Below, one piece after another: positions 1 to 64,000 of a stretch of DNA of 64,000 nucleotides. The stretch covers positions 1,872,270 to 1,936,269 of the forward strand of contig NC_015666.1 of NCBI RefSeq assembly GCF_000217715.1, read 5' to 3'. The DNA comes from Halopiger xanaduensis SH-6. GTDB taxonomy: Archaea > Halobacteriota > Halobacteria > Halobacteriales > Natrialbaceae. Position 1 is the first letter of the stretch, and every line of letters starts with the position of its first letter. Below the pieces are notes generated by a model. It saw only the letters and a program-made list of their open reading frames with translations, made no database searches and had not been told where the DNA came from. The position numbers were made by a program, and so were the translations under genes.

Positions 1-1
1 G

Positions 2-352
2 GTGCTCATCGTAGACGACTCACATTTTATGCGGAATCTCCTCCGGCAGATTCTCGAGCAGGAATACCGCATCCTGGGTGAGGCGTCCAACGGGGCTGAA
101 GCCGTCAAGTTGTACAAGGAACACGATCCCGATATCGTAATGATGGACATCGTGATGCCGAAGTGTAACGGCATCAAGGCGACCGCAGCCATAAAGAAAA
201 TCGACCCCGACGCTAGCGTTATCATGTGCACGAGCGTCGGACAGCGGGAAAAGATGAAGCTCGCAGTCAAAGCGGGCGCGGACGGCTACGTGACGAAGCC
301 GTTCGAGGAACCGAGCGTCAGAAAAGCGCTTACGGACGTCACTGCGGCATGA
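2..352 (+). CDS. cheY: CheY response regulator, 5' end cut by window
   Basis: Single receiver domain that carries the phosphoryl signal from CheA to the archaellum switch. The fragment shows the acidic pair (VDDS), the phospho-acceptor Asp in MMDIVMP (residue 49 of the fragment), the switch Thr/Ser in MCTS and the conserved Lys in TKPFEE. CheY proteins normally have a few more N-terminal residues, so the GTG at position 2 is probably an internal Val and the true start lies outside the window. Its stop overlaps the cheB start (ATGA), which places it in the che operon. Family assignment is secure; only the start is unknown. Confidence 0.93.
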   Translation: MLIVDDSHFMRNLLRQILEQEYRILGEASNGAEAVKLYKEHDPDIVMMDIVMPKCNGIKATAAIKKIDPDASVIMCTSVGQREKMKLAVKAGADGYVTKPFEEPSVRKALTDVTAA

Positions 353-1689
353 CGCGAGTACTCGTTGTCGACGACTCGCAGTTCTTCCGGACAGTCGTCG
401 GCAACGCGCTCAGCGACGCCGATTACGACGTCGAAACGGCCGATACCGGTACCGAGGCGGTCGAAATCGTGAGAGACGCGGCATTCGATCCTGACGTAGT
501 GACCATGGACGTCGAGATGCCGGACATGAACGGCATCGCGGCCGTCGAGCGGATCATGGCAGCGACGCCGACGCCGGTCATCATGGCCAGCGCGTATACC
601 GATACGGGTGCGGAGGCGACCCTCGATGCGCTGGAAGCCGGCGCGATCGACTTCCTCCAGAAGCCCGACGGGTCGGGCTCGCGCAACATCGCTCACTTCG
701 TGGACGACCTCCGCGAGAAGATCGATCGACTGGACGACGTCGACGTGTCGTCCCTCGCCGAGGTCCGACCGACGAGCAGTGAGACGCGCTCGGAATCGAC
801 CGTTCGTTCTGCATCTCACTCGGACGCTTCTCCTCGCTCTCGCTCGCACTCGCCCGCGGCACGCGCCGACCGCTCGAGTCCGTCGACGGTCGGTACCGCC
901 GGGACGACGTCGCGAGGTGAGACGGCGGTCGAATCGATCGCACCGGCCGATCTGGAAACGGATACCGACGCGCAACGGACTGCGGCGGCTGTGCCCGAGC
1001 GCAGCGACGATCCGGCGTCCGCGGTCAGTCTCGACAGTGCAGACGACGGAACGCGCGGCCCGACGATCGTCGTCGGCGCCTCGACGGGCGGTCCGAAGAT
1101 CGTCGAACGGCTGCTCCAGCGGCTCCCGATCGGCCTCGACGCGACGGTGCTGATCGTCCAGCACATGCCGGCCGACTTCACCGGGCGATTCGCCGATCGA
1201 CTCGACGCGATGGGGCCGTACGCGGTCAGCGAGGCCGGCGACGGCGACCGGGTCGGCCCCGGCGAGGCGGTCGTTGCACCCGGCAGCGCCCACCTCGAGA
1301 TCGGCGCCGACTTCGGCGACTCGCTTCGCGTCCGCCTCGACGAAGCGCGCCGCGACTACGGGATCCAGCCGGCGATCGACGTCACGATGGAAACGGCCGC
1401 CGACCGCGTCGACGGACCGCTCTGTGGCGTCGTCCTGACCGGCATGGGCGACGACGGCGCCGCCGGCATCGAGGCGATCAAAGCTGCAGGTGGGCGAACC
1501 ATCGCACAGGACGAGGCGACGAGCCCCGTTTTCGGCATCCCCTGTCAGGCGATCGAAACCGGCTGCGTCGATTCGGTCGCTCCCGCCCCCGAGATCGTCG
1601 ACGAGATCATCGCCGCGTTCGCGGACGCGACGCCCGAGCCGGACCCGAACCCGGACCCGGACGCGAAAGCGGGTGACCGCGATGACTGA
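349..1689 (+). CDS. cheB: CheB protein-glutamate methylesterase
   Basis: Demethylates (and can deamidate) receptor glutamates in chemotactic adaptation; cytoplasmic. The 446-residue protein has an N-terminal receiver domain (acidic pair DDS, phospho-Asp54 in VTMDVEMP), a Ser/Arg/Asp-rich linker of roughly 110 residues and a C-terminal esterase domain. The catalytic triad is visible: Ser245 in GASTGGP, His272 in QHMPADF and Asp368 in GMGDDG. The ATG at 349 is chosen because it overlaps the cheY stop (ATGA) and puts the receiver motif at the usual distance from the N-terminus. The linker is longer than in bacterial CheB, as is usual in halophiles. Confidence 0.95.
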   Translation: MTRVLVVDDSQFFRTVVGNALSDADYDVETADTGTEAVEIVRDAAFDPDVVTMDVEMPDMNGIAAVERIMAATPTPVIMASAYTDTGAEATLDALEAGAIDFLQKPDGSGSRNIAHFVDDLREKIDRLDDVDVSSLAEVRPTSSETRSESTVRSASHSDASPRSRSHSPAARADRSSPSTVGTAGTTSRGETAVESIAPADLETDTDAQRTAAAVPERSDDPASAVSLDSADDGTRGPTIVVGASTGGPKIVERLLQRLPIGLDATVLIVQHMPADFTGRFADRLDAMGPYAVSEAGDGDRVGPGEAVVAPGSAHLEIGADFGDSLRVRLDEARRDYGIQPAIDVTMETAADRVDGPLCGVVLTGMGDDGAAGIEAIKAAGGRTIAQDEATSPVFGIPCQAIETGCVDSVAPAPEIVDEIIAAFADATPEPDPNPDPDAKAGDRDD

Positions 1690-4600
1690 GTACGAGTACT
1701 GGACCGATTTCGTCCAAGAGAGCACGGAGCGAATCACGGAACTGAACAACGCCCTGTTGACCCTCGAGCGCAATCCCGACGACGAGGCGGCGGTGGAGGA
1801 CGTCTTCCGCGTCGCCCACACGCTCAAGGGCAACTGCGGCGCCGCCGGCCTCGAGTCTGCGAGCGAACTCGCACACGCGATCGAGGACCTCCTCGACGCC
1901 GTTCGCGGCGGCGCGCTCGAGGTCTCGCCGGAGCTGATGGACGACATCTTCGACGCCGTCGACGAACTCGAGACGATCATCGAGACCGCCGACGGCGCCG
2001 ACGACGAGTTCGACGCGGATCCGTCCGAGACGATCCACGCCCTTCGGGACCACCTCGAGGGGCCGGCGGCGATCCAGCGCCCGTCGGACGACGAGATCGA
2101 GGACGTACTCTCGCGATTCGAGCCGCCGGCGGAAGACCGGAACGTCTACCTCGCCCGGCTCTCGGTCGACGAGAGCGAGGCTGAGGGAGACAACGCCGGC
2201 ATCCTGATCGTCAAGGCGCTGATCGACGCGTTCGACCTGATCGGAACCGCGCCCCCGCGCGACGCGATCGAAGCGCACGCGTACAACGGTCGCTTCGACG
2301 CCGTCTTCGCGAGCGCGGTGACCGAGTCGGCGATCGAATCCGGCCTCGAGCCGGTCGACGAGGTCGCGGACTTCGAGTTGCTCGAGGTGACCGACCAGTT
2401 CGCCGCGGTGGCCGACGCCGAGGAAACCGACGACAACGAAACGCCGGCGGAGGCGGACATCTCGGCCGACGACGCGCAGGACCTCGAGGTCGACGAACTG
2501 CTCGGCGAGTTCGACCGGTACGACGACCTCGATTCGATGGTCGAGGAGGTCGAGGACGACGACGACCTCGACGCATTCGACGATATGGGCAAAGCCGGCT
2601 CGTTCGACGATCTGTTGGGCGACGACGACGTCGACATCGAGGTCGATCCCGCGCTCGACGAGGACGCGGATGAACTGGCGGCCGCCGGTGACGACGAGTC
2701 CGGCACCGAGTCGGCCGCCGAGGCCGATTCGACCGACTCGGGCGCCGAGCGTGATGCGGAGTCCGGATCGGTCGCCGATTCCGGTTCGAGTTCCGGCTCC
2801 GAATCCGGATCCGGATCCGGATCCGCAGTCGCCGATCCGGGCTCGGCGGAGGACCCCGTCGAGGACGCCGACGCCGTCTTCCAGGAGCTCAAGGACGAAG
2901 TCGAGATGGTCGGCTTCGACGAGCTTCAGGACGAACTCGCGGAACTCGAGTTCGACGAGTTCGACACCGACGACGAAGTCAGCATGGACGAACTCCTCGG
3001 CGACGACGTCGCGGACGACGAAGATCCGTTCCTCGAGGCGGACGAGACCGAGGATGTGACCGGCGAGGTCGACGATTCGGTTGCCGACGAACCGGAACCG
3101 GTCGCCGATCAGCCGTCCGACGGCGACGTTGCCGACGCGGTCGAGGCGGCGGACGCGGTCGATACGGCCGACGACGCCGAACCCGACCTCGAGTCGCCTG
3201 CGGACGACCGCGATGCGACGGACGAACCCGCGGAGACGGTCGCCGACGAAGCGACAGCGACGACGGAACCGGCTGAAACACCGGAACCGGAGTCGGAACC
3301 AGAATCGGAATCGGAACCGGAACCGGAGACGGCAGCGCCGTCCGCGGACGCAGAACCGGCGGACGACGCAGCCGAAGACGGTGTGATTCCGCTCGAGCCG
3401 CCGACCGCGGCGGATGCGGACGACGAAGACGGCGAACTCGAGGCTGCCGATTCCGACGATGACGCCGGTGCCGACGATGGTGACGATAACAGCAGTAGCG
3501 ACGACGCTCCGACGACGGACGACGCTGACTTCGATTCGGCGACCGGCGGCTTCGAACCGGCGACGGACAACTTCGAGCCGGCGGCCGATAGCGAATCGGA
3601 CGGCGCGGTAGATGCCGAGGTCGAAGCCGACGCCGATTCCGACGGAAGTGCCGGTGGAGACGAGATGGTCGACTTCAGCGACCTCGGTGCGACCTTCGGC
3701 TCGGATGCCGACGAAGCTACGGCGGCGGAGTCCGACGTCGATGACACGGCAGCCGCCGACGAAGTCGACGGTGATGCGGCGGTCGATAGCGACGATCAGG
3801 CTGCGGCCGATTCGGAGTCGAGCGAGACGGAGCGCGTCGGCTCTGCGCCCGCAGACGAGGAGGTCGAAGACGGGGACGAAGACGAATCCGAACTCGAGAC
3901 CGAACTCGAGACGCCGTCCGATACCGCCGACGAGGCGTTCGAAGCGGCGTTTTCGGCGGTCGACAGTGACGAGGACGAGGGAGAGCCCGTCGCCGCCGAT
4001 GACGGTGAGTCGGACGTCAATTTCGCGACCGACGAAGCATCTATAGCGTCGACAGACGACGCAGACCTCGAGTCGGAAGCCGATTCGACGGATGCTTTCG
4101 ATGATGATGCGATCGATTCGGACGAGTTCGACGTCTCGGACTCCGTTACGTCGGACGCCGACATAGCTGAGTTCGACGAGGACTCGTTCGACGAACCGGA
4201 CGTCTCCGACTCCGATACCGAAACCGGGGCCGGCGATTTCGCCGATGGGGACTTCGCCGATGGGGACTTCGCTGACGAGGACCCCGCTGACGAGGACTTC
4301 GTCGACGACGAAGACCTCGACGACGTTGCGACGGCCGACGATCTCGAGACGGGCAGCGGTTTCGAAGCGACCGACGACTTCGATGCGAGCCCCGATTTCG
4401 AGACGGACGACGCGTTCGCGATTGCCGATCCCGACATCGAGATTTCCCGCGAGGACGATCTCGATTCGACAGACCTCGACTCGACGGATCTCGACGACTC
4501 GCTCGAGTCCTTGGATCTCGAGGCCGATACGGACGCGTCCTTCGAGGACACGTTCGGCGACGACGCGTTCGCCGATGTCGATTCGGAGTCGGCGTCGTTC

Positions 4601-6055
4601 AGCGAACCGAACACCGAGAACGAGTCCGAAATCGAGGCCGAAACCGACGACGGCGTAACGTTCGAGCACGACTCGTTCGGGGACGCCGCCTCGAGTGCGG
4701 AAACCGACTCCGGAACCGCGACCGATGAGACCCCGGACCGAATCATCGACGTGCCGGAGATCGAGATTCCGGACGTCACGGTGCCCGACCCGGAGTCCCA
4801 GCAGGACGGCGACAACGACGCCGACGAGATCCAGTCGCTCCGCGTCGACGTCGAGCAGGTCGACGAACTGCTCACGCTCGTCGAGGGGCTGGTGACCAGC
4901 CGCGTCCGCCTTCGACACGCCGTCGAAGCCGACGAGGACCGGCAAGCCCTCGAGACGGAACTCAACGCGCTCGAGGACCTGACGACCGACCTCCAGGAGA
5001 CGGTCATGGACGTACGGCTCGTCCCCCTCGAGACGGTGACGGGGCGGCTGCCGCGGGTCGTCCGCGATATCGCCCGCGAACAGGAAAAGGAGGTGGCGTT
5101 CGAGATGGACGGCGGCGACGTCGAACTCGATCGGACCATCTTAGACCGGATCAGCGATCCGCTGATCCACCTGGTTCGCAACGCGGTCGACCACGGCGTC
5201 GAGCCGCCGGAAGACCGCGAAGACGCCGAGAAGCCCCGCGAGGGGGCCGTCGAAGTGACCGCGACGCGGGAACGCGATCGCGTGACGATCACGGTCGAGG
5301 ACGACGGAAGCGGTCTCGACCCCGATCGGATCCGATCCGAGGCGGTCGAGGCCGACGTGCTCACCGAGGACGAAGCCGAAGCGATGGCCGACGAGGAAGT
5401 CTACGACCTCGTCTTCCACCCCGGCCTCTCGACCGCCGAGGAAGTGACGGACGTCAGCGGCCGCGGCGTCGGGATGGACGTCGTCGACCGAACGGTGACG
5501 GAGCTCGACGGCACGGTCTCGATCGACAGCGCGCCGGGCGACGGGACGACCGTCACGATGACTCTACCGGTGTCGATCGCGATCGACGACATCCTGTTCG
5601 TCGAGAGCAACGGCGAGGAGTTCGGACTTCCGACCGAGGTCGTCTACGACGTCGAACCCGCCGATTCGATCGAACTGATCGACGGCGAACCCGTGCTCCC
5701 CCGCGATGACGACGATCCGATCCCCGTGATCGATCTCGACGAGACGCTCCGAACGGCGGCGGTCGATACCGACGCCGAGACCGAAGCCGACGTCGCGGTC
5801 GGTGACGGCGGCAGTAGCAGCGACGATGACACCGTCGAGGTCGGACTCGAGGGCGCAAGCGGGGACGGCGACGTCCTCGTTCGAATCCGCGACGACGTCC
5901 GCCCGGTCGCGCTTCGGTGCGATCAGGTCCACGGTCAACAGGAGGTCGTCGTCAAGCCGTTCGAAGGCTTCATGCGCGGCATTCCCGGCCTCAGCGGCGC
6001 GACGGTGCGCGGCCGAGGAAAGGTAGTCAACATCCTTGACGTGACGACACTATGA
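1682..6055 (+). CDS. cheA: CheA chemotaxis histidine kinase with very long acidic linker
   Basis: Autophosphorylates on the P1 domain in response to receptors and passes phosphate to CheY and CheB. At 1457 residues it is about twice the usual length. Order: P1 (His46 in AHTLKGNCG), a P2-like domain around 150-235, an extremely acidic low-complexity linker about 245-1045 rich in Asp, Glu, Ser and Ala, then P3 dimerisation from about 1048, P4 kinase (N-box HLVRNAVDHG near 1162, G-box DDGSGLD, then GRGVGMDVV) and a CheW-like P5. Short repeats occur in the linker (GDFAD units near 4240-4275). The start overlaps cheB by 8 nt. The reading frame is intact throughout, so the linker is not a frameshift artefact. 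Confidence 0.95.
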   Translation: MTEYEYWTDFVQESTERITELNNALLTLERNPDDEAAVEDVFRVAHTLKGNCGAAGLESASELAHAIEDLLDAVRGGALEVSPELMDDIFDAVDELETIIETADGADDEFDADPSETIHALRDHLEGPAAIQRPSDDEIEDVLSRFEPPAEDRNVYLARLSVDESEAEGDNAGILIVKALIDAFDLIGTAPPRDAIEAHAYNGRFDAVFASAVTESAIESGLEPVDEVADFELLEVTDQFAAVADAEETDDNETPAEADISADDAQDLEVDELLGEFDRYDDLDSMVEEVEDDDDLDAFDDMGKAGSFDDLLGDDDVDIEVDPALDEDADELAAAGDDESGTESAAEADSTDSGAERDAESGSVADSGSSSGSESGSGSGSAVADPGSAEDPVEDADAVFQELKDEVEMVGFDELQDELAELEFDEFDTDDEVSMDELLGDDVADDEDPFLEADETEDVTGEVDDSVADEPEPVADQPSDGDVADAVEAADAVDTADDAEPDLESPADDRDATDEPAETVADEATATTEPAETPEPESEPESESEPEPETAAPSADAEPADDAAEDGVIPLEPPTAADADDEDGELEAADSDDDAGADDGDDNSSSDDAPTTDDADFDSATGGFEPATDNFEPAADSESDGAVDAEVEADADSDGSAGGDEMVDFSDLGATFGSDADEATAAESDVDDTAAADEVDGDAAVDSDDQAAADSESSETERVGSAPADEEVEDGDEDESELETELETPSDTADEAFEAAFSAVDSDEDEGEPVAADDGESDVNFATDEASIASTDDADLESEADSTDAFDDDAIDSDEFDVSDSVTSDADIAEFDEDSFDEPDVSDSDTETGAGDFADGDFADGDFADEDPADEDFVDDEDLDDVATADDLETGSGFEATDDFDASPDFETDDAFAIADPDIEISREDDLDSTDLDSTDLDDSLESLDLEADTDASFEDTFGDDAFADVDSESASFSEPNTENESEIEAETDDGVTFEHDSFGDAASSAETDSGTATDETPDRIIDVPEIEIPDVTVPDPESQQDGDNDADEIQSLRVDVEQVDELLTLVEGLVTSRVRLRHAVEADEDRQALETELNALEDLTTDLQETVMDVRLVPLETVTGRLPRVVRDIAREQEKEVAFEMDGGDVELDRTILDRISDPLIHLVRNAVDHGVEPPEDREDAEKPREGAVEVTATRERDRVTITVEDDGSGLDPDRIRSEAVEADVLTEDEAEAMADEEVYDLVFHPGLSTAEEVTDVSGRGVGMDVVDRTVTELDGTVSIDSAPGDGTTVTMTLPVSIAIDDILFVESNGEEFGLPTEVVYDVEPADSIELIDGEPVLPRDDDDPIPVIDLDETLRTAAVDTDAETEADVAVGDGGSSSDDDTVEVGLEGASGDGDVLVRIRDDVRPVALRCDQVHGQQEVVVKPFEGFMRGIPGLSGATVRGRGKVVNILDVTTL

Positions 6056-6120
6056 ACGCAAACGACGCAGACGCACACGCACACGAAGACGCACATCGAC
6101 GGAGGATCTGGAACAGATGA
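6052..6120 (+). CDS. 22-residue micro-ORF bridging cheA and cheC
   Basis: The interval between cheA and cheC is exactly spanned by a 22-codon ORF. Its ATG overlaps the cheA stop (ATGA at 6052-6055) and its TGA overlaps the cheC start (ATGA at 6117-6120). The peptide is His/Ala/Asp-rich at first and ends with Arg-Arg-Arg-Ile-Trp-Asn-Arg. A GGAGG at 6101-6105 inside it could serve cheC. It may be a translational coupler rather than a functional peptide, or chance in GC-rich DNA. There is no recognised family. Confidence 0.4.
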   Translation: MNANDADAHAHEDAHRRRIWNR

Positions 6121-6722
6121 CGCTAATGGTCGACATCCGCAAGCTGAGCTTCATAAACGAGATGGCCAAGGTCGGGACGAACGGCGTCGCCGACAACATG
6201 AGCAAGCTGACCGGCCAGGACGCCCAGATGGAGGTGACGAAGACGAACTTCGTCGACGTCGACGACATCCAGTCCCAGCTCGATAACGGGAAACGCGTCG
6301 GCGTCCGCGTCCGCCTGCTCAACCCGCCGCACGGCCACATCCTCATCCTCTTCCCGGAGGCGAGCGCGAAGAAGATCACCGCGATCATGCTCGACGACGT
6401 CGTCGACGACATGTCCGACGTCTCCGGCAAGATGGCCCGCAGCGCCGTCGAGGAGATGGGCAACATGATGGCCAGCGGCTTCATCGACGGCTGGGCCGAC
6501 GTGCTCGGGCGCGTCATCGACATCGCCGCCCCGCAACTGGTCTACGCCCCCACCGAAGAAATCGTCACCCGAACGGCCGGACTCGGCGACGACGACCTCG
6601 CGCTGTTTTTCGACTCGGATCTGTCGGTACCGAGCTATCAGATCGAGGCCGAAATCTACGCTTTCCCCGACCTCGAAGAGTTCGTCGAAATGGTCAACGG
6701 GATGGACGTGCAATCCGCATGA
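6117..6722 (+). CDS. cheC: CheC-family CheY phosphatase
   Basis: CheC proteins dephosphorylate CheY-P and pair with CheD. The 201-residue protein contains one good phosphatase motif of the E-x2-N type (SAVEEMGNMMASGF). The equivalent first motif near the N-terminus (NEMAKVG) has lost the Asn, so only one active site seems intact. The ATG at 6117 is preceded by GGAGG at 6101-6105; an ATG at 6126 is a weaker alternative. It is followed by a second cheC gene with a 4-nt overlap. Confidence 0.9.
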   Translation: MTLMVDIRKLSFINEMAKVGTNGVADNMSKLTGQDAQMEVTKTNFVDVDDIQSQLDNGKRVGVRVRLLNPPHGHILILFPEASAKKITAIMLDDVVDDMSDVSGKMARSAVEEMGNMMASGFIDGWADVLGRVIDIAAPQLVYAPTEEIVTRTAGLGDDDLALFFDSDLSVPSYQIEAEIYAFPDLEEFVEMVNGMDVQSA

Positions 6723-7963
6723 AACTCGACGTCAACGCGCTCGGAACGTTCTATCGAATGGCTCGAGAGGGCGCCGGACTCGCCGCGGGTCGGCTGACCC
6801 ACATGACCGACGTCGAAACCCGGGTCGGCGTGACGAAGCTCAACTTCATGCGCGGCCGGGAGATTCGCCGCGACTTCGCCGACTCGAGCGAGAAGGTCGG
6901 CGTCCGCGTCGAACTCACGGGCGCGATCGAGGGCCAGTCGGTGATCGTCTTCGAGCGCGAGAACGCGCTTCGAATCGTCGAGACGCTCGTCACCGAGTCC
7001 GAGGCCGACGAGTTCGACGAGATGAACCGCTCCGCCGCAACGGAGGTCGGCCAGATCATGAACAACGGCTTCATCGACGGCTGGGCCGACGTCCTAGAAA
7101 CTGTCATCGACGTCTCGACGCCCGAGTTCGTCCAGGGACAGTCGGCGGACCCCTTCCTCGGCGACATCGAGGGCGCGGGTGACGAGGAACTCGCCTTGCT
7201 CTTCCAGAGCAACATCGAGGCCGTCGGCACCGAAGTCGGCTTCCACCACTACCTGTTTCCGACCCGGGAATCGATGGCCGACCTGCTGGACCAGCTACGA
7301 ACCAGCGACGGCATCGAGTACGACAAACTCGACGGCTTCGACCGGATGGCCGAACGCGGCGCCGAGGAGATCGCCGAGACGGCGACGACGCTGACCGGCA
7401 TCGAGACGAGCGTCGACATCCGGCGGCTGAACTTCCTCTCGCTCGAGGCGATTCCAGAGCAGGTGGCCGACGAGCGACTGGTCGGCGTCGCGTTCGAGTT
7501 CGACGGCGTCCCGAGCGGCTACCTCCTCTTCCTGTTCGACGAGGAGTCGGCCAACGAGATCATCGACGCGATGGTCCCGACGGGCGGGAGTGCAGCCGGC
7601 GGCGACGACGGCTACGACGAAATGGGCCGGAGCGCGATCACCGAACTCGGCAACATCATGGCCAGCGGCTTCCTCGACGGGTGGGCGAACGTCCTCGATA
7701 CGACGATCGATCACTCGACGCCGGAGTTCATCCACGACATCGGGGCCGCAGCCGTCGATCCGGTCGTGATCCAACTCGGCGAAAACCAGGAGTTCGCGTT
7801 CGTCTTCGATACAGTCATCACGGCCGACGGCAGAGAGTTCGACTGCGAAGTGTACGCCATCCCCGACGAGTCGGACCTCGAGCGCGCGCTCAACGATCTC
7901 GACGTCGATCGCATCGAGGACACGCCGACTACGGCTGACTTCCAGCAAGTGAACGAGACATGA
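6719..7963 (+). CDS. cheC2: Two-domain CheC-like protein
   Basis: A 414-residue protein made of two CheC-like halves (about 1-195 and 205-405), probably acting on CheY-P or as an adaptor in adaptation. The second half has an intact phosphatase motif (SAITELGNIMASGF). In the first half the Asn is replaced by Gln (SAATEVGQIMNNGF), and the N-terminal pseudo-symmetric motifs in both halves are degenerate. Starts at ATGA with the cheC stop and ends at ATGA with cheD, so translation is probably coupled. The duplicated form may have a different role from the single-domain CheC upstream. Confidence 0.88.
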   Translation: MKLDVNALGTFYRMAREGAGLAAGRLTHMTDVETRVGVTKLNFMRGREIRRDFADSSEKVGVRVELTGAIEGQSVIVFERENALRIVETLVTESEADEFDEMNRSAATEVGQIMNNGFIDGWADVLETVIDVSTPEFVQGQSADPFLGDIEGAGDEELALLFQSNIEAVGTEVGFHHYLFPTRESMADLLDQLRTSDGIEYDKLDGFDRMAERGAEEIAETATTLTGIETSVDIRRLNFLSLEAIPEQVADERLVGVAFEFDGVPSGYLLFLFDEESANEIIDAMVPTGGSAAGGDDGYDEMGRSAITELGNIMASGFLDGWANVLDTTIDHSTPEFIHDIGAAAVDPVVIQLGENQEFAFVFDTVITADGREFDCEVYAIPDESDLERALNDLDVDRIEDTPTTADFQQVNET

Positions 7964-8481
7964 AAACGTACGGCAGCGAACCGGGCGCGCCATCGCCGGT
8001 CAAAGTCGGCATCTCCGAACTGGCCATCGGTGACGGCGACGAGACGCTCAAATCCTACGGCCTGGGCTCGTGTCTCGCGATCGCCCTCTACGATCCCGAC
8101 GCCGAAATCGGCGGCCTCGCCCACGCCATGCTCCCCGATGGCGACTCCGCCGCCAACAGCGACCGCAAACCGGGCAAATACGCCGACACGGCGATCCGCG
8201 CCCTCCTGCGGCGGATGGTCGAACGCGGCGCCGATTACACGGCCGTCGAGGCGAAGATCGCCGGCGGCAGCGACATGTTCGAGTTCGACAGCTTCGGCGA
8301 CGGCGTCGGCCAGCGAAACATCGCCGCCGCGAAGGAGGAACTCGAGAAACTCGGCGTTCCGCTGATCGCCGAAGACGTCGGCGGCGACCGCGGTCGAACC
8401 GTCGAGTTTACGCCGGCGTCCGGAACGCTTCGCGTAAAAACCTCCACCGACGACGGTACCAACGGAGTGACCGATCTATGA
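7960..8481 (+). CDS. cheD: CheD receptor glutamine deamidase
   Basis: Deamidates receptor glutamines and modulates CheC. The 173-residue protein has the signature GLGSC with the nucleophilic Cys38 and the downstream His55 in LAHAMLP, followed by KYADTAI and the GGSDMF segment typical of CheD. The first residues before VKVGISELAIG are extra to the family core. Overlaps cheC2 and cheR by ATGA on both sides, consistent with the known CheC-CheD functional pair. Confidence 0.94.
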   Translation: MKTYGSEPGAPSPVKVGISELAIGDGDETLKSYGLGSCLAIALYDPDAEIGGLAHAMLPDGDSAANSDRKPGKYADTAIRALLRRMVERGADYTAVEAKIAGGSDMFEFDSFGDGVGQRNIAAAKEELEKLGVPLIAEDVGGDRGRTVEFTPASGTLRVKTSTDDGTNGVTDL

Positions 8482-9296
8482 CAGACGACTCTTTCGACGA
8501 TTTGCTCTCGTTCGTCGAGCACGAACTGGATTTCGCGACGAGCCACTACAACGACAGCTACCTCGACCGCCGAGTCTCCTCGCGAATGCGTCGCACGCAA
8601 AACGACACCTACGCCGATTACCTGGCGTTCCTCCGAGAAAACGCGGACGAACAGACGGCGTTGCTCGAAGCGATGAGCATCAACGTCACCGGGTTCTTCC
8701 GCAATCCGGACGTCTGGGCCGGCATTCGAGACGTCCTCCGGACGCTCTCGGCGGAAAACCGCGAGGTCCGGATCTGGAGCGCCGCCTGCGCCGACGGCCG
8801 CGAGCCGTACTCGCTGGCGATGCTCGCCCACGACGACGACCAGATTGACGAGTCGTCGATTTCGATCCTCGGAACGGACATCAGCGAACCGGCCCTCGAG
8901 ACGGCCCGCGAGGGCGTCTACGAGGAGTCGCGGACGGTCGATATGGCCGATCAGTTGTCCTTCCTCGACAACTATTCCGAGTTCGTCGAGCAGGAGGATC
9001 GGATCTACCGGATCGACGACGCCGTCAAACGGACTGTCGAGTTCGAACGCCACGACCTGATCAACGGCGATCCGAAGTCGGGCTTCGACCTCGTCGTCTG
9101 CCGGAACCTGTTCATCTACATCGACAACGAGTACAAGCAGTCGATGCTGGAAGTGATCGCGCGGTCCCTCCGCCAGGAGGGGTACCTCGTTATCGGCAAG
9201 GCCGAAACGATCCCCCCGAACCTCAAATCCGCGTTCTCCGTATACGACGCTCGACTCCGGATCTACCAGCGCGACGCGGCGAACATCTCGTCGTGA
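8478..9296 (+). CDS. cheR: CheR chemoreceptor methyltransferase
   Basis: SAM-dependent methylation of receptor glutamates. The 272-residue protein has the N-terminal all-alpha CheR domain (about 1-75) with the typical SINVTGFFRNP segment, then the methyltransferase fold with SAACADGREPYSLAML (motif I; Ala-Asp in place of the common Ser-Thr), GTDIS, and CRNLFIYID. The ATG overlaps the cheD stop. It is the last gene of the che operon: about 110 nt and a new promoter separate it from the next gene. Confidence 0.95.
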   Translation: MTDDSFDDLLSFVEHELDFATSHYNDSYLDRRVSSRMRRTQNDTYADYLAFLRENADEQTALLEAMSINVTGFFRNPDVWAGIRDVLRTLSAENREVRIWSAACADGREPYSLAMLAHDDDQIDESSISILGTDISEPALETAREGVYEESRTVDMADQLSFLDNYSEFVEQEDRIYRIDDAVKRTVEFERHDLINGDPKSGFDLVVCRNLFIYIDNEYKQSMLEVIARSLRQEGYLVIGKAETIPPNLKSAFSVYDARLRIYQRDAANISS

Positions 9297-9370
9297 CGCC
9301 CCTCGCAGCGCCGAGCTATCGATCCCGCGAACACCGCACCCGTATCGATTCCTGAGTCTCACCCGCTCCT

Positions 9371-9378
9371 TACATAAT
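9371..9378 (+). promoter_or_regulatory. TATA box for the gene at 9407
   Basis: TACATAAT lies about 32 nt upstream of the ATG, so transcription should begin within a few nt of the start codon. This supports an independent, almost leaderless transcript outside the che operon. Confidence 0.5.
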
Positions 9379-9406
9379 CGGTCCCGAACTACGACTGAAC
9401 GATACG

Positions 9407-10678
9407 ATGTCCGGCCCCGATCTCCGCTCGTTCGTCGGTCGTTCGCGGGCATTCCTCGAGTCCGAACCCCCGACAACCGGTCGCGAGACGCGCGCGTGGC
9501 TCGTCGAGCCGTTTCTCCAGACGCTCGGCTGGGACAGCCACGCCGACGCGGTCGCCGTCGAGACGACCGTCGAGGAGACCCGGCTCGAGTACGTCCTCGG
9601 CGTCGACTCGGTTCCCGCGCTGTTCGTCGCCGTCGACCCCTACGACCGCTCGCTCGACGAATCGCGGGCCCGCGGCCTGCTCGAGGCGATGGCGTGGACC
9701 GGCGTCGACCGGGCGATCTATACGAACGGGCGCGAGTACCTGTTTCTGGCCGGAACGCACGACGTCGAACGGCTCGCGTGTCGGCTGTCGGCGCTTCCGG
9801 ACCACGAGTCGTCGATCGAGCACTTCTCGCGGGGTGCCCTCACCCGCCGGCTCGATGCGGACTCGGAGCCCGCCGTCGCGCGCCGACTCGCGGTCCGACA
9901 GGCGACGCTCGTCGAGGCGTTCGTCGACCGGTTGACGGCGACGGCGGGCGACGCCTACGCCGACGAGTTCGAAGCCGCCGCGGAACGGTTCTGCGAGCAA
10001 CTGGTCGTCTCGTTCGCCGAGACCGACGCCGAGCGGTTCGACTCCCCGTCGGACGACATCTCGTTCCGATTTACGGATCCGACAACTGCCGGTTCGGACT
10101 CGAGTTCGAACGTCCAATCCGAACCGGAATCGGCCTCCAGGCGGAGCCGGAACGATGGTCTCGAGGCAGCCGACGACGCTCTGGAGGGGGAGCCACAGCC
10201 ACAGCGTACACGGGCGGAAGCGAACGGCGAACGAACGGACGACACGAACGCGACACCATCAGCATCGGAATCTGACGATACAGCGCCGCCCTCCTCTCAA
10301 GGTACGACGGAGGACGCGTCCCCGGCGACCGACGACGACGGCGAGTACGTCGCTCGCTTCTTCAACGACCGCGGCTCGATCGGCGCGATCGGCCACTCGA
10401 GTTCGCGGCGGGCGCTCGTCGGCGTGGCGGAGTACCTCTTCGAACGCGGCCTCTCGGGCGTCTCCGTTCCCTGGAGCCCCGACGACGGCGACGAGGAGCC
10501 GACCGTTCTGAATGCCGATCCCATCCGCGCCAATGGCGAGCCGATGACTGCTCCACAGGAGTTGTCGAACGGCCTCTACCTCGAGACGGCCGGCGACACG
10601 GAGACGCACGCCGAGCGAGCGACGGCGCTCGCCTCGCGTGCAGGATTGCGAGTGCTCTTGACTGGCGATTGGGAGTAG
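9407..10678 (+). CDS. Protein with degenerate HSDR_N-like nuclease domain
   Basis: 423 residues. The first 130 resemble the N-terminal nuclease domain of type I restriction R subunits: a WLVEPFLQTLGWD helix, a beta region and the late IYTNGREYLFLAG strand. The catalytic strand, normally [VI]E-x-K, reads LFVAVDPYD here, so the PD-(D/E)xK active site appears lost. A Ser/Glu/Asp-rich linker (about 225-310) leads to a conserved-looking C-terminal domain (about 310-423) beginning YVARFFNDRGSIGAIGH. No methylase or specificity subunit is adjacent, so a restriction role is unlikely. Function unknown. Confidence 0.75.
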   Translation: MSGPDLRSFVGRSRAFLESEPPTTGRETRAWLVEPFLQTLGWDSHADAVAVETTVEETRLEYVLGVDSVPALFVAVDPYDRSLDESRARGLLEAMAWTGVDRAIYTNGREYLFLAGTHDVERLACRLSALPDHESSIEHFSRGALTRRLDADSEPAVARRLAVRQATLVEAFVDRLTATAGDAYADEFEAAAERFCEQLVVSFAETDAERFDSPSDDISFRFTDPTTAGSDSSSNVQSEPESASRRSRNDGLEAADDALEGEPQPQRTRAEANGERTDDTNATPSASESDDTAPPSSQGTTEDASPATDDDGEYVARFFNDRGSIGAIGHSSSRRALVGVAEYLFERGLSGVSVPWSPDDGDEEPTVLNADPIRANGEPMTAPQELSNGLYLETAGDTETHAERATALASRAGLRVLLTGDWE

Positions 10679-10724
10679 CGGAGAAAACCGAGGAAGCGGC
10701 TCGAGGTAACTGTTCGACCCGTCG

Positions 10725-11504
10725 TCAGTATTCGACCTTCGCTTCGACGACCGTCACGAGCACCCGGTCGACATCTTCGTGTTCGCTCTGCCAGTCCGCG
10801 AGAATGTCGTCTTCCCATACGCCGTTGGAGTCGTCGTCCTTAACTGAGACGTTCACGTCCTTAGACCGGTAGACCGCACTCGTCCGATTCTCGACCGAGA
10901 TCGTCACTCCCTGCCCGCCTTGACTCTGTATCGACCGGCCGTTTTCCTCGAGGACTACGAGCGAAATGATCGCAACGGTGTCGTCTAAATTCTCGCTGTA
11001 CCGAATTTGGGGATCCTCGAGCGCAACACTTCCGGCTTCTTCCGTACGGATGACGCCACCGCCTTCGTACTTGATCGCCGCGTCGTCGGACTCGTACGTG
11101 AACGCGCCGAGCGGGAGCGAGTCGCCGTCGCTGACGTGCTCGAGGTCGAATTCCGACTTGTTCCCGATAAATTCGCCACCGACGGAGACGTTGAGCGCCA
11201 CTCCTTCGTCGACCGTGATCGTTCCGCCGCGCAACGAGAGTTCGCCGTACCGTTGCTCGACGCCGTCGGATCGCAGGACGTCGTTGAAGTTCGCGGCAAG
11301 GGCGGTCATCGCCCGGTCGGCGTTTCGCTCCTGTTCGACCTCCTGATAGTCTTCCATCGCCTGAAATCCAGTCACCGAGAGGATAGCGACCGAGCTGAGG
11401 ATGATTCCGAACACGAGGATGAACGCGATCAGTTCGGAGACCGCCCGGTCGTCTCGCTGCAGTGAGAGCGACGAACGAGCGTCGCCGTCGGGTCGGTCGC
11501 TCAT
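10725..11504 (-). CDS. Pilin-like single-pass membrane protein 5 (DUF7289-like)
   Basis: Last gene of the pil operon, 259 residues. The N-terminus is an archaeal pilin-like signal, DDRAVSELIAF followed by a 20-residue hydrophobic helix that begins right after the basic segment, resembling the haloarchaeal archaellin/pilin signature. The rest is beta-rich and extracellular by inference. It overlaps the preceding gene by ATGA. The DUF name is from memory of haloarchaeal annotations. Probably a minor pilin or pseudopilin; no direct evidence of processing. Confidence 0.8.
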   Translation of the reverse strand: MSDRPDGDARSSLSLQRDDRAVSELIAFILVFGIILSSVAILSVTGFQAMEDYQEVEQERNADRAMTALAANFNDVLRSDGVEQRYGELSLRGGTITVDEGVALNVSVGGEFIGNKSEFDLEHVSDGDSLPLGAFTYESDDAAIKYEGGGVIRTEEAGSVALEDPQIRYSENLDDTVAIISLVVLEENGRSIQSQGGQGVTISVENRTSAVYRSKDVNVSVKDDDSNGVWEDDILADWQSEHEDVDRVLVTVVEAKVEY

Positions 11505-12013
11505 CCCGTCACCTCCTCGATCGTGATCGTCCCGTCGCCGTCGGCGCTGATCTCGATCGTCCCGCCGGTCGCCGATCCGTCGAGGTCGGCGTCGACGGCG
11601 ACCGGCACGTACACGACGACGTCGGTACTCCGTGCGGTCAGCCGCAGACAGGGGCCGTCCTCGATCAGCGGCGCCTCGCTCGCGTCGTTCAGTAACTCGA
11701 CGGTGTAGCCGCTATTCGAGACCGTTCGCGGGTGATCGACGGTGAGGTTTACGGTCTCGGTTCCGTTCTGACTCGCGATCCGATCGACGTTCGCGATTTC
11801 GTCGGCGAGTCGTTCGCCGACCGTCTCGAGCGACGTTTCGACCGAGCGGTCCGTCTCCGACTCGAGGAGGCTGCTGCCGCTCATCAGCAACATCGCGATC
11901 AGGATCGTCGTGATGCCGATCGTCAGGACGTGCGTGATCGCGATGGAGACGCCTCGGTCTCGGTGTCGATCCTGATCTTGATTTCGCTCGGCGGAAGGGC
12001 GTTGCTCGATCAT
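11501..12013 (-). CDS. Pilin-like single-pass membrane protein 4 (DUF7266-like)
   Basis: 170 residues. A charged N-terminus ends in DRGVSIAITH, followed by a hydrophobic helix of about 22 residues and then a mostly beta, acidic domain. The pattern (R-G just before the helix, helix at residues about 23-45) fits a type IV pilin-like signal for the PibD peptidase. ATGA overlaps on both sides show strict co-translation. Likely a minor pilin; exact role unknown. Confidence 0.8.
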   Translation of the reverse strand: MIEQRPSAERNQDQDRHRDRGVSIAITHVLTIGITTILIAMLLMSGSSLLESETDRSVETSLETVGERLADEIANVDRIASQNGTETVNLTVDHPRTVSNSGYTVELLNDASEAPLIEDGPCLRLTARSTDVVVYVPVAVDADLDGSATGGTIEISADGDGTITIEEVTG

Positions 12014-12444
12014 ACGTTCTCGGGACAGTCTGCAGATTCGATGTCTTGCTGTTGATTGTAACGCAGATCGTGCGTGTCGTACGTGACGTTCACGGTTGCG
12101 TTACTACCGCTGCCGGTCTCGTCCACCTCGACGTCGCTAACATCGATCAACGTGGTCTCCGATTGCGCGCTCACGTTTCGATAGATCTCGCCGAATTTCT
12201 CGATCTCGGCTTCTTTGTCCGTTTCGTTGTATCCCGCGAGGATGCAGCCGATGCTCTGCTCGAGTTCGGCGTCGGTAACGGCCGCCGAACTCCCTCCCTG
12301 GCTCGCCGTCCCGGACGAGATCGTCTCGGTGTACAGTACGCCGTTAAACACGACGACGATACCGAGGATGATGAACGCGAGCGCGATCGCGCCGATGAGG
12401 ATGATCTGTCCGCGCGACCGGTCGGTGGTTTCGTTGGTTACCAT
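12010..12444 (-). CDS. Pilin-like single-pass membrane protein 3 (DUF7261-like)
   Basis: 144 residues. Short basic N-terminus with SRGQIILIGA running into a hydrophobic helix, then a small exported domain rich in Thr/Asn/Asp and ending with a Cys near the C-terminus. The RGQ-hydrophobic layout resembles class III signal peptides processed by archaeal prepilin peptidase. Overlaps the upstream gene by 7 nt and the downstream gene by 4 nt. Probably a minor pilin. Confidence 0.78.
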   Translation of the reverse strand: MVTNETTDRSRGQIILIGAIALAFIILGIVVVFNGVLYTETISSGTASQGGSSAAVTDAELEQSIGCILAGYNETDKEAEIEKFGEIYRNVSAQSETTLIDVSDVEVDETGSGSNATVNVTYDTHDLRYNQQQDIESADCPENV

Positions 12445-13121
12445 ACGATCACCCGCACCTCGACGACGTTGTAGAGTGCACTGTCGGATCCGGCTCCAGT
12501 ATCGTCAGTATCGGGATGTTCCGGAATTGGCGGAGTTCCGCTTTCTTCGGCCTCGCTGAGATTCGCATACTCGTCCGTCCCGGTCACCGGCTGATCGTCG
12601 TACAGCGTCACGATATAGCTCGCCGTCTGTGCGTTCGACGGCGGACTCCCCTGATAGACGAGGTGCGTCGTCTCGAGTTCGCCGCCGGTACCGTTCTCGT
12701 AGTGGAGTTCGACGTTGTAGCTCCGGCCAGTTTCCGTCAGTCGATCGTCGAAAATCTGGCCGAGCGTGAAGTTCCCGAACCGCTCCTCGCTGTACACTTG
12801 CTCGCCGTCCGGCCCGGGCTGGTCGGTCCCGTTGAAGATGATCTCGTCATCGTCTTCTTCCCAGTACCTGAGCGTGTAGGACAGATTTCCGGTTTCGTTC
12901 GCAGCGGCGACGACCAGCGCGTCCTGGGTCTCCTGTTGGAGCTGTTCTTGGACAGTCCGGTCAGCCAGCCCGCCAGTCGTCGGCGTGATCACCGCCGACT
13001 GGAGCGCGAACAGCACCGCCATCAGGACGATCATCGCACCGATGAACCCCTCGAGAGTGTACGCTTGTGCACGGTCTCGAGTGAGATCGTCGCGATTGCG
13101 GTTGGCAGTTCCATCGGTCAT
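12438..13121 (-). CDS. Pilin-like single-pass membrane protein 2 (DUF7288-like)
   Basis: 227 residues. N-terminal RDRAQAYTLEGFIGA leads into a hydrophobic helix; the Glu five residues into the mature part (LEGF) recalls the Glu5 of type IV pilins. The exported domain is beta-rich and acidic. It follows protein 1 after only 4 nt. Best interpreted as a pilin or pseudopilin of the pilus encoded by pilBC upstream. No functional homologue recognised. Confidence 0.8.
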   Translation of the reverse strand: MTDGTANRNRDDLTRDRAQAYTLEGFIGAMIVLMAVLFALQSAVITPTTGGLADRTVQEQLQQETQDALVVAAANETGNLSYTLRYWEEDDDEIIFNGTDQPGPDGEQVYSEERFGNFTLGQIFDDRLTETGRSYNVELHYENGTGGELETTHLVYQGSPPSNAQTASYIVTLYDDQPVTGTDEYANLSEAEESGTPPIPEHPDTDDTGAGSDSALYNVVEVRVIVW

Positions 13122-13125
13122 GCGA

Positions 13126-13671
13126 TCACCACACCCTCACGAGGAGCCGATACGCCGGTTCGTCGAACCCGCTGTACTCAACGGAGACGATTCGAGCTGA
13201 ACTGGCAGCCGGCTGGTCCTCATAGGCCGGTCCGACGCCGTCGACGGGTGGATGTGTGCTGCCGTTGAGGCGCTGAATGGTCACGTTTACCTTATCGATA
13301 TGGACGAAATCATCACTATCGCTGGTCGTCGACCGGAGTCCGGTCAAATTCGCCAACTGGGCGTCGGACCACTTGTCGTCGACGATCGGCGTTCCATCGA
13401 TCTCGTTCGGCGAGTCGCCGGTCGAGAGGTTCTGCACGACCCGATCCGCGATCCGGTCCGCCTGCGCCGTCTCCGCGCTGCCGACGGACGAATCGTAGGG
13501 CGTCACGATCGACGGCAGGAACGAGAAGACGAACGCGACCGCCAGGATGAAGACGCCGATACCGATAGCGAAGTCCTGCGTCGTCTGGCCGCGGTCTCGC
13601 AGCGAGATCGACACCGTTCGGGTCCGGGACCGACGTTGTTCTCGCGTTCGTGATCGTGATCTCTCAGTCAT
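13126..13671 (-). CDS. Pilin-like single-pass membrane protein 1 (DUF7287-like)
   Basis: 181 residues. An Arg-rich N-terminus ends in DRGQTTQDFAIG, close to the class III signal-peptide pattern (RGQ-x-S/T-x-D/E), then one hydrophobic helix and an exported domain. The ATG lies a single nt after the pilC stop, so the gene is in the same transcript. First of five consecutive pilin-like genes. Confidence 0.8.
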   Translation of the reverse strand: MTERSRSRTREQRRSRTRTVSISLRDRGQTTQDFAIGIGVFILAVAFVFSFLPSIVTPYDSSVGSAETAQADRIADRVVQNLSTGDSPNEIDGTPIVDDKWSDAQLANLTGLRSTTSDSDDFVHIDKVNVTIQRLNGSTHPPVDGVGPAYEDQPAASSARIVSVEYSGFDEPAYRLLVRVW

Positions 13672-13672
13672 A

Positions 13673-15745
13673 TTAGGCCACCAGCATCCAGCCGACGAGT
13701 GCGATCGTCGCCAGTATAACCGCGTACTTCAGTCCGCTCAGAATGTCCGCGTCGCGGATGTAACCGCAGATGAATCCCGAGAGGATCGCCTGCATCGTCA
13801 CCGCGTGGAAGAACAACACCGACAGCATATCCACGTTCACGTTACTGCTGAGATCAGCCTGTGCGAGGTCGCCACCCGCACCGCCGGCGCCGGAGCTACC
13901 GCCGCCACCGCCGGGATTGAGTCCGGCCATCGTATCGATGAACTGCGTCTTGAGGATAGCGATCACCGCGAGGACCGTCATGAACGTCATGACGATGATC
14001 ACGACCTGCATTCGCGTGCGGGATTTCCGGTCCCGTTCGATGTCGTCGTGGTTCTCGCTCGCGCGGGCGGCGGTGCGAAGGACGTCGGTGATCTGGTTCG
14101 ACGCCTCCTGTGCTTCGGTGATCAGTCGCGTCGTCCGCGCGAGCCGCGGGATGTGGTACTTGTTATTGAACTCGATGAGCGCTTCCTTCAGGCTCATCCC
14201 GTAGTTGACCTTCGTGTGCATCATCTCGAACTCGCGGGCCAGTTTGCCGCTCGTGGTGTCCGACACCGACTTGAGCGACTCGAGCAGCGTCAGCCCGGTG
14301 TCGTTCGCGCTGGCGAGTTTGCGGAGGTCCTCCGAGAGCTGGTTGACGACGGTGTTTCGGTACCTGACGTTCCACTCGCGGAAGATCGAGAGCGGGATCG
14401 CCATGCAGTAAAGCGGTACGTAGACGTAGACGAACGTCCCCCAGATCGGGTTCTCGAGCAGCGCGCTCCACGACGTCGGTGCCGCGCCGGTTACCATCGC
14501 CGACGTGATGACGACGAGCGACGCGGGCACGGTCAGCGCCAGCGTGTACAACGGGTTATCCCGGAAGAAGATGTGCGGTCGTTTCAGTACCTTGACCGTC
14601 TCGTGGGTTCCTTCGCGGTTCTTGATGCGGTCGAAGACGCTGTGGTCGCCGGTGAAGGCCTCGACGAGTCCGAGATTGAGCAGTCCTTGCTGCTGAGCCC
14701 GCTGGATGCGGCCGTCGTCGTCGGTCATCGAGAGGAAACCGTCGCCCGGTTCGTCGTGTTTGACCGTCGAGACCAAGACGAGGAAGCCGACTCCGGTCAG
14801 CGGAATCAGCCCGTAGACGGTCATGTATAGCATGTTGTCCGTCACCTCCGCCTGCGGAATCATCTGCATGACGACCATGATGATGATGAGCAAGAGCGGG
14901 AACAGCGACAGCGTCATGTACATCTCGCCGAACAGCTCGAGCGTCTCGAGCGTGAGCTCCTGCTCCTGCTTGGCGGTGCGCATGTGTTTTTCCTTCTTGT
15001 CCTCGAGGAAGTTCTCCATGTCACCGCCGCTGTTGACGATCGAGAGCATGTCGGTCAGGAACTGCGAGAGTTCGTCGCTGGGGGTCTCTAAGGCCTGCTT
15101 GCGGATCGCCGTTCGGTAGTCGACGTCGAAGTATTCCGTCTCCTTGACGATGCTCTGGAACTCCTTGGCGACCTCGCCGTAGGTGTCGTCGGCCTGAGCC
15201 ATCGCCTCGATGATCTCGAGCTGGTTGAGGCCGCCGACCGACAGCGCGTACATGAACGAGACGGAGTCGGTCAGCAGCATGTTGATCTCGCGCTTGCGAG
15301 CGGAGGCGCGCGAGTAGGGGATCGCGGTCAGCGAGCCGAAGCCGAGGGCGAACCCGATGGTGCCGAACACGAGCCCGGTTCCGAAGACCAGCGCCGGAAC
15401 TTTGAGCTGCTCGATAATCCGAATAAGCGTCTGGTTCTGCAGCGGAATGCCGAGCAGTTCGTTGACCGTGATCAGCCCCGTCGCGAAGAGGCCGTAGCCG
15501 ATCGTGAGTCCGATCAGCCACAGGGCCACCCCGGTGATGAGCCCGATCCCGAGCGCTCGAGCGAGGTAGAGCTCGACCGGGTCCGTCATCCGTGCCTGCG
15601 CGAGTTTGGTTTCGACGTCGGAGACGAACTCGCTGTCCTCGCTGAACAGCAGACGGTACAGCGGGTAGAAGGCGTTCCCGAGCGCGTCGGAGCTCGACCC
15701 GCCGGCTACGCCGCCGGTGTCACGATCGTCGGTCTGCAGGCTCAT
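13673..15745 (-). CDS. pilC: Type IV pilus / type II secretion membrane protein PilC (T2SSF)
   Basis: Platform membrane protein of type IV pili, 690 residues with two T2SSF halves: each has a cytoplasmic helical bundle (for example DSVSFMYALSVGGLNQLE, and LRKLASANDTGLTLLES) followed by paired membrane helices, giving roughly nine hydrophobic segments. This doubled length is normal for archaeal PilC/ArlJ. A Gly/Ser-rich periplasmic-side loop precedes the last helices. The start overlaps the pilB stop (ATGA). It should anchor the ATPase and the pilin-like proteins encoded downstream. Confidence 0.92.
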   Translation of the reverse strand: MSLQTDDRDTGGVAGGSSSDALGNAFYPLYRLLFSEDSEFVSDVETKLAQARMTDPVELYLARALGIGLITGVALWLIGLTIGYGLFATGLITVNELLGIPLQNQTLIRIIEQLKVPALVFGTGLVFGTIGFALGFGSLTAIPYSRASARKREINMLLTDSVSFMYALSVGGLNQLEIIEAMAQADDTYGEVAKEFQSIVKETEYFDVDYRTAIRKQALETPSDELSQFLTDMLSIVNSGGDMENFLEDKKEKHMRTAKQEQELTLETLELFGEMYMTLSLFPLLLIIIMVVMQMIPQAEVTDNMLYMTVYGLIPLTGVGFLVLVSTVKHDEPGDGFLSMTDDDGRIQRAQQQGLLNLGLVEAFTGDHSVFDRIKNREGTHETVKVLKRPHIFFRDNPLYTLALTVPASLVVITSAMVTGAAPTSWSALLENPIWGTFVYVYVPLYCMAIPLSIFREWNVRYRNTVVNQLSEDLRKLASANDTGLTLLESLKSVSDTTSGKLAREFEMMHTKVNYGMSLKEALIEFNNKYHIPRLARTTRLITEAQEASNQITDVLRTAARASENHDDIERDRKSRTRMQVVIIVMTFMTVLAVIAILKTQFIDTMAGLNPGGGGGSSGAGGAGGDLAQADLSSNVNVDMLSVLFFHAVTMQAILSGFICGYIRDADILSGLKYAVILATIALVGWMLVA

Positions 15746-18700
15746 GTGTCGGTCTCCTCGTCGTCGCTCTCAGTACCTGTCGCATCGAAGATCGAGTCGG
15801 ATTCGTCGCCGGAATCGTCGCCCGTCTCGGCGGAATCGCCGAACAGCGATTCGGACTCGTCGGCAGCGTTCGCCTCGTCGGGCGAATCGGGCGCGTCGTC
15901 ATCGCTGAAGATCGAGTCGGATTCAGGACCGAAAATCGATTCGCCGTCGCCGTCCTGGCTGTCGGTACCGTCGTCGTTCGTCGACTCGGATTCGGGCTCG
16001 CTGGGAGTGGGGGACTCCGAACCCTCACTGGCTGCCGTCTCGTCGGGCGCAGTCTCGGCATCCAACTCATCGGACACAGTCTCGGCATCCAACTCATCGG
16101 ACACAGTCTCGGCATCCAACTCATCGGACACAGTCTCGGCATCCAACTCATCGGACACAGTCTCGGCGTTCGCCTCGTCGGCCGCAGTACCGTCACTGTC
16201 GTTCTGGTCCGCGGAACGATCGACGTCGATCGTCGGCGGCTCCGCGTCCGTTTCGATCGGCGGTGCAGGTTCGGCGGTCTCACCGTCACCGTCATCGACG
16301 CTGTCACCGTCATCGGTACCGCCGTCGGAATCGTCGGCGGCGATATCGTCTTCATCGAATGTCACCGCCTCGGTTTCAGCGGTCTCGTTACCGCCTCCCG
16401 GTGCCGGGTCGGCAGCATCGGTGTCGGTGCTCGGGGACGGCTCGTCGATATCGATCGTCGGCGGTTCGGGTTCCGACTCCTGCTCCGAGTCAGTGTCTGA
16501 CTCGGGTTCCGGTTCCGGATCGGCTGGGGCCGATTCGGTCGCCGTCATCGTCGCTGCGTTTGACGCTCCGTTCGAATCGGACGCGGACTCAGACTCAGAC
16601 TTGGACTCAGACTCAGTTCCCGGTTCGGACGCCGACGGTCGAGCATCCTCGAGTTCGTCGGTGAAATCGCCGAACGACGGGCCCGCGTCCGCTTCGGGAT
16701 CGAAGATCGACGCCGAGTCGCCCTCCGTAAAGACCGGCTCGTCGGCGGCGCCGTCTGCGTCGACCGGATCCGACGAGGATTGCGTCTCGTCGACTTCGTC
16801 CATCTCGTTCAGCGTCTCGTCCATGTTATCGAACAACCCGCCGAACCCGCCGTCATCGGGCGCATCGTCCGCCGAGAAGACGATGGGATCGCTCTCGGCG
16901 TCTGCCGTCGATCCCGCCCCTTGCCTGGCGCTCGAGGCGGATCGGCCGCCGGCAGCCGATTGCGTCTCGATCGGAGACATGTCGAACTGTCCCGTCGAAA
17001 TCTCGCGGTCGCCGCCGCTCGAGCCCGCCGTACTGGCAGTCGAGTCGGCACCGGCTTCGGCTGCGTTTTCGGCGGTTGACGAGGCGTCGGCACCGGCCGT
17101 CCACGATTGCGCGCTGGCGCCGTCGTCCGCCGTCGGACTCGAGCCCTCGTCGAACCCGATGTCGAAGTTCGTATCGTCCGTGATCCAGGCCGGCTGGTCG
17201 TCGGTACCGGCGGTGGTGAATCCGTCGTCGGTCGACGCCGTCGACTGTTCGTCGATGCCCCAGCCGTCGTCGACGTCGTCGATCGAATCGTCGAACGACT
17301 CGTCGTCCCCGTCGACTTCGATCGGCTCCTCCTCGTCGAGGTCGCCGAGTGCACTCGCGAGGCCGCTGGGGACCTTGCCGCGGTAGTCCTCGAACAGCGA
17401 TTCTTCGGCGCGCTCGAGCACGTCGACCGAGGTGTTGTACGTCTCGCCCGTCGCTTCGGGTCGCGGGACGAGTTCCTCCTTCTCCTGGTCGACGTCGATC
17501 AGGACGCTCTCCATCTCGCGGAGGTCCTCGAGGCTGTTCTCGAGTTGCCCGTTGGCGATGAGCGTCAGGATCGTATCGGGGTCGTTGATGAAGGCCTGGG
17601 CCGTCGCCGCGACCTCGGCGTACGTGTTCAGTCCGTTCTTGATGAGATAGGCGAGGATGACCTTCCGCTTGAACAGTTCCTCCTCGAGTTTCTCGCGGCT
17701 CCACCCGCGGTCGAACTGGATCTCCTCCAAGGTGTTCGAGTCCCCCATCTTGAGGTACTCGTCGGTCTCGGCCTGCCACTGGTAGACGTCCTGAACGTTG
17801 ATCTCGTCGTTTTCCGCCTCGTAGTGGTTGATCTCCGTGAGGGATTTGTTCCGGCGGACCTTCCGGCCCTGGACCCGCGTCTGGGTCTGGATCGAGACCA
17901 GGTCCAGGGCGGTGAACATCGTCTTCGAGACGTTGATCGGATCCGTCGTGAACCGCTTGAGCACCTCGTCGACGGAGTCGGCGTGGAACGTCGTGTACGT
18001 GGTGTGGCCCGTCGACATAACCTGGAACAGCGTCCGCCCCTCCTCGCCGCGGATCTCGCCCATGACGATGTAGTCGGGGCGCTGTCGGAGTGCGGCCTCG
18101 AGCAGGTCGAACTCGTCGACGTCGCCCTGCTCGTCGTCGGAAAACGAGGGTCGCGTGACGCTGGCGATCCAGTTTCGCTGTGGCAACTCGACCTCGCGGG
18201 TGTCCTCGATGGAGACGATCTTCGCGCTCGAGGGGATAAACAGCGAGACGGCGTTCAGCGAGGTCGTCTTCCCGGACGCGGTACCGCCGGCGAAGATCAG
18301 GCTCTTGTGGTTCTCGATGCAGAGCCAGAGGAAGGCCATCTCGTCGAGCGAGAAGGTGTTCCAGTTGATGAGGTCGATCGGGGTAAAGGGGACGTCCTTG
18401 AACTGACGGATGGTGTAGTTGGTCCCGTGGTCGGACACCTCCTGGCCTAACGTTAGTTGGGCGCGCGAGCCGTCGGGGAGGGTCGCGTCGACCTGCGGGA
18501 GTCGTTTACTGATCCCCTTTCCGGACCGCTGGGCGAGTTTCACGACGAAGTCGTCGAGTTCGTCCTCGCCGTGGTAGACGTTGGTGATGATCTGCTCGTA
18601 GTCGGAGTGGTAGACGAACACCGGCGAGTTGTAACCGTCGACGGAGATGTCCTCGACGTTGATGTCGTGTTTGATCCCGTCGATGCGCTCGTAGCCGATG

Positions 18701-19935
18701 AAGTTGCGCTTCAGCAGATAGAGGAGCTTCTCGACCTGGTACTCGTTTAACGTGTCCGGATCCTCCTCGAGGATCGCGGGCTCGGGTCGAACCTCGATAC
18801 CCTCGAGCTGGGTCGGACCGTCGTCTTCGTCCTCCTCGTCGTCGTTCAACAGCGACTGCACCGTCTCGAGCAGGCCGGCCGTCTTGCTGCCGGCGGTTTT
18901 CTCGTAGAGATCGTACCGTTTCAGCAGGCGCCGGGTTTCGTCTTCGATGACGATCCGCCGACCGTTTTCGTCGGCCTTCTCCTTGATTCCGTCGTCGGAG
19001 TACTTGATCGCCGTCCGAAGTTTGCCCGAGAGGAACGCCTGCAGTTCGTCCTCGATCTCGTTCAGGTACGGCTCGATCAGGTAGTACTTCTTCTCGTTTT
19101 CCCGCTCCGAGTGGAAGATGACGACGCAGGCGTAGGGTTTGTTCACCCAGTAGCGCTCGACCTCCTGAAAGTGGGTCTTCTTCTCCATCGGCACGGCCTT
19201 CTCGAGGTCGTACCGGTTGGTCAGCGTCGTCGCGCCGTCGGCCGTCGAGAAAAACTCGTCCTCGTCGAAATCCTCCTGCACGTTGACGGTCCGTTCCTCG
19301 ACGACGTCGTCGAGTTCCATGGCGCGATCCGCGCCCGCCGAGAGCCGCTCCTCGAGCGTGTCGGGATCGAACCCGAGCGCGTCCTCCTCGTCGTGTTCGA
19401 CGACCTCGCCGTCGCTATCGTGCGGCCGGGAACCGTCGTCCTCGTAGTAGTACTCCCACTTGTAGTGTTCCCAGGTCCAGACGTCCTTGACGACCGGCGT
19501 CGTCTCCGGATCGACGTACTCGAGAAACTCGTCCCACAGCGTCTCCGCGTTGTCCCCTGCGATCGGCAGCACGCGATCCGTCAGCTCGTCCGGATGGTAG
19601 CCGAGATAGGATTCGGGATCGAACGCGACCTGCTCCCAGTCGTCGCCGCTCGGGACCGTCGACGCGTCCGTTTCGCCCGTCTCGAGGCCGAGCTGGTCGT
19701 CGTCGGGAGCCGGATCGTCCGGATACAGCGTCGAAACGTCGTCACCGTACCCGTGCTCCACCATGAAATCTTCCCACGTATATTCGCCGACCCGGACCGA
19801 CGACCCGGACTCCGAATCGGAGCCCGAATCGGAACCGGCGGCCCGCTCGTCTGCCGACGCGGAGTCGGACGCCTCACCCGAAGCAAAATCCCCGGCGTCC
19901 GACCGGTCACCCTCGTCAATAGCCATTGACTCCAT
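15742..19935 (-). CDS. pilB: Type IV pilus assembly ATPase PilB with long acidic C-terminal tail
   Basis: Hexameric secretion ATPase that powers pilus assembly. 1397 residues from the chosen ATG at 19935; GTG at 19947 and ATG at 19926 are alternatives, and a GGTGAGGG-like SD precedes 19935. Walker A GGTASGKTT is near residue 550, the Asp box around SIEDTREVELPQ, and Walker B with IVMGEIRGEEGRT follows. The family core ends around residue 858. Beyond it lies about 540 residues of Ser/Asp/Glu-rich low complexity, including four identical 27-bp repeats. Core assignment is secure; the tail is unusual and of unknown role. Confidence 0.92.
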   Translation of the reverse strand: MESMAIDEGDRSDAGDFASGEASDSASADERAAGSDSGSDSESGSSVRVGEYTWEDFMVEHGYGDDVSTLYPDDPAPDDDQLGLETGETDASTVPSGDDWEQVAFDPESYLGYHPDELTDRVLPIAGDNAETLWDEFLEYVDPETTPVVKDVWTWEHYKWEYYYEDDGSRPHDSDGEVVEHDEEDALGFDPDTLEERLSAGADRAMELDDVVEERTVNVQEDFDEDEFFSTADGATTLTNRYDLEKAVPMEKKTHFQEVERYWVNKPYACVVIFHSERENEKKYYLIEPYLNEIEDELQAFLSGKLRTAIKYSDDGIKEKADENGRRIVIEDETRRLLKRYDLYEKTAGSKTAGLLETVQSLLNDDEEDEDDGPTQLEGIEVRPEPAILEEDPDTLNEYQVEKLLYLLKRNFIGYERIDGIKHDINVEDISVDGYNSPVFVYHSDYEQIITNVYHGEDELDDFVVKLAQRSGKGISKRLPQVDATLPDGSRAQLTLGQEVSDHGTNYTIRQFKDVPFTPIDLINWNTFSLDEMAFLWLCIENHKSLIFAGGTASGKTTSLNAVSLFIPSSAKIVSIEDTREVELPQRNWIASVTRPSFSDDEQGDVDEFDLLEAALRQRPDYIVMGEIRGEEGRTLFQVMSTGHTTYTTFHADSVDEVLKRFTTDPINVSKTMFTALDLVSIQTQTRVQGRKVRRNKSLTEINHYEAENDEINVQDVYQWQAETDEYLKMGDSNTLEEIQFDRGWSREKLEEELFKRKVILAYLIKNGLNTYAEVAATAQAFINDPDTILTLIANGQLENSLEDLREMESVLIDVDQEKEELVPRPEATGETYNTSVDVLERAEESLFEDYRGKVPSGLASALGDLDEEEPIEVDGDDESFDDSIDDVDDGWGIDEQSTASTDDGFTTAGTDDQPAWITDDTNFDIGFDEGSSPTADDGASAQSWTAGADASSTAENAAEAGADSTASTAGSSGGDREISTGQFDMSPIETQSAAGGRSASSARQGAGSTADAESDPIVFSADDAPDDGGFGGLFDNMDETLNEMDEVDETQSSSDPVDADGAADEPVFTEGDSASIFDPEADAGPSFGDFTDELEDARPSASEPGTESESKSESESASDSNGASNAATMTATESAPADPEPEPESDTDSEQESEPEPPTIDIDEPSPSTDTDAADPAPGGGNETAETEAVTFDEDDIAADDSDGGTDDGDSVDDGDGETAEPAPPIETDAEPPTIDVDRSADQNDSDGTAADEANAETVSDELDAETVSDELDAETVSDELDAETVSDELDAETAPDETAASEGSESPTPSEPESESTNDDGTDSQDGDGESIFGPESDSIFSDDDAPDSPDEANAADESESLFGDSAETGDDSGDESDSIFDATGTESDDEETDT
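16051..16158 (-). repeat. Four perfect 27-bp tandem repeats inside the pilB tail
   Basis: Four identical 27-bp units (16051-16077, 16078-16104, 16105-16131, 16132-16158) encode the 9-residue unit VSDELDAET, and degenerate units flank them. Identity at third codon positions shows recent expansion by slippage or unequal exchange; copy number may vary between strains. Confidence 0.95.
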
Positions 19936-19947
19936 CCAAACCCTCAC

Positions 19948-20295
19948 CCTTCAAAAAATTCATGTTCTCATTACCACTTCTGATAACGAGATCCGCATCG
20001 AGCGTTCGGTCGAGGGAAATCGGCTATCCCAACGTATCTAGTTCCTAACCGATGGGAATAGCCAGCAGATACTCCCTGTTCTACTCAACTTACTGAACTA
20101 ATTCGGTATAAATAGTGACTCCCGTTCGCACAGGCGGTGGCAGCGGACTCGGGCTGGAAGCCCCTCGAGCGCTCGAGTCGGCCGTTTAGAACGGCGATTC
20201 AGGGGTTGGCTCTCCGCTACTGATGCAGGAACGGTGGGCTCGAGGAAACGGCGTCGCCTCGAGTACTCGGTGACAGAATCGGTCGTGGTGACGTT
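19948..20295. other. Intergenic region without a supported gene
   Basis: Region upstream of pilB. Its open frames lack the acidic composition of real proteins here. An AT-rich stretch (about 19960-20120) probably holds the pilB promoter. A 14-bp palindrome CTCGAGCGCTCGAG lies at 20164-20177. Nothing else is recognised. Confidence 0.5.
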
Positions 20296-20546
20296 TAGCG
20301 TGGCGGGACGCAGGCATGGATGAGTCGGCGTGGCGGGATTCGAACTACGCCCGAGAACCTGCTCGCTGCGCTCGCAGAACCTCGGTCTACTTCGAATCCC
20401 GCAGTACCCGTTGCGGTCGCTCACGTTCGTTCACGACCGGCAACGGGCGTGGCGGGATTCGAACCACGCGAACGGCTCGCTTCGCTCGCCGTTCTCTCAT
20501 TCGAATCTCCGGGGCCGCTCGCTCCTCACGAATTGTTCGTCGCGAG
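20296..20546 (-). repeat. Decayed tandem copies of the tRNA-Arg 3' end
   Basis: The sequence GGCGTGGCGGGATTCGAA, the complement of the T-arm plus acceptor end of the adjacent tRNA-Arg, recurs at about 20328 and 20446, and the shorter GCGTGGCGGGA recurs at about 20298. All copies lie downstream of the tRNA 3' end. Copies are spaced about 118 and 102 bp. After each of the two longer copies comes an inverted partner TTCGAATC(C/T)C, so each unit can fold on itself. It looks like a series of att-type duplications or tRNA-derived repeats; no integrase is present. Confidence 0.7.
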
Positions 20547-20619
20547 CGGGCGTGGCGGGATTCGAACCCACGATCAGAAGGTTAGGAACCTTCTGCCCTC
20601 TCCGCTAGGCCACACGCCC
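20547..20619 (-). tRNA. tRNA-Arg (anticodon CCT)
   Basis: A 73-nt gene read on the minus strand. The acceptor stem GGGCGTG pairs with CACGCCC; the D arm GCCTAGCGGAGAGGGC, the anticodon stem GAAGG/CCTTC with loop TTCCTAA (anticodon CCT, Arg AGG codons) and the T arm GTGGG TTCGAAT CCCGC are all present. Discriminator base G; CCA is not encoded. No intron. Confidence 0.95.
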
Positions 20620-20632
20620 CGGAAAAACCGCG

Positions 20633-20935
20633 TTAGTTGGTTTCCGTTTCGGTCTGCGTCTCGCTTTCCTCGGAGGTAACCGGCTCCGTGTCGACGAAGT
20701 CGTCGTTGTCGTCCTCGTCGAGGTCGTCGAAGTCGCCGGTTTCACGCATCTCCTCGAGTTCCGTTTCGACCTTTTCACGGCCCTTCTGGAACTCGCCCAT
20801 GGCCTCGCCGGTGGAGCGGGCGAGCTTCGGGATCTTGTTCGCCCCGAAGAGCAGAATGGCGATGAAAAGGATGATCAGTAGTTCCGGACCCCCGGGTGCA
20901 CCGGGGATGAACAGCGGTGCAATTTCGGCTACCAT
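20633..20935 (-). CDS. tatA: Twin-arginine translocase subunit TatA
   Basis: Pore-forming subunit of the Tat export system, which haloarchaea use for most secreted proteins. 100 residues: a short N-terminus, a hydrophobic helix with PELLIILFIAILLFG, the hinge and amphipathic helix ANKIPKLARSTGEAMGEFQKG, then an acidic tail. The ATG at 20935 is chosen because a TATA box (GGTTATAATT) lies 25-35 nt upstream; the longer reading frame to 20962 would overlap that promoter. It probably serves Tat substrates such as those at 31606 and 62511. Confidence 0.95.
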   Translation of the reverse strand: MVAEIAPLFIPGAPGGPELLIILFIAILLFGANKIPKLARSTGEAMGEFQKGREKVETELEEMRETGDFDDLDEDDNDDFVDTEPVTSEESETQTETETN

Positions 20936-20960
20936 CTCTATGCGTGGCTTACCCGCTGGC

Positions 20961-20971
20961 AATTATAACCT
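20961..20971 (-). promoter_or_regulatory. TATA box of tatA
   Basis: Minus-strand GGTTATAATT is centred about 30 nt before the tatA ATG, giving a nearly leaderless mRNA. Confidence 0.6.
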
Positions 20972-21029
20972 TTTTGGACCACTCAGTTAAGCAAGAGCCA
21001 GCGAGCCGCCCCTCGAGCGTAATATCCGT

Positions 21030-21143
21030 CTAGAAACGATGTACGACAATGGACAAGGGAGTAACGGCGGCGATTGCAAGCCAGAGCGTTGTGATTCCGG
21101 CTTCGTCTCGCCTTCTGGCTCGACTCGTCTGCCGTTTCGACAT
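21030..21143 (-). CDS. Possible 37-residue small membrane protein
   Basis: An ORF too short for routine calling lies in the 432-bp gap between tatA and the peroxiredoxin gene. It encodes a strongly basic N-terminus (MSKRQTSRARRRDEAG) followed by a hydrophobic segment of about 17 residues and a short end. Basic-then-hydrophobic is what a small tail-anchored or signal-like protein would show. No TATA box is convincing (GATAACAG is a weak candidate), and composition is unlike the acidic neighbours. It could be chance. Confidence 0.3.
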   Translation of the reverse strand: MSKRQTSRARRRDEAGITTLWLAIAAVTPLSIVVHRF

Positions 21144-21367
21144 CGACCGTCCGACGACTGTTATCGGCTGAATACGCCCGAATAGACGACCAGAAGGCCG
21201 AACCGCGTATCAGGTCTCGCTGGTACGTTTCTAAAACTCCGATTGCGCTCGTTCGCCCGTTTGGATCGGTGCGGATCCACGGTCCGTCGAGCCGCCATCG
21301 ATCGGAGCGCGACCAGTCCGTTCCGCGAACGAAACTATCTTTCCTGCTTGCACGTAATAGACGACTG

Positions 21368-21847
21368 ATGGCAACGAGTGGAGATTCCGCACCCGACTTC
21401 ACCGCACCGCTCGCAAACGGCGACATCGAGTCCTTCACGCTCTCGGAGCGCCTCGAAGACGACGCACCGATCGTCCTCGCCTTTTTCCCCGGTTCGTTCA
21501 CCGGCGTCTGCACCGACGAGATGTGCACGTTCCAGGACCGGCTCGCGAACTTCAACGACCTCGACGCGACGGTCTACGGCATCAGCCGCGACACGCCGTT
21601 CACGCTCAACGAGTTCCGCGACCAGAACGGCCTCGAGTTCGGCCTCATCAGCGACCTGAACAAGGAGATCATCGACGAGTACGACCTCGAGATGGACTTC
21701 GACGATCTGGGCGTCTACGGCGTCGCCAAGCGCTCGGTGTTCGTCGTCGACGGCGACGGCGAGATCACCTACGCGTGGGTTAGCGACGACCCCGGCGTCG
21801 AACCCGACTACGACGAGGTCGAGGACGCCGTCGAGGCGGCAGCCTAA
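21368..21847 (+). CDS. Peroxiredoxin (thiol peroxidase, AhpC/TSA family)
   Basis: Reduces peroxides with a reactive Cys. 159 residues, thioredoxin-like fold. Peroxidatic Cys48 in PGSFTGVCTDEMC, with Cys53 five residues later as a possible resolving partner. The rest matches the family (DLDATVYGISRDTPFTLNEF, then FVVDGDGEITYAWV). A TATA-like AAACTATC about 31 nt upstream supports the ATG at 21368 with almost no leader. It adds to the window's oxidative-defence genes (Mn catalase, KatG). Confidence 0.93.
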   Translation: MATSGDSAPDFTAPLANGDIESFTLSERLEDDAPIVLAFFPGSFTGVCTDEMCTFQDRLANFNDLDATVYGISRDTPFTLNEFRDQNGLEFGLISDLNKEIIDEYDLEMDFDDLGVYGVAKRSVFVVDGDGEITYAWVSDDPGVEPDYDEVEDAVEAAA

Positions 21848-21913
21848 CGCGACTCGCACGCAACCGACCGGCATCGTCGCAGCGCTTTTTTGGACTCGAG
21901 CCGACGTTCGCGT

Positions 21914-22726
21914 ATGAGCGATTCGACTGTCGACGACGAGCCCGGTCGCGTCTACGCCCCCGACGCCGAACACAGCTTCCCCGACGAGAAACTCAACGAG
22001 GTCCTCGAGTTCGTCGAGACCGACGAGGAGATCCAGACCTACCTCGAGGCCCAGAACGTCAACGCGGTCGATCGGATGCGGTACAACGATCACGGGGCGA
22101 AACACATCGAAATCGTCCGCAACCGGGCGCTCTGCCTCTACGACCTCCTGAAGGCCGGCGGCGTCGAGTTCCACGCCAAACAGCAGGGACTCGCGGAGGA
22201 AGACGAATCCGTCATCATCGCCCTGGCGGCGACGCTCCACGACGTCGGCCACGTCGTCCACCGGGACGAGCACGTCTACTACTCCATCCCGCTCGCGGCG
22301 GATATCCTCGATCGGGTACTGCCGAAGTTCTACGACCTCGCCGAGACCGTCCGCGTGAAAGGCGAGGTGCTCCACGCGATCCTCTGTCACCACACGGCCG
22401 AAACGCCGCTGACGACCGAGGCCGGCGTCATCCGCGTCGCCGACGCCCTCGATATGGAAAGCGGCCGCTCGCGCATCCCCTACGAGCAGGGCGGACGCGG
22501 GATCAACACCCTCTCGAGCCAAGCGATCCAGCGCGTCACCCTGACCGAGGGCGACAGCCGCCCCGTCATGGTCGAAATCGCGATGACCAACGCCGCCGGC
22601 GTCTACCAGGTCGACAACCTCCTCAAGGCGAAACTGCGCAACTCCGGCCTCGAGGACGAGATCCGGATCGTCGCGGTCAACACGAACGAGACGACCGACC
22701 AGCTCGTCGAGCGGATCGAGCTCTAA
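21914..22726 (+). CDS. HD-domain metal-dependent phosphohydrolase
   Basis: 270 residues with an HD domain: His near 60-64 (NDHGAKH), the HD pair His109-Asp110 in LHDVGH, HRDEH, a later CHH and VADALDMESGR. This suggests a phosphohydrolase acting on a nucleotide or other phosphate substrate, but the substrate is not evident. The C-terminus (about 190-270) is a small alpha/beta region. Its stop codon is followed directly by the structured repeat at 22727. Confidence 0.85.
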   Translation: MSDSTVDDEPGRVYAPDAEHSFPDEKLNEVLEFVETDEEIQTYLEAQNVNAVDRMRYNDHGAKHIEIVRNRALCLYDLLKAGGVEFHAKQQGLAEEDESVIIALAATLHDVGHVVHRDEHVYYSIPLAADILDRVLPKFYDLAETVRVKGEVLHAILCHHTAETPLTTEAGVIRVADALDMESGRSRIPYEQGGRGINTLSSQAIQRVTLTEGDSRPVMVEIAMTNAAGVYQVDNLLKAKLRNSGLEDEIRIVAVNTNETTDQLVERIEL

Positions 22727-22946
22727 AGACGAACTTTTCCTCTGCGGGTGCGCCACAGGCGCACCCGCAGAGGAAAACTTCGATGAAAAGCACTCCTCCT
22801 TCCCCGTCAGCCGCGCGTAGCGCGGCTTCTCGGTCAGTCGTCGGCCCGCTCGCAGCCGCCGGCTGCTCGCGGTGAGTGAATGGGGACAGCCTGCCCTCCC
22901 CCGAGTCACGGCTTCGCCGCAATTCGCGGCGAAACCGCTCCCGGCC
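22727..22946 (+). repeat. Structured intergenic repeat, copy A
   Basis: Begins AGACGAACTTTT directly after the stop of the HD gene. Contains a perfect 20-bp hairpin (22735-22754 with 22758-22777), then GATGAAAAGCA, CACTCCTCC, a 7-bp hairpin (22810-22826), GTCGTCGGCCCGCTCGC, a 6-bp hairpin around GCAGCC/GGCTGC, CCTGCCCTCCCC and GCTCCCGGCC. The same blocks occur in the same order in copy B at 42768-43215. It lies between convergent genes. No protein is supported. Confidence 0.8.
22735..22777. terminator. Perfect 20-bp hairpin, possible terminator
   Basis: A 20-bp inverted repeat with a 3-nt loop (ACA), TTTT on the left and AAAA on the right. Read on the minus strand the hairpin is followed by a T run, so it could stop transcription coming from 23004-23228; it could also shape the 3' end of the HD mRNA. 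Confidence 0.5.
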
Positions 22947-23003
22947 CAAAGGCAGTTAGAACTAAGCAGTCGATGTTATCGACGATGCAGCACGATCCGC
23001 AAT

Positions 23004-23228
23004 TTAAACCAGTTCGTACCGACCGTTCCGCCGCTCGAGGTGGCCGCGCTCGCGAAGGGTGCCGGTGATCGAGAGGACGGTGCTCTTGTTGACGTCGAGT
23101 GCCGACCGGAGTTCGTCGGCCGTCGCGCTGCCGAACGCCTCGAGATAGAGATAGACCAGCTTCGCGCGCGGCGAAGCGAGGTCCTCCGGCATCGACACGT
23201 CGAGTCCCTGCGCCGTTGTCGGGTTCAT
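23004..23228 (-). CDS. Small winged-helix transcriptional regulator
   Basis: 74 residues, a stand-alone winged helix: helix ASPRAKLVYLYLEAF, then SATADELRSALDVNKSTVLSITGTLRERGHLERR, typical of TrmB/ArsR-like haloarchaeal regulators. A TATA box (TTTATTATC, plus 23252-23260) lies about 28 nt upstream, giving a leaderless mRNA. No ligand domain. Target genes unknown. Confidence 0.85.
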   Translation of the reverse strand: MNPTTAQGLDVSMPEDLASPRAKLVYLYLEAFGSATADELRSALDVNKSTVLSITGTLRERGHLERRNGRYELV

Positions 23229-23251
23229 ACTCGATTTCCAGTGTTTCGACG

Positions 23252-23260
23252 ATAATAAAC
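23252..23260 (-). promoter_or_regulatory. TATA box of the winged-helix gene
   Basis: Minus-strand TTTATTATC centred about 28 nt upstream of the ATG at 23228. Confidence 0.6.
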
Positions 23261-23486
23261 CTATGTTACAACAGATGTCGAAATTCGGCCGTCTCCACCG
23301 ACCGAAATTCGGTTCCGTACAGTCGTGTAGAATCGCTGAACGCGCGTCTCTCGTCTGATACCGATCGATTATGGCCGATACGAGGGGTTTACCGATCGTC
23401 GTTCACTGGCAATCGGTCGCACGACCGGCGGTCGAAACGGCCGGCAAGCGGGTCGCTTTTGTGCGCGCCGACGACAATCGGTCACG

Positions 23487-23684
23487 ATGTCGACGCAACT
23501 TACCGTCCTCGCGCTTCTGGCCGGACTGTTCACCGGCGCGCTGTTTCGCTTTCTGAACGTTCCGATCCCCGCGCCGCCGGAGCTGCCCGGCATCATGGGG
23601 ATCGTCGGCATCTTCCTCGGCTACAGGGTCATCGAGTACTTCGACGTCGACGTCGCCGTCCTCCTCGAGGCGCTCGGCATCTGA
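23487..23684 (+). CDS. XapX-family small membrane protein
   Basis: 65 residues with two hydrophobic segments: an N-terminal helix (LTVLALLAGLFTGALFRFL), the Pro-rich turn VPIPAPPELPGIMG and a second helix ending LGYRVIEY. This matches the short XapX family found in archaea and bacteria, whose function is unknown. It faces the next small gene across a 45-bp gap. Confidence 0.85.
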   Translation: MSTQLTVLALLAGLFTGALFRFLNVPIPAPPELPGIMGIVGIFLGYRVIEYFDVDVAVLLEALGI

Positions 23685-23729
23685 CTGCGAGATAGAAACG
23701 GGTCACGGGCACGCAACCGCACGATTACG

Positions 23730-23915
23730 TCACGATTCCAACGCCATCGAGAGCCGCGACATCCCCCACGCGAAGCCGAGCACGATGACGAAACAGAGGT
23801 AGCTCAGCCCGATCGGGAGGACGATAACCGGGAGCGACTCGTAATAGAGGTAGCCGGCGCCGAGCAGCAGCGGCGCGAGAACCAGATTGACCTGAATGAA
23901 TCGCTCGAGGCTCAT
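23730..23915 (-). CDS. Small membrane protein, unknown
   Basis: 61 residues, two predicted membrane helices (about 8-27 and 30-53), beginning MSLERFIQVNLVLAP. No family recognised. Real coding is suggested by the clear hydrophobic periodicity and a frame filling the gap between XapX and sdhA. Confidence 0.65.
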   Translation of the reverse strand: MSLERFIQVNLVLAPLLLGAGYLYYESLPVIVLPIGLSYLCFVIVLGFAWGMSRLSMALES

Positions 23916-24075
23916 CTACTGCACGAGAGTCGATACGGGACGAAAGGGCTACCGGTCTCGAGCGATCGGCACGCGAGCGGTCGAAGCGAACCGGCGAGAG
24001 TCAGTCGGGTACTGGCCGCCGATCAGTGTTCAAACCCGAAAACGAATTCCGGTTCCGAAGCGAGACCCTGCGGCG

Positions 24076-25911
24076 TCAGTAACTGCGCTCTTTGGGCTCG
24101 TAGGTCTTGTTCTCGCCCTCGAGGATGACCGGACGGAAGAAGATGTCCGGGTCGCCCTCGTTCCAGGAGATCAGCGTGTGCTTGAGCCACTCGTCGTCCT
24201 TGCGCTCCTGGTGTTCCTTGCGCCAGTGGGCGCCGCGGAACTCGTCGCGGACCAGGGCGCCCAGCGCGATCGTCTCGGCGACGTCGATCAGGTTGCGCGT
24301 CTCGTAGGTCTGCTGGAGGTCCGTGTTGAACGTGCGCGAGGGGTCGTCGACGTAGACGTTCTGGTATTCCTCGCGGCACTCGCGGATGATCTTCAGCGCC
24401 TTCTTGACGCCTTCCTCGGTGCGGAAGACGTTGACGTAGTCGGTCATCGCCTGCTGAAGCTTCGCGCGGATCTCGGAGTGCTGAACGCCGCTGTCGCGGT
24501 CCATCAGGCGGTCGACGCGCTCGCGCTCGCGCTCGACGGCACGCTCGAGCATGCCTTCCGCGTCTGCCGTGACGCCGCCGTCGGCCGCGACGCCGCTTGC
24601 CGTATCGAGGCCGGCGCTGCCGGGCTGGACCGGCAGTTCGGTGTCGTCGTCTTCGACGTCGTCGCCGTAGCCGGTGCGGATCTCGGGCGCGCCGAGATCC
24701 TCGCCGGCGGCGTGTTGGCCAGCGCGCTTGCCGAAGACGATGAGTTCGGGCAGGGCGTTGCCGCCTAAGCGATTCCCGCCGTGAACGGAGACGCAGGCGC
24801 ACTCGCCGGCCGCGTAGAGGCCGTTGACGCAGGTCTGGCCGTTCTCGTCGACCTCGATGCCGCCCATCGCATAGTGCTGGCCGGGCTTGACCGGCATCGG
24901 CTCGACGAGGCCGTCGACGCCCTCGAAGTCCTCCGCGAGGTGGAGGATGTTCTCGAGGCGGTCCATGATGCGGTCCTCGCCGAGGTGGCGCATGTCGAGG
25001 TGGACGTACTCGTCCTCGATCCCGCGGCCCTCGCCGACCTCGGTGAGTTCGGCGCGGGCGACGACGTCGCGGGAGGCGAGCTCGCCGGAGTTGTTCGCGT
25101 AGCCGTACTCGAACATGAACCGCTCGCCCTCGCTGTTGTAGAGGATGCCACCCTCGCCGCGGACGCCCTCGGAGATCAGGACGCCGGTCGAGGGGAGGGA
25201 GGTCGGGTGGAACTGGATGAACTCCATGTCCTCGAGGGGCGCGCCCGCTCGGTAGGCCATCGCGTGGCCGTCGCCGGTACAGGAGACGGCGTTGGTGGTG
25301 TGGTCGAAGGCCTGGCCGGGACCCCCGGTCGCGAGGACGACGCCGTTGTTCGCCTTGAACCCTTCAATCGTACCGGACTGGACGTCGTAGCCGACGACGC
25401 CGTGGCACTCGCGGTCCTTGGGGTCGTCCTCGTCGGTCGTGACGAGGTTCATCACGTACCACTCGTCGTAGACCTGAATGCCCCGCTTGACGACCTGCTC
25501 GTACATCGTGTGCAGCAGGTGGTGGCCGGTCTCGGCGCCGGCGTAGGTGGTGCGGGGGTAGGAGAGGCCGCCGAACGGCCGCTGAGAGACGCGTCCGTCC
25601 TCTTCACGGGAAAACGGCATTCCCCAGTGTTCGAGGTTCATCGTCTCCTCGGGGGCGTTCTTGGCGAGGGTCTCGACCGCCGGAGCGTCGCCCAGGTAGT
25701 CCGACCCCTTCATCGTGTCGTAGGCGTGGAGCTCCCAGTCGTCGCCCTCCTGGAGTGCGGCGTTGATGCCCCCTTCGGCCGCGCCGGTGTGGCTGCGGAC
25801 CGGGTGGAGCTTCGAGACGATTGCCGTGTCGGCTCCCGCCTCGTGCGCTGCGATCGCGGCTCGGAGGCCGGCGCCGCCCGCGCCGACCACGATGACGTCG
25901 TGTTCGTACAT
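24076..25911 (-). CDS. sdhA: Succinate dehydrogenase flavoprotein subunit
   Basis: Oxidises succinate to fumarate with FAD at the cytoplasmic face of the membrane. 611 residues. FAD-binding GAGGAGLRAA at the N-terminus, His41 in SHTGAAEGGINAA as the expected covalent FAD attachment site, then the substrate region around HPTSLPSTGVLISEG, the GG-HYAMGG segment and an Arg-containing C-terminal helical domain. Length is normal. Last gene of sdhCDBA, 9 nt after sdhB. Confidence 0.97.
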   Translation of the reverse strand: MYEHDVIVVGAGGAGLRAAIAAHEAGADTAIVSKLHPVRSHTGAAEGGINAALQEGDDWELHAYDTMKGSDYLGDAPAVETLAKNAPEETMNLEHWGMPFSREEDGRVSQRPFGGLSYPRTTYAGAETGHHLLHTMYEQVVKRGIQVYDEWYVMNLVTTDEDDPKDRECHGVVGYDVQSGTIEGFKANNGVVLATGGPGQAFDHTTNAVSCTGDGHAMAYRAGAPLEDMEFIQFHPTSLPSTGVLISEGVRGEGGILYNSEGERFMFEYGYANNSGELASRDVVARAELTEVGEGRGIEDEYVHLDMRHLGEDRIMDRLENILHLAEDFEGVDGLVEPMPVKPGQHYAMGGIEVDENGQTCVNGLYAAGECACVSVHGGNRLGGNALPELIVFGKRAGQHAAGEDLGAPEIRTGYGDDVEDDDTELPVQPGSAGLDTASGVAADGGVTADAEGMLERAVERERERVDRLMDRDSGVQHSEIRAKLQQAMTDYVNVFRTEEGVKKALKIIRECREEYQNVYVDDPSRTFNTDLQQTYETRNLIDVAETIALGALVRDEFRGAHWRKEHQERKDDEWLKHTLISWNEGDPDIFFRPVILEGENKTYEPKERSY

Positions 25912-25920
25912 AGATTAGGG

Positions 25921-26802
25921 TTACCAGAACTTCAGGTTCTTCTTGACTGCTTCCCGCTTGAGCTCCTGAATGTGCTCGGTCAGCGGAATGTCCTTCGGGC
26001 ACACCTCGGTACAGGAGAACTGGGTCTGGCACCGCCAGACGCCGTGTTCCTGCTCGAGAATGCGGAGTCGGTGCTCCTTGATCTCCTCGCTTTCGCGGTC
26101 GTCCATCGCGAACTTGTAGGCCTTGTTGATCGCCGCCGGGCCGAGGTACTCGTTGTCGCCGGCCGCGATGTTACACGAGGACATGCAGGCGCCACACCAG
26201 ATACACCGCGAGGACATCTTGATCTTCTCGCGGTTCTCCGGGCTCTGGCGCTGCTCCTCGAGTTCGCTCGAGTCGGGGGTATCCTCGTCCTGGAAGTACG
26301 GCTCGACCGCGTGCATCTGGTCGTAGAAGTGGTCCATGTCGACGACCAGGTCCTTGACGACCTCCTGGTGGGGTAGCGGCTCGATGCGAACCGGCTGTTC
26401 GAGGTCGGAGATCTGGGTCTTGCAGCCGAGTCGCTGCTTCCCGTTGACGAAGAAGGCGTCGGAGCCACAGACCGCCTGCCGACAGGAGTGTCGGAAGGTC
26501 AGCGAGGAGTCGAACTCGTCGCGGGCGTACATGACCGCGTCGAGGACGGTCATCCCCTTCTCGAAGGGGACGTGGAAGTCGTCGAACCGGGGTTCCTGCT
26601 TCGCCGCGACTTCGGGGTCGTAGCGGAAGACCTTGATGTGGACGGTCTCGCCCGCGGCTTCGGCCTCCTTCTCGGCGTGCTCGTCGACCATCCCCTCCTG
26701 TTTTTCTCGGAGTCGCTCCTGCTGGGGCGACTCGGCCCCCTTCATGTCGGGGTCTTGCGGTACTTCCTGGCTCTCGGGTTCCTGTTGTTGTTGCGTACTC
26801 AT
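25921..26802 (-). CDS. sdhB: Succinate dehydrogenase iron-sulfur subunit
   Basis: Carries electrons from FAD to quinone. 293 residues with an extra Gln/Glu-rich N-terminus of about 45. The [2Fe-2S] site reads SCRQAVCGSD then LGC; Asp replaces the third Cys, as also in E. coli SdhB. The [4Fe-4S] motif is CIWCGACMSSC and the [3Fe-4S] site CQTQFSC with a final CPKD. One nt separates it from sdhD. Confidence 0.97.
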   Translation of the reverse strand: MSTQQQQEPESQEVPQDPDMKGAESPQQERLREKQEGMVDEHAEKEAEAAGETVHIKVFRYDPEVAAKQEPRFDDFHVPFEKGMTVLDAVMYARDEFDSSLTFRHSCRQAVCGSDAFFVNGKQRLGCKTQISDLEQPVRIEPLPHQEVVKDLVVDMDHFYDQMHAVEPYFQDEDTPDSSELEEQRQSPENREKIKMSSRCIWCGACMSSCNIAAGDNEYLGPAAINKAYKFAMDDRESEEIKEHRLRILEQEHGVWRCQTQFSCTEVCPKDIPLTEHIQELKREAVKKNLKFW

Positions 26803-26803
26803 G

Positions 26804-27169
26804 TTAGATCCACCCCGCCATAGCGACTGCGACGTAGACTCCCTGCGCGATCAGTGCGCCGCCAGCGATGACAAGGACTGCGAGCACTACTTTCTTCCGG
26901 GTGCCCTCGAGTCCCTGGTTGATCAGGGCGTTGTAGACGCCGTTGACGCCGTGGAACGCGGCCGTGATCAGGAACAGCACCATCGTCAGGAAGTAGCCGA
27001 CGTTCTGCATGCGCGCTTGCGTGCCCATGAAGGTCACCTCCGCGGCGTGGGTGACGAAGTGCAGTTGGAAGAAGTGGAAGGCGAGCACGACGACCAGAAA
27101 CGCCGCCGTGATCCGCTGGAGCAACCAGCGGGTTCCGCCGGGCGCGAACGAGGAATACCGTTCCGCCAT
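26804..27169 (-). CDS. sdhD: Succinate dehydrogenase membrane anchor SdhD
   Basis: 121 residues with three membrane helices. His residues in the first helix (FHFFQLHFVTH) and in AAFHGVNGVYNAL are candidate haem or quinone ligands. Its start overlaps the sdhC stop by 1 nt (TGATG). Assignment rests on operon position plus hydropathy, as is usual for these divergent anchors. Confidence 0.9.
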   Translation of the reverse strand: MAERYSSFAPGGTRWLLQRITAAFLVVVLAFHFFQLHFVTHAAEVTFMGTQARMQNVGYFLTMVLFLITAAFHGVNGVYNALINQGLEGTRKKVVLAVLVIAGGALIAQGVYVAVAMAGWI

Positions 27170-27597
27170 CAGAAACCCACCCCCGAAAGGAAGGTCGGCA
27201 CGCTCGCGACGGTGATCGCGCCGGTCAGGACCAGCGACGCGTAGAAGCTCCGATCCTGCGCTTCGAGTCCGATACCCAGGTCGACCATCAGCAGGCGGAG
27301 GCCGTTCAAGATGTGGAAGACGGCGACCGCCAGCAGGCCGACCTCGAGAACGCGGACGATGAACAGTTCCTCGAGGCCCTGAATCGTCGTCGTGTAGACG
27401 TCCGTTTCGGCTTGAATCATCGATGCATCACCGCTCGCTGCGCCGATCGCCGTACTCAGCACGGCGATGTGGGTGAACAGGTAGCCGATCAGCATCCACC
27501 CGGTGAACTTGTGGAAGATCCACGCCCACATGCCGGCCGAGAACTCCTTCCACCGACCGAAGTCCTCGATGAGACCGCGATTGTAAGACTGACTCAT
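27169..27597 (-). CDS. sdhC: Succinate dehydrogenase cytochrome b subunit SdhC
   Basis: 142 residues, three membrane helices; [21 protein letters not shown] and [13 protein letters not shown] are the typical helix I and II signatures with candidate haem His. The ATG at 27597 is chosen over longer frames because a TATA box (AGATAAAAGT, plus 27638-27646) lies about 45 nt upstream, giving a short leader. First gene of the operon. Confidence 0.93.
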
Positions 27598-27637
27598 GCG
27601 CTCATGTGGACGGTTTGACCGCGGGGGTATAGAACTT

Positions 27638-27646
27638 ACTTTTATC
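27638..27646 (-). promoter_or_regulatory. TATA box of the sdhCDBA operon
   Basis: Minus-strand AGATAAAAGT; predicted start of transcription about 20 nt before the sdhC ATG. Confidence 0.5.
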
Positions 27647-27779
27647 TCCTCGTTCGCCGGTTTCCGACGCTCAAGAACGTTCGAAAAACGACCCGTTTTA
27701 TCCACGTTTCCCGAACGCGTTCGATCGAGCCTTGCCGGATGTTCGCTACACGTTCGTGGCTGCAACCGAGTCCCTCGTG

Positions 27780-28883
27780 TTACCGCAGTTCAGACTGCGA
27801 CCGCTCGGCCGTGTGCTCGCGCTCGAGCGCCGTCCGGGTGTCCGGCGAGAGCCCCACCAGATGACAGAGGGGGTTCCCCGGGTAGACGACCGGGTTCTCG
27901 AGGACGCCGACGACGAGCCCGGTGAAGGGCGCTTCGACGGTGACGATGTCTTCCTCTTCCTTGAACGGGTTCGTGATGGTACAGATCACGTCGCCTTCCC
28001 TGACGAGTTCGCCGCGGCCGTGTTTCATGTCGACGATGCCGCCGGCGTCGGCGCGGATCCAGGTCTTCTCGTCGTCGTCGTCGATGACGGTCCGCCAGCC
28101 GGGCCAGTGGACCGACGACTCCTGGTGCAGGCCGAACTCGGCGAGGACGCTCGCGACGCCGGTCAACGCGCGGTCGATCAGACTCCGCTGGAAGCGGTGT
28201 GCCTCGCCCATCTCGACGGTGATCGTCGGAACGTCGGCGTCGGTCGCCTCGCGCCGGAGCGTTCCCGACGGCCCCTCGCCCGCGATGATGACGTTCGAAC
28301 TGAACGCCTTGGCGAGTCTCGAGACCTGCGGGTCGGCCATGTTCGCTCGGACGTGGAGCATGTTGGTCCGGCCCCGCGTGGAGGTGTGAAAGTCGATCCC
28401 GATGTCGCAGGGTTCGATGAAGTTCGTGAAGATCTGGTTGGCCATCCGTCTGGCGCTGGTCGATCCCTCGCGGCCGGGGAACGAGCGGTTCAGGTCCCGG
28501 TCGTAGATCGGCAGGTACCGCTCCTGGGCGAGAAAGCCGGGGACGTTCATCACGGGGAGACAGACCAGCGTCCCGTGGAGTTCGGAATGGTCCCAGTCGT
28601 GGGCGACCTCGCGGACGACCTCGATCCCGTTGAGTTCGTCGCCGTGGGCCGCCGCGGAGAGAAAGACCGTCGGGCCGGGGTGTTCGCCGTTGACGATCGT
28701 CACCGGAATGCGGACGGGATCGCCGAGGTACGTTTCGCTGATGCCGTACCGGATGTTCGCGGACTCGCCGGGGTCGATCCGGCCGCCGTTATAGGTGAAC
28801 GCGTCGTTCTCGGTCGCGTCGGAATCGACGGGCTGGTCGGGTGGCTCGTCCGTTCCCTCGTCCCGTGCGACGTCGTCGCTCAT
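27780..28883 (-). CDS. Succinylglutamate desuccinylase/aspartoacylase-family zinc hydrolase
   Basis: 367 residues. Zinc carboxypeptidase-like fold: His80-x2-Glu83 in [10 protein letters not shown], the Asn/Arg pair in [15 protein letters not shown] with the third zinc ligand, and a catalytic Glu in [12 protein letters not shown] beta C-terminal domain follows ([16 protein letters not shown]...). Proteins of this family often accompany RimK-like ATP-grasp/zinc-protease genes; one lies at 33310, about 5 kb away. Substrate unknown, possibly an N-acyl or poly-glutamyl group. Confidence 0.88.
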
Positions 28884-29045
28884 ACACCGGTCTCGAGTGG
28901 CACTAATGTGAATCTTGTCTTGTTAGTTCCGGACCCGTCCTCGCGCGGTATCGGTCCCATAACAGTCCGGATTTCCTGACGGAATCGCGGGAACATAGCT
29001 CTCCGCGGGGCATACGTTTTGTACGATGATGTGGTAACTCTCCGC

Positions 29046-29795
29046 ATGGAGATCCGCACCGCCACCGACGACGACGTCGACGCCATCCGCTCGATCGCCC
29101 ACCAGTCGCTCAGTTCCACCTACACGGACTTCCTCGGCGAGGAAACGGTCGAGTCGGCGATCGATCAATGGTACGGCGACGGCTTCGGCGACGAACTCGA
29201 GGACGATCACGCGGTCGTCCTCGTGGTCGAACGAGACGGCGAGATCGCCGGTTTCTCCCAGAGCGATCTGGTCGGCCAGCAGTACGGCAGCGGCCGGATC
29301 CTCTGGCTGCACGTCCGTCCCGACCACCGGGGCAGCGGGACGGGCGTTCGATTGCTCGTCCGGACCCGGGAGACGCTCATCGACGAGGGCGCCGATCACG
29401 TGGAGGGGTTCGTCCTCGCCGATAACGCGGGCGGCAACGAGTTCTACCGGGAGCACGGCTTCGAGCAGGCCGGCCAGCGCGAGGTCGAGATCGGCGACGA
29501 AACGTTTACCGAGAACGTCTACGTCGAGGGCGACCTCGAGGACGAGGGGTGGGGCGCGATCGACGAACTCGAGATCGACGGCGAGACGGTCTACGTGAGC
29601 TACGGCGAGGCGGCGCGGGGTTCGCGCTCGCCGTTCTACAGCGCCTACCGGGACGACGACCGCAAGGAACTGTACGCGTGGCTGTGTGGCAATTGCGACT
29701 CGATCGACAACACGATGGACACGATGGGGCGCATCGAGTGTAACGTCTGCGGGAATCGCCGGAAGGCGACGCGGTGGGACGCCTCGTACCTCTAG
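29046..29795 (+). CDS. GNAT acetyltransferase fused to a zinc-ribbon domain
   Basis: 249 residues. The N-terminal 150 are a GNAT domain: ATDDDVDAIRSIAHQSL, the acetyl-CoA site WLHVRPDHRGSGTGVRLL and the late NAGGNEFYREHGFEQ. After an acidic linker, a C-terminal domain (about 175-249) has YVSYGEAARGSRSPFYSAYR and four Cys in CGNCDS...CNVCGN, a probable zinc ribbon. The start is the ATG at 29046, where the GNAT fold begins. The fusion may target nucleic acid or a protein; substrate unknown. Confidence 0.85.
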   Translation: MEIRTATDDDVDAIRSIAHQSLSSTYTDFLGEETVESAIDQWYGDGFGDELEDDHAVVLVVERDGEIAGFSQSDLVGQQYGSGRILWLHVRPDHRGSGTGVRLLVRTRETLIDEGADHVEGFVLADNAGGNEFYREHGFEQAGQREVEIGDETFTENVYVEGDLEDEGWGAIDELEIDGETVYVSYGEAARGSRSPFYSAYRDDDRKELYAWLCGNCDSIDNTMDTMGRIECNVCGNRRKATRWDASYL

Positions 29796-30043
29796 TCGTC
29801 CGCCGATCGCTGCGATCCGCCCCTCGCGGTACCGCGGCGCCTGAACCGCGACTGCGCGGGACTGTACGACCCCGTTTCACCGTCGGTACGAGAGTCTTTC
29901 GACGGTTAGTTCGCACTAGCCCCGCGCTTCGGACGGAGTTGGCACTCCATTACAATTGCCGGATTCCGCTATTGGGTGAATGAGTCATCACCGGACTTCG
30001 GGCAGCGGTTGGGTCCGGACTCTCTCGCCTCTCAGTTCGTCCT

Positions 30044-31513
30044 ATGAGCACGCAGCAGGATCACATCGTCCGCGGGTTCAAAGCAACGCTCGTCGCTCGA
30101 GCAGTCTACATGCTCTCGAGCGCACTCCTGATGCTCGTCCTCGCCCGGTTTCTCCTCGACCCGCAGGGGTACGGGGACCTCTACTGGGCGATCAGTATCC
30201 TCGCGATCGTCCAGCTGTTCGCCGACGTCGGGCTGGGCAAGTCGGCGGCGCGGTACATCTCCGAGTACAACGAGAAGGATCCGGGCCAGATCCCGCACCT
30301 GCTCCGGTCGACGATGGTCTACAAGCTCGTCGTCGTCTCGGTCGTCGCGTACGCCCTGTTGCTCTTCCACGACGAACTCGCGAGCATGCTGGGCGAGCCG
30401 AGCGCGGCGCCGTTCCTCGCGGCGGGCGTGCTCTACGTCGTCGTCAAATCGTTCCAGACGTTCGCCCAGATCTCCTTTCAGGGGTTCAACGAACTCGGCT
30501 ACAGCGCGGCCGTGCAGGCGATCGGCGGCGCGACGCGGCTCGTCTTCGCCGTCGGCTTCGTCCTGGCGGGATTCGGCGCGCTGGGCGCGCTGTTCGGCTA
30601 CATCGTCGGCTACGCGCTGGCCGGCGCATTCGGACTAGCGATCCTCTATTTCAAGTTCTACCGCGAGTACGACACCGCGGAGATCTACGAGGAGGGACTG
30701 TCGAAACGGCTGCTCAAGTACAGCGTTCCGCTGACCGCGACGCGGAGCGCCAACGTCGTCGACAAGCAGATCGACACCTTCCTCGTGGGCGTCTTCCTCT
30801 CGTCGACGGCCGTCGGCTTCTACACGCTCGGCAAGCAGATCACCGACTTCGTGCTCGCGCCCGCGGAGTCGCTCGGCTTCACCATCTCGCCGAACTTCGG
30901 CGAGTACAAGGCCAACGACGAACTCGAGGAGGCCCGGCGGATCTACGAATCGTCGCTGACGAACACGCTGTTGCTCTACGTGCCCGCGGCGGCCGGCCTC
31001 GCGATCGTCGCCGACCCGTTCATCTCGCTGGCGTTCCCGAGCTACGAGGGGGCGATCCCCGTCCTGCAGGCGCTGACGGCGTTTATCGTCCTGCAGGCGA
31101 TCACGAACCTCACGAGCGACAGTTTGGACTACCTCGGCCGGGCGCAAGCCCGGGCGGTCGCGAAGGGCGGGACGGCCGCGGCTAACTTCGGGCTGAACCT
31201 CGTGCTCATCCCGGCGATGGGCGTCGTCGGCGCCGCGATCGCGACGGTGCTCACCCACTCCGTCTACGTGGCGGTGAACCTCTACGTGGTCCACAGCGAG
31301 CTCTCGCTGCGCGTTCGCCACCTCGCTCGCACGATGGGGCTGATCTTCGGCATCACCGGCGTTATGGCGATCGCAGTGTTGATCGTGACGCCGATGGTCT
31401 CGAGTTTCCCGATGCTCATCGCCGCGATCGCGCTCGGCGCCGCGACGTGGGCGGTGCTCGCCGTCGCGAGCGGGCTGGTCGATCCGGGAGAAGTGCGCTC
31501 GGTGCTCGGATAA
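30044..31513 (+). CDS. Oligosaccharide flippase (polysaccharide biosynthesis, MOP superfamily)
   Basis: 489 residues, 12-14 membrane helices, beginning with HIVRGFKATLVARAVYMLSSALLMLVLARFL, characteristic of Wzx/AglR-like flippases that move lipid-linked glycans across the membrane. No glycosyltransferase is adjacent, so the substrate (S-layer N-glycan or another polymer) cannot be inferred. Confidence 0.88.
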   Translation: MSTQQDHIVRGFKATLVARAVYMLSSALLMLVLARFLLDPQGYGDLYWAISILAIVQLFADVGLGKSAARYISEYNEKDPGQIPHLLRSTMVYKLVVVSVVAYALLLFHDELASMLGEPSAAPFLAAGVLYVVVKSFQTFAQISFQGFNELGYSAAVQAIGGATRLVFAVGFVLAGFGALGALFGYIVGYALAGAFGLAILYFKFYREYDTAEIYEEGLSKRLLKYSVPLTATRSANVVDKQIDTFLVGVFLSSTAVGFYTLGKQITDFVLAPAESLGFTISPNFGEYKANDELEEARRIYESSLTNTLLLYVPAAAGLAIVADPFISLAFPSYEGAIPVLQALTAFIVLQAITNLTSDSLDYLGRAQARAVAKGGTAAANFGLNLVLIPAMGVVGAAIATVLTHSVYVAVNLYVVHSELSLRVRHLARTMGLIFGITGVMAIAVLIVTPMVSSFPMLIAAIALGAATWAVLAVASGLVDPGEVRSVLG

Positions 31514-31605
31514 CGCTTGCTCACAGCGATCGGCGGCTCGGCGAGAGACGGGTGAAAACCGAGTCGATGGCGACTTGTCGCCGATATCGACCGTCGTTTG
31601 CTTCC

Positions 31606-32073
31606 CTAGTCGCCCTCGAGAACGGTCGCTTCGACGCCGATCAGGTTCGACGCCGACGCCGGCGCGCCGTTCGTGCGCTCGAGGGAGACGGTTCGCCCCT
31701 GCAGGGACGATGGTGTTCCGTCGTCGTTCTCGTTCTCGTTTCCGTTCCCGTCCTCGCCCTCCTCGGCGAACAGAAAGCCGCGGAACGACCGCGCGTGGCC
31801 GTACTCGAGGACGTGCGTCTGGTATCCCGAGAGGCGTTCGGGAAGCCACTCGAGGTCCGTCTCGACGATCGCCGCCCGTGAGGCGGGCGCGTAGTGGTAG
31901 GGGAACATCGCTCCGCGGAGGGCGGTCGTCGACTCCTCGTGCTGTGCGTCGGTCTCGGCGGCGCCGACCGCGTGCGAGCCGCCGACTACGGCGCCGGTCG
32001 CCGCGAGCGCACCGGTCGCGAGCACGCGTCGTCTCGAGGGACCAGTTCGTGCTGTGGATTCGTCACCGGTCAT
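31606..32073 (-). CDS. Tat-exported small protein, unknown
   Basis: 155 residues. Twin-arginine signal SRRRVLATGALAATGAVVGG, then a secreted region with FPYHYAPASRAAIVETDLEWLPERLSGYQTHVLEYG and a Gly/Asn/Glu-rich spacer (about 105-120). No enzyme family recognised. It ends with a short beta segment without membrane anchor, so it is probably released or lipid-free in the cell envelope. Confidence 0.75.
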   Translation of the reverse strand: MTGDESTARTGPSRRRVLATGALAATGAVVGGSHAVGAAETDAQHEESTTALRGAMFPYHYAPASRAAIVETDLEWLPERLSGYQTHVLEYGHARSFRGFLFAEEGEDGNGNENENDDGTPSSLQGRTVSLERTNGAPASASNLIGVEATVLEGD

Positions 32074-32210
32074 CGAAATCAGTGCAGGCTACGGACCACT
32101 ACCGACGAGAAAAACCTTGGTTACGATCGATCTGAGGGTCTCGAGAACGTCTTTTTCGGCCTCGAGTATTTCTCTTACCGATCGTAATAACAGCGTTTCC
32201 GACGGGTGAA

Positions 32211-32219
32211 ATATTTATT
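32211..32219 (+). promoter_or_regulatory. TATA box of the Mn catalase gene
   Basis: ATATTTATT centred about 30 nt before the ATG at 32245. Starts further upstream (GTG 32206, ATG 32230) would precede or overlap the transcription start, so this box decides the start. Confidence 0.6.
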
Positions 32220-32244
32220 TGATTCCTCGATGTCCGTGGAGTGG

Positions 32245-33069
32245 ATGTTCTTCCAAGAACCCGAGCTACAGTACGAGGTTACCGTCGAAGACCCCGACCC
32301 GCACTTCGCGAAGCTACTCCAGCAGGCGATCGGCGGCCAAGAGGGCGAGATGCGCGTTGCGCTGCAGTACATGTTCCAAGCGTGGGCGCTGCCCGAGGAG
32401 TTCGAAGCCTATCGGAACCTGCTGATGGAGACCGCAGCCGAGGAACTCGGCCACATCGAAATGCTCGCGTCGGCCGTGACGAAGAACCTTCGCGGGTCGC
32501 CCAAGGAGATGCGCGAGGAGACCGAGGAGACCGCCGCCGTCGCCGCGGCGATGACCGGCCAGAACCCGCGCCAGTACCTCTCGTCGGGCCTCTCGGCGAT
32601 GCCAGTGGATAGCAACGGCGTGCCGTTTACCGGCGCGTACATCGCCGCCTCGGGGAACCTCGCCGGCGACCTCTACGCGAACGTGATGGCCGAGGCGACC
32701 GGCCGCACGCTCGCGACCCGCCTCTGGGACTACACCGACGACCCCGGCATGAAGGACATGCTCTCCTACCTCATCGCCCGGGACACGATGCACCAGAACC
32801 AGTGGCTCGAGGCGCTCGAGTCCCTGGACGACCCGGTCCCGGTTCCCGCGAGCTTCCCGCAGGAGCAGGAGAACCAGGACGTCAACTACACGTTCATCTC
32901 GACGCGCCGCGAGGAGCAGCCGAATCCCGAGTACCCCTGGACGCAGGGCGAGGCGCCGGACGGGAACGGCACGTTCTCCTACGCCGCGGAGCAGCCGGGC
33001 GACGGGGAGGTCATCGCGCCCGACCCGGATCCGTCGACGTACAACAACCCGAACGACGTCGACGACTGA
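32245..33069 (+). CDS. Manganese catalase family protein
   Basis: Disproportionates hydrogen peroxide with a di-manganese centre. 274 residues from the chosen start, where the sequence MFFQEPELQYEV matches the family's N-terminus. Ligand helices: GGQEGEMRVALQY, MLETAAEELGHIEM-like METAAEELGHIEML, and later LIARDTMHQNQWLEAL with Glu/His ligands. The C-terminal 60 residues are an acidic, Pro-rich extension. The start codon lies where transcription should begin, so the mRNA is leaderless. Confidence 0.9.
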   Translation: MFFQEPELQYEVTVEDPDPHFAKLLQQAIGGQEGEMRVALQYMFQAWALPEEFEAYRNLLMETAAEELGHIEMLASAVTKNLRGSPKEMREETEETAAVAAAMTGQNPRQYLSSGLSAMPVDSNGVPFTGAYIAASGNLAGDLYANVMAEATGRTLATRLWDYTDDPGMKDMLSYLIARDTMHQNQWLEALESLDDPVPVPASFPQEQENQDVNYTFISTRREEQPNPEYPWTQGEAPDGNGTFSYAAEQPGDGEVIAPDPDPSTYNNPNDVDD

Positions 33070-33277
33070 TCGGTACCGGATGCGCGAGTAAGAATTGATT
33101 ATCGATCGGCGCCGTTTTTCGTCGCCGATTACCGCGTCGCCCTCGTGCGGATCGCGGCAGTCGCACGGCGCCGGCCTCGAGCGCCGCACCGATCGTCGAC
33201 CCCGATCGCGGTTAACCGAACCGAACTATCCGCGCGTGCTCCGGTCGGCGCCGTCACTCGTTGCGATCCACTATTAA

Positions 33278-33286
33278 TACTTATCC
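33278..33286 (+). promoter_or_regulatory. TATA box of the RimK-like gene
   Basis: TACTTATCC-type element about 28 nt upstream of ATG 33310, just after another AT-rich run (CTATTAATA). Confidence 0.5.
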
Positions 33287-33309
33287 ACGCGGTCGCCGTC
33301 TAGAAACGT

Positions 33310-34656
33310 ATGGACGTCGACGATCCCGTCACGGTGGGGGTACTGAGTTTACACACGAGCAAGGAGACGAAAGCGATTCTCAACGCGGTCGAAGACCTCG
33401 GCCACGACACCGAGTGGCTCCGGACCGAAAACACGTCCATCAGCGTCACCGACGGCAGCGTCGTCCTCGAGCCGTCGGTCGACGTCATCGCGAACCGAAT
33501 GCTGCTGTCGAACACCGAACAGCCCGCCGAGGAGCTCGGACTGGCGAACACGTTCGCGCAGCTCGTCCCGATGCTCAACGAGCCGGCGAACGTGATGACG
33601 GCGATCCACAAGCTCTCGACGGCGACGACGTTGGCGGCCAACGACGTCCGGACGCCCGACGTCACCCTCGCGCTCAACAGCGACCAGCTGAACGCGGCCC
33701 GGAGCCGCTACGGCGAGGAGGCCGTCTACAAGACGGCGATCGGCACCCACGGCGGCGGCACCTGGAAGGTCGGGCCCGACGACCCGGTCAACCCGAAGGT
33801 CGGCAACCGGTACGCGTTCCTGCAGGAACTGATCGACCGCGACGACGCCCGCCACCGCGACGTCCGCGTCTACGTCGTCGACGGCGAGATCATCGCCGCG
33901 ATGTACCGCTACGCGCCGGACAACGACTGGCGGACCAACGTCGCGCTCGGCGGCAGCGTCGAGGACGCGACCGAGGACCTTCCCGAGGAGGCCCGCGACA
34001 TGGCCCGCCGCGCGGCCGACGCCGTCGGCCTCGACTACGCCGGCGTCGACTTAGTCGAGGGCGACGAGGGCTGGTTCGTCCTCGAGGTCAATCCGACCGC
34101 GGGGTTCAAGGGGCTCTACCAGGCGACGCAGGTCAGTCCCGCACCGTACATCGCCAAACTGGCGATCGAACGCGCCGGCGGCGAGGTGGATGAGGACCGC
34201 GTGCGCGACATCTCGAACGTGCTCGACGACTCGCGGCCGACGGCGCAGCCGGTCGAGTCGATCTCGGAGGACACGGAGCCGGCGGTGATCGGCTACACCG
34301 AGGAGGTGGTCCTCTCGGGGACCAGCGGGTCGAAATCGGTCGTCGCCAAGTCCGACACCGGCGCGACGCGGACGAGCATCGACACCGGCCTCGCCGCGGA
34401 CATCGGCGCCGGCCCGATCAAGTCCATCACCCGGATCCGCTCGGGCAGCAGCAAGCAGTCCCGGAGCCGACCCGTCGTCGACGTCGTCGTCGGCGTCGGC
34501 GGCAACCAGCACACCGTGACGGCAAGCGTCGAGGACCGCAGCCACATGGACTACCCCGTCATCCTCGGCCGGGACATCCTCGAGAACTACCAGGTCGACG
34601 TGAGCCGCCGCATCGACGGCGAGGCGCCCGATACGCCCGAAGAGGAAGAAGAGTAG
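33310..34656 (+). CDS. RimK-like ATP-grasp ligase fused to a retropepsin-like 'ATP-dependent zinc protease' domain
   Basis: 448 residues. Residues about 10-295 form an ATP-grasp ligase (VYKTAIGTHGGGTWKVG, the Mg site FVLEVNPTAGFKGL) like RimK, which adds glutamates to peptides. Residues about 315-430 match the family annotated as ATP-dependent zinc protease, with KSDTGATRTSID (a DTGA aspartic-protease-like motif) and a late VILGRDIL. Encoded as one polypeptide here; the two activities are often separate neighbouring genes. Paired functionally by inference with the aspartoacylase-like gene at 27780. Possible role: building and removing amino-acid tails. Confidence 0.88.
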   Translation: MDVDDPVTVGVLSLHTSKETKAILNAVEDLGHDTEWLRTENTSISVTDGSVVLEPSVDVIANRMLLSNTEQPAEELGLANTFAQLVPMLNEPANVMTAIHKLSTATTLAANDVRTPDVTLALNSDQLNAARSRYGEEAVYKTAIGTHGGGTWKVGPDDPVNPKVGNRYAFLQELIDRDDARHRDVRVYVVDGEIIAAMYRYAPDNDWRTNVALGGSVEDATEDLPEEARDMARRAADAVGLDYAGVDLVEGDEGWFVLEVNPTAGFKGLYQATQVSPAPYIAKLAIERAGGEVDEDRVRDISNVLDDSRPTAQPVESISEDTEPAVIGYTEEVVLSGTSGSKSVVAKSDTGATRTSIDTGLAADIGAGPIKSITRIRSGSSKQSRSRPVVDVVVGVGGNQHTVTASVEDRSHMDYPVILGRDILENYQVDVSRRIDGEAPDTPEEEEE

Positions 34657-34686
34657 CTGCCCTTCTTGCCCGCGACTACCGGTTAA

Positions 34687-34693
34687 TTTATTG
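34687..34693 (+). promoter_or_regulatory. TATA box of the PRC-barrel gene
   Basis: TTTATTG centred 28 nt upstream of the ATG at 34718; leaderless transcript. Confidence 0.55.
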
Positions 34694-34717
34694 ATCGTTT
34701 CGTCGAACAGGGATACG

Positions 34718-34975
34718 ATGACGACGGTCCTCGCATCCACGCTCTCCGGCAAGCCCGTGTTGAGCACGAACGGCGAAAAACTCGGGACGATCGAGAACAT
34801 CACGATGAACCTCGCGTCCGGCGAACTCGAGGACGTGTTCGTCGCGCCCGCGAAGGAAGTTCCGACCGCCACCGCCCGCGCGTTCGAGACGACTGACGAC
34901 GGCACGCTGATCGTGCCCGCAGGATGCATGCGCGACGTCGACGATTATCTGTTAATCGAGCGGCCCGATCGATAG
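34718..34975 (+). CDS. PRC-barrel domain protein
   Basis: 85 residues consisting of one PRC-barrel: LSGKPVLSTNGEKLGTIENI and the following beta strands ending in DYLLIER. Such small proteins are common in haloarchaea and are thought to bind RNA or proteins; the exact role is unknown. Start supported by a TATA box 28 nt upstream. Confidence 0.88.
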   Translation: MTTVLASTLSGKPVLSTNGEKLGTIENITMNLASGELEDVFVAPAKEVPTATARAFETTDDGTLIVPAGCMRDVDDYLLIERPDR

Positions 34976-35290
34976 CCACGCGTTCGACGGGCGGCGGGTA
35001 TTCCCGTCTCGAGAGTCACCATCAAAACACCGGTAGCCGCTCGCACGTCCCCGTCGCGTATCCGCCGGTGCCGAACGATAAAGTTGATCCCTCCGTCTCG
35101 CCCCCGGGAGAGTAGCGGACGCGACGCCGTCTCTGCCGCACGTTTGGCGGCGCTCGAGCGACGGCCGATAGCACTATCAGTGAGATTCGTTTGCAGTATC
35201 GGAAACAATATGGGGCGAAACGTGAACTGGAAGTTGCGATCGGTACACCTATTATTATCGAATCCCATCTTCCGTTCGTAGCAAGAATCC
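34976..35290. other. Intergenic region upstream of katG
   Basis: 315 bp with no supported gene. Only the AT-rich promoter near its right end (TATTATTATC at 35250-35259) is recognisable. A CCCCCGGGAG run at about 35100 is the other visible landmark. Confidence 0.5.
35250..35259 (+). promoter_or_regulatory. TATA box of the uORF-katG transcript
   Basis: TATTATTATC predicts transcription start around 35282, only some 9 nt before the upstream ORF at 35291. Confidence 0.55.
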
Positions 35291-37488
<2,198 letters not shown>

Positions 37489-37545
37489 TCGAGGTCGAGT
37501 AACCGCTGACTCGCGGCGCCCCCGCGGCGCCGTTGCGGCGGTTCC

Positions 37546-37563
37546 GACGGGCTCGAGCCCGTC
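37546..37563. terminator. 18-bp palindrome downstream of katG
   Basis: GACGGGCTCGAGCCCGTC is perfectly self-complementary. It lies about 58 nt after the katG stop, between convergent genes; a GC-rich inverted repeat (GGCGCC) precedes it. No T run follows, so a terminator role is only possible. Confidence 0.35.
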
Positions 37564-37687
37564 ACGGTCCGCGCTCGCTCACGCGCCGGTTTCGACGCGT
37601 TCGGATCGAAACCGGTCGAACTGACTGTGTCATCGCCTGGGACTGAGACCGACTCCGAACGCGACTGACGCGTCGATTCGCGACCGC

Positions 37688-39058
37688 TCAGTCGCCGCGG
37701 ATGACGATCTCGTCGTCCGTGACCTCTTTTATCTGCGCCGGTTCGACCGGATACTCGTCCTCGTCCTCGTTGCCCCAGCCGAGGCGCGCCTTGAGTCGGT
37801 CGGCGAGGCCGGGTTCCGGATCGATGTAGACGGTATCGGCCTGGATCCGCGAGGCGATCCCGATCTCCTGGCCCGACTCGTCGACGACGACTTTCCCCTG
37901 ATCGTCCTTGCTGACGGAGACGGACGAATCCGCTTGCGTCGGTTCGGCTTCGGCATCGGTCGTCGCGTCGCTTCCCATCCCGGACTCCGATTCGACCGTC
38001 GGTCCGCTTTCCACGGGCGACTCGGATTCGGCCGTCGCCTCGTCGTCCCGCGTCGTCACTTCGGTCTCCGTCGCGGCGGCCCCGCTGCGCTCCTCGGCCG
38101 TGATCGACTCGTACTCCTCCACGTCGATGATCTCCCCTTCGATGATGTCGCTGCCGACCACTTCGGATTCGACGAGGTCCGTCTCCTCGAGCGTGAACTG
38201 CTGTCGGGTCCGCTCGTGGATCTCCTCTTCGACCGTTCGGCGCTCGATGAGTTCGCTCCGGACGGTGTCGCCCTCGCCGCGCTTGCTCTCGATTACCTCG
38301 CGCTCGATGACCTCCTCGGGCGCGATGTCCGCCTGCACGACGTTGCTCTCCAAAATGGAGCGCTGGACGCTCTCGAGTTCGATTCCGGTCTCGATCTCGT
38401 CGCTCTCGAGTTCCTCGTCGCTCTCGAGGTCGACGTCGACGACCTCGCTCTCGACGGTGTAACGTTCGATCTCCTCGATCGTATCGAGGCGGGTCTCGTC
38501 GGTCGTCACCTCGATCATATCGGCCGTGACGAACTCGGTCTCGGCGATGTCGCGGCTCAACAGTTCGGAGTCGACGACCTGCCGATCGGCGAGTTCGGTG
38601 TCGACGACCTCGCTCTCGATCGTGTCCCGCTCGACGACCTCGCGCTCGATGACCTGCGTTTCGACGATCTCGGTCGTTACGGTCTCGCCCTGCCGGAGCT
38701 GGTCCTCGAGTTCGTCCCGGCCGAGGTCGGCGCGGTTGAAGGCCTCGTCGCGCTCGAGGAGGTCGAACCTGCCGAGTCCCCCGGTCTCAGTCCCCATCGC
38801 TTCCTCGTCTTCGTAGACGAAGACCAGATCCCGGTTGGTGAACGTCTCCTCGAACTCGTCCCAGGTGTGCTCCTCGTGTTCGTCGTCGACGTCCTCCCGG
38901 CGAGCGAACGTGTGGCCGTGGCCCTCGCCGCCGCGGGTCGAGACGGGGACGGCGTCGCGCTCCTCGGCCCACTCCCGAATGCGGTCCGGATCGGTGGTCA
39001 TGCGTCGCTGCGACGGCGTCTCGCTGGATTCCGTGGAGTCGGACAGATCGTTTGCCAT
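37688..39058 (-). CDS. Acidic decapeptide-repeat protein with C-terminal PRC-barrel-like domain
   Basis: 456 residues from ATG 39058 (GTG 39067 possible). An N-terminal domain of about 100 residues includes REWAEERDAVPVSTRGGEGHGHTF. Residues about 120-325 follow a 10-residue period, x-x-E-V-V-E/D-x-x-L-L-like (examples EREVVERDTI, ESEVVDTELA, DRQVVDSELL, SRDIAETEFV), suggesting an elongated beta or coiled structure. An acidic Thr/Ser spacer precedes a C-terminal PRC-barrel-like region (DESGQEIGIASRIQADTVYID ... EITDDEIVIRGD-like end). No signal peptide. Function unknown. Confidence 0.78.
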   Translation of the reverse strand: MANDLSDSTESSETPSQRRMTTDPDRIREWAEERDAVPVSTRGGEGHGHTFARREDVDDEHEEHTWDEFEETFTNRDLVFVYEDEEAMGTETGGLGRFDLLERDEAFNRADLGRDELEDQLRQGETVTTEIVETQVIEREVVERDTIESEVVDTELADRQVVDSELLSRDIAETEFVTADMIEVTTDETRLDTIEEIERYTVESEVVDVDLESDEELESDEIETGIELESVQRSILESNVVQADIAPEEVIEREVIESKRGEGDTVRSELIERRTVEEEIHERTRQQFTLEETDLVESEVVGSDIIEGEIIDVEEYESITAEERSGAAATETEVTTRDDEATAESESPVESGPTVESESGMGSDATTDAEAEPTQADSSVSVSKDDQGKVVVDESGQEIGIASRIQADTVYIDPEPGLADRLKARLGWGNEDEDEYPVEPAQIKEVTDDEIVIRGD

Positions 39059-39375
39059 CGACGGCACTGCAGTCGATCAGCACTTGAGTCGACGGGGCCG
39101 TCTCTCCGTTCAGTCCGGGATTTCTCCCGTCGTACGGTCGGCTCGAGACGAACGGAATCGTAATCGGCGATTGATGCGGTTGCCGGCGGCGTGCTGTCGC
39201 GCTCGCAGCGCCGTCGTTGACGAACAGTGTGCGATTACCGCCTTGCGAACGACGGGAGCGCCGCTCGAGGCCGCTCGGACGATAGCGGGAAGGTGGGGCG
39301 AGACGGTGGGCGAGACGGAAACCCAATACAACGGGTCGACAAGCGGAGCGCTGCACTCGGTTTCGGGCCCCGCCG
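39059..39375. other. Intergenic region without a supported gene
   Basis: 317 bp between the decapeptide-repeat gene and the glycosylase gene; probably the promoter of the former. Small frames here have no acidic bias and no start signals. Confidence 0.5.
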
Positions 39376-39996
39376 CTACAGAACGGCGGGCGACTCCGCC
39401 TCGTACTCCGCCCAGATGTACCGCGTCGCGACGCTGCGGTAGGGCCGCCAGGCCTCGGCGATCTCGCGCATCTCCGCGGGGGTCATCTCGTCCGGCTCGC
39501 CGTCGCCGTACAACTGCTCGATACCGCGGCGAACGGCGAGGTCGCCCAGCGGGAGGACGTCCGGGCGCTCGAGGACGAACAGGAGGTACATGTTCGCGGT
39601 CCACTCGCCGATGCCCTTGATCTCGGTGAGGAGATCGATCACCTCCTCGTCGGAGTAGTCGGCCAGCGCGTCCCGGGTGTAGTCGTTTTCCTGAAACGCT
39701 CGCGCGGCGTTTCGCATGTACTCGATCTTGCTGCGCGAGAGGCCGGCATCCCGGAGTGCGTCGTCCTCGGCGGCGAGGACGGTTTCGGGGGTTACCTCGC
39801 CCTCGAGGAGTTCGAACACGCGCTCGCGGACGGCCATCGCGCTCGCGGTCGAGAGCTGTTGGTTGATGATCGAGATGCAGAGCCGCTCGTACTCGCTCCA
39901 GTCGGGTTCGACGTACGGCTCGTGGGCCTCGATCAGTCGTTCCATGATGGGATCGCGTCGCAGGACGGGTTCGGCGTCAGTTAGCATGCTCGACAT
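39376..39996 (-). CDS. DNA-3-methyladenine glycosylase-like HhH-GPD protein
   Basis: Base-excision repair of alkylated purines. 206 residues: SIINQQLSTASAMAV, then the helix-hairpin-helix LTEIKGIGEWTANMYLLF and the catalytic Asp in LPLGDLAVRRGI, as in AlkA. No iron-sulfur Cys cluster. Start at ATG 39996 or 39987. Downstream and convergent with nothing; transcribed alone. Confidence 0.9.
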   Translation of the reverse strand: MSSMLTDAEPVLRRDPIMERLIEAHEPYVEPDWSEYERLCISIINQQLSTASAMAVRERVFELLEGEVTPETVLAAEDDALRDAGLSRSKIEYMRNAARAFQENDYTRDALADYSDEEVIDLLTEIKGIGEWTANMYLLFVLERPDVLPLGDLAVRRGIEQLYGDGEPDEMTPAEMREIAEAWRPYRSVATRYIWAEYEAESPAVL

Positions 39997-40139
39997 GTTC
40001 CGGTCGGATACCGGAATACGGGACTGCGAGGGGAAAGGCGTCTCGGTTGTCGATTTCGGGTGTCGACTAGCAGTTGCCGGCTAGCGGCCGTCGATCGCCA
40101 CCCTCGAGACTGAACGACGCGAGCGACGAACCGAGCGGA

Positions 40140-40766
40140 CTACTCGACGTGAAGCAGACTCGTTCTGACGGTTTCGGCGACGCCCAGCAGATGCGCCTGG
40201 CCGAACACGGCGACGACGAGGGCGCCGAGCCCGTTGAACAACAGGTCCCGTACCGTGTCGTCGAGTCCGTGCTGGGCGAGCGGCATCGTCATCCCCGTCG
40301 TATCGGCGACGATATCCAGCCCGAACTCGAACAGCTCCCAGACCACGGCGAACGCGAGCACGACGACGAGGATGTAGACGAACGCGAACCGCCGCGGGAT
40401 GGTGATCTCGTCGCTGTGGAGTTCGATCGCTCGGGCGACCGTGTAGCCGGCTCCGGCCACCAGCGAGGCCGACATCGCGTGGGTGAGGTGGTCCCACCAC
40501 TCGATACGGCCGTACATCCCCGCGGATCCCGCAGTGTGGAGGAACACCGCCACCGTGATCCACAGGCCGAGCCACGGATCGAGCGGCAGTCCGTAGTTGC
40601 GCTCGAGCACCGCGGGGACGAACGTGACCACCAGTGCGAGGCTCCCGTTGCTGATCGCCTTCGGCTGGCCGGCGAGGAGGCCGTAGGCGACGATCCCGAC
40701 GAGAACGAGCTGCAACAATCTGGTCAGCCGACGCTGGTTGCGGTCCGACGGGCGCGGCAGCGACAT
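40140..40766 (-). CDS. Multi-pass membrane protein, YjdF/DUF2238-like
   Basis: 208 residues, five or six membrane helices. Conserved-looking polar residues inside helices, WWDHLTHAMSASLVAG and VVWELFEFGLDI, match the pattern of the YjdF/DUF2238 family of unknown function. It starts at the stop of the gene at 40766 (TGATG overlap), so the two membrane proteins form an operon. Confidence 0.75.
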   Translation of the reverse strand: MSLPRPSDRNQRRLTRLLQLVLVGIVAYGLLAGQPKAISNGSLALVVTFVPAVLERNYGLPLDPWLGLWITVAVFLHTAGSAGMYGRIEWWDHLTHAMSASLVAGAGYTVARAIELHSDEITIPRRFAFVYILVVVLAFAVVWELFEFGLDIVADTTGMTMPLAQHGLDDTVRDLLFNGLGALVVAVFGQAHLLGVAETVRTSLLHVE

Positions 40767-41407
40767 CAGGCGCTCACCATCCGTCGGATGGAGCGGCGAA
40801 GCCGCCTGCCGCGGCGTCGGAAGTACGAATCGAACAGCACGCCCGCGACGAAGCCGGCGAGCGTCACCGACGTCCACTCGATCATCAGCTGCTCGTTCGT
40901 CGTCAGATAGGCCGTTCCGAGGCGGGCGTCCATACTCCAGCGAACCACCGTCCACGCGGCCGCCGTCGCCATCGTCGTCATCACGACCAGGGCCACGGCG
41001 AACCAGTGGGTGAGCCGCAGCGCGGTGAACATGTGGAGTTCGACGGTGACCAGCAGCGCGACGCCGGCGATCGCGAGATACGTGGCGAACGTGCCGACCT
41101 CGCCGCCGTACAGGCCGCGAACGAGAATCGGGAGGAGTGCGACGACCAGCAGTTCCCACGGGAGCATCACCCGCCAGTCCCGGGCCGCGCCCGGCGGCAG
41201 CAGTACGACGACTCCCGTCGCGGCGACGAAAACGAGCCAGTGGGCGTCGAACTCGAGCAGGCTTTCGACGAGTACCGCCGAAAGAACCCCGACGAGCAGC
41301 CACGAGAGGACCGCGTTCGTTCGGCCGTTTCGAAACAGTTGCGCGAGGAGGTCGTCCGGGTCGACGAGTCGGCGTTCCTCGCGCGAGGGTTCTCCGCCGT
41401 CAGTCAT
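40766..41407 (-). CDS. Multi-pass membrane protein, unknown
   Basis: 213 residues: a cytoplasmic acidic N-terminus, about six membrane helices, and a basic C-terminus (FRRRGRRLRRSIRR). Polar residues in helix VELHMFTALRLTHWFAVAL. First gene of a two-gene operon with the YjdF-like gene. No function recognised. Confidence 0.72.
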   Translation of the reverse strand: MTDGGEPSREERRLVDPDDLLAQLFRNGRTNAVLSWLLVGVLSAVLVESLLEFDAHWLVFVAATGVVVLLPPGAARDWRVMLPWELLVVALLPILVRGLYGGEVGTFATYLAIAGVALLVTVELHMFTALRLTHWFAVALVVMTTMATAAAWTVVRWSMDARLGTAYLTTNEQLMIEWTSVTLAGFVAGVLFDSYFRRRGRRLRRSIRRMVSA

Positions 41408-41522
41408 AGCGAATTATCAAACGCCGTTAAAATAAATGGCGGGGATAGGTGGTCGTCCGCCTCGATCCCGAACGGCGGCGAGAAGCGGCGGGCTTATCGT
41501 CTACAGTCACGACGAGTGATGT

Positions 41523-42125
41523 ATGATGCTCCCGACGCACGCGATCGTGGGCCTGGCGATAGCCGCGCCGCTCGTCTCCGTCGCGCCCGAATTCGCGCCG
41601 GCGGCGCTCGCCGGTGCGATCGTCGGAAGCGTGCTCCCCGATCTGGACATGTACGCCGGCCACCGCCGGACGCTCCACTACCCGACGGGGTACGCGCTGC
41701 TCGCGGTGCCGGCGCTGGCCGCAGCGGCGCTGGTTCCGGCGTCCGGCTCGTTCGCCGTCGCCGCCCTGCTCGTCGGCGCCGGAGCCCACTGTCGGATGGA
41801 CCGCTACGGCGGCGGCCTCGAGCTCCGACCGTGGGAAGCGACGTCGGATCGGGCCGTCTACGACCACGTCAGGGGGCGCTGGCGGGAACCGAAGCGCGTC
41901 GTCCGATACGACGGCGCGCCGGAGGACCTCGCGCTCGCCGTGCTCCTCGGGCTTCCGCTGCTCGTCGTCCTCGAGGCGCCCTTCCGCTGGCTCGTCCTCG
42001 CCGCGATCGCCGTCGGCGGCGTGTACGCCCTCCTGCGTCGCCGGCTGGCGGCGCTGGCCCCGGTCGCCTTCGGGTACGTTCCACCTGCATTTCGGCACTA
42101 CGTTCCGGACCGATATCGATCGTGA
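41523..42125 (+). CDS. Membrane-bound metal-dependent hydrolase (YdjM/DUF457-like)
   Basis: 200 residues, with the family pattern of an N-terminal His (MMLPTHAIVG), the metal-binding-like VLPDLDMYAGHRRTLHYP and several membrane helices. Such proteins are annotated as hydrolases, but activity is poorly known. The second half has an arginine-rich loop and a further helix pair. A distant relative lies at 51403. Confidence 0.8.
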   Translation: MMLPTHAIVGLAIAAPLVSVAPEFAPAALAGAIVGSVLPDLDMYAGHRRTLHYPTGYALLAVPALAAAALVPASGSFAVAALLVGAGAHCRMDRYGGGLELRPWEATSDRAVYDHVRGRWREPKRVVRYDGAPEDLALAVLLGLPLLVVLEAPFRWLVLAAIAVGGVYALLRRRLAALAPVAFGYVPPAFRHYVPDRYRS

Positions 42126-42284
42126 CGAGGGCGTCCGAACGCGATTCGACCTCGAGGGATAGGCTCGCGGGATGACCGTCGGCGGGGAGGACGAATGCAA
42201 CCGGTCGTTCATCTCGCGGTCCAAACCACTGCGTGACGGGGTCGCGACAAAGAGGTTTCTCGCTGGGACTCGTACGGTGTAGTA

Positions 42285-42758
42285 ATGGCGCTCGTCTCGT
42301 CGACCGTGCTCGTGACCGCCCCCCGTCGACTCCGGGAATTTTGGTCGTTCTACCGGCGCTATACGACCACCGCGATACACACGGCCGCGACGGTCGCACT
42401 GGCGATCTTCGGTATCCTCGTGTTCCTCGATCCCTGGTTCGCGGCGATCGCCATCGGCAGTTACGTCGTGCCACCCGTCGTCCTGTACGCCCTCGAGTTC
42501 GAACCGCCGTCGCCCGAGGGCACCTCGAGCGCCGATCACAATCGCAACGGCGAGACGGGGGCGACTCGAGACCGAGCCGTCGAACCGGTCGCCTCAACGC
42601 CGGAGACGGGCCGCTCGAGGGGTGGCGGTTCGGACACCGACACGGATACGGATACAGATTCGGACGACGGCGATACGGATTCGGATAGTGATAGCGACGA
42701 CGGTGACACGGACTCCGACAGCGATGACGGCGATACCGACTCTGACTCGGATTCGTGA
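42285..42758 (+). CDS. Membrane protein with Asp/Ser-repeat tail
   Basis: 157 residues: two membrane helices between about 30 and 75, then a cytoplasmic or exposed tail ending in 45 residues of Asp-Thr/Asp-Ser-Asp repeats encoded by repetitive DNA (about 42637-42755). The stop codon is 9 nt from structured repeat copy B. Function unknown. The tail may be variable between strains. Confidence 0.7.
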   Translation: MALVSSTVLVTAPRRLREFWSFYRRYTTTAIHTAATVALAIFGILVFLDPWFAAIAIGSYVVPPVVLYALEFEPPSPEGTSSADHNRNGETGATRDRAVEPVASTPETGRSRGGGSDTDTDTDTDSDDGDTDSDSDSDDGDTDSDSDDGDTDSDSDS

Positions 42759-42767
42759 CGGACGACC

Positions 42768-43215
42768 GGCCGGGAGCATGCTCGGCGGAATTCGTCGAGC
42801 ATGCAACACGGGGAAGGGCAGGCCCTCACACCGCTACTGACCGCGAGCGACCGGTGCGCGGCGCGACGCGCCGCGGAAAGACGAATAGCGCGGAACCGAA
42901 GGTTCCGCGTACCGTACGAACGGCGCGAAGCGCCGTGAGCAGACGGCCGAAGGCCGTGAGTCAGGGAGCGAGCGGGCCGACGACCGATGTGGAGGACGCT
43001 ACGCGTCCGGAACGGAGGGAGGAGTGTCTTCGTGAGCGGAGCGAACGAAGGCTCGGAAGTCGCAGCACGCGAACGGAGTGAGCAGGAACGTCTTCCGTTG
43101 CTTTTCATCAGAGCTAAGCGGAATCTTCGATTCCGCGAGGTCCGAGAGAGCGCGAAGCGCTCTCGAGATTTTGCCGAGGGCCGCCGGAGGCGGCCCGCAG
43201 CGCAAAAGTTCGTCT
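42768..43215 (-). repeat. Structured intergenic repeat, copy B
   Basis: On the minus strand it starts with AGACGAACTTTT directly after the stop of the acyl-CoA dehydrogenase gene and shares with copy A the blocks GATGAAAAGCA, CACTCCTCC, GTCGTCGGCCCGCTCGC, CCTGCCCT.CCC and GCTCCCGGCC. Between blocks is a series of perfect hairpins: 9 bp at 42776-42804, 9 bp at 42857-42875, 8 bp with GAA loop at 42890-42908, others such as ACGGCGC-GAA-GCGCCGT, ACGGCC-GAA-GGCCGT, GCGGAATC-TTC-GATTCCGC and GAGAGCGC-GAA-GCGCTCTC. At 448 bp it is twice the length of copy A. No protein is supported. Confidence 0.82.
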
Positions 43216-44367
43216 CTAGAAACCTTTCCCGAGCATTTCCCGCGCAATAACGTTCTTCTGGATCTCCGTCGTCCCCTCGTAGATCTGGGTGATCTTGGCG
43301 TCTCGGTAGAACCGCTCGACGGGGAAGTCGTCCACGTAGCCGGCGCCGCCGTGGATCTGGACGGCCTCGTCCGCGACGTCGACCGCGACGCGGGAGGCGT
43401 ACTCCTTGGCCATCGAGGCGAGTTTCGTGATGTCCTCACCCTGGTCGACGTTCCAGGCGGCCTTGTAGGTCAGGTTGCGCGCCGCTTCGGTGTCGGTCGC
43501 CATCTCCGCGAGTTTGTGCTGGATCGCCTGGAACTCCGAGATGGACTTGCCGAACTGCTCGCGGTCCTGGGCGTACTCGAGGGCCGCGCGGGTGGCACCC
43601 TTCGCGATGCCGACGCCCTGGGCGGCGACGGCGACGCGGGTTTCGTCGAAGAACTGCATTTGCTGCATGAAGGCGGCGTCGCGCGTGCCGATGAGGTTCT
43701 CCTCGGGGACGCGGACGTCGTCGAAGACGAGTTCGGCGGTGTCGGAGGCGCGGATGCCGAGTTTGCCGGAGATTTTCTCGGCCTCGAAGCCGTCGCGGTC
43801 GGATTCGACGACGATCTGGCTGAAGCCGTTGTACCGACCCTCGGCGTCGGGGTCGGTCTTACAGAGGACGACGAAGAAGTCGCCGACGGAGCCGTTGGTG
43901 ATCCACATCTTGTTTCCGTTGATGACCCACTCGTCGCCGTCCTTCTCCGCGCGCGTCGAAACGGAGGAGACGTCCGAACCGGTGTCGGGTTCCGAAATCG
44001 CCGCGCCCGAGATCTTCTCGCCGGCCGCGACCGGCTCGAGGAAGCGTTCCTTCTGGTCTTCGGTGCCGAAGTTCATGATCGCCTCGCAGCCGAAGGAAGT
44101 CGAGACGATCGAGAGGGCGATGCCGGGATCGTACGAGAACAGTTCCTCGGTGATGATCGCGGTGTCTAAGATCGAGTAGCCGGCGCCGCCGTACTCCATC
44201 GGGATGTGCGCGCCGGTCAGTCCCATCTCGGCGGCCTCGTCGACGATGTCGCGGGGGAACTTCTCCTCGCGGTCGTACTCCGCGGCGTGGGGGACGATTT
44301 CGTTTTCCGCGAACCGCTGGATTTCTTCTCGGATCTGCCGTTGTTCGTCCGTGAGACCGAACTCCAT
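43216..44367 (-). CDS. Acyl-CoA dehydrogenase
   Basis: FAD-dependent alpha,beta-dehydrogenation of acyl-CoA, first step of beta-oxidation. 383 residues, standard three-domain length. Signatures: AAISEPDTGSDVSSVST and WVINGNKMWITNGS in the beta domain, CDREQFGKSI-like QDREQFGKSISEFQ, and the catalytic Glu region QIYEGTTEIQKNVIAREML. Divergent from the hydroxyacyl-CoA dehydrogenase fusion gene with a shared 116-bp promoter region. Confidence 0.95.
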   Translation of the reverse strand: MEFGLTDEQRQIREEIQRFAENEIVPHAAEYDREEKFPRDIVDEAAEMGLTGAHIPMEYGGAGYSILDTAIITEELFSYDPGIALSIVSTSFGCEAIMNFGTEDQKERFLEPVAAGEKISGAAISEPDTGSDVSSVSTRAEKDGDEWVINGNKMWITNGSVGDFFVVLCKTDPDAEGRYNGFSQIVVESDRDGFEAEKISGKLGIRASDTAELVFDDVRVPEENLIGTRDAAFMQQMQFFDETRVAVAAQGVGIAKGATRAALEYAQDREQFGKSISEFQAIQHKLAEMATDTEAARNLTYKAAWNVDQGEDITKLASMAKEYASRVAVDVADEAVQIHGGAGYVDDFPVERFYRDAKITQIYEGTTEIQKNVIAREMLGKGF

Positions 44368-44389
44368 GGGTCAGTCTGTCTATGGCGAT

Positions 44390-44403
44390 CGATAAAGATC
44401 TTT
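44390..44403 (-). promoter_or_regulatory. TATA box and overlapping palindrome upstream of the acyl-CoA dehydrogenase gene
   Basis: Minus-strand CTTTATCG is centred about 27 nt from the ATG at 44367. The perfect palindrome AAAGATCTTT (44394-44403) overlaps its upstream edge and lies in the divergent spacer, a good place for an operator. No bound regulator is known from sequence. Confidence 0.45.
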
Positions 44404-44483
44404 GTAACCAGACATAAACCTAAACATAGTTTTTCCAACGAAGTGGGGAAACGTTCAAACGACTCCCCATCGCATGAGTGTCC

Positions 44484-46457
44484 ATGGAGCTGGAAGATAT
44501 CAACACCGTCGCAGTTCTCGGCGCAGGGAATATGGGCCACGGCATCGCGGAGGTCGCCGCGATGGCCGGCTACGACGTGACGATGCGAGACATCAAAGAG
44601 GAGTTCGTCCAGAACGGCTACGAGCAGATCGAGTGGTCGCTAAACAAGCTCGCGGAGAAAGACCAGCTTTCACAGGACGAAGCGGACGCCGCCCTCGAGC
44701 GCGTGACGCCGCTGGTCGACATGGCGGAGGCCGTCGCGGACGCCGACGTCGTCATCGAGGCCGTCCCGGAGCAGATGGAGATCAAGAAGGACGTCTATCA
44801 GGAACTCGAGGAACACGCCAACGACGAGGCGATTTTCGCGACGAACACCTCGAGCCTCTCGATCACGGAACTGGCCGAGGTGACCGAGCGCCCCGAGCGG
44901 TTCTGCGGTATGCACTTCTTCAACCCGCCGGTCCGGATGGACCTCGTCGAGGTGATCACCGGCGCCGAGACGGCCGAGGAAACGCTCGAGACGATCGAAG
45001 AACTGGCAGAGGACTTCGGGAAGACGCCGGTCCGCGTCCACAAGGACTCGCCCGGGTTCATCGTGAACCGCATTCTCGTGCCGCTGATGAACGAGGCCTG
45101 CTGGCTCGTCAGCGAGGACGAGGCGACGATCGCCGAGGTCGACTCGACGACGAAGTACGGGATGGGGCTCCCGATGGGTTCCTTCGAGTTGGGCGATCAG
45201 GTCGGCAACGACGTCAGCTATCACGTCTTAGACTACATGCACGAGGTGCTCGGCGCGGCCTACGAGCCGGCACCGCTGCTCGAGGAGAAGGTCGAAAACG
45301 AGGAGCTCGGCAAGAAAACCGGCAAGGGGTTCTACGACTACGAGAACGGCGGCGTCGACATTCCGACCGACGAGCAGTCCGAGCTCGTCGAGCGGCGGCT
45401 GCTGGCGACGATGGCTAACGAGGCCGCGAAGCTGATCGGCGGCGACGTCGCGCCGCCCGAATCGATCGACGAGGCCGTCCAACTCGGCGCCGGGTTCCCC
45501 GACGGCCCCGTGAAGCTCGTCGACGACTACGGCCTCGAAACGCTCCACGAGACGCTCGAGGACGCCTACGAGGAGACGGGCCACGAGCGCTACGCGCCGG
45601 CCGACTACCTCGCCGAGCGCGCCGAGGCGGGCGGCTTCTACGAGTCCGACGGCGAGGCCGGCGACGGCGAAACCGAGTTCGAAACGATCCGCGTCGAGTA
45701 CCCGGCCGACTACGTCGGCCACATCGTCCTCGACCGACCCCACCGGATGAACACGATCAGCAACGAGTTGCTCGCGGAACTGTCGGAGGCGATCGACCTG
45801 CTCGAGGACGACGACGAGGTCCGCGCAATCTTGCTGACCGGCGAGGGCGACCGCGCGTTCTCCGCCGGCGCCGACGTTCAGAGCATGGCCGCCGGCGCCG
45901 ACCCGCTCGACGCGCAGGAACTCTCCCGGACGGGCCAGCAGACCTTCGGCAAGCTCGAGGCCTGCGACGTGCCGGTCGTCGCCGGCGTCGACGGCTACTG
46001 TCTCGGCGGCGGGATGGAACTGGCGACCTGCGCGGACCTGCGGGTCGCCAGCGAGCGCTCGGAGTTCGGCCAGCCGGAACTCAACCTCGGCCTGCTGCCG
46101 GGCTGGGGCGGCACCCAGCGGCTCAAGCACATCGTCGGTGAGGGCCGGGCGAAGGAGATCATCCTCACCGCCGAGCGGTTCGACGCCGAGACGATGGCCG
46201 AGTACGGCTTCGTCAACGACGTCGTCGAGAACGACGCCCTCGAGGCGGAGGCGCTCGAGTTGGCGAGCGATCTGGCCGGCGGCCCGCCGATCGCCCAGCA
46301 GTTCACGAAGCGCGCGATGTTGACCGGCCGCGACGATACCGAAGCGGGCCTCGAGTACGAGGCGTCGGCGTTCGGCCACTTGATGGCGACCGACGACCTC
46401 ATGGAGGGCATCACCGCCTTCATGGGGGACGGAGAGCCGGAGTTCGAGGGGAAGTGA
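44484..46457 (+). CDS. 3-hydroxyacyl-CoA dehydrogenase / enoyl-CoA hydratase fusion
   Basis: Two beta-oxidation steps in one 657-residue protein. Residues 1-290: NAD-binding VLGAGNMGHGIAEV, MHFFNPPVRMDLVE and SPGFIVNRILVP of hydroxyacyl-CoA dehydrogenase; a second C-terminal HAD domain to about 390. Residues about 405-657: enoyl-CoA hydratase with RMNTISNEL, FSAGADV, CLGGGMELATCADLRVAS and PELNLGLLPGWGGTQRL (both catalytic-region Glu present). The dehydrogenase-first order is the reverse of FadB and is typical of archaea. ATG 44484 chosen; GTG 44478 possible. Confidence 0.95.
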   Translation: MELEDINTVAVLGAGNMGHGIAEVAAMAGYDVTMRDIKEEFVQNGYEQIEWSLNKLAEKDQLSQDEADAALERVTPLVDMAEAVADADVVIEAVPEQMEIKKDVYQELEEHANDEAIFATNTSSLSITELAEVTERPERFCGMHFFNPPVRMDLVEVITGAETAEETLETIEELAEDFGKTPVRVHKDSPGFIVNRILVPLMNEACWLVSEDEATIAEVDSTTKYGMGLPMGSFELGDQVGNDVSYHVLDYMHEVLGAAYEPAPLLEEKVENEELGKKTGKGFYDYENGGVDIPTDEQSELVERRLLATMANEAAKLIGGDVAPPESIDEAVQLGAGFPDGPVKLVDDYGLETLHETLEDAYEETGHERYAPADYLAERAEAGGFYESDGEAGDGETEFETIRVEYPADYVGHIVLDRPHRMNTISNELLAELSEAIDLLEDDDEVRAILLTGEGDRAFSAGADVQSMAAGADPLDAQELSRTGQQTFGKLEACDVPVVAGVDGYCLGGGMELATCADLRVASERSEFGQPELNLGLLPGWGGTQRLKHIVGEGRAKEIILTAERFDAETMAEYGFVNDVVENDALEAEALELASDLAGGPPIAQQFTKRAMLTGRDDTEAGLEYEASAFGHLMATDDLMEGITAFMGDGEPEFEGK

Positions 46458-46617
46458 GGCGACCGTCGTAAGGAAGGGAACCGGCGTTCGAAGGGACCTG
46501 AGGTCGCCGGCGGACGAGACCGCTGCGACCGGGACACCGTCCGGTCGGGAACGTCCCTCGAGCGGATGATTTCGTCGTTTTGGCGATAACGGTTGTTCAA
46601 TTGTCACTTGGTCGCGA

Positions 46618-46625
46618 GATTTATC
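46618..46625 (+). promoter_or_regulatory. TATA-like element upstream of the HalX regulator
   Basis: GATTTATC centred near 46622 predicts transcription start near 46648, leaving a leader of about 50 nt that contains a GGAGG SD (46684-46688). Confidence 0.4.
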
Positions 46626-46697
46626 ACCCAGAGGTGCCATGCATGACGCGTGGCTGCAATCGATGATGGGTGATGAAGGGAACGGAGGGGTCAGCCG

Positions 46698-47270
46698 ATG
46701 AGTGAGGGGACGGAGGTGCTCGTCGTCGACGACGAGTCCCGCCTCGCCGACCTGTTCGCCGCGTGGCTGCAGTCCGATTGGGCCGTCGAGACCGCCTACG
46801 ACGGCGAGCAAGCCCTCGAGAAGATCTCCGACTCCGTCGAGGTCGTCCTCCTGGACCGGCGGATGCCCGGCCTCTCGGGCGACGAGGTCCTCGAGCGGCT
46901 CCGCGAGGAGGGGTACGACTGCCGCGTCGTCATGGTCACGGCGGTCGATCCGGACTTCGATATCATCGAGATGGGGTTCGACGACTACCTCGTCAAACCG
47001 GTCTCGAAGGACGAACTCCTCGAGATGGTCGACGACGTCTCCGGCCGCTCCGACTACGAGTCGGCGATCCAGGAGTACTACGCGCTCGTCTCCAAGAAGG
47101 CCCTGCTCGAGTCCGAGAAAGCGGAGCGAGAACTCGAAGACAACGCGGAGTACCGGGAACTCTGCGACCGCGTCAACGACCTCGAGCAGGCGGTCGACGA
47201 GACGGTGACGAGCATGTCCTCCCACGACGAGTTCGTCGGCGCGTTTCAGGACCTCCAGACCGAGAACTGA
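46698..47270 (+). CDS. HalX-domain response regulator
   Basis: 190 residues: an N-terminal receiver domain (VVDDESRL, phospho-Asp53 in LLDRRMPGLSG, MVTAV, Lys in DYLVKPVS) and a C-terminal HalX helical domain (about 122-180) with EYYALVSKKALLESEKAERELEDN. HalX has no known DNA-binding fold, so output is probably by protein interaction. GGAGG 9 nt before the ATG supports the start. No histidine kinase is adjacent, so its partner is unknown. Confidence 0.92.
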   Translation: MSEGTEVLVVDDESRLADLFAAWLQSDWAVETAYDGEQALEKISDSVEVVLLDRRMPGLSGDEVLERLREEGYDCRVVMVTAVDPDFDIIEMGFDDYLVKPVSKDELLEMVDDVSGRSDYESAIQEYYALVSKKALLESEKAERELEDNAEYRELCDRVNDLEQAVDETVTSMSSHDEFVGAFQDLQTEN

Positions 47271-47564
47271 GCCGGTCGGTGCAGGTCTCCGATTCCAACC
47301 CGGCGCCCCAGTTTCCATTACCCAGTTACGGATTCTCCCATCTCCGCACGTAGTTGCGGCCGGCAGCGCCGCGTAGTCCGTCCGTATTGCCGTTCTCGAG
47401 TCGGAGTGATCGGATAGTCGGTCCGAGTTCGACCGGCGGTTCGATCCGATTACCTCGAAACACCGGAGATGACCGTCAGTTGTCGGTGACAATTAGCGCC
47501 GACTGTTTCCCGACAGGTGCAGGCACGTTCGTTTTCGCCCGTCGAGAGCTACCACAAATGTAGC

Positions 47565-47996
47565 ATGAGTGATGCAACAACCAATACGGCGGCCGATCGG
47601 AACCGGAACGCGTTGAACACGGACACGATGCAGTGGCTGAGCGCCCTCATCGCGCTGATCGGGTTGTACCTCGTCGCCTCGCCGTTCATCCTCGAGTCGA
47701 CGGACGCGGCGACCTGGAACGACACGCTCGTCGGGACGGGCATCTTCCTGCTCGCCGGCTACAACTTCTACCGGCTGTCGAAGGACCGGCTGGCGAACGT
47801 CGGCGCCGCGGGCCTGACCGTCCTGCTCGGGCTGTGGGCCCTCATCTCGCCCGCCGTCATCGAGATGGGAAGCAACGAGCTCGCGACGGGCACGGCGATC
47901 TCCGGGCTGGCGGTGGCGCTCCTCGCGATGTACAGCGCCTACGCGAACAACAAGGCGGACGTCCCCGCACGGGCCCGAACCCGCACTCGTGGCTAA
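47565..47996 (+). CDS. SPW-repeat membrane protein
   Basis: 143 residues, four membrane helices in two SPW-like repeats: MQWLSALIALIGLYLVASPF... and GLTVLLGLWALISPAV. N-terminal 20 residues are Asn/Thr/Ala-rich. Function of SPW proteins is unknown; they are common in haloarchaea. The ATG at 47565 follows an ACAAATGTAGC stretch without a clear SD. Confidence 0.87.
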   Translation: MSDATTNTAADRNRNALNTDTMQWLSALIALIGLYLVASPFILESTDAATWNDTLVGTGIFLLAGYNFYRLSKDRLANVGAAGLTVLLGLWALISPAVIEMGSNELATGTAISGLAVALLAMYSAYANNKADVPARARTRTRG

Positions 47997-48068
47997 CGCG
48001 GCCCGTTCGGGAGTCGCTCTTTCTATTAGTGCGTCGGGTATCGAGTCACCGTCCGTCTCGCACCGTCG

Positions 48069-49223
48069 CTACTGCGGCGACTGTCTGTAGATCAGGTTCC
48101 GCTGGATCTCGTTCGCCCCCTCGTAGATGACCGGGACCCGCGCGTCGCGGTAGACGCGGGCGATGCGTCGCTCGTCCAGCACCGAGCGACCGCCGTGGAA
48201 CTGCATCCCCTGTTCGGCGACGTCGACGGCGGCCTCGGTCGCTTTCGTCTTCGCGAGCGCCGCCCAGTAACCGGCGTGGTCGTCGTTCGCGACCTTCTCG
48301 CAGGCGCGCCAGGTGAGCGTCCGGGCGCTCTCGAACTCGAGGAGCATGTCGGCGAGGCCGTGCTGGACGGCCTGGAACTCGTTGATCGTCCGGCCGAACT
48401 CCTCGCGGTCGTGGGTGAACGCCCAGGCCTCCTCGATGGCGGCGGCGGCCATGCCGAGGCCGTGGCCCGCGACGGCGACGCGGCCGTGGTTGAAGAAGTC
48501 CGAGATCATCCAGAAGCCCGCGCCTTCGGTGCCGATCAGGTTCTCCTCGGGGATGCGGCAGTCGTCGAACGTGATGTGGGCCTGCTTCGAGGCGCGCATC
48601 GCCATCTTCTCGGGGATGTGCTCGGCCTCGTAGCCGTCGGTGTCGGTCGGGACGATAAACAGCGAGTGGTTGTTGTAGCGGTTGTCCTCGTCGTCGTCGG
48701 TGCGGGCGTAGACGGTGACCCAGTCGGCCTCGACGCCGTTGCCGATCCAGTATTTCTCGCCGTTGATAACCCACTCGTCGCCCTCTTTCTCCGCGCGGGT
48801 CTCCATCCCCGCGAGGTCGCTGCCGGTGTCGGGTTCGGAGACGGCAAGCCCCGAGAGCTGCTCGCCCTCGGCGACCGGCCGAATGTACTCCTCGCACTGC
48901 TCGTCGGAGCCGTACTCGTAGGTGAGCTCGCAGCCGAAACTCGCGAGTTGGAGCGTGAGGGCGATGCCGGCGTCCGCGCGGTAGAACTCTTCGGTGAGCG
49001 CGAGCAACTGCGGGAGGTCGAAGCCCCGACCGCCCCACTCCTCGGGGATGTCCTGCGCGACGAGGCCGGCCTCCTGACCGGCCTCGAGGATATCGTGCGG
49101 GTACTCGCCGGACTGGAAGTACTCCTGGGCGTTGGGTTCGATGTGCTCTCGGGCGAACTCGCGGGCTTCCTGTTTGACGTCGCGGGCGTGCTCCGGGACG
49201 ATGCTGTCGTCGAGCAGATCCAT
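48069..49223 (-). CDS. Acyl-CoA dehydrogenase, second copy
   Basis: 384 residues. LAVSEPDTGSDLAGMETRAEK, WVINGEKYWIGNG, DREEFGRTINEFQAVQ and the catalytic Glu region PVIYEGANEIQRNLIYRQ. It differs clearly from the gene at 43216 (for example YWIGNG in place of MWITNG), so it is not a recent duplicate and probably takes another acyl-CoA. Transcribed alone; convergent with the SPW gene. Confidence 0.95.
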   Translation of the reverse strand: MDLLDDSIVPEHARDVKQEAREFAREHIEPNAQEYFQSGEYPHDILEAGQEAGLVAQDIPEEWGGRGFDLPQLLALTEEFYRADAGIALTLQLASFGCELTYEYGSDEQCEEYIRPVAEGEQLSGLAVSEPDTGSDLAGMETRAEKEGDEWVINGEKYWIGNGVEADWVTVYARTDDDEDNRYNNHSLFIVPTDTDGYEAEHIPEKMAMRASKQAHITFDDCRIPEENLIGTEGAGFWMISDFFNHGRVAVAGHGLGMAAAAIEEAWAFTHDREEFGRTINEFQAVQHGLADMLLEFESARTLTWRACEKVANDDHAGYWAALAKTKATEAAVDVAEQGMQFHGGRSVLDERRIARVYRDARVPVIYEGANEIQRNLIYRQSPQ

Positions 49224-49343
49224 GCCTCGTCAGTCGATTGCAACCCGAATATAGCCGGTGGTTTCTGTTCGCAGGCGAACACGACTCGGCGCTGACGTCG
49301 GGGGAGGTGACAGGACTTTACGGCCGGCCCGTTTCCGGTCGGT

Positions 49344-50012
49344 ATGGCGACTGAAGCGACATTTACGGTGCCGGCCGACGAATTTCCGCTGGGGAGCGTG
49401 TTCGAGCAATTGCCGGACGTGACGGTCGAACTCGAGCGGATCATTCCGGCCCGCGACGTGGTGGTACCCTACTTCTGGGTTCGCGGCACCCCCGTCGACG
49501 ACATCGAGAGCGCGTTTGCCGACCATCCGGGCGTTACGGACATCCGACTCGTCGATTCGGTCGCGGACGAGTACCTGTTGCGCGTCGAGTGGACGACGGA
49601 ATACGAGGGCGTGTTGAGCGTACTGACCGAGACGAAGGTGCCGCTGGTCAAAGCCGTCGGCACGAACCGACGGTGGACGTTCGACGTCCGCGGGGACGTC
49701 CGCAGTGATATCGCCGCGTTTCAGCGCCGCTGCCAGGAGTTGGACATTCCGATCACGCTGACGAAACTGCACGCGCTCACGCCGATCAAGACGGAGACCG
49801 GGCGGGCGCTCACCGGCCCGCAGCAGGAGGCGCTCGTCCTCGCCTACGAGCGGGGCTACTTCAACTCGCCGCGGGACGTCACGATGGCGGAACTGGGCGA
49901 CGAGCTCGGCATCTCCCAACAGGCCGTCGCGTCCCGTCTCCGGCGCGGCGTCGATCAGATTCTCGAGGGAACGCTCTCGGAGTTGGAGCCGTCGTCACGG
50001 AAGACTACTTAA
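49344..50012 (+). CDS. Bacterioopsin-activator-type HTH regulator
   Basis: 222 residues. The N-terminal half (to about 150) is a BAT-GAF-like sensor domain starting MATEATFTVPADEFPLG; the C-terminal half has the HTH_10 domain with LTGPQQEALVLAYERGYFNSPRDVTMAELGDELGISQQAVASRLRRGV, which binds DNA. Ligand and targets unknown. It lies 55 nt before a histidine kinase gene, but an intervening promoter suggests separate control. Confidence 0.92.
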   Translation: MATEATFTVPADEFPLGSVFEQLPDVTVELERIIPARDVVVPYFWVRGTPVDDIESAFADHPGVTDIRLVDSVADEYLLRVEWTTEYEGVLSVLTETKVPLVKAVGTNRRWTFDVRGDVRSDIAAFQRRCQELDIPITLTKLHALTPIKTETGRALTGPQQEALVLAYERGYFNSPRDVTMAELGDELGISQQAVASRLRRGVDQILEGTLSELEPSSRKTT

Positions 50013-50019
50013 ATAAGTT

Positions 50020-50028
50020 GTATACTAA
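50020..50028 (+). promoter_or_regulatory. TATA-like element upstream of the histidine kinase at 50068
   Basis: TATACTAAA in the short gap after the Bat-type regulator; predicted transcription start about 18 nt before the ATG. Confidence 0.4.
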
Positions 50029-50067
50029 AAAGCGAGCCTGAACAGCGACGCGCCGGATAGAGGGAGT

Positions 50068-51390
50068 ATGAGTTCCGAGTTCGACGCGGCGTTCACGGCG
50101 TCCGAGAGCGAGCGGCGCTACTGGTACCGCGTCGTTCCCGCGCTGGGCGTGCTGATCCTCGTCAGTGCGATCGCCAAAGCGACGGTAACGCTCGCCGATA
50201 ACGGACTCCTGCTGGAGGCCGCCCTCGATCTCGTGTTGCTCGGGTCGCTGGGGCTCGTCACGCTCTACATCGGGCTCTGGCTGCCGAACACGTCGATCCG
50301 GCCCGCGTTCTACCCGCGCATCGTCGCGTGGGTCGGCGGCGGCATCGGCGTGATGGGAATCGTGCTCGCGCTCCGGGTCCTCCACCCCGGCGTCACCGTG
50401 CAGTTCACGTTCGGTACCCAGGCGGTGTTGCTGGCAATCGGCTCGATCGCGGGACTGGGCATCGGCGTCCACGAAGCGCAGGCGCTCATCCGCGCCGAAG
50501 CCCTCGCCGCCCGAAACGAGGAGTTGAAACGCACCGAACGCCGCCTCGAGGAGGCCGTCGCGCAACTGGAGGCGTCGAACGAGCAACTCGAACAGTTCGC
50601 CTACGCAGCGAGCCACGACCTGCAGGAGCCGCTCCGAATGGTGACGAGCTACCTCCAGCTCATCGAGGACCGGTACGGGGACGAACTCGACGAGGACTGT
50701 ACGGAGTTCATCGCGTACGCCGTCGACGGCGCCGACCGCATGGACGCGATGATCGACGGCTTGCTCGAGTACTCGCGGGTGGATACGCAGGGCGGCTCGT
50801 TCGAGCCCGTCGATCTGGACGCGGTGCTCGAGGACGTCTGCACGGACCTCCAGTTCATGATCGAAGAGAGCGACGGGACGATCACGCGGGAGTCGTTGCC
50901 CACCGTCGAGGGCGACGAGCGACAGTTGCGGCAGGTGTTCCAGAATCTGCTGTCGAACGCGATCGAGTATTCGGGCGACGAACCTCCGCGCGTACACGTG
51001 TCCGCGGAGCGGTCGGCGGAGCGCGCGGCGGAAGCGGAAGGAGAGAGCGGGGGCGAGAGCAGGGGCACGGGTGCGGCGTGGACGATTTCGGTCCGCGACG
51101 AGGGGATCGGCATCGACCCCGACGACGCCGACCGGGTGTTCGGCGTCTTCCAGCGCTTACACTCGATGAACGAACACGCCGGCTCGGGGATCGGCCTCGC
51201 GCTCTGCGAGCGGATCGTCGAGCGCCACGGCGGCGAGATCTGGGTCGACACGGAACCGGGTGAAGGATCGACGTTTCGGTTCACGCTCCCGTCCCGTGGC
51301 GACGCGTCGGCCGCGTCCGCTCCCGACGTCGCGACTCGAGCGAACGAATCGAAGGCGCGGCCGGAGCGGAGCGATCGGCGCGACGACTAG
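50068..51390 (+). CDS. Membrane sensor histidine kinase
   Basis: 440 residues. Four hydrophobic segments in the first 150 form the sensor, then a coiled region (ARNEELKRTERRLEEAVAQLEASNEQ). HisKA H-box is AASHDLQEPLRMVTSYLQL, N-box QVFQNLLSNAIEYSGD, G-boxes DEGIGIDP and GSGIGLALCERIV. C-terminal 40 residues are Asp/Arg/Ala-rich. The kinase core closely resembles that of the PAS kinase at 56430. No cognate regulator is next to it. Confidence 0.93.
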   Translation: MSSEFDAAFTASESERRYWYRVVPALGVLILVSAIAKATVTLADNGLLLEAALDLVLLGSLGLVTLYIGLWLPNTSIRPAFYPRIVAWVGGGIGVMGIVLALRVLHPGVTVQFTFGTQAVLLAIGSIAGLGIGVHEAQALIRAEALAARNEELKRTERRLEEAVAQLEASNEQLEQFAYAASHDLQEPLRMVTSYLQLIEDRYGDELDEDCTEFIAYAVDGADRMDAMIDGLLEYSRVDTQGGSFEPVDLDAVLEDVCTDLQFMIEESDGTITRESLPTVEGDERQLRQVFQNLLSNAIEYSGDEPPRVHVSAERSAERAAEAEGESGGESRGTGAAWTISVRDEGIGIDPDDADRVFGVFQRLHSMNEHAGSGIGLALCERIVERHGGEIWVDTEPGEGSTFRFTLPSRGDASAASAPDVATRANESKARPERSDRRDD

Positions 51391-51402
51391 CGGGTAGCCC
51401 CG

Positions 51403-51873
51403 TCACCGCAGCGCGCGGAGTAGTTCGTCCTCGTTCGCGGCCGCGTCGGCGTGGTGATCCAGCCGCCAGATGTCCCAGATTACGTCGCAGACGATGTGCA
51501 CGTACAGTACCGCTCCAGTCAGGATCGCGAGCGGAACGCTGGCGAGCGCCAGGAGCGAGACGAGAATTCCGGCGAGCAACAAATGGCTCAGGAGCCGCGA
51601 GAGGACGCCGACGTCGCCGCGGCCGAATATTCGGTCCTGATCGGCGACGGCCGCAGTCGGATTCGAGAGGCAGAACCGAACGGCGTCCCACGACCCCGTC
51701 TTGAACCGCGCGATGAGGAAGTGATCGAGGTCGATGAAGACGCCGAGGGCGACCGCGTAGGCGACGATGAGGGCGGCGGGGACGGAAACGCCGGCGACCT
51801 CGATCGGCGGGAGGACATACGCGAGTGCGCCGGCGACGACGAGCGACACGACTGCGTGGTGTTTCGAGTAAAT
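51403..51873 (-). CDS. DUF457-like membrane protein, possible ATT start
   Basis: About 156 residues if translated from ATT at 51873, or 148 from GTG at 51849. Three or four membrane helices with the metal-site-like GVFIDLDHFLIARFKTG and RLLSHLLLAG. The upstream extension I/M-Y-S-K-H-H-A-V-V supplies His residues typical of the N-terminus of this family, and AGGTGA sits 6 nt before the ATT, so the upstream start is favoured. An in-frame TGA lies two codons before the ATT. Weak relative of the gene at 41523. Confidence 0.65.
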   Translation of the reverse strand: MYSKHHAVVSLVVAGALAYVLPPIEVAGVSVPAALIVAYAVALGVFIDLDHFLIARFKTGSWDAVRFCLSNPTAAVADQDRIFGRGDVGVLSRLLSHLLLAGILVSLLALASVPLAILTGAVLYVHIVCDVIWDIWRLDHHADAAANEDELLRALR

Positions 51874-51994
51874 CGAGACTCACCTGCGTTCGACGACGAC
51901 GGCGAGTCACTAAATCGTCCCGCCGGCCTCTCGATATCGGCGAGCGGCGGAGCCGCTTTCGGCTACCGGGCGAGTCGGACCCCTCGAGCGCACC

Positions 51995-52372
51995 TCACCC
52001 GGCGAAACCCGAAAGCAGCCACTCGCCGCCGTCGCTATCCTCCTCGCCGATGCTCGGGGCGCTCACGAGCACGAAGGCGCTTTCCTCGTCGCCGTTGCGG
52101 ATCTGGCGCGTCGACTCCGGCGGGATCCAGAGCGCGTCGCCGGTCTCCATCGACACCTCCTCGTCGTCGACGACGACCGTCGCCTCGCCCTCGATGAGGA
52201 CGTAGACCTCCTCGTGGTCGTTGTCGGTGTGGTCGTGGGGTTTGCTGTTCCACCCCGGATCGCAGCGCGCGACCGTCACGCCGACCTGCTCGGTCTCGAG
52301 CGGATCGGACAGAAAGTGCATCGCGCTCGAGACCTGCTCGACGTCTTCGTAGTTGACTTTCCGGTAGGACAT
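51995..52372 (-). CDS. Cupin-domain protein
   Basis: 125 residues, single cupin barrel: KPHDHTDNDHEEVYVLIEGEATV provides His46, His48 and Glu as a metal site and GDALWIPPESTRQIRN is the second motif. The substrate cannot be told. It lies downstream of NikR on the same strand, separated by 94 nt, so co-transcription is possible. Confidence 0.88.
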   Translation of the reverse strand: MSYRKVNYEDVEQVSSAMHFLSDPLETEQVGVTVARCDPGWNSKPHDHTDNDHEEVYVLIEGEATVVVDDEEVSMETGDALWIPPESTRQIRNGDEESAFVLVSAPSIGEEDSDGGEWLLSGFAG

Positions 52373-52466
52373 ACCGCGGTATTCGTGGGGGATCCAGTAA
52401 AACTAGGTGTTCGGCCGCATTCTGCCGGCTACCCGCTCGAGTGAGGGACGACCGTCGCCGGTACCG

Positions 52467-52895
52467 TTATCCGTCCTGTGCGATCGGATCGAAGCCGTCG
52501 ACCGGCGTCACCGAGTAGTCGATCGTCAGCGCGTCCTGGGTCGCGCGGATCTTCCCGACGAACGTCGAGATGTCCTCGAGTTCGCCCTCGAGGACGAACA
52601 GTTCCATGCAGTGGTGGTCGCCGACGTGGCTGTGGAAGTTCGAAGCCACGAGGTCTTCGTGCTCGTGGCGCAGGTGCATCATTCGCTCCTCGACGCTGGT
52701 CGTCTCGTAGTCGAAGAGGACGGTGACGATCCCCATCAGGTCTCGATCCTCGAGTCGGGTGTCCTCGAACTCGCCGAGCAAGTTTCGGGAAGCCTCGCGG
52801 ACGACCTCGCTGCGGCCGGTGTAGCCGTGCTCGTCGGCGAACTGGTCGAGTCGCTCGAGGAGTTCGTCGGGCATCGAGACGCTTACGACTGCCAT
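52467..52895 (-). CDS. nikR: NikR nickel-responsive ribbon-helix-helix regulator
   Basis: 142 residues. The N-terminal RHH DNA-binding fold ([34 protein letters not shown]) is followed by an ACT-like nickel-binding domain. All four nickel ligands known from E. coli NikR appear: His79 (EHED), His88 and His90 (FHSHV) and Cys96 (HHCMEL). Normally represses nickel uptake when Ni is bound. No nickel transporter is in the window. ATG 52895 is set by a TATA box 27 nt upstream. Confidence 0.9.
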
Positions 52896-52916
52896 ATAAT
52901 AACTCGGCGCCGTTCG

Positions 52917-52928
52917 AATATTAATATT
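52917..52928 (-). promoter_or_regulatory. Palindromic TATA box of nikR
   Basis: AATATTAATATT, a perfect 12-bp palindrome centred 27 nt before the nikR ATG. Being symmetric it could also start transcription towards the creatininase-family gene at 53031. Confidence 0.55.
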
Positions 52929-53030
52929 TGCTATCGAGGGCGACGCGCCGTCCTCGAGGAATCGACTCGCAGCGGTTGCGCCCGCCGGACGGGCACATAA
53001 CGTTTTCCGACTCCGGCGAGAGGGGCGATT

Positions 53031-53822
53031 ATGTACCTCGCGAACCGGGCCTGGCCCGACCTCGCCGATTACGTCGCCGACGAGTCGCTGGCGGTCGTCC
53101 CCCTGGGGTCGACCGAGCAACACGGACCACACCTGCCCGAAGGCACGGATCACATGATCGCTGAGGCGCTCGCCCGCGAGGCGACGGAGCGGACCGGCTT
53201 CCTCTGTACGCCGCCGATTCCGATCGGCGTCAGTTCTCACCACCGCCAGTTCCACGGCACGATGTGGGTCGACGCGCCGGTCTTCCGGGACTACGTCGAG
53301 AGCCTCTCGAGAAACCTCACGTACCACGGCATCGACCGGATCGTCTACGTCAACGCCCACGGCGGCAACGTCGCGCACCTCCGCGAGGTCGGCCGCCGCC
53401 TGCACGAGGACGGCACCGCCTACGCCGTCGAGTGGATGTGGGACGAGTCGATCCCCGACCTGATCGAGGAGGTCTTCGAGACGCCGGGCCCCCACGGCGG
53501 TCCCAAGGAGACCGCAATGATCATGCACATCGCGAACGAACTCGTCCACGAAGACCGCCTCGAGGAGGCCCGCGACGGCGGCGTCGTCTTCGATTACGAC
53601 GACGAACGGGTCCACGGCGCGACGACGTTCTACGACGCGATCGAGAACAGCCCGAACGGCGTTTTCGGCGACCAGACCGACGCGATGCCCGAGGTCGGCG
53701 AGCGGCTCTTCGAGGCCGCGACCGACCAGCTCGTGGCGCTGCTCGAGTGGCTCGACGAACAGCCGCTCGAGGACCTGCTACCCGAGCCCCACGTGGAGCC
53801 TCGTCCGGATCCCGATCGGTAG
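53031..53822 (+). CDS. Creatininase-family amidohydrolase
   Basis: 263 residues. Family motifs: [19 protein letters not shown] (metal-binding Glu/His/Asp), [18 protein letters not shown] and a late ETAMIMHIA region. In archaea one member (ArfB) is a formamidopyrimidine deformylase in riboflavin/F420 precursor synthesis; others are creatinine amidohydrolase-like. This gene cannot be assigned between them from sequence alone. Confidence 0.87.
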
Positions 53823-54361
53823 CTCCCCGATCGACGGAATCGGTCCGATCGCCCAATCCGGGATTACTGGGACGGGCGAGATCGATCAGTTATCGACGAT
53901 CATTGGTTCGCGGATAGGTGGTTCGTGCTATCCGCAGACGAGTTTTCGCCGACCCGGCGATCGACTCGGAAATTCGCTGCGAGCGCGGGGACGGATTCGA
54001 TCGATCGACGAGAACCGTTGCGGCGTCCTCCGAGCGCCGATCATGAATGAAACTCGGTACCAACGTCCCAGCGGTGCGCCCGAACGCTGCCGGTGGAATC
54101 GCGTGGAACACCGACCGATTTGCACGAGTCGAACCAACACACCGTTATCGCACGACTGCGGGACGGTCGGTGCGCGCTCGCTGTCGATTCGAACGAACCG
54201 ACGGTTCGAAATCGATATCGATCCGTCACGGTCCGCTCGAGTCGCAATTCGGGGTAACGGACACTTCAATTGACGCTCGCTCGCCGCCCAACTTCTATTG
54301 ATTTCACTACATTTCGATAGGCACTCAATTACGAAACGCCGTGGGCGCCAAGGATTGAGAC
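53823..54361. other. Long intergenic region without a supported gene
   Basis: 539 bp between two plus-strand genes. Possible frames on both strands are Arg- and Ser-rich and lack the acidic composition of haloarchaeal proteins. A CGAACC-GAC-GGTTCG hairpin lies near 54193-54210; AT-rich sequence before 54361 (about 54290-54335) may hold the promoter of the next gene. Possibly a decayed gene or an unrecognised RNA. Confidence 0.4.
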
Positions 54362-55168
54362 ATGGTACAGCCACAACCCGCCCAACAGGCACAGGTCCCC
54401 GACTGGCTGCAGGAGCCGGCCGCAGAGCTCATCACGTTCCTGCCGCGTCTGGTCGGCGCGCTGGTAATCCTCTTCGTCGGCTGGATCGTCGGCCGGCTCG
54501 CCGGTCGCGCCGTCCGACGGCTCGCCGACGGAATCGAACTCGACAGGATGGTCCTCGAGACGCCGCTGGGACGCATCATGGGCGGCACGGAGCAAGCCGT
54601 CTCGAGCGCGTTCGGCTCGCTCGCGAAGTGGTTCGTCTACGGTCTCGCCATCCTGGCGGCCGCAAACGCCCTCGCGATCCAGCTGCTGTCGGAGTGGGTT
54701 TCGACGGCGATGTCGTACCTGCCGGCGTTCATCGCCGGACTGCTCGTCATCGTCATCGGATTCGTCGTCGCGGACTTCATCGGCGACGTGATCGAGCGGA
54801 CGCGCGCGGCGGCCGAGACCGTCTACGCGAGTTGGTTCGCCAACGGCGCGCGGATGTTCCTCTACTTCACGGCGATCGTCATCGGTCTCGACACGATGGG
54901 GATCGACGTCAACATCCTCTACGTCTTCGCGCGAGCGCTGGCGTGGGGCCTCGCCGCGGCTGTCGCCATCGGCGCCGGCGTCGCGTTCGGCTGGGGCGGC
55001 AAGGACTACGTCTCGAACAACATCGATCAGTGGATGGGACGCACCTCGAGCGTCGCACCGGACGAGGAGACCGGCGGCTCATCGCCCGATCGTGACCGTT
55101 CCAGCAGTCCGTCCTCCCGCACGGACCGCGAGCCCGGCGCGGGTCCCGGTCCGAGCGACGACGACTGA
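54362..55168 (+). CDS. Mechanosensitive-channel-like membrane protein (TM-helix repeat)
   Basis: 268 residues with about five hydrophobic helices; LPRLVGALVILFVGWIVGRLAGRAVRRL and the later FIAGLLVIVIGFVVADFIGDVIER are repeats of the conserved TM helix (CM_2 type) of small MscS-related proteins. The MscS beta-domain is absent; instead there is a Ser/Asp/Arg-rich tail from about 225. Probably an osmotic or envelope role. Confidence 0.82.
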   Translation: MVQPQPAQQAQVPDWLQEPAAELITFLPRLVGALVILFVGWIVGRLAGRAVRRLADGIELDRMVLETPLGRIMGGTEQAVSSAFGSLAKWFVYGLAILAAANALAIQLLSEWVSTAMSYLPAFIAGLLVIVIGFVVADFIGDVIERTRAAAETVYASWFANGARMFLYFTAIVIGLDTMGIDVNILYVFARALAWGLAAAVAIGAGVAFGWGGKDYVSNNIDQWMGRTSSVAPDEETGGSSPDRDRSSSPSSRTDREPGAGPGPSDDD

Positions 55169-55216
55169 TCCGCGCGACGACCGCCGTCGCCGCCTTTTTT
55201 CTCGCGCTCGTTCCCG

Positions 55217-55624
55217 TCACTCCGCGGTCGCCCGGACCCGCGGCGCGTCGTCCGTCCGATTCCGCGGAAAGAGCGGCTTGACCGGGACGACGACGTAGGA
55301 CTTGACGAGCCGGCCGTCGAACCGCCGCCACTTCTCGAGGCGCGCCACCGAGTGGGTCTCGTCGTAACACGACTCGAGGCGCTCGAGCGCGGACTCGAAG
55401 GCGTCGCCGTCGAACTGCGCGGCGGAGACGGGATCGCTGACCGCCGCGACGCCCCGGGTCCGCGCGTAGACGTCCAGGCGTCCTTCGAAGGCGTACTCCA
55501 GTCGTTCGATACAGTCGTGGATCTCGCCGAACGACCGATCCTCGGTCGGCAGCGAGACGTACGCTCGATAGCCGTCGGGTTCCCCGCGGACGTGTCGCTT
55601 CCAGAGTCGCGTTAGGAACTGCAC
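55217..55624 (-). CDS. Conserved-looking protein of unknown function
   Basis: 135 residues, soluble, mixed alpha/beta: MQFLTRLWKRHVRGEPDGYRAYVSL, then IHDCIERLEYAFEGRLDVYARTRGVAAV and a final SYVVVPVKPLFPRN. No family recognised. Codon and amino-acid composition are normal for the genome. Convergent with the channel-like gene. Confidence 0.65.
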   Translation of the reverse strand: MQFLTRLWKRHVRGEPDGYRAYVSLPTEDRSFGEIHDCIERLEYAFEGRLDVYARTRGVAAVSDPVSAAQFDGDAFESALERLESCYDETHSVARLEKWRRFDGRLVKSYVVVPVKPLFPRNRTDDAPRVRATAE

Positions 55625-55856
55625 GGCTCACCCCCCGCGGACCGCCGTCGAGGGGCGTCCGCTGCATCCGTATCGAACGGTCGATTCGCCCGTCCCGGCC
55701 GTGACCTGGCCCTCATTCGTTCTCACGTTCGACTCGTCGGCGCCGGTAATACGTTCTTTGTTGTCGGCCGCGCTCGAGCGACGGTCGTCCGCGGGGACCT
55801 CGAGCGCGAGCGATTCGCGAGAGTTTTGTCCAACGACTCGCTACCGGTCTGCAGCG

Positions 55857-56303
55857 ATGACTCGATCGATTTCGGCACCTCCCTCGGCGTTGCTCGTCGG
55901 TTCCGTGGCGATCGCCGCCGCCGGCGTCGCGGTTAATACGGGCTTGAACTCGCCGTACCGACTGGTCCCCGCCCTCCTGTTACTGAGCCTGGGAGTCGCG
56001 GGCGTCACCGACGCCGCACGCGAGTACGGCGTCGACCGACTCCGCACCGCGGCGACGCGGTGGTGGACGGTCGCGTTCGTCGCCTTCCTGCCGTACGCGC
56101 TGGCGGCGGCCCCGGAAAGCGCCGCCGCCGCGGCCGCCGGCGACGCGTTCGCCGGGCCGATCGTCGGCCTCGCGCTCGAGTCGATCGTCGGCGCGCTGGT
56201 CTGCTGTGCGATCGCCCTGACGGTGCTGTACGGCTTCGCGCGCTACGGCATCCATCCCGGACGGCCGTCGCCCGAAGAACGTCTCCTCGCCGACGACGAG
56301 TAG
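55857..56303 (+). CDS. Small membrane protein, unknown
   Basis: 148 residues, four membrane helices: (LLVGSVAIAAAGVAVNTG, YRLVPALLLLSLGVAG, WWTVAFVAFLPYALAAAP, ALVCCAIALTVLYGFA) and a short charged C-terminus. ATG 55857 is the first start at the beginning of the hydrophobic pattern. No family recognised. Confidence 0.68.
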   Translation: MTRSISAPPSALLVGSVAIAAAGVAVNTGLNSPYRLVPALLLLSLGVAGVTDAAREYGVDRLRTAATRWWTVAFVAFLPYALAAAPESAAAAAAGDAFAGPIVGLALESIVGALVCCAIALTVLYGFARYGIHPGRPSPEERLLADDE

Positions 56304-56429
56304 CACGGGCCAACCGCGAGTCGGAGCGGAGGCTCGAGGGTACCGTCGGCCGCCGACGGGTTTAGTCGTCAACGTCGGCTCGGTACCCCCGTCGCTGGAC
56401 TTATGCGTCCATGCGGCTTTTCACGGCTA

Positions 56430-59378
56430 ATGAGCGACCGGGCACCGTCGACGAAACCGACACCGACGTTCTGGGCGGACGGCAGCGAGAACCCGGGCAG
56501 TCAGTACTACCGGGCCCTCGTCGACGCCGTCGACGGCGGCGTTTTCCAGCTGGACGCCGCGAACCGGCTGGTCGCGGTCGACGACGCGCTCCTTGAGTTG
56601 ACCGGCCACGACCGGGACGCCGTCCTCGACGAACCGGTCTCCGTGCTGCTCGAGACGGACGCTGTCCCCCGCCTCGAGCGCCGCGTGCGGGCACGGACCG
56701 ACGACCGCGCGCCCGAAAGCGAAAACGAAACCGCCGGCGCCGATGCCGATCGGCGTCGAAACGCCGGCACCGGCGCGGACGGGAAGTCCGTCGCAACCCT
56801 CGAGCTCGATCTCCGGACCGTCGACGGCGCGTCCGTTCCCTGCGAAGTTCGGCTCAACGTGTTCCGGGTCGATGAAGGCGACTCGGACTCGCAATCCGAG
56901 AGCGAGCGGCGAGACGGGAACGCGAACGAAACCGGGCGTCGCCGGCGCGCAGTTATCGGGATCGTCCGCGAGCGGGACGAACCGGGTGAGGAGTCCGACG
57001 GCGTCGAATACCGACACGACGACGCGCAGGAGCACGCAGCGACGACGCCCGTCCTGGCCGACGCTGATCCGGGCTCGCTCGCGCCCGTCCTGGACGAGGC
57101 CGACGTCGGCATCTTCGTCCTCGACGCCGACCGCCGGGTCGCGTGGGCCAACGAGACGATCGAACGGTACTTCGGCCTCGAGCGCGCGGCGGTCCTCGGC
57201 CGGGACAAGCACCGAGTGATCGAGGAATCGATCCAGCACCGAACCGCGGATCCCGAGGGGTTTCGCGACACCGTCCTCTCGACCTACGACGACGGGACCG
57301 ACCGCGAGCGATTCGAGTGTCGCGTGACCGCCGGCGACGAGCGCGACGAGCGCTGGCTCGAGCACCGCAGCCGGCCGATCGAGTCCGGTCCGTACGCCGG
57401 CGGGCGGATCGAATGCTACTACGACGTGACCGACCGCCACCGCCGCATCGACCAGTTGCGACGGCTGAACGCGGCCGTCCGCGACTGGCTCGAGGCGGAT
57501 TCGAACGAGGAGGCTGCCGAACGGGCCTGCCGAAGTCTGCGGGAGACGCTCGGCCTCGAGATCAACGGCGTCTTCACCTACGATTCCGAGCGGGACGCGC
57601 TCCGGCCGGTTCGACAGTCCGAACCGGCGGCGACCCTGTTCGAGGAGCCGCCGACGTTCGAGCGCGGAGAGGGCATCGCCTGGCGCGCGTTCGAATCCGG
57701 CGAGCCCGAACTGTCCGGCGACGTCAGATCGGACCCTGACGTCTACAATCCCGAAACGCCGATTCGAAGCGAACTCGTCCTCCCGGTCGGCGACTACGGC
57801 GTCGTTATCGCCGGCTCGCGACGACCGGACGCGTTCGACGAGGGGACGCTGTCGATCGCGGAGATCGCCGCGTCGAGCCTCGAGACGGCGTTCGACCGGA
57901 TCGAAACCGAGCGCCGACTACAGCGGCGCAAGCACGACCTCGAGACGGAGTTGAGCGAGATCCTCGGCCGGGTCTCCGACGGCTTCTACGCGCTCGACGA
58001 GGAGTGGCGGTTCACGCACGTCAACGAGCGCGCCGAGGAACTGCTGGGCTACCCGCGCGAGGAACTCGTCGGCGAGGTCGTCTGGGACGTCTTCCCCGGC
58101 GGCACCCGGTCGGAGCTCATCGACCGGTACCACGAGGCGATGGAAACCCAGCGATCGATCTCGTGGGAGCGCTACTCCGGCTCGCTCGAGATCTGGATGG
58201 AGATCCAGATCTACCCCTCCGAGACCGGGCTCTCGGTGTACTTCCGAGACATCACCGAGCGACGGGAACGTCAGCGCAAACTCGAGGAGCGCGAGCAGCG
58301 CTACCGGACGCTCGCAGAGAACTTCCCGAACGGCGTCGTCACGCTGTACGACGAGGACCTGCGGTACACGCTGGTCGACGGCAAGGGCTTCGAGGACCTG
58401 CCGCAGTCGGCGACGGACCTCGAGGGGCGCCGGCCGTCCGACGTTTTCCCGACGCCGGTCGGCGCCGAACTCGAGGAGCTGTTCGAGCGGAGTTTCGACG
58501 GCGAGCGACTCGTCCGGAAGATCGAGTACGAGGGGCAGGTGTGGCGCGTGCAGGCGGCGACGATCACCGACGAGGACGGCGACGTCCTCTCCGGGATGGC
58601 GATCGCCCAGGACGTCACCGAGCGCAAGGAGTACGAGCGCCGGCTCGAGGCCTCGAACGAGCGCTTAGAGCAGTTCGCCTACGCCGCCTCCCACGACCTG
58701 CAGGAGCCCCTGCGGATGGTCACGAGCTACCTGCAACTGCTCGAGCGTCGCTACGCCGACGATCTCGACGACGACGCCGCGGAGTTCATCGACTACGCGG
58801 TCGACGGCGCCGAGCGCATGCGCGAGATGATCGACGGCTTGCTCGAGTACTCCCGGATCGAAACCCAGGGCGAACCGCTCGAGCCGGTCGACCTGAACGG
58901 GGTGCTCGCGGACGTGCGCCAGGATCTCGAGCTCCGGATCGAGGAGAGCGACGCCGAAATCGTCGCCGAGTCGCTACCCCGCGTTCGCGGCGACGCCGGC
59001 CAGTTGCGGCAGGTGTTCCAGAACCTGCTGTCGAACGCGATCGAGTACAGCGGCGAGGGGGCGCCGACGATAGAGATCTCGGCGAGCCGCGAGGGAACGA
59101 TGTGGGAGATCTCGGTCGCGGACGAGGGGATCGGCATCGACCCGGAGCAGACGGATCGGGTCTTCGAGGTGTTCCAGCGGCTCCACAGCCGCGAGGAACA
59201 CGCCGGTACCGGGATCGGTCTGACGCTGTGCAAGCGGATCGTCGAGCGCCACGACGGCGAGATCCGGATCGATTCGACCCCCGGCGAGGGGACGACGGTG
59301 TCGGTGACGCTCCCGGTCGTGGCCGGAGACAGTCAAGAGGCTGAAAGCGGGAGCAAGTGCGAGACCGAGACCGAGTGA
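56430..59378 (+). CDS. Multi-PAS/GAF soluble sensor histidine kinase
   Basis: 982 residues, no membrane helix. Order: PAS (about 25-80), a charged low-complexity insert (about 95-195), PAS (about 215-345, ending YYDVTDRHRRI), GAF (about 350-500), PAS (about 515-625, VYFRDITERRER), PAS (about 635-745, AIAQDVTERKEY), HisKA with H-box AASHDLQEPLRMVTSYLQLL, and HATPase (QVFQNLLSNAIEYSGEG, DEGIGIDPEQ, GTGIGLTLCKRIV). Probably senses a small ligand or redox state in the cytoplasm. Kinase core is very similar to that at 50068. No neighbouring response regulator. Confidence 0.93.
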   Translation: MSDRAPSTKPTPTFWADGSENPGSQYYRALVDAVDGGVFQLDAANRLVAVDDALLELTGHDRDAVLDEPVSVLLETDAVPRLERRVRARTDDRAPESENETAGADADRRRNAGTGADGKSVATLELDLRTVDGASVPCEVRLNVFRVDEGDSDSQSESERRDGNANETGRRRRAVIGIVRERDEPGEESDGVEYRHDDAQEHAATTPVLADADPGSLAPVLDEADVGIFVLDADRRVAWANETIERYFGLERAAVLGRDKHRVIEESIQHRTADPEGFRDTVLSTYDDGTDRERFECRVTAGDERDERWLEHRSRPIESGPYAGGRIECYYDVTDRHRRIDQLRRLNAAVRDWLEADSNEEAAERACRSLRETLGLEINGVFTYDSERDALRPVRQSEPAATLFEEPPTFERGEGIAWRAFESGEPELSGDVRSDPDVYNPETPIRSELVLPVGDYGVVIAGSRRPDAFDEGTLSIAEIAASSLETAFDRIETERRLQRRKHDLETELSEILGRVSDGFYALDEEWRFTHVNERAEELLGYPREELVGEVVWDVFPGGTRSELIDRYHEAMETQRSISWERYSGSLEIWMEIQIYPSETGLSVYFRDITERRERQRKLEEREQRYRTLAENFPNGVVTLYDEDLRYTLVDGKGFEDLPQSATDLEGRRPSDVFPTPVGAELEELFERSFDGERLVRKIEYEGQVWRVQAATITDEDGDVLSGMAIAQDVTERKEYERRLEASNERLEQFAYAASHDLQEPLRMVTSYLQLLERRYADDLDDDAAEFIDYAVDGAERMREMIDGLLEYSRIETQGEPLEPVDLNGVLADVRQDLELRIEESDAEIVAESLPRVRGDAGQLRQVFQNLLSNAIEYSGEGAPTIEISASREGTMWEISVADEGIGIDPEQTDRVFEVFQRLHSREEHAGTGIGLTLCKRIVERHDGEIRIDSTPGEGTTVSVTLPVVAGDSQEAESGSKCETETE

Positions 59379-59449
59379 GGCGGCACCGTCGGCGCCACGG
59401 TGCGCTACCCGGCCGAACTCGCCGGCGACGATGGGCGCCACCAACAGCT

Positions 59450-59456
59450 ATATATC
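59450..59456 (+). promoter_or_regulatory. TATA box for the gene at 59484
   Basis: ATATATC centred about 31 nt before GTG 59484, which makes the longer frame from 59400 unlikely. Confidence 0.5.
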
Positions 59457-59483
59457 CGGTCGGCTATACGTGCCAGCAAAGCA

Positions 59484-59936
59484 GTGTCCGACGTGATCCA
59501 CGCGTACGCCCGTTCGGATCGGCTCCTGCTCGCCGCCTCGTTCGCCTGCTTCGCCGTCGCCGGCCTCGCGACCGCGGCCGCCGACGCGACGGGCGCGACC
59601 ATCGGGGCGACCGCCCTCGCGGTCGTCGCCGTCTACGGCCTCGCACAGTACGCGAACCGGGTGACGCGACGGACCCTCGCGCACCTGTCGCTGGCCCTCT
59701 GGATCGGCTTTCTCGGGGTCGCGGGACTCCACGCCGTCGGCCTCGAGACGGTCGGCGCTGCCGTGCCGGGTCCGAGCGGGACCGTCGTCCAGTCGCTGAC
59801 CGCCGTCACGTGGGCAACCTTCCTGACCGCCTCTACGGCGACCGCGTTCCTCGGCTTCCGCGAGTACGGCGCCTCGCAGACCCACGCCACCGAGGACTAC
59901 CTCGAGAGCGACACCTCGGATTACTCGACGCGGTAA
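59484..59936 (+). CDS. Small membrane protein, unknown
   Basis: 150 residues from a GTG start supported by the TATA box. Four membrane helices (LLLAASFACFAVAGLATAA; ATALAVVAVYGLAQ; LSLALWIGFLGVAGLHAV; QSLTAVTWATFLTASTATAFLGF) and a short acidic end. No family recognised. Its 3' end overlaps the 3' end of the convergent methyltransferase gene by 16 bp. Confidence 0.65.
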   Translation: MSDVIHAYARSDRLLLAASFACFAVAGLATAAADATGATIGATALAVVAVYGLAQYANRVTRRTLAHLSLALWIGFLGVAGLHAVGLETVGAAVPGPSGTVVQSLTAVTWATFLTASTATAFLGFREYGASQTHATEDYLESDTSDYSTR

Positions 59937-60598
59937 CTCACCGCGATTCCCTCCCCCAGGGGGAGGACGACGGTCTCGAAGGCCGGATCGGATTTGACCC
60001 GCTCGAGGTAGTCGACGATGCCCCGCGTCGACTCGTCGAGTTCGGTTTTGTCGACGTCTTCGTCACCCTCGAGCGCGGCGAGCAGGTCGTCGAACACGAT
60101 CGGCCCCGCGGTGATCGCGTTGTCCGCGACGACGACGCCGCCGACGGGGACCTTCTCGCGGACGGCTTCGAACGCCTCGAGGTAACGGTGTTTCTGGTGG
60201 TCGATCAGCACGGTCTCGAAGGGGCCGTCGTAGTTCTCGATCGTCTCGAGCGCGTCGCCGAGTTCGTAGCGGGCGACGTCGTCGTAGCCGCCCCGGGAGA
60301 GGTAGTCGCGGGCCAGCTCGAGTTCGTTCTCGTCGACCTCGGTGAGGACGATCTCGCCGTCGTCGGGCAGGGCCTCGGCGAACCAGTAGGCGGAGTAGCC
60401 GTAGCCGGAGCCGAACTCGAAGATGCGCTCGGCGTCGCTCGCGCGGGCGACGAACCGGAGGAATACGCCGACCTCGGGCCCGACGTGCGGGAAGCCCTGC
60501 GACCGGGCGTAGTCGTCCATCTCGGCGAGCGTCTCGTCGGGGCTCGGTCCGACGGCGCGAACGAAGCGTTCGATCTCGTCGCTGAGTACGTCGACCAT
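59921..60598 (-). CDS. O-methyltransferase family protein (SAM-dependent)
   Basis: 225 residues. Class I methyltransferase: IFEFGSGYGYSAYWFAEALP (SAM motif I), LTEVDENELELARDYL (motif II), TVLIDHQKHRYLEAFEAV and VVADNAITAG as in caffeoyl-CoA O-methyltransferase-like proteins. The start at ATG 60598 fits a TATA box (CTCTATAT, plus 60620-60627) 26 nt upstream. Substrate unknown. Confidence 0.87.
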   Translation of the reverse strand: MVDVLSDEIERFVRAVGPSPDETLAEMDDYARSQGFPHVGPEVGVFLRFVARASDAERIFEFGSGYGYSAYWFAEALPDDGEIVLTEVDENELELARDYLSRGGYDDVARYELGDALETIENYDGPFETVLIDHQKHRYLEAFEAVREKVPVGGVVVADNAITAGPIVFDDLLAALEGDEDVDKTELDESTRGIVDYLERVKSDPAFETVVLPLGEGIAVSYRVE

Positions 60599-60619
60599 AC
60601 GCGGGTCTACGGCGAGGAG

Positions 60620-60627
60620 CATATAGA
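60620..60627 (-). promoter_or_regulatory. TATA box of the O-methyltransferase gene
   Basis: Minus-strand CTCTATAT centred 26 nt before the ATG at 60598; leaderless transcript. Confidence 0.55.
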
Positions 60628-60772
60628 GGTCCGGGACGCTGCCGTCTTTGCAGCCTCCGGCGTCCCGCGGTGCGGTTACCGCGACTCGAGTCGAACGCAG
60701 TTCGCGAGTCGAAGCCGCCAGCGCCGATCGACAGCATCCTTTTTGGCGCTCGCAACCGTCTGTACGACCGAC

Positions 60773-61276
60773 ATGTCCGCCGAAAATGCGACCCAGAACC
60801 CGCTCGCCGAGTTCGTCGACAACCTGGTGTACGAGCCGGTACAGGTCCACGAGCACGGCGTCGACCTGACGGCCGGCGCCGTCTACGAAGTCGCCGCGCC
60901 GGGGCGGATCGACTTCGGCGGCGACGAGCTCGAGGACGCCGATCTCGAGCCCGTCGACACCGAACCCCGCGACCCGGACGACGAGTACGGCTGGTGGACC
61001 CTCGAGGGCGACCAGTACGTGGTCCAACTCAACGAGTTCCTGACGGATCCGGAGGTGCCGCTGTTGCTCCAGCCCCGAAACGAGTTGCTGGCACGCGGCG
61101 GCTCCCATCCCTCGGTGCGCGTGGACTCGCACCTGCCGCTGCTGCCGCTGTCGGTCGCCGACGGCGGCCTCGAGCTGAAGGAGAACGCGCGCATCTCGAC
61201 GCTGGTTTCGCTGGCTCCTGTCGGTGACGACGGCTCCGGCGGGGACGTCGCGGATCCGGCAGACCGCATCGAGTGA
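60773..61276 (+). CDS. dCTP deaminase/dUTPase-fold protein, catalytic segment degenerate
   Basis: 167 residues. Beta-rich, with the trimeric dUTPase-like layout: VQVHEHGVDLTAGAVYEV, PRNELLARGGSHPSV in the place of the usual P-R-S-S-L-x-R-x-G, then a strand region and KENARISTLVSLAP. The normal DPGF/Y-x-G-x-(L)T-L-E segment that supplies catalytic Glu is not evident (VDSHLPLLPLSVADGG instead). It may be a non-catalytic relative. Haloarchaeal homologues are usually labelled dCTP deaminase. Confidence 0.7.
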   Translation: MSAENATQNPLAEFVDNLVYEPVQVHEHGVDLTAGAVYEVAAPGRIDFGGDELEDADLEPVDTEPRDPDDEYGWWTLEGDQYVVQLNEFLTDPEVPLLLQPRNELLARGGSHPSVRVDSHLPLLPLSVADGGLELKENARISTLVSLAPVGDDGSGGDVADPADRIE

Positions 61277-61440
61277 GCGGCACCGTCGCGATCCGCGATC
61301 GAGGACTGGCCTGACGTACACGATGCGCTTTTGGGCCACATAACCGGAGTAGTGAGCCCGTATCGCGTGCGAATACTACTCGTTCGCGAGTACAATATGT
61401 GTAGTTAAGTAGGCCGGTGAGTTGTTCCTAGGTACACAGC

Positions 61441-62418
61441 ATGGTCTACTACGCGGGCGTCGACCTCGGGGCGACGAACGTGCGGGCGGCCGTCGCCGAG
61501 GGCGACGGGACGACGATCGGCGTCAGCCGGAACGCCACGCCGCGCGGCCCCACGGGCATCGACGTGACGGAGGGAGTCCTCCGGACGCTGCGGGAAGCCT
61601 GCACCGACGCCGGGATCGAACCGGATCAGATCGTCTCGGCGGGGATCGGCTCGATCGGCCCCTTCGACCTCGCGGAGGGAGCGGTGATCGATCCGGCCAA
61701 CCTGCCGGACTCGATCGACCGGATTCCGCTGACCGGCCCCATCGAGAAACTGATCGACAGCGACGAGGTCTACCTCCACAACGACACCGCCGCGGGCGTC
61801 ATCGGCGAGCGGTTCCACGCCGACCGCAACCCCGACGACATGGTCTACATCACCGTCTCCTCGGGGATCGGCGCCGGCGTCTGCTGCGACGGCGACATCC
61901 TGGCCGGCTGGGACGGCAACGCCGGCGAGGTCGGCCACTGCATCGTCGACCCGCGCGGGCGGCTCACCTGCGGTTGCGGCCACGACGGCCACTGGGAGGC
62001 GTACTGTTCCGGGAACGGGATCCCGGACTACGTCCGACTACTCGCTGAAGACGACCCGACGATTTCGACCGACCTACCCCTCGACGACCCTGATTTTACC
62101 GCGAAAGACGTCTTCGAACTCGCCGGCGAGGACGAACTGGCCGACTACGCGATCGACCAACTGGCCCACTGGAACGCGATGGGTGTAGCGAACGTCGTCC
62201 ACTCCTTCGCCCCGATCGTCGTCTCCTTCGGCGGCGCCGTCGCGCTCAACAACGAGGAACTGGTCGTAAAGCCGATCCGCGAGCGCGTCTCGGAGATGGT
62301 GATGAGCAACGTCCCCGAGATCCGCGTGACCGATCTCGGCGACGACGTCGTTCTCGAGGGGGCGCTCGCGAGCGCGATGACCGAGGGAACCGGCGACCGG
62401 CGGCGGTTCCAGGGGTAA
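61441..62418 (+). CDS. ROK-family sugar kinase (glucokinase-like)
   Basis: 325 residues. N-terminal phosphate loop YYAGVDLGATNVRAAV, VYLHNDTAAGVIGE with the catalytic Asp, VSSGIGAGV, GNAGEVGHCIVDPRGRLTCGCGHDGHWEAYCSG; the ROK zinc motif reads C-G-C-G-x2-G-H-W-E, with a final Cys changed to His compared with the usual C-x-C-G-x2-G-C-x-E. Probably ATP-dependent phosphorylation of glucose or a related sugar. A GTTAAG element about 34 nt upstream may be the TATA box. Confidence 0.9.
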   Translation: MVYYAGVDLGATNVRAAVAEGDGTTIGVSRNATPRGPTGIDVTEGVLRTLREACTDAGIEPDQIVSAGIGSIGPFDLAEGAVIDPANLPDSIDRIPLTGPIEKLIDSDEVYLHNDTAAGVIGERFHADRNPDDMVYITVSSGIGAGVCCDGDILAGWDGNAGEVGHCIVDPRGRLTCGCGHDGHWEAYCSGNGIPDYVRLLAEDDPTISTDLPLDDPDFTAKDVFELAGEDELADYAIDQLAHWNAMGVANVVHSFAPIVVSFGGAVALNNEELVVKPIRERVSEMVMSNVPEIRVTDLGDDVVLEGALASAMTEGTGDRRRFQG

Positions 62419-62478
62419 CTGCGGGCGACGATCGGACGGCCGCGCCCGAGCAACGTCGGCCACCGAACCGACGACCGA

Positions 62479-62487
62479 CGTTATTTG
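62479..62487 (+). promoter_or_regulatory. TATA box of the gene at 62511
   Basis: CGTTATTTG centred 27-28 nt before ATG 62511; leaderless transcript. Confidence 0.55.
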
Positions 62488-62510
62488 TCGCCGGGAATCG
62501 AACGGCGAGT

Positions 62511-64000
62511 ATGCGCCGACGAGCCCTCCTTCGCGCCGGAAGCCTGAGCGCGGCCGCGCTGGCCGCACCCGGGATCGCCGCCGGCCGAGCGCGAGTTGCG
62601 CCGATGCAAGACGGAGACGCCTACGAGCCCCTCGCACGCCTGCCGATCGACAACGCCGCCGAGGTCGTGGTCGGCGACGGCGGCGAAACGGCCTACGTCG
62701 CCGCGACGACCGGCTTCGTCACCGTCGACGTCAGCGATCCCGGCGAACCCGAAATCCTCGCCGAGGAACGGCGACTCTCGTTCGACGACGCGAGCGCGAA
62801 CGAACTCCTCGATCTCGAGGTCGACGGCGACCGCATGGTCGTCGCCGGCCCGGCGAACCCGTCCGCGGACACGTTCTTCCACGGCTTCGCCGTCTACGAC
62901 GTGAGCGATCCAAGCGAGCCCGAACTGCTCGATACGTACGAAACCGGCGCACACATCCACAACTGCTACCTCGAGGGCGACTACTGCTATATCGTCGGGA
63001 ACGGACAGGAAGCGAATCCGCTCGTCATCTACGACGTCGCCGACGGCATCGAGGAGGTCGGCCGCTGGTCGCTGCTCGAGCGCGAACCCGACTGGGGGGA
63101 CGTGTACTGGCTCGCGCGGTACTTACACGACGTCTACGTACAGGAGGGGATCGCGTACCTCTCCCACTGGGACGCCGGCACCTATCTGGTCGACGTGAGC
63201 GACCCTGCCGAGCCCGAGTTCATCTCCCGGGTTCAGCAGGAGAGCCTCGAGGAACAACTCGATCGCGAGGCCGAGAGCGGAAACAACGGACAGGTCGGCT
63301 TGCCGGGGAACGACCACTACGCCGCGGTCGACGAGACCGGCGATCTGCTGGCGGTCGGCCGCGAGGCGTGGGCGACGGGAAGCGGCGAGCCCGACCGCCC
63401 CGGCGGCATCGACCTCTACGACGTGAGCGATCCCGCGGAGCCGACCCATCGGGCGACGATCGACGCGCCGCGGGCGGTCAACGAGCAGTACCGCGGCGGG
63501 CTCTGGACGACCGCACACAACTTCGAACTCCGGAACGGCAGGCTCTACTCGGCCTGGTACCAAGGCGGCGTGAAGATCCACGACGTGAGCGATCCCGCCG
63601 CACCCGAGGAGATCGCCTCGTGGCGCGACCCCGCCGAGGCCGGGTTCTGGACGGCGCGCGTCCTCGAGCCCGAGGACGAAGACGCGGAGACGTTCGTCGC
63701 GACCAGTACGCCGCTGATCCCGAACTCGCCGACGACGGGCGCGCTCTACACGTTCCCGATCGAGGCCGGCGAGCAGGCCGATCCGCCGTCATTGACCGAT
63801 CCCGAGGACCTCGAGTTCGACGTCCAGACGCCGACGGAAGACAACGAGACCAACGAATCGACGACCGGCGGGCCGAGTGGTCCGAGTGCTGACGGTACCG
63901 GTAACGGAACGTCGACCGATGGGACCAACAGTTCCAACGCGACCGACGACACCGCTGACGAGAGCGACGATTCGATTCCCGGATTCACCGCCGGACTCGG
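62511..64000 (+). CDS. Tat-secreted LVIVD-repeat protein, 3' end cut by window
   Basis: 496 codons are visible and the frame is open at the window end. N-terminal RRRALLRAGSLSAAALAAPGIAAG is a twin-arginine signal. Repeated blocks ending in Y/V-D-V-S-D-P-x-x-P are LVIVD repeats, which form a beta-propeller (for example VTVDVSDPGEPEIL, FAVYDVSDPSEPELL, LVDVSDPAEPEF, IDLYDVSDPAEPTH, KIHDVSDPAAPEE). A Thr/Asn/Ser/Gly-rich stalk follows, then SDDSIPGFTAGLG, which looks like the start of a C-terminal PGF-type anchor. Likely a cell-surface protein; ligand unknown. Confidence 0.85.
   Translation, partial: MRRRALLRAGSLSAAALAAPGIAAGRARVAPMQDGDAYEPLARLPIDNAAEVVVGDGGETAYVAATTGFVTVDVSDPGEPEILAEERRLSFDDASANELLDLEVDGDRMVVAGPANPSADTFFHGFAVYDVSDPSEPELLDTYETGAHIHNCYLEGDYCYIVGNGQEANPLVIYDVADGIEEVGRWSLLEREPDWGDVYWLARYLHDVYVQEGIAYLSHWDAGTYLVDVSDPAEPEFISRVQQESLEEQLDREAESGNNGQVGLPGNDHYAAVDETGDLLAVGREAWATGSGEPDRPGGIDLYDVSDPAEPTHRATIDAPRAVNEQYRGGLWTTAHNFELRNGRLYSAWYQGGVKIHDVSDPAAPEEIASWRDPAEAGFWTARVLEPEDEDAETFVATSTPLIPNSPTTGALYTFPIEAGEQADPPSLTDPEDLEFDVQTPTEDNETNESTTGGPSGPSADGTGNGTSTDGTNSSNATDDTADESDDSIPGFTAGL

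Follow-up and report, generated by a model that had tools for sequence, protein, structure and literature searches.

The closest described systems are short dispersed elements and intergenic terminators. The PATEs of Haloquadratum walsbyi, palindrome-associated transposable elements related to IS605, are haloarchaeal, too short to encode a transposase and heterogeneous in sequence, with palindromes near their ends, a conserved terminal oligonucleotide and no inverted terminal repeats (PMC3119063). The REP/BIME sequences of bacteria are dispersed palindromic units in 3' intergenic space, with covarying or drifting stems and possible roles at mRNA 3' ends. REPs are reported to be 20-40 bp long, to exceed 100 copies as a rule and to be linked with RAYT transposases (PMC2817692, PMC3733652). 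MITEs carry terminal inverted repeats in common with an autonomous transposon and are flanked by a target duplication. The intergenic terminators of Haloferax volcanii are T stretches, at times accompanied by a hairpin; T5C is 95% efficient, a TC is conserved at the site, and a hairpin alone reaches 59% (PMC7237163).

In the window, a 64,000-nt stretch of the Halopiger xanaduensis SH-6 genome, an earlier note had described two copies of an intergenic repeat built from five short blocks. Both copies are real and hold the blocks in the same order (offsets 0, 55, 64, 110, 163 and 210 in the 220-nt copy; 0, 106, 189, 231, 393 and 438 in the 448-nt copy), but the count was incomplete. Two covariance models were built, R1 from 18 copies (3' module) and R2 from 16 copies (5' module), and R1 identified 13 copies. 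The genome measures 4.36 Mb, and every copy lies on the main chromosome, a 3.67-Mb contig. Each copy consists of hairpins (hp1 to hp4) and conserved anchors (S1 to S3), and the features of the two window copies are listed in Table 1. The twofold difference in length is accounted for by additional hairpin modules in copy 2, which are inserted between hp1 and S1, within S1 and within hp3. The sequence between the blocks, which had been called unrelated, is not simply so, and carries specific stems at fixed places.

Table 1. Features of the two type A elements in the window (positions count from the first nucleotide of the window)
Feature	Position	Strand	Basis
Copy 1, whole type A element, 220 nt	22727..22946	+	block order; R1 and R2 matches
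TAA stop of upstream HD-domain gene (21890-22726), abutted by copy 1	22724..22726	+	
Copy 1 hp1, CGAACTTTT...AAAACTTCG hairpin with C.C mismatch	22730..22782	+	R2 match 22730-22803; covariation
Copy 1 anchor S1, GATGAAAAGCACTCCTCC; complementary strand T4C	22782..22799	+	
Copy 1 hp2, variable hairpin AGCCGCGC-GTA-GCGCGGCT	22809..22827	+	sequence
Copy 1 anchor S2, GTCGTCGGCCCGCTCGC	22837..22853	+	
Copy 1 hp3, CCGC-TC-...-TC-GCGG hairpin	22846..22872	+	R1 alignment; covariation
Copy 1 anchor S3, GCCTGCCCTCCCCCG	22889..22903	+	
Copy 1 hp4, terminal hairpin, variable covarying stem, CCG...CGG closure	22901..22944	+	R1 match 22833-22947; covariation
Copy 1 terminal anchor CTCCCGGCC, right boundary	22938..22946	+	
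Copy 2, whole type A element, 448 nt, additional hairpin modules	42768..43215	-	block order; R1 and R2 matches
TAG stop of upstream acyl-CoA dehydrogenase gene (43216-44367), abutted by copy 2	43216..43218	-	
Copy 2 hp1	43147..43212	-	R2 match
Copy 2 anchor S1, first half, GATGAAAAGCA	43099..43109	-	
Copy 2 anchor S1, second half, CACTCCTCC	43018..43026	-	
Copy 2 anchor S2, GTCGTCGGCCCGCTCGC	42968..42984	-	
Copy 2 anchor S3 (CCTGCCC...)	42816..42822	-	
Copy 2 hp4, stem-loop GCATGCTCG-ACGAATTCCGC-CGAGCATGC	42776..42804	-	R1 match 42767-42882
Copy 2 terminal anchor GCTCCCGGCC	42768..42777	-	

On the gene strand, the type A element reads stop codon, 0-7 nt, hp1, S1, hp2, S2, hp3, S3, hp4 and end. 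The hp1 consensus is CGAA-C-TTTTGC ... GCAAAA-C-TTCG with a variable inner stem, and in copy 1 this hairpin contains the sole sense-strand T4 tract. S1 (GATGAAAAGCACTCCTCC) is followed by hp2, an optional or variable hairpin; in copy 2, the inserted module parts GATGAAAAGCA from CACTCCTCC. S2 (GTCGTCGGCCCGCTCGC) runs into hp3, whose consensus is CCGC-TC-GC-TC-stem-loop-stem-TC-GC-TC-GCGG and whose TC/TC internal loops are GA/GA on the opposite strand. About 18 free nucleotides separate hp3 from S3 (GCCTGCCCTYCCCCG). The terminal hairpin hp4 has a variable 9-bp stem and the loop TCGC-nnn-GCTC, and the element ends in CTCCCGGCC, in most cases with an A after it. Inside hp1 of some copies (L002, L184, L198, L325 and L338), an optional module (GTCGTTCGGAAGACGC-hairpin-TTCCGTGATGACGAGAC-hairpin-GTCTCGAACCACG) was observed; because L325 comes from another haloarchaeal family, the modules themselves must be old.

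In a search of 567 kb, R1 matched the window copies with E-values of 2.2e-15 (22727-22946) and 5.6e-10 (42768-43215) and R2 with 2.4e-15 and 1.5e-6, respectively, both models having been built mostly from copies other than these two. The lowest E-values reached 2e-22. In the 86 R1 matches, 95.7% of the cells were paired and 320 double changes were counted against 84.0 (sd 6.5) in shuffles, and the 96 R2 matches gave 118 double changes against 26.4, both alignments having been fitted to the models themselves. When the R1 structure was slid along the alignment as a control, pairing was found in 33-45% of the cells. Independently of any model, 183 terminal hairpins chosen by position alone comprised 103 distinct 5' arms, and 143 of 196 paired with at most one mismatch of nine. 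The anchor-like outer stem of hp1 compensates as well (CGAAC/CTTCG, CGACC/CGTCG, CAAAC/CTTTG and CCAAC/CTTGG). The stems are maintained by compensatory change, also at one site after lineages have split, and covariation above the controls, by which structured RNA genes are recognized, was found.

The two window stretches are almost certainly members of one selected structured family. The proposal of the earlier note, a selected RNA or DNA structure or a modular non-autonomous element, was borne out by the strong compensatory change in the stems and by the further copies. Short blocks in a GC-rich genome could resemble each other by chance or as remnants of a shared coding sequence, a reading whose probability is negligible in view of the E-values and the covariation. 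A protein-coding origin was rejected, and with it the common coding ancestor considered earlier: the anchor spacings fall over all three modulo 3 values, and at most 20 of 81 copies have any given frame open. At gathering scores, Rfam left the elements unmatched with nothing near threshold, the sole match in the window being a tRNA. In agreement with the earlier note, no fitting named family was found in Rfam or in the open-access papers searched. No exact element matches were found in IMG/VR, and phages gave no match.

The 17-mer GTCGTCGGCCCGCTCGC has nine exact matches in the source genome, eight of them inside elements with other blocks around, and its one-mismatch matches recovered an extra element (L013). 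The 18-mer GATGAAAAGCACTCCTCC was found as 88 exact stretches when 84,980 species genomes were searched. Most by far belong to Natrialbaceae, including Natrinema, Haloterrigena, Natronorubrum, Natrialba, Halostagnicola, Halovivax, Natronococcus and other genera; its few bacterial matches lacked any other block. Within Natrialbaceae, R1 matched copies in 22 of 29 genera. Of the 61 genomes, 46 are positive, with 1-14 copies each, and 15 are viable without any copy. Among relatives, the number of copies per genome ranged from 0 to 15. When 242 genomes were drawn from the whole class, 64 matched R1; beyond Natrialbaceae the matches were few and weaker, but they are genuine relatives. In family f7, copies lie behind TFS (KWREDDH stop) and, as judged by eye, Pan; in family f3, one copy behind uL16 keeps the S3 anchor and the terminal hairpin and has a different 5' part. 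Judged from this spread, retention over family-level divergence would correspond to a very long time.

Of 85 copies, 72 begin within 0-7 nt of a preceding stop codon (same-strand frames of at least 80 codons), namely TAA in 39, TAG in 29 and TGA in 4. The downstream gene is co-directional in 44 cases and convergent in 41, and spacing on the far side is loose, with 17-991 nt to a convergent gene; the stop-codon side is held tightly, and the other side is not. About 12 gene ends carry the element repeatedly across genera, and the host genes are core genes. The recurring hosts encode TbsP, a geranylgeranyl-reductase-family protein, EngB, TFS, Pan2, uL16, aIF-1A and acyl-CoA dehydrogenase, as well as two Lrp-type proteins and an HD-domain protein (named by eye); the DNA polymerase D large subunit, TrkH and IlvE were also named by eye. 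At the HD-domain gene end, the element was found in 8 of 11 sampled genomes. An exception is one recurring site, seen in 6 sampled genomes, where the flanking genes are divergent and the element adjoins no stop codon.

At the uL16 and HD gene ends, genomes with and without the element alternate, and the element-free spacers follow the same protein end with unrelated sequence. Full-element identity was uninformative as a test of orthology (0.820 vs 0.816) because the anchors dominate it; the variable stem alone was informative. For copies at the same site in different genera, the letters of the terminal stem agreed at 0.645, compared with 0.511 (sd 0.016) when site labels were permuted within genomes (0 of 1000 shuffles), and therefore most copies at one site descend from one insertion. 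Within sites, 75 additional Watson-Crick pair types arise, and this matched-pair change shows selection on structure after insertion. Because the element keeps a fixed place behind the stop codons of recurring housekeeping genes, vertical retention is more likely than present-day mobility. In several zero-copy genomes (G037, G006, G009, G034 and G055), the uL16 gene was seen to be doubled or in duplicated pieces.

A shorter form, type B (about 162 nt), has hp1-S1-S2-hp3 in common with type A and lacks S3 and hp4. Its ends are inverted-repeat-like (GTCACTACAG... / ...CTGTACTGATC), and its loci are scattered in chromosomes and on megaplasmids, apart from the type A sites. The copies L047, L048, L053, L063, L093, L104, L384 and others end in GTCACTACAGATGCA / TGCACACTGCTCCGCCTGTACTGATC. 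In the annotated plasmid records, nothing is annotated under the type B copies, and the module sequence TTCCGTGATGACGAGA was seen near but outside a type B copy on a Natronorubrum bangense plasmid (L093 945-960; L383 2273-2288). Type B resembles MITEs in its ends and its dispersal. However, no transposase or autonomous partner was found among the annotated neighbours of the plasmid copies, nor any clear target duplication, and type A lacks such ends; terminal inverted repeats shared with an autonomous transposon, together with a target duplication, were found for neither type.

Type A shares with PATEs the haloarchaeal host, the length too short for a transposase, the conserved terminal oligonucleotide and the heterogeneous sequence, and its palindromes likewise stand close to both termini (hp1 near the left end, hp4 near the right) with no inverted repeat between the ends. 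These features, along with one-sided orientation and patchy presence, fit a non-autonomous PATE/REP-type transposon (single-strand, hairpin-recognised and IS200/IS605-related), for which the stop TAR would be the target, the hairpins would serve transposase recognition and the housekeeping copies would be survivors. Such a transposon would also agree with the abutted stop being TAA or TAG in 68 of 72 copies, with the dispersal of type B, megaplasmids included, and with the stop codons at the uL16 and HD sites, where TGA closes the gene in 0 of 11 element-bearing and 13 of 36 element-free genomes (Fisher p 0.02, relatedness of the genomes being ignored). We nevertheless consider this reading unlikely. 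The source genome has no match to the Y1 transposase domain (IS200/IS605 TnpA, Y1_Tnp), yet it holds 13 copies. Among 23 relatives tested, 16 contained 1-9 Y1 transposases, whose number was uncorrelated with copy number (G048, 0 Y1 and 12 copies; G036, 0 Y1 and 9 copies); dependence on a Y1 transposase was rejected on this lack of correlation. Moreover, inheritance in place with compensation across genera is unexpected of passive fossils. At the uL16 and HD sites, where both presence and absence were seen, the flanks have diverged too far for an exact empty site to be aligned.

Type A departs from PATEs in several respects. It is built of four hairpins with conserved anchors in its interior, directly follows stop codons in a gene set that recurs from genus to genus, undergoes compensatory change in place and is present even where a genome has no Y1 transposase. 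Neither strain-specific insertions nor an IS605 partner were seen, and with Y1_Tnp no IS605-type relation or mobilisation in trans was detected. With REP/BIME sequences the element has in common the dispersed palindromic units in 3' intergenic space, the changing stems and the possible 3'-end roles, but it measures 220-450 nt instead of 20-40 bp, reaches only 15 copies and has no matching transposase of the RAYT (Y1 family) kind. It therefore resembles dispersed palindromic elements (PATE, REP/BIME) and lacks the transposase link, and for REP also the size and copy number. The best explanation is probably an ancient, formerly mobile element that has been retained at gene ends.

In the gene reading, mismatches in hp4 were A.C in 82 cases and G.T in 16 (183 hairpins), independently of the direction of the downstream gene. 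This excess points to folding of the complementary strand, since A.C mismatches are G.U or G.T there. A noncoding RNA read from that strand toward the gene end, folding hp4-hp3-hp2-hp1, would tolerate the G.U pairs in both downstream-gene contexts and would contain tandem GA/GA in place of the TC/TC loops. The complementary strand also folds more stably in 45 of 45 elements (mean z -4.69 vs -3.76). Against such an RNA, which seems improbable to us, no TATA-like A+T peak was found just outside the element, upstream of the would-be 5' end, and Rfam gave no match. Strand asymmetry is weak in hp1 and hp3. The unpaired anchors are also biased in this direction, though less strongly, with G to A above C to T, so part of the strand bias may be mutational.

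Single-sided and double changes numbered 29 to 320 in the 3' module, compared with 69 to 80 in SRP RNA of the same family. This scarcity of wobble changes, as if both strands must pair, and the confinement of the source-genome copies to the main chromosome are consistent with a structure at the DNA level, namely a cruciform or protein-bound hairpin that would organise the chromosome or absorb supercoiling behind active genes, like gyrase-bound BIMEs. A DNA structure is a doubtful explanation; it would leave the tight stop-codon spacing unexplained, it conflicts with the strand preference of hp4, and only about 13 copies exist with no visible spacing rule. DNA pairing had been deduced from near-absent G.U, and this argument was dropped after a larger sample gave the A.C excess in hp4 (hp1 and hp3 being near neutral).

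The placement of the T4 tracts hardly varies between copies. On the sense strand, one T4 tract was found in 60 of 81 copies. On the complementary strand, two T4 tracts were found in 65 of 81 copies, mostly 12 nt apart, and the tract in S1 reads TTTTC. The T stretch behind the gene, characteristic of haloarchaeal terminators, is present, with T4 being reached 5-8 nt inside the element. A run of four or more T occurred within 60 nt of the uL16 and HD stop codons in 9 of 11 genomes with the element vs 13 of 36 without. Haloarchaeal intergenic terminators are similar to the element in their place behind stop codons, T4 tracts, hairpins and complementary-strand TC (PMC7237163). They differ in being short T stretches with no conserved 220-nt multi-hairpin body and no dispersed homologous copies.

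The tight link to stop codons and the T tracts lead us to favour, tentatively and at somewhat less than even chances, a two-sided gene boundary, that is, a transcript end or insulator predicted from sequence. The type A element, ancient and dispersed, follows the stop codon of a housekeeping gene, is oriented as that gene is and precedes the next one. On the gene side, transcription would run into a T4 tract and a hairpin at about 8-16 nt past the stop codon; from the opposite side, incoming transcription would meet hp4, hp3 and hp2, then TTTTC and the second T4. The 3' ends of well-expressed genes would thereby be defined or protected in a compact genome. The element probably originated as a mobile element that was later kept by the host, and the shorter type B may be its mobile-looking cousin. 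Several observations count against a boundary: T4 has one T fewer than T5C, the tract tested in H. volcanii, the sense tract reads T4G and lies within a stem, the element is absent from 15 of 61 Natrialbaceae genomes, one recurring site has no adjoining stop codon, and the strand signals are mixed. In addition, conserved unpaired anchors would be superfluous in a plain terminator. A broader proposal, to which we give only just short of an even chance, is that the elements constitute an undescribed haloarchaea-wide class of multi-hairpin gene-boundary elements directly behind the stop codons of a fixed core-gene set, acting on transcription from both sides or yielding a stable opposite-strand RNA.

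The biology of archaeal 3' ends is poorly known, and haloarchaeal genomes are dense. With the element behind uL16, TFS, Pan2, DNA polymerase D and EngB, about a dozen natural test sites per genome are available, and related species supply natural plus/minus pairs. Should the element determine where transcripts end, or stop antisense transcription, it would be an insulator-like part in archaea; should it prove to be a transposon relic, long retention of mobile DNA at gene ends would be documented.

Some host sites showed individual features. Two elements in opposite orientation, 1.8 kb apart, lie behind neighbouring Lrp-type genes (G000:C3:1221381-1223424, L184), and both Lrp sites are occupied in several other genera too. 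The host with a GIEDFM-stop end (L237 and other copies) looks by eye like the DNA polymerase D large subunit with an apparent intein. In the window, copy 2 nearly fills the gap between its two flanking stop codons, and the gene convergent to it (42285-42758, plus strand) ends in a run of Asp/Ser codons.
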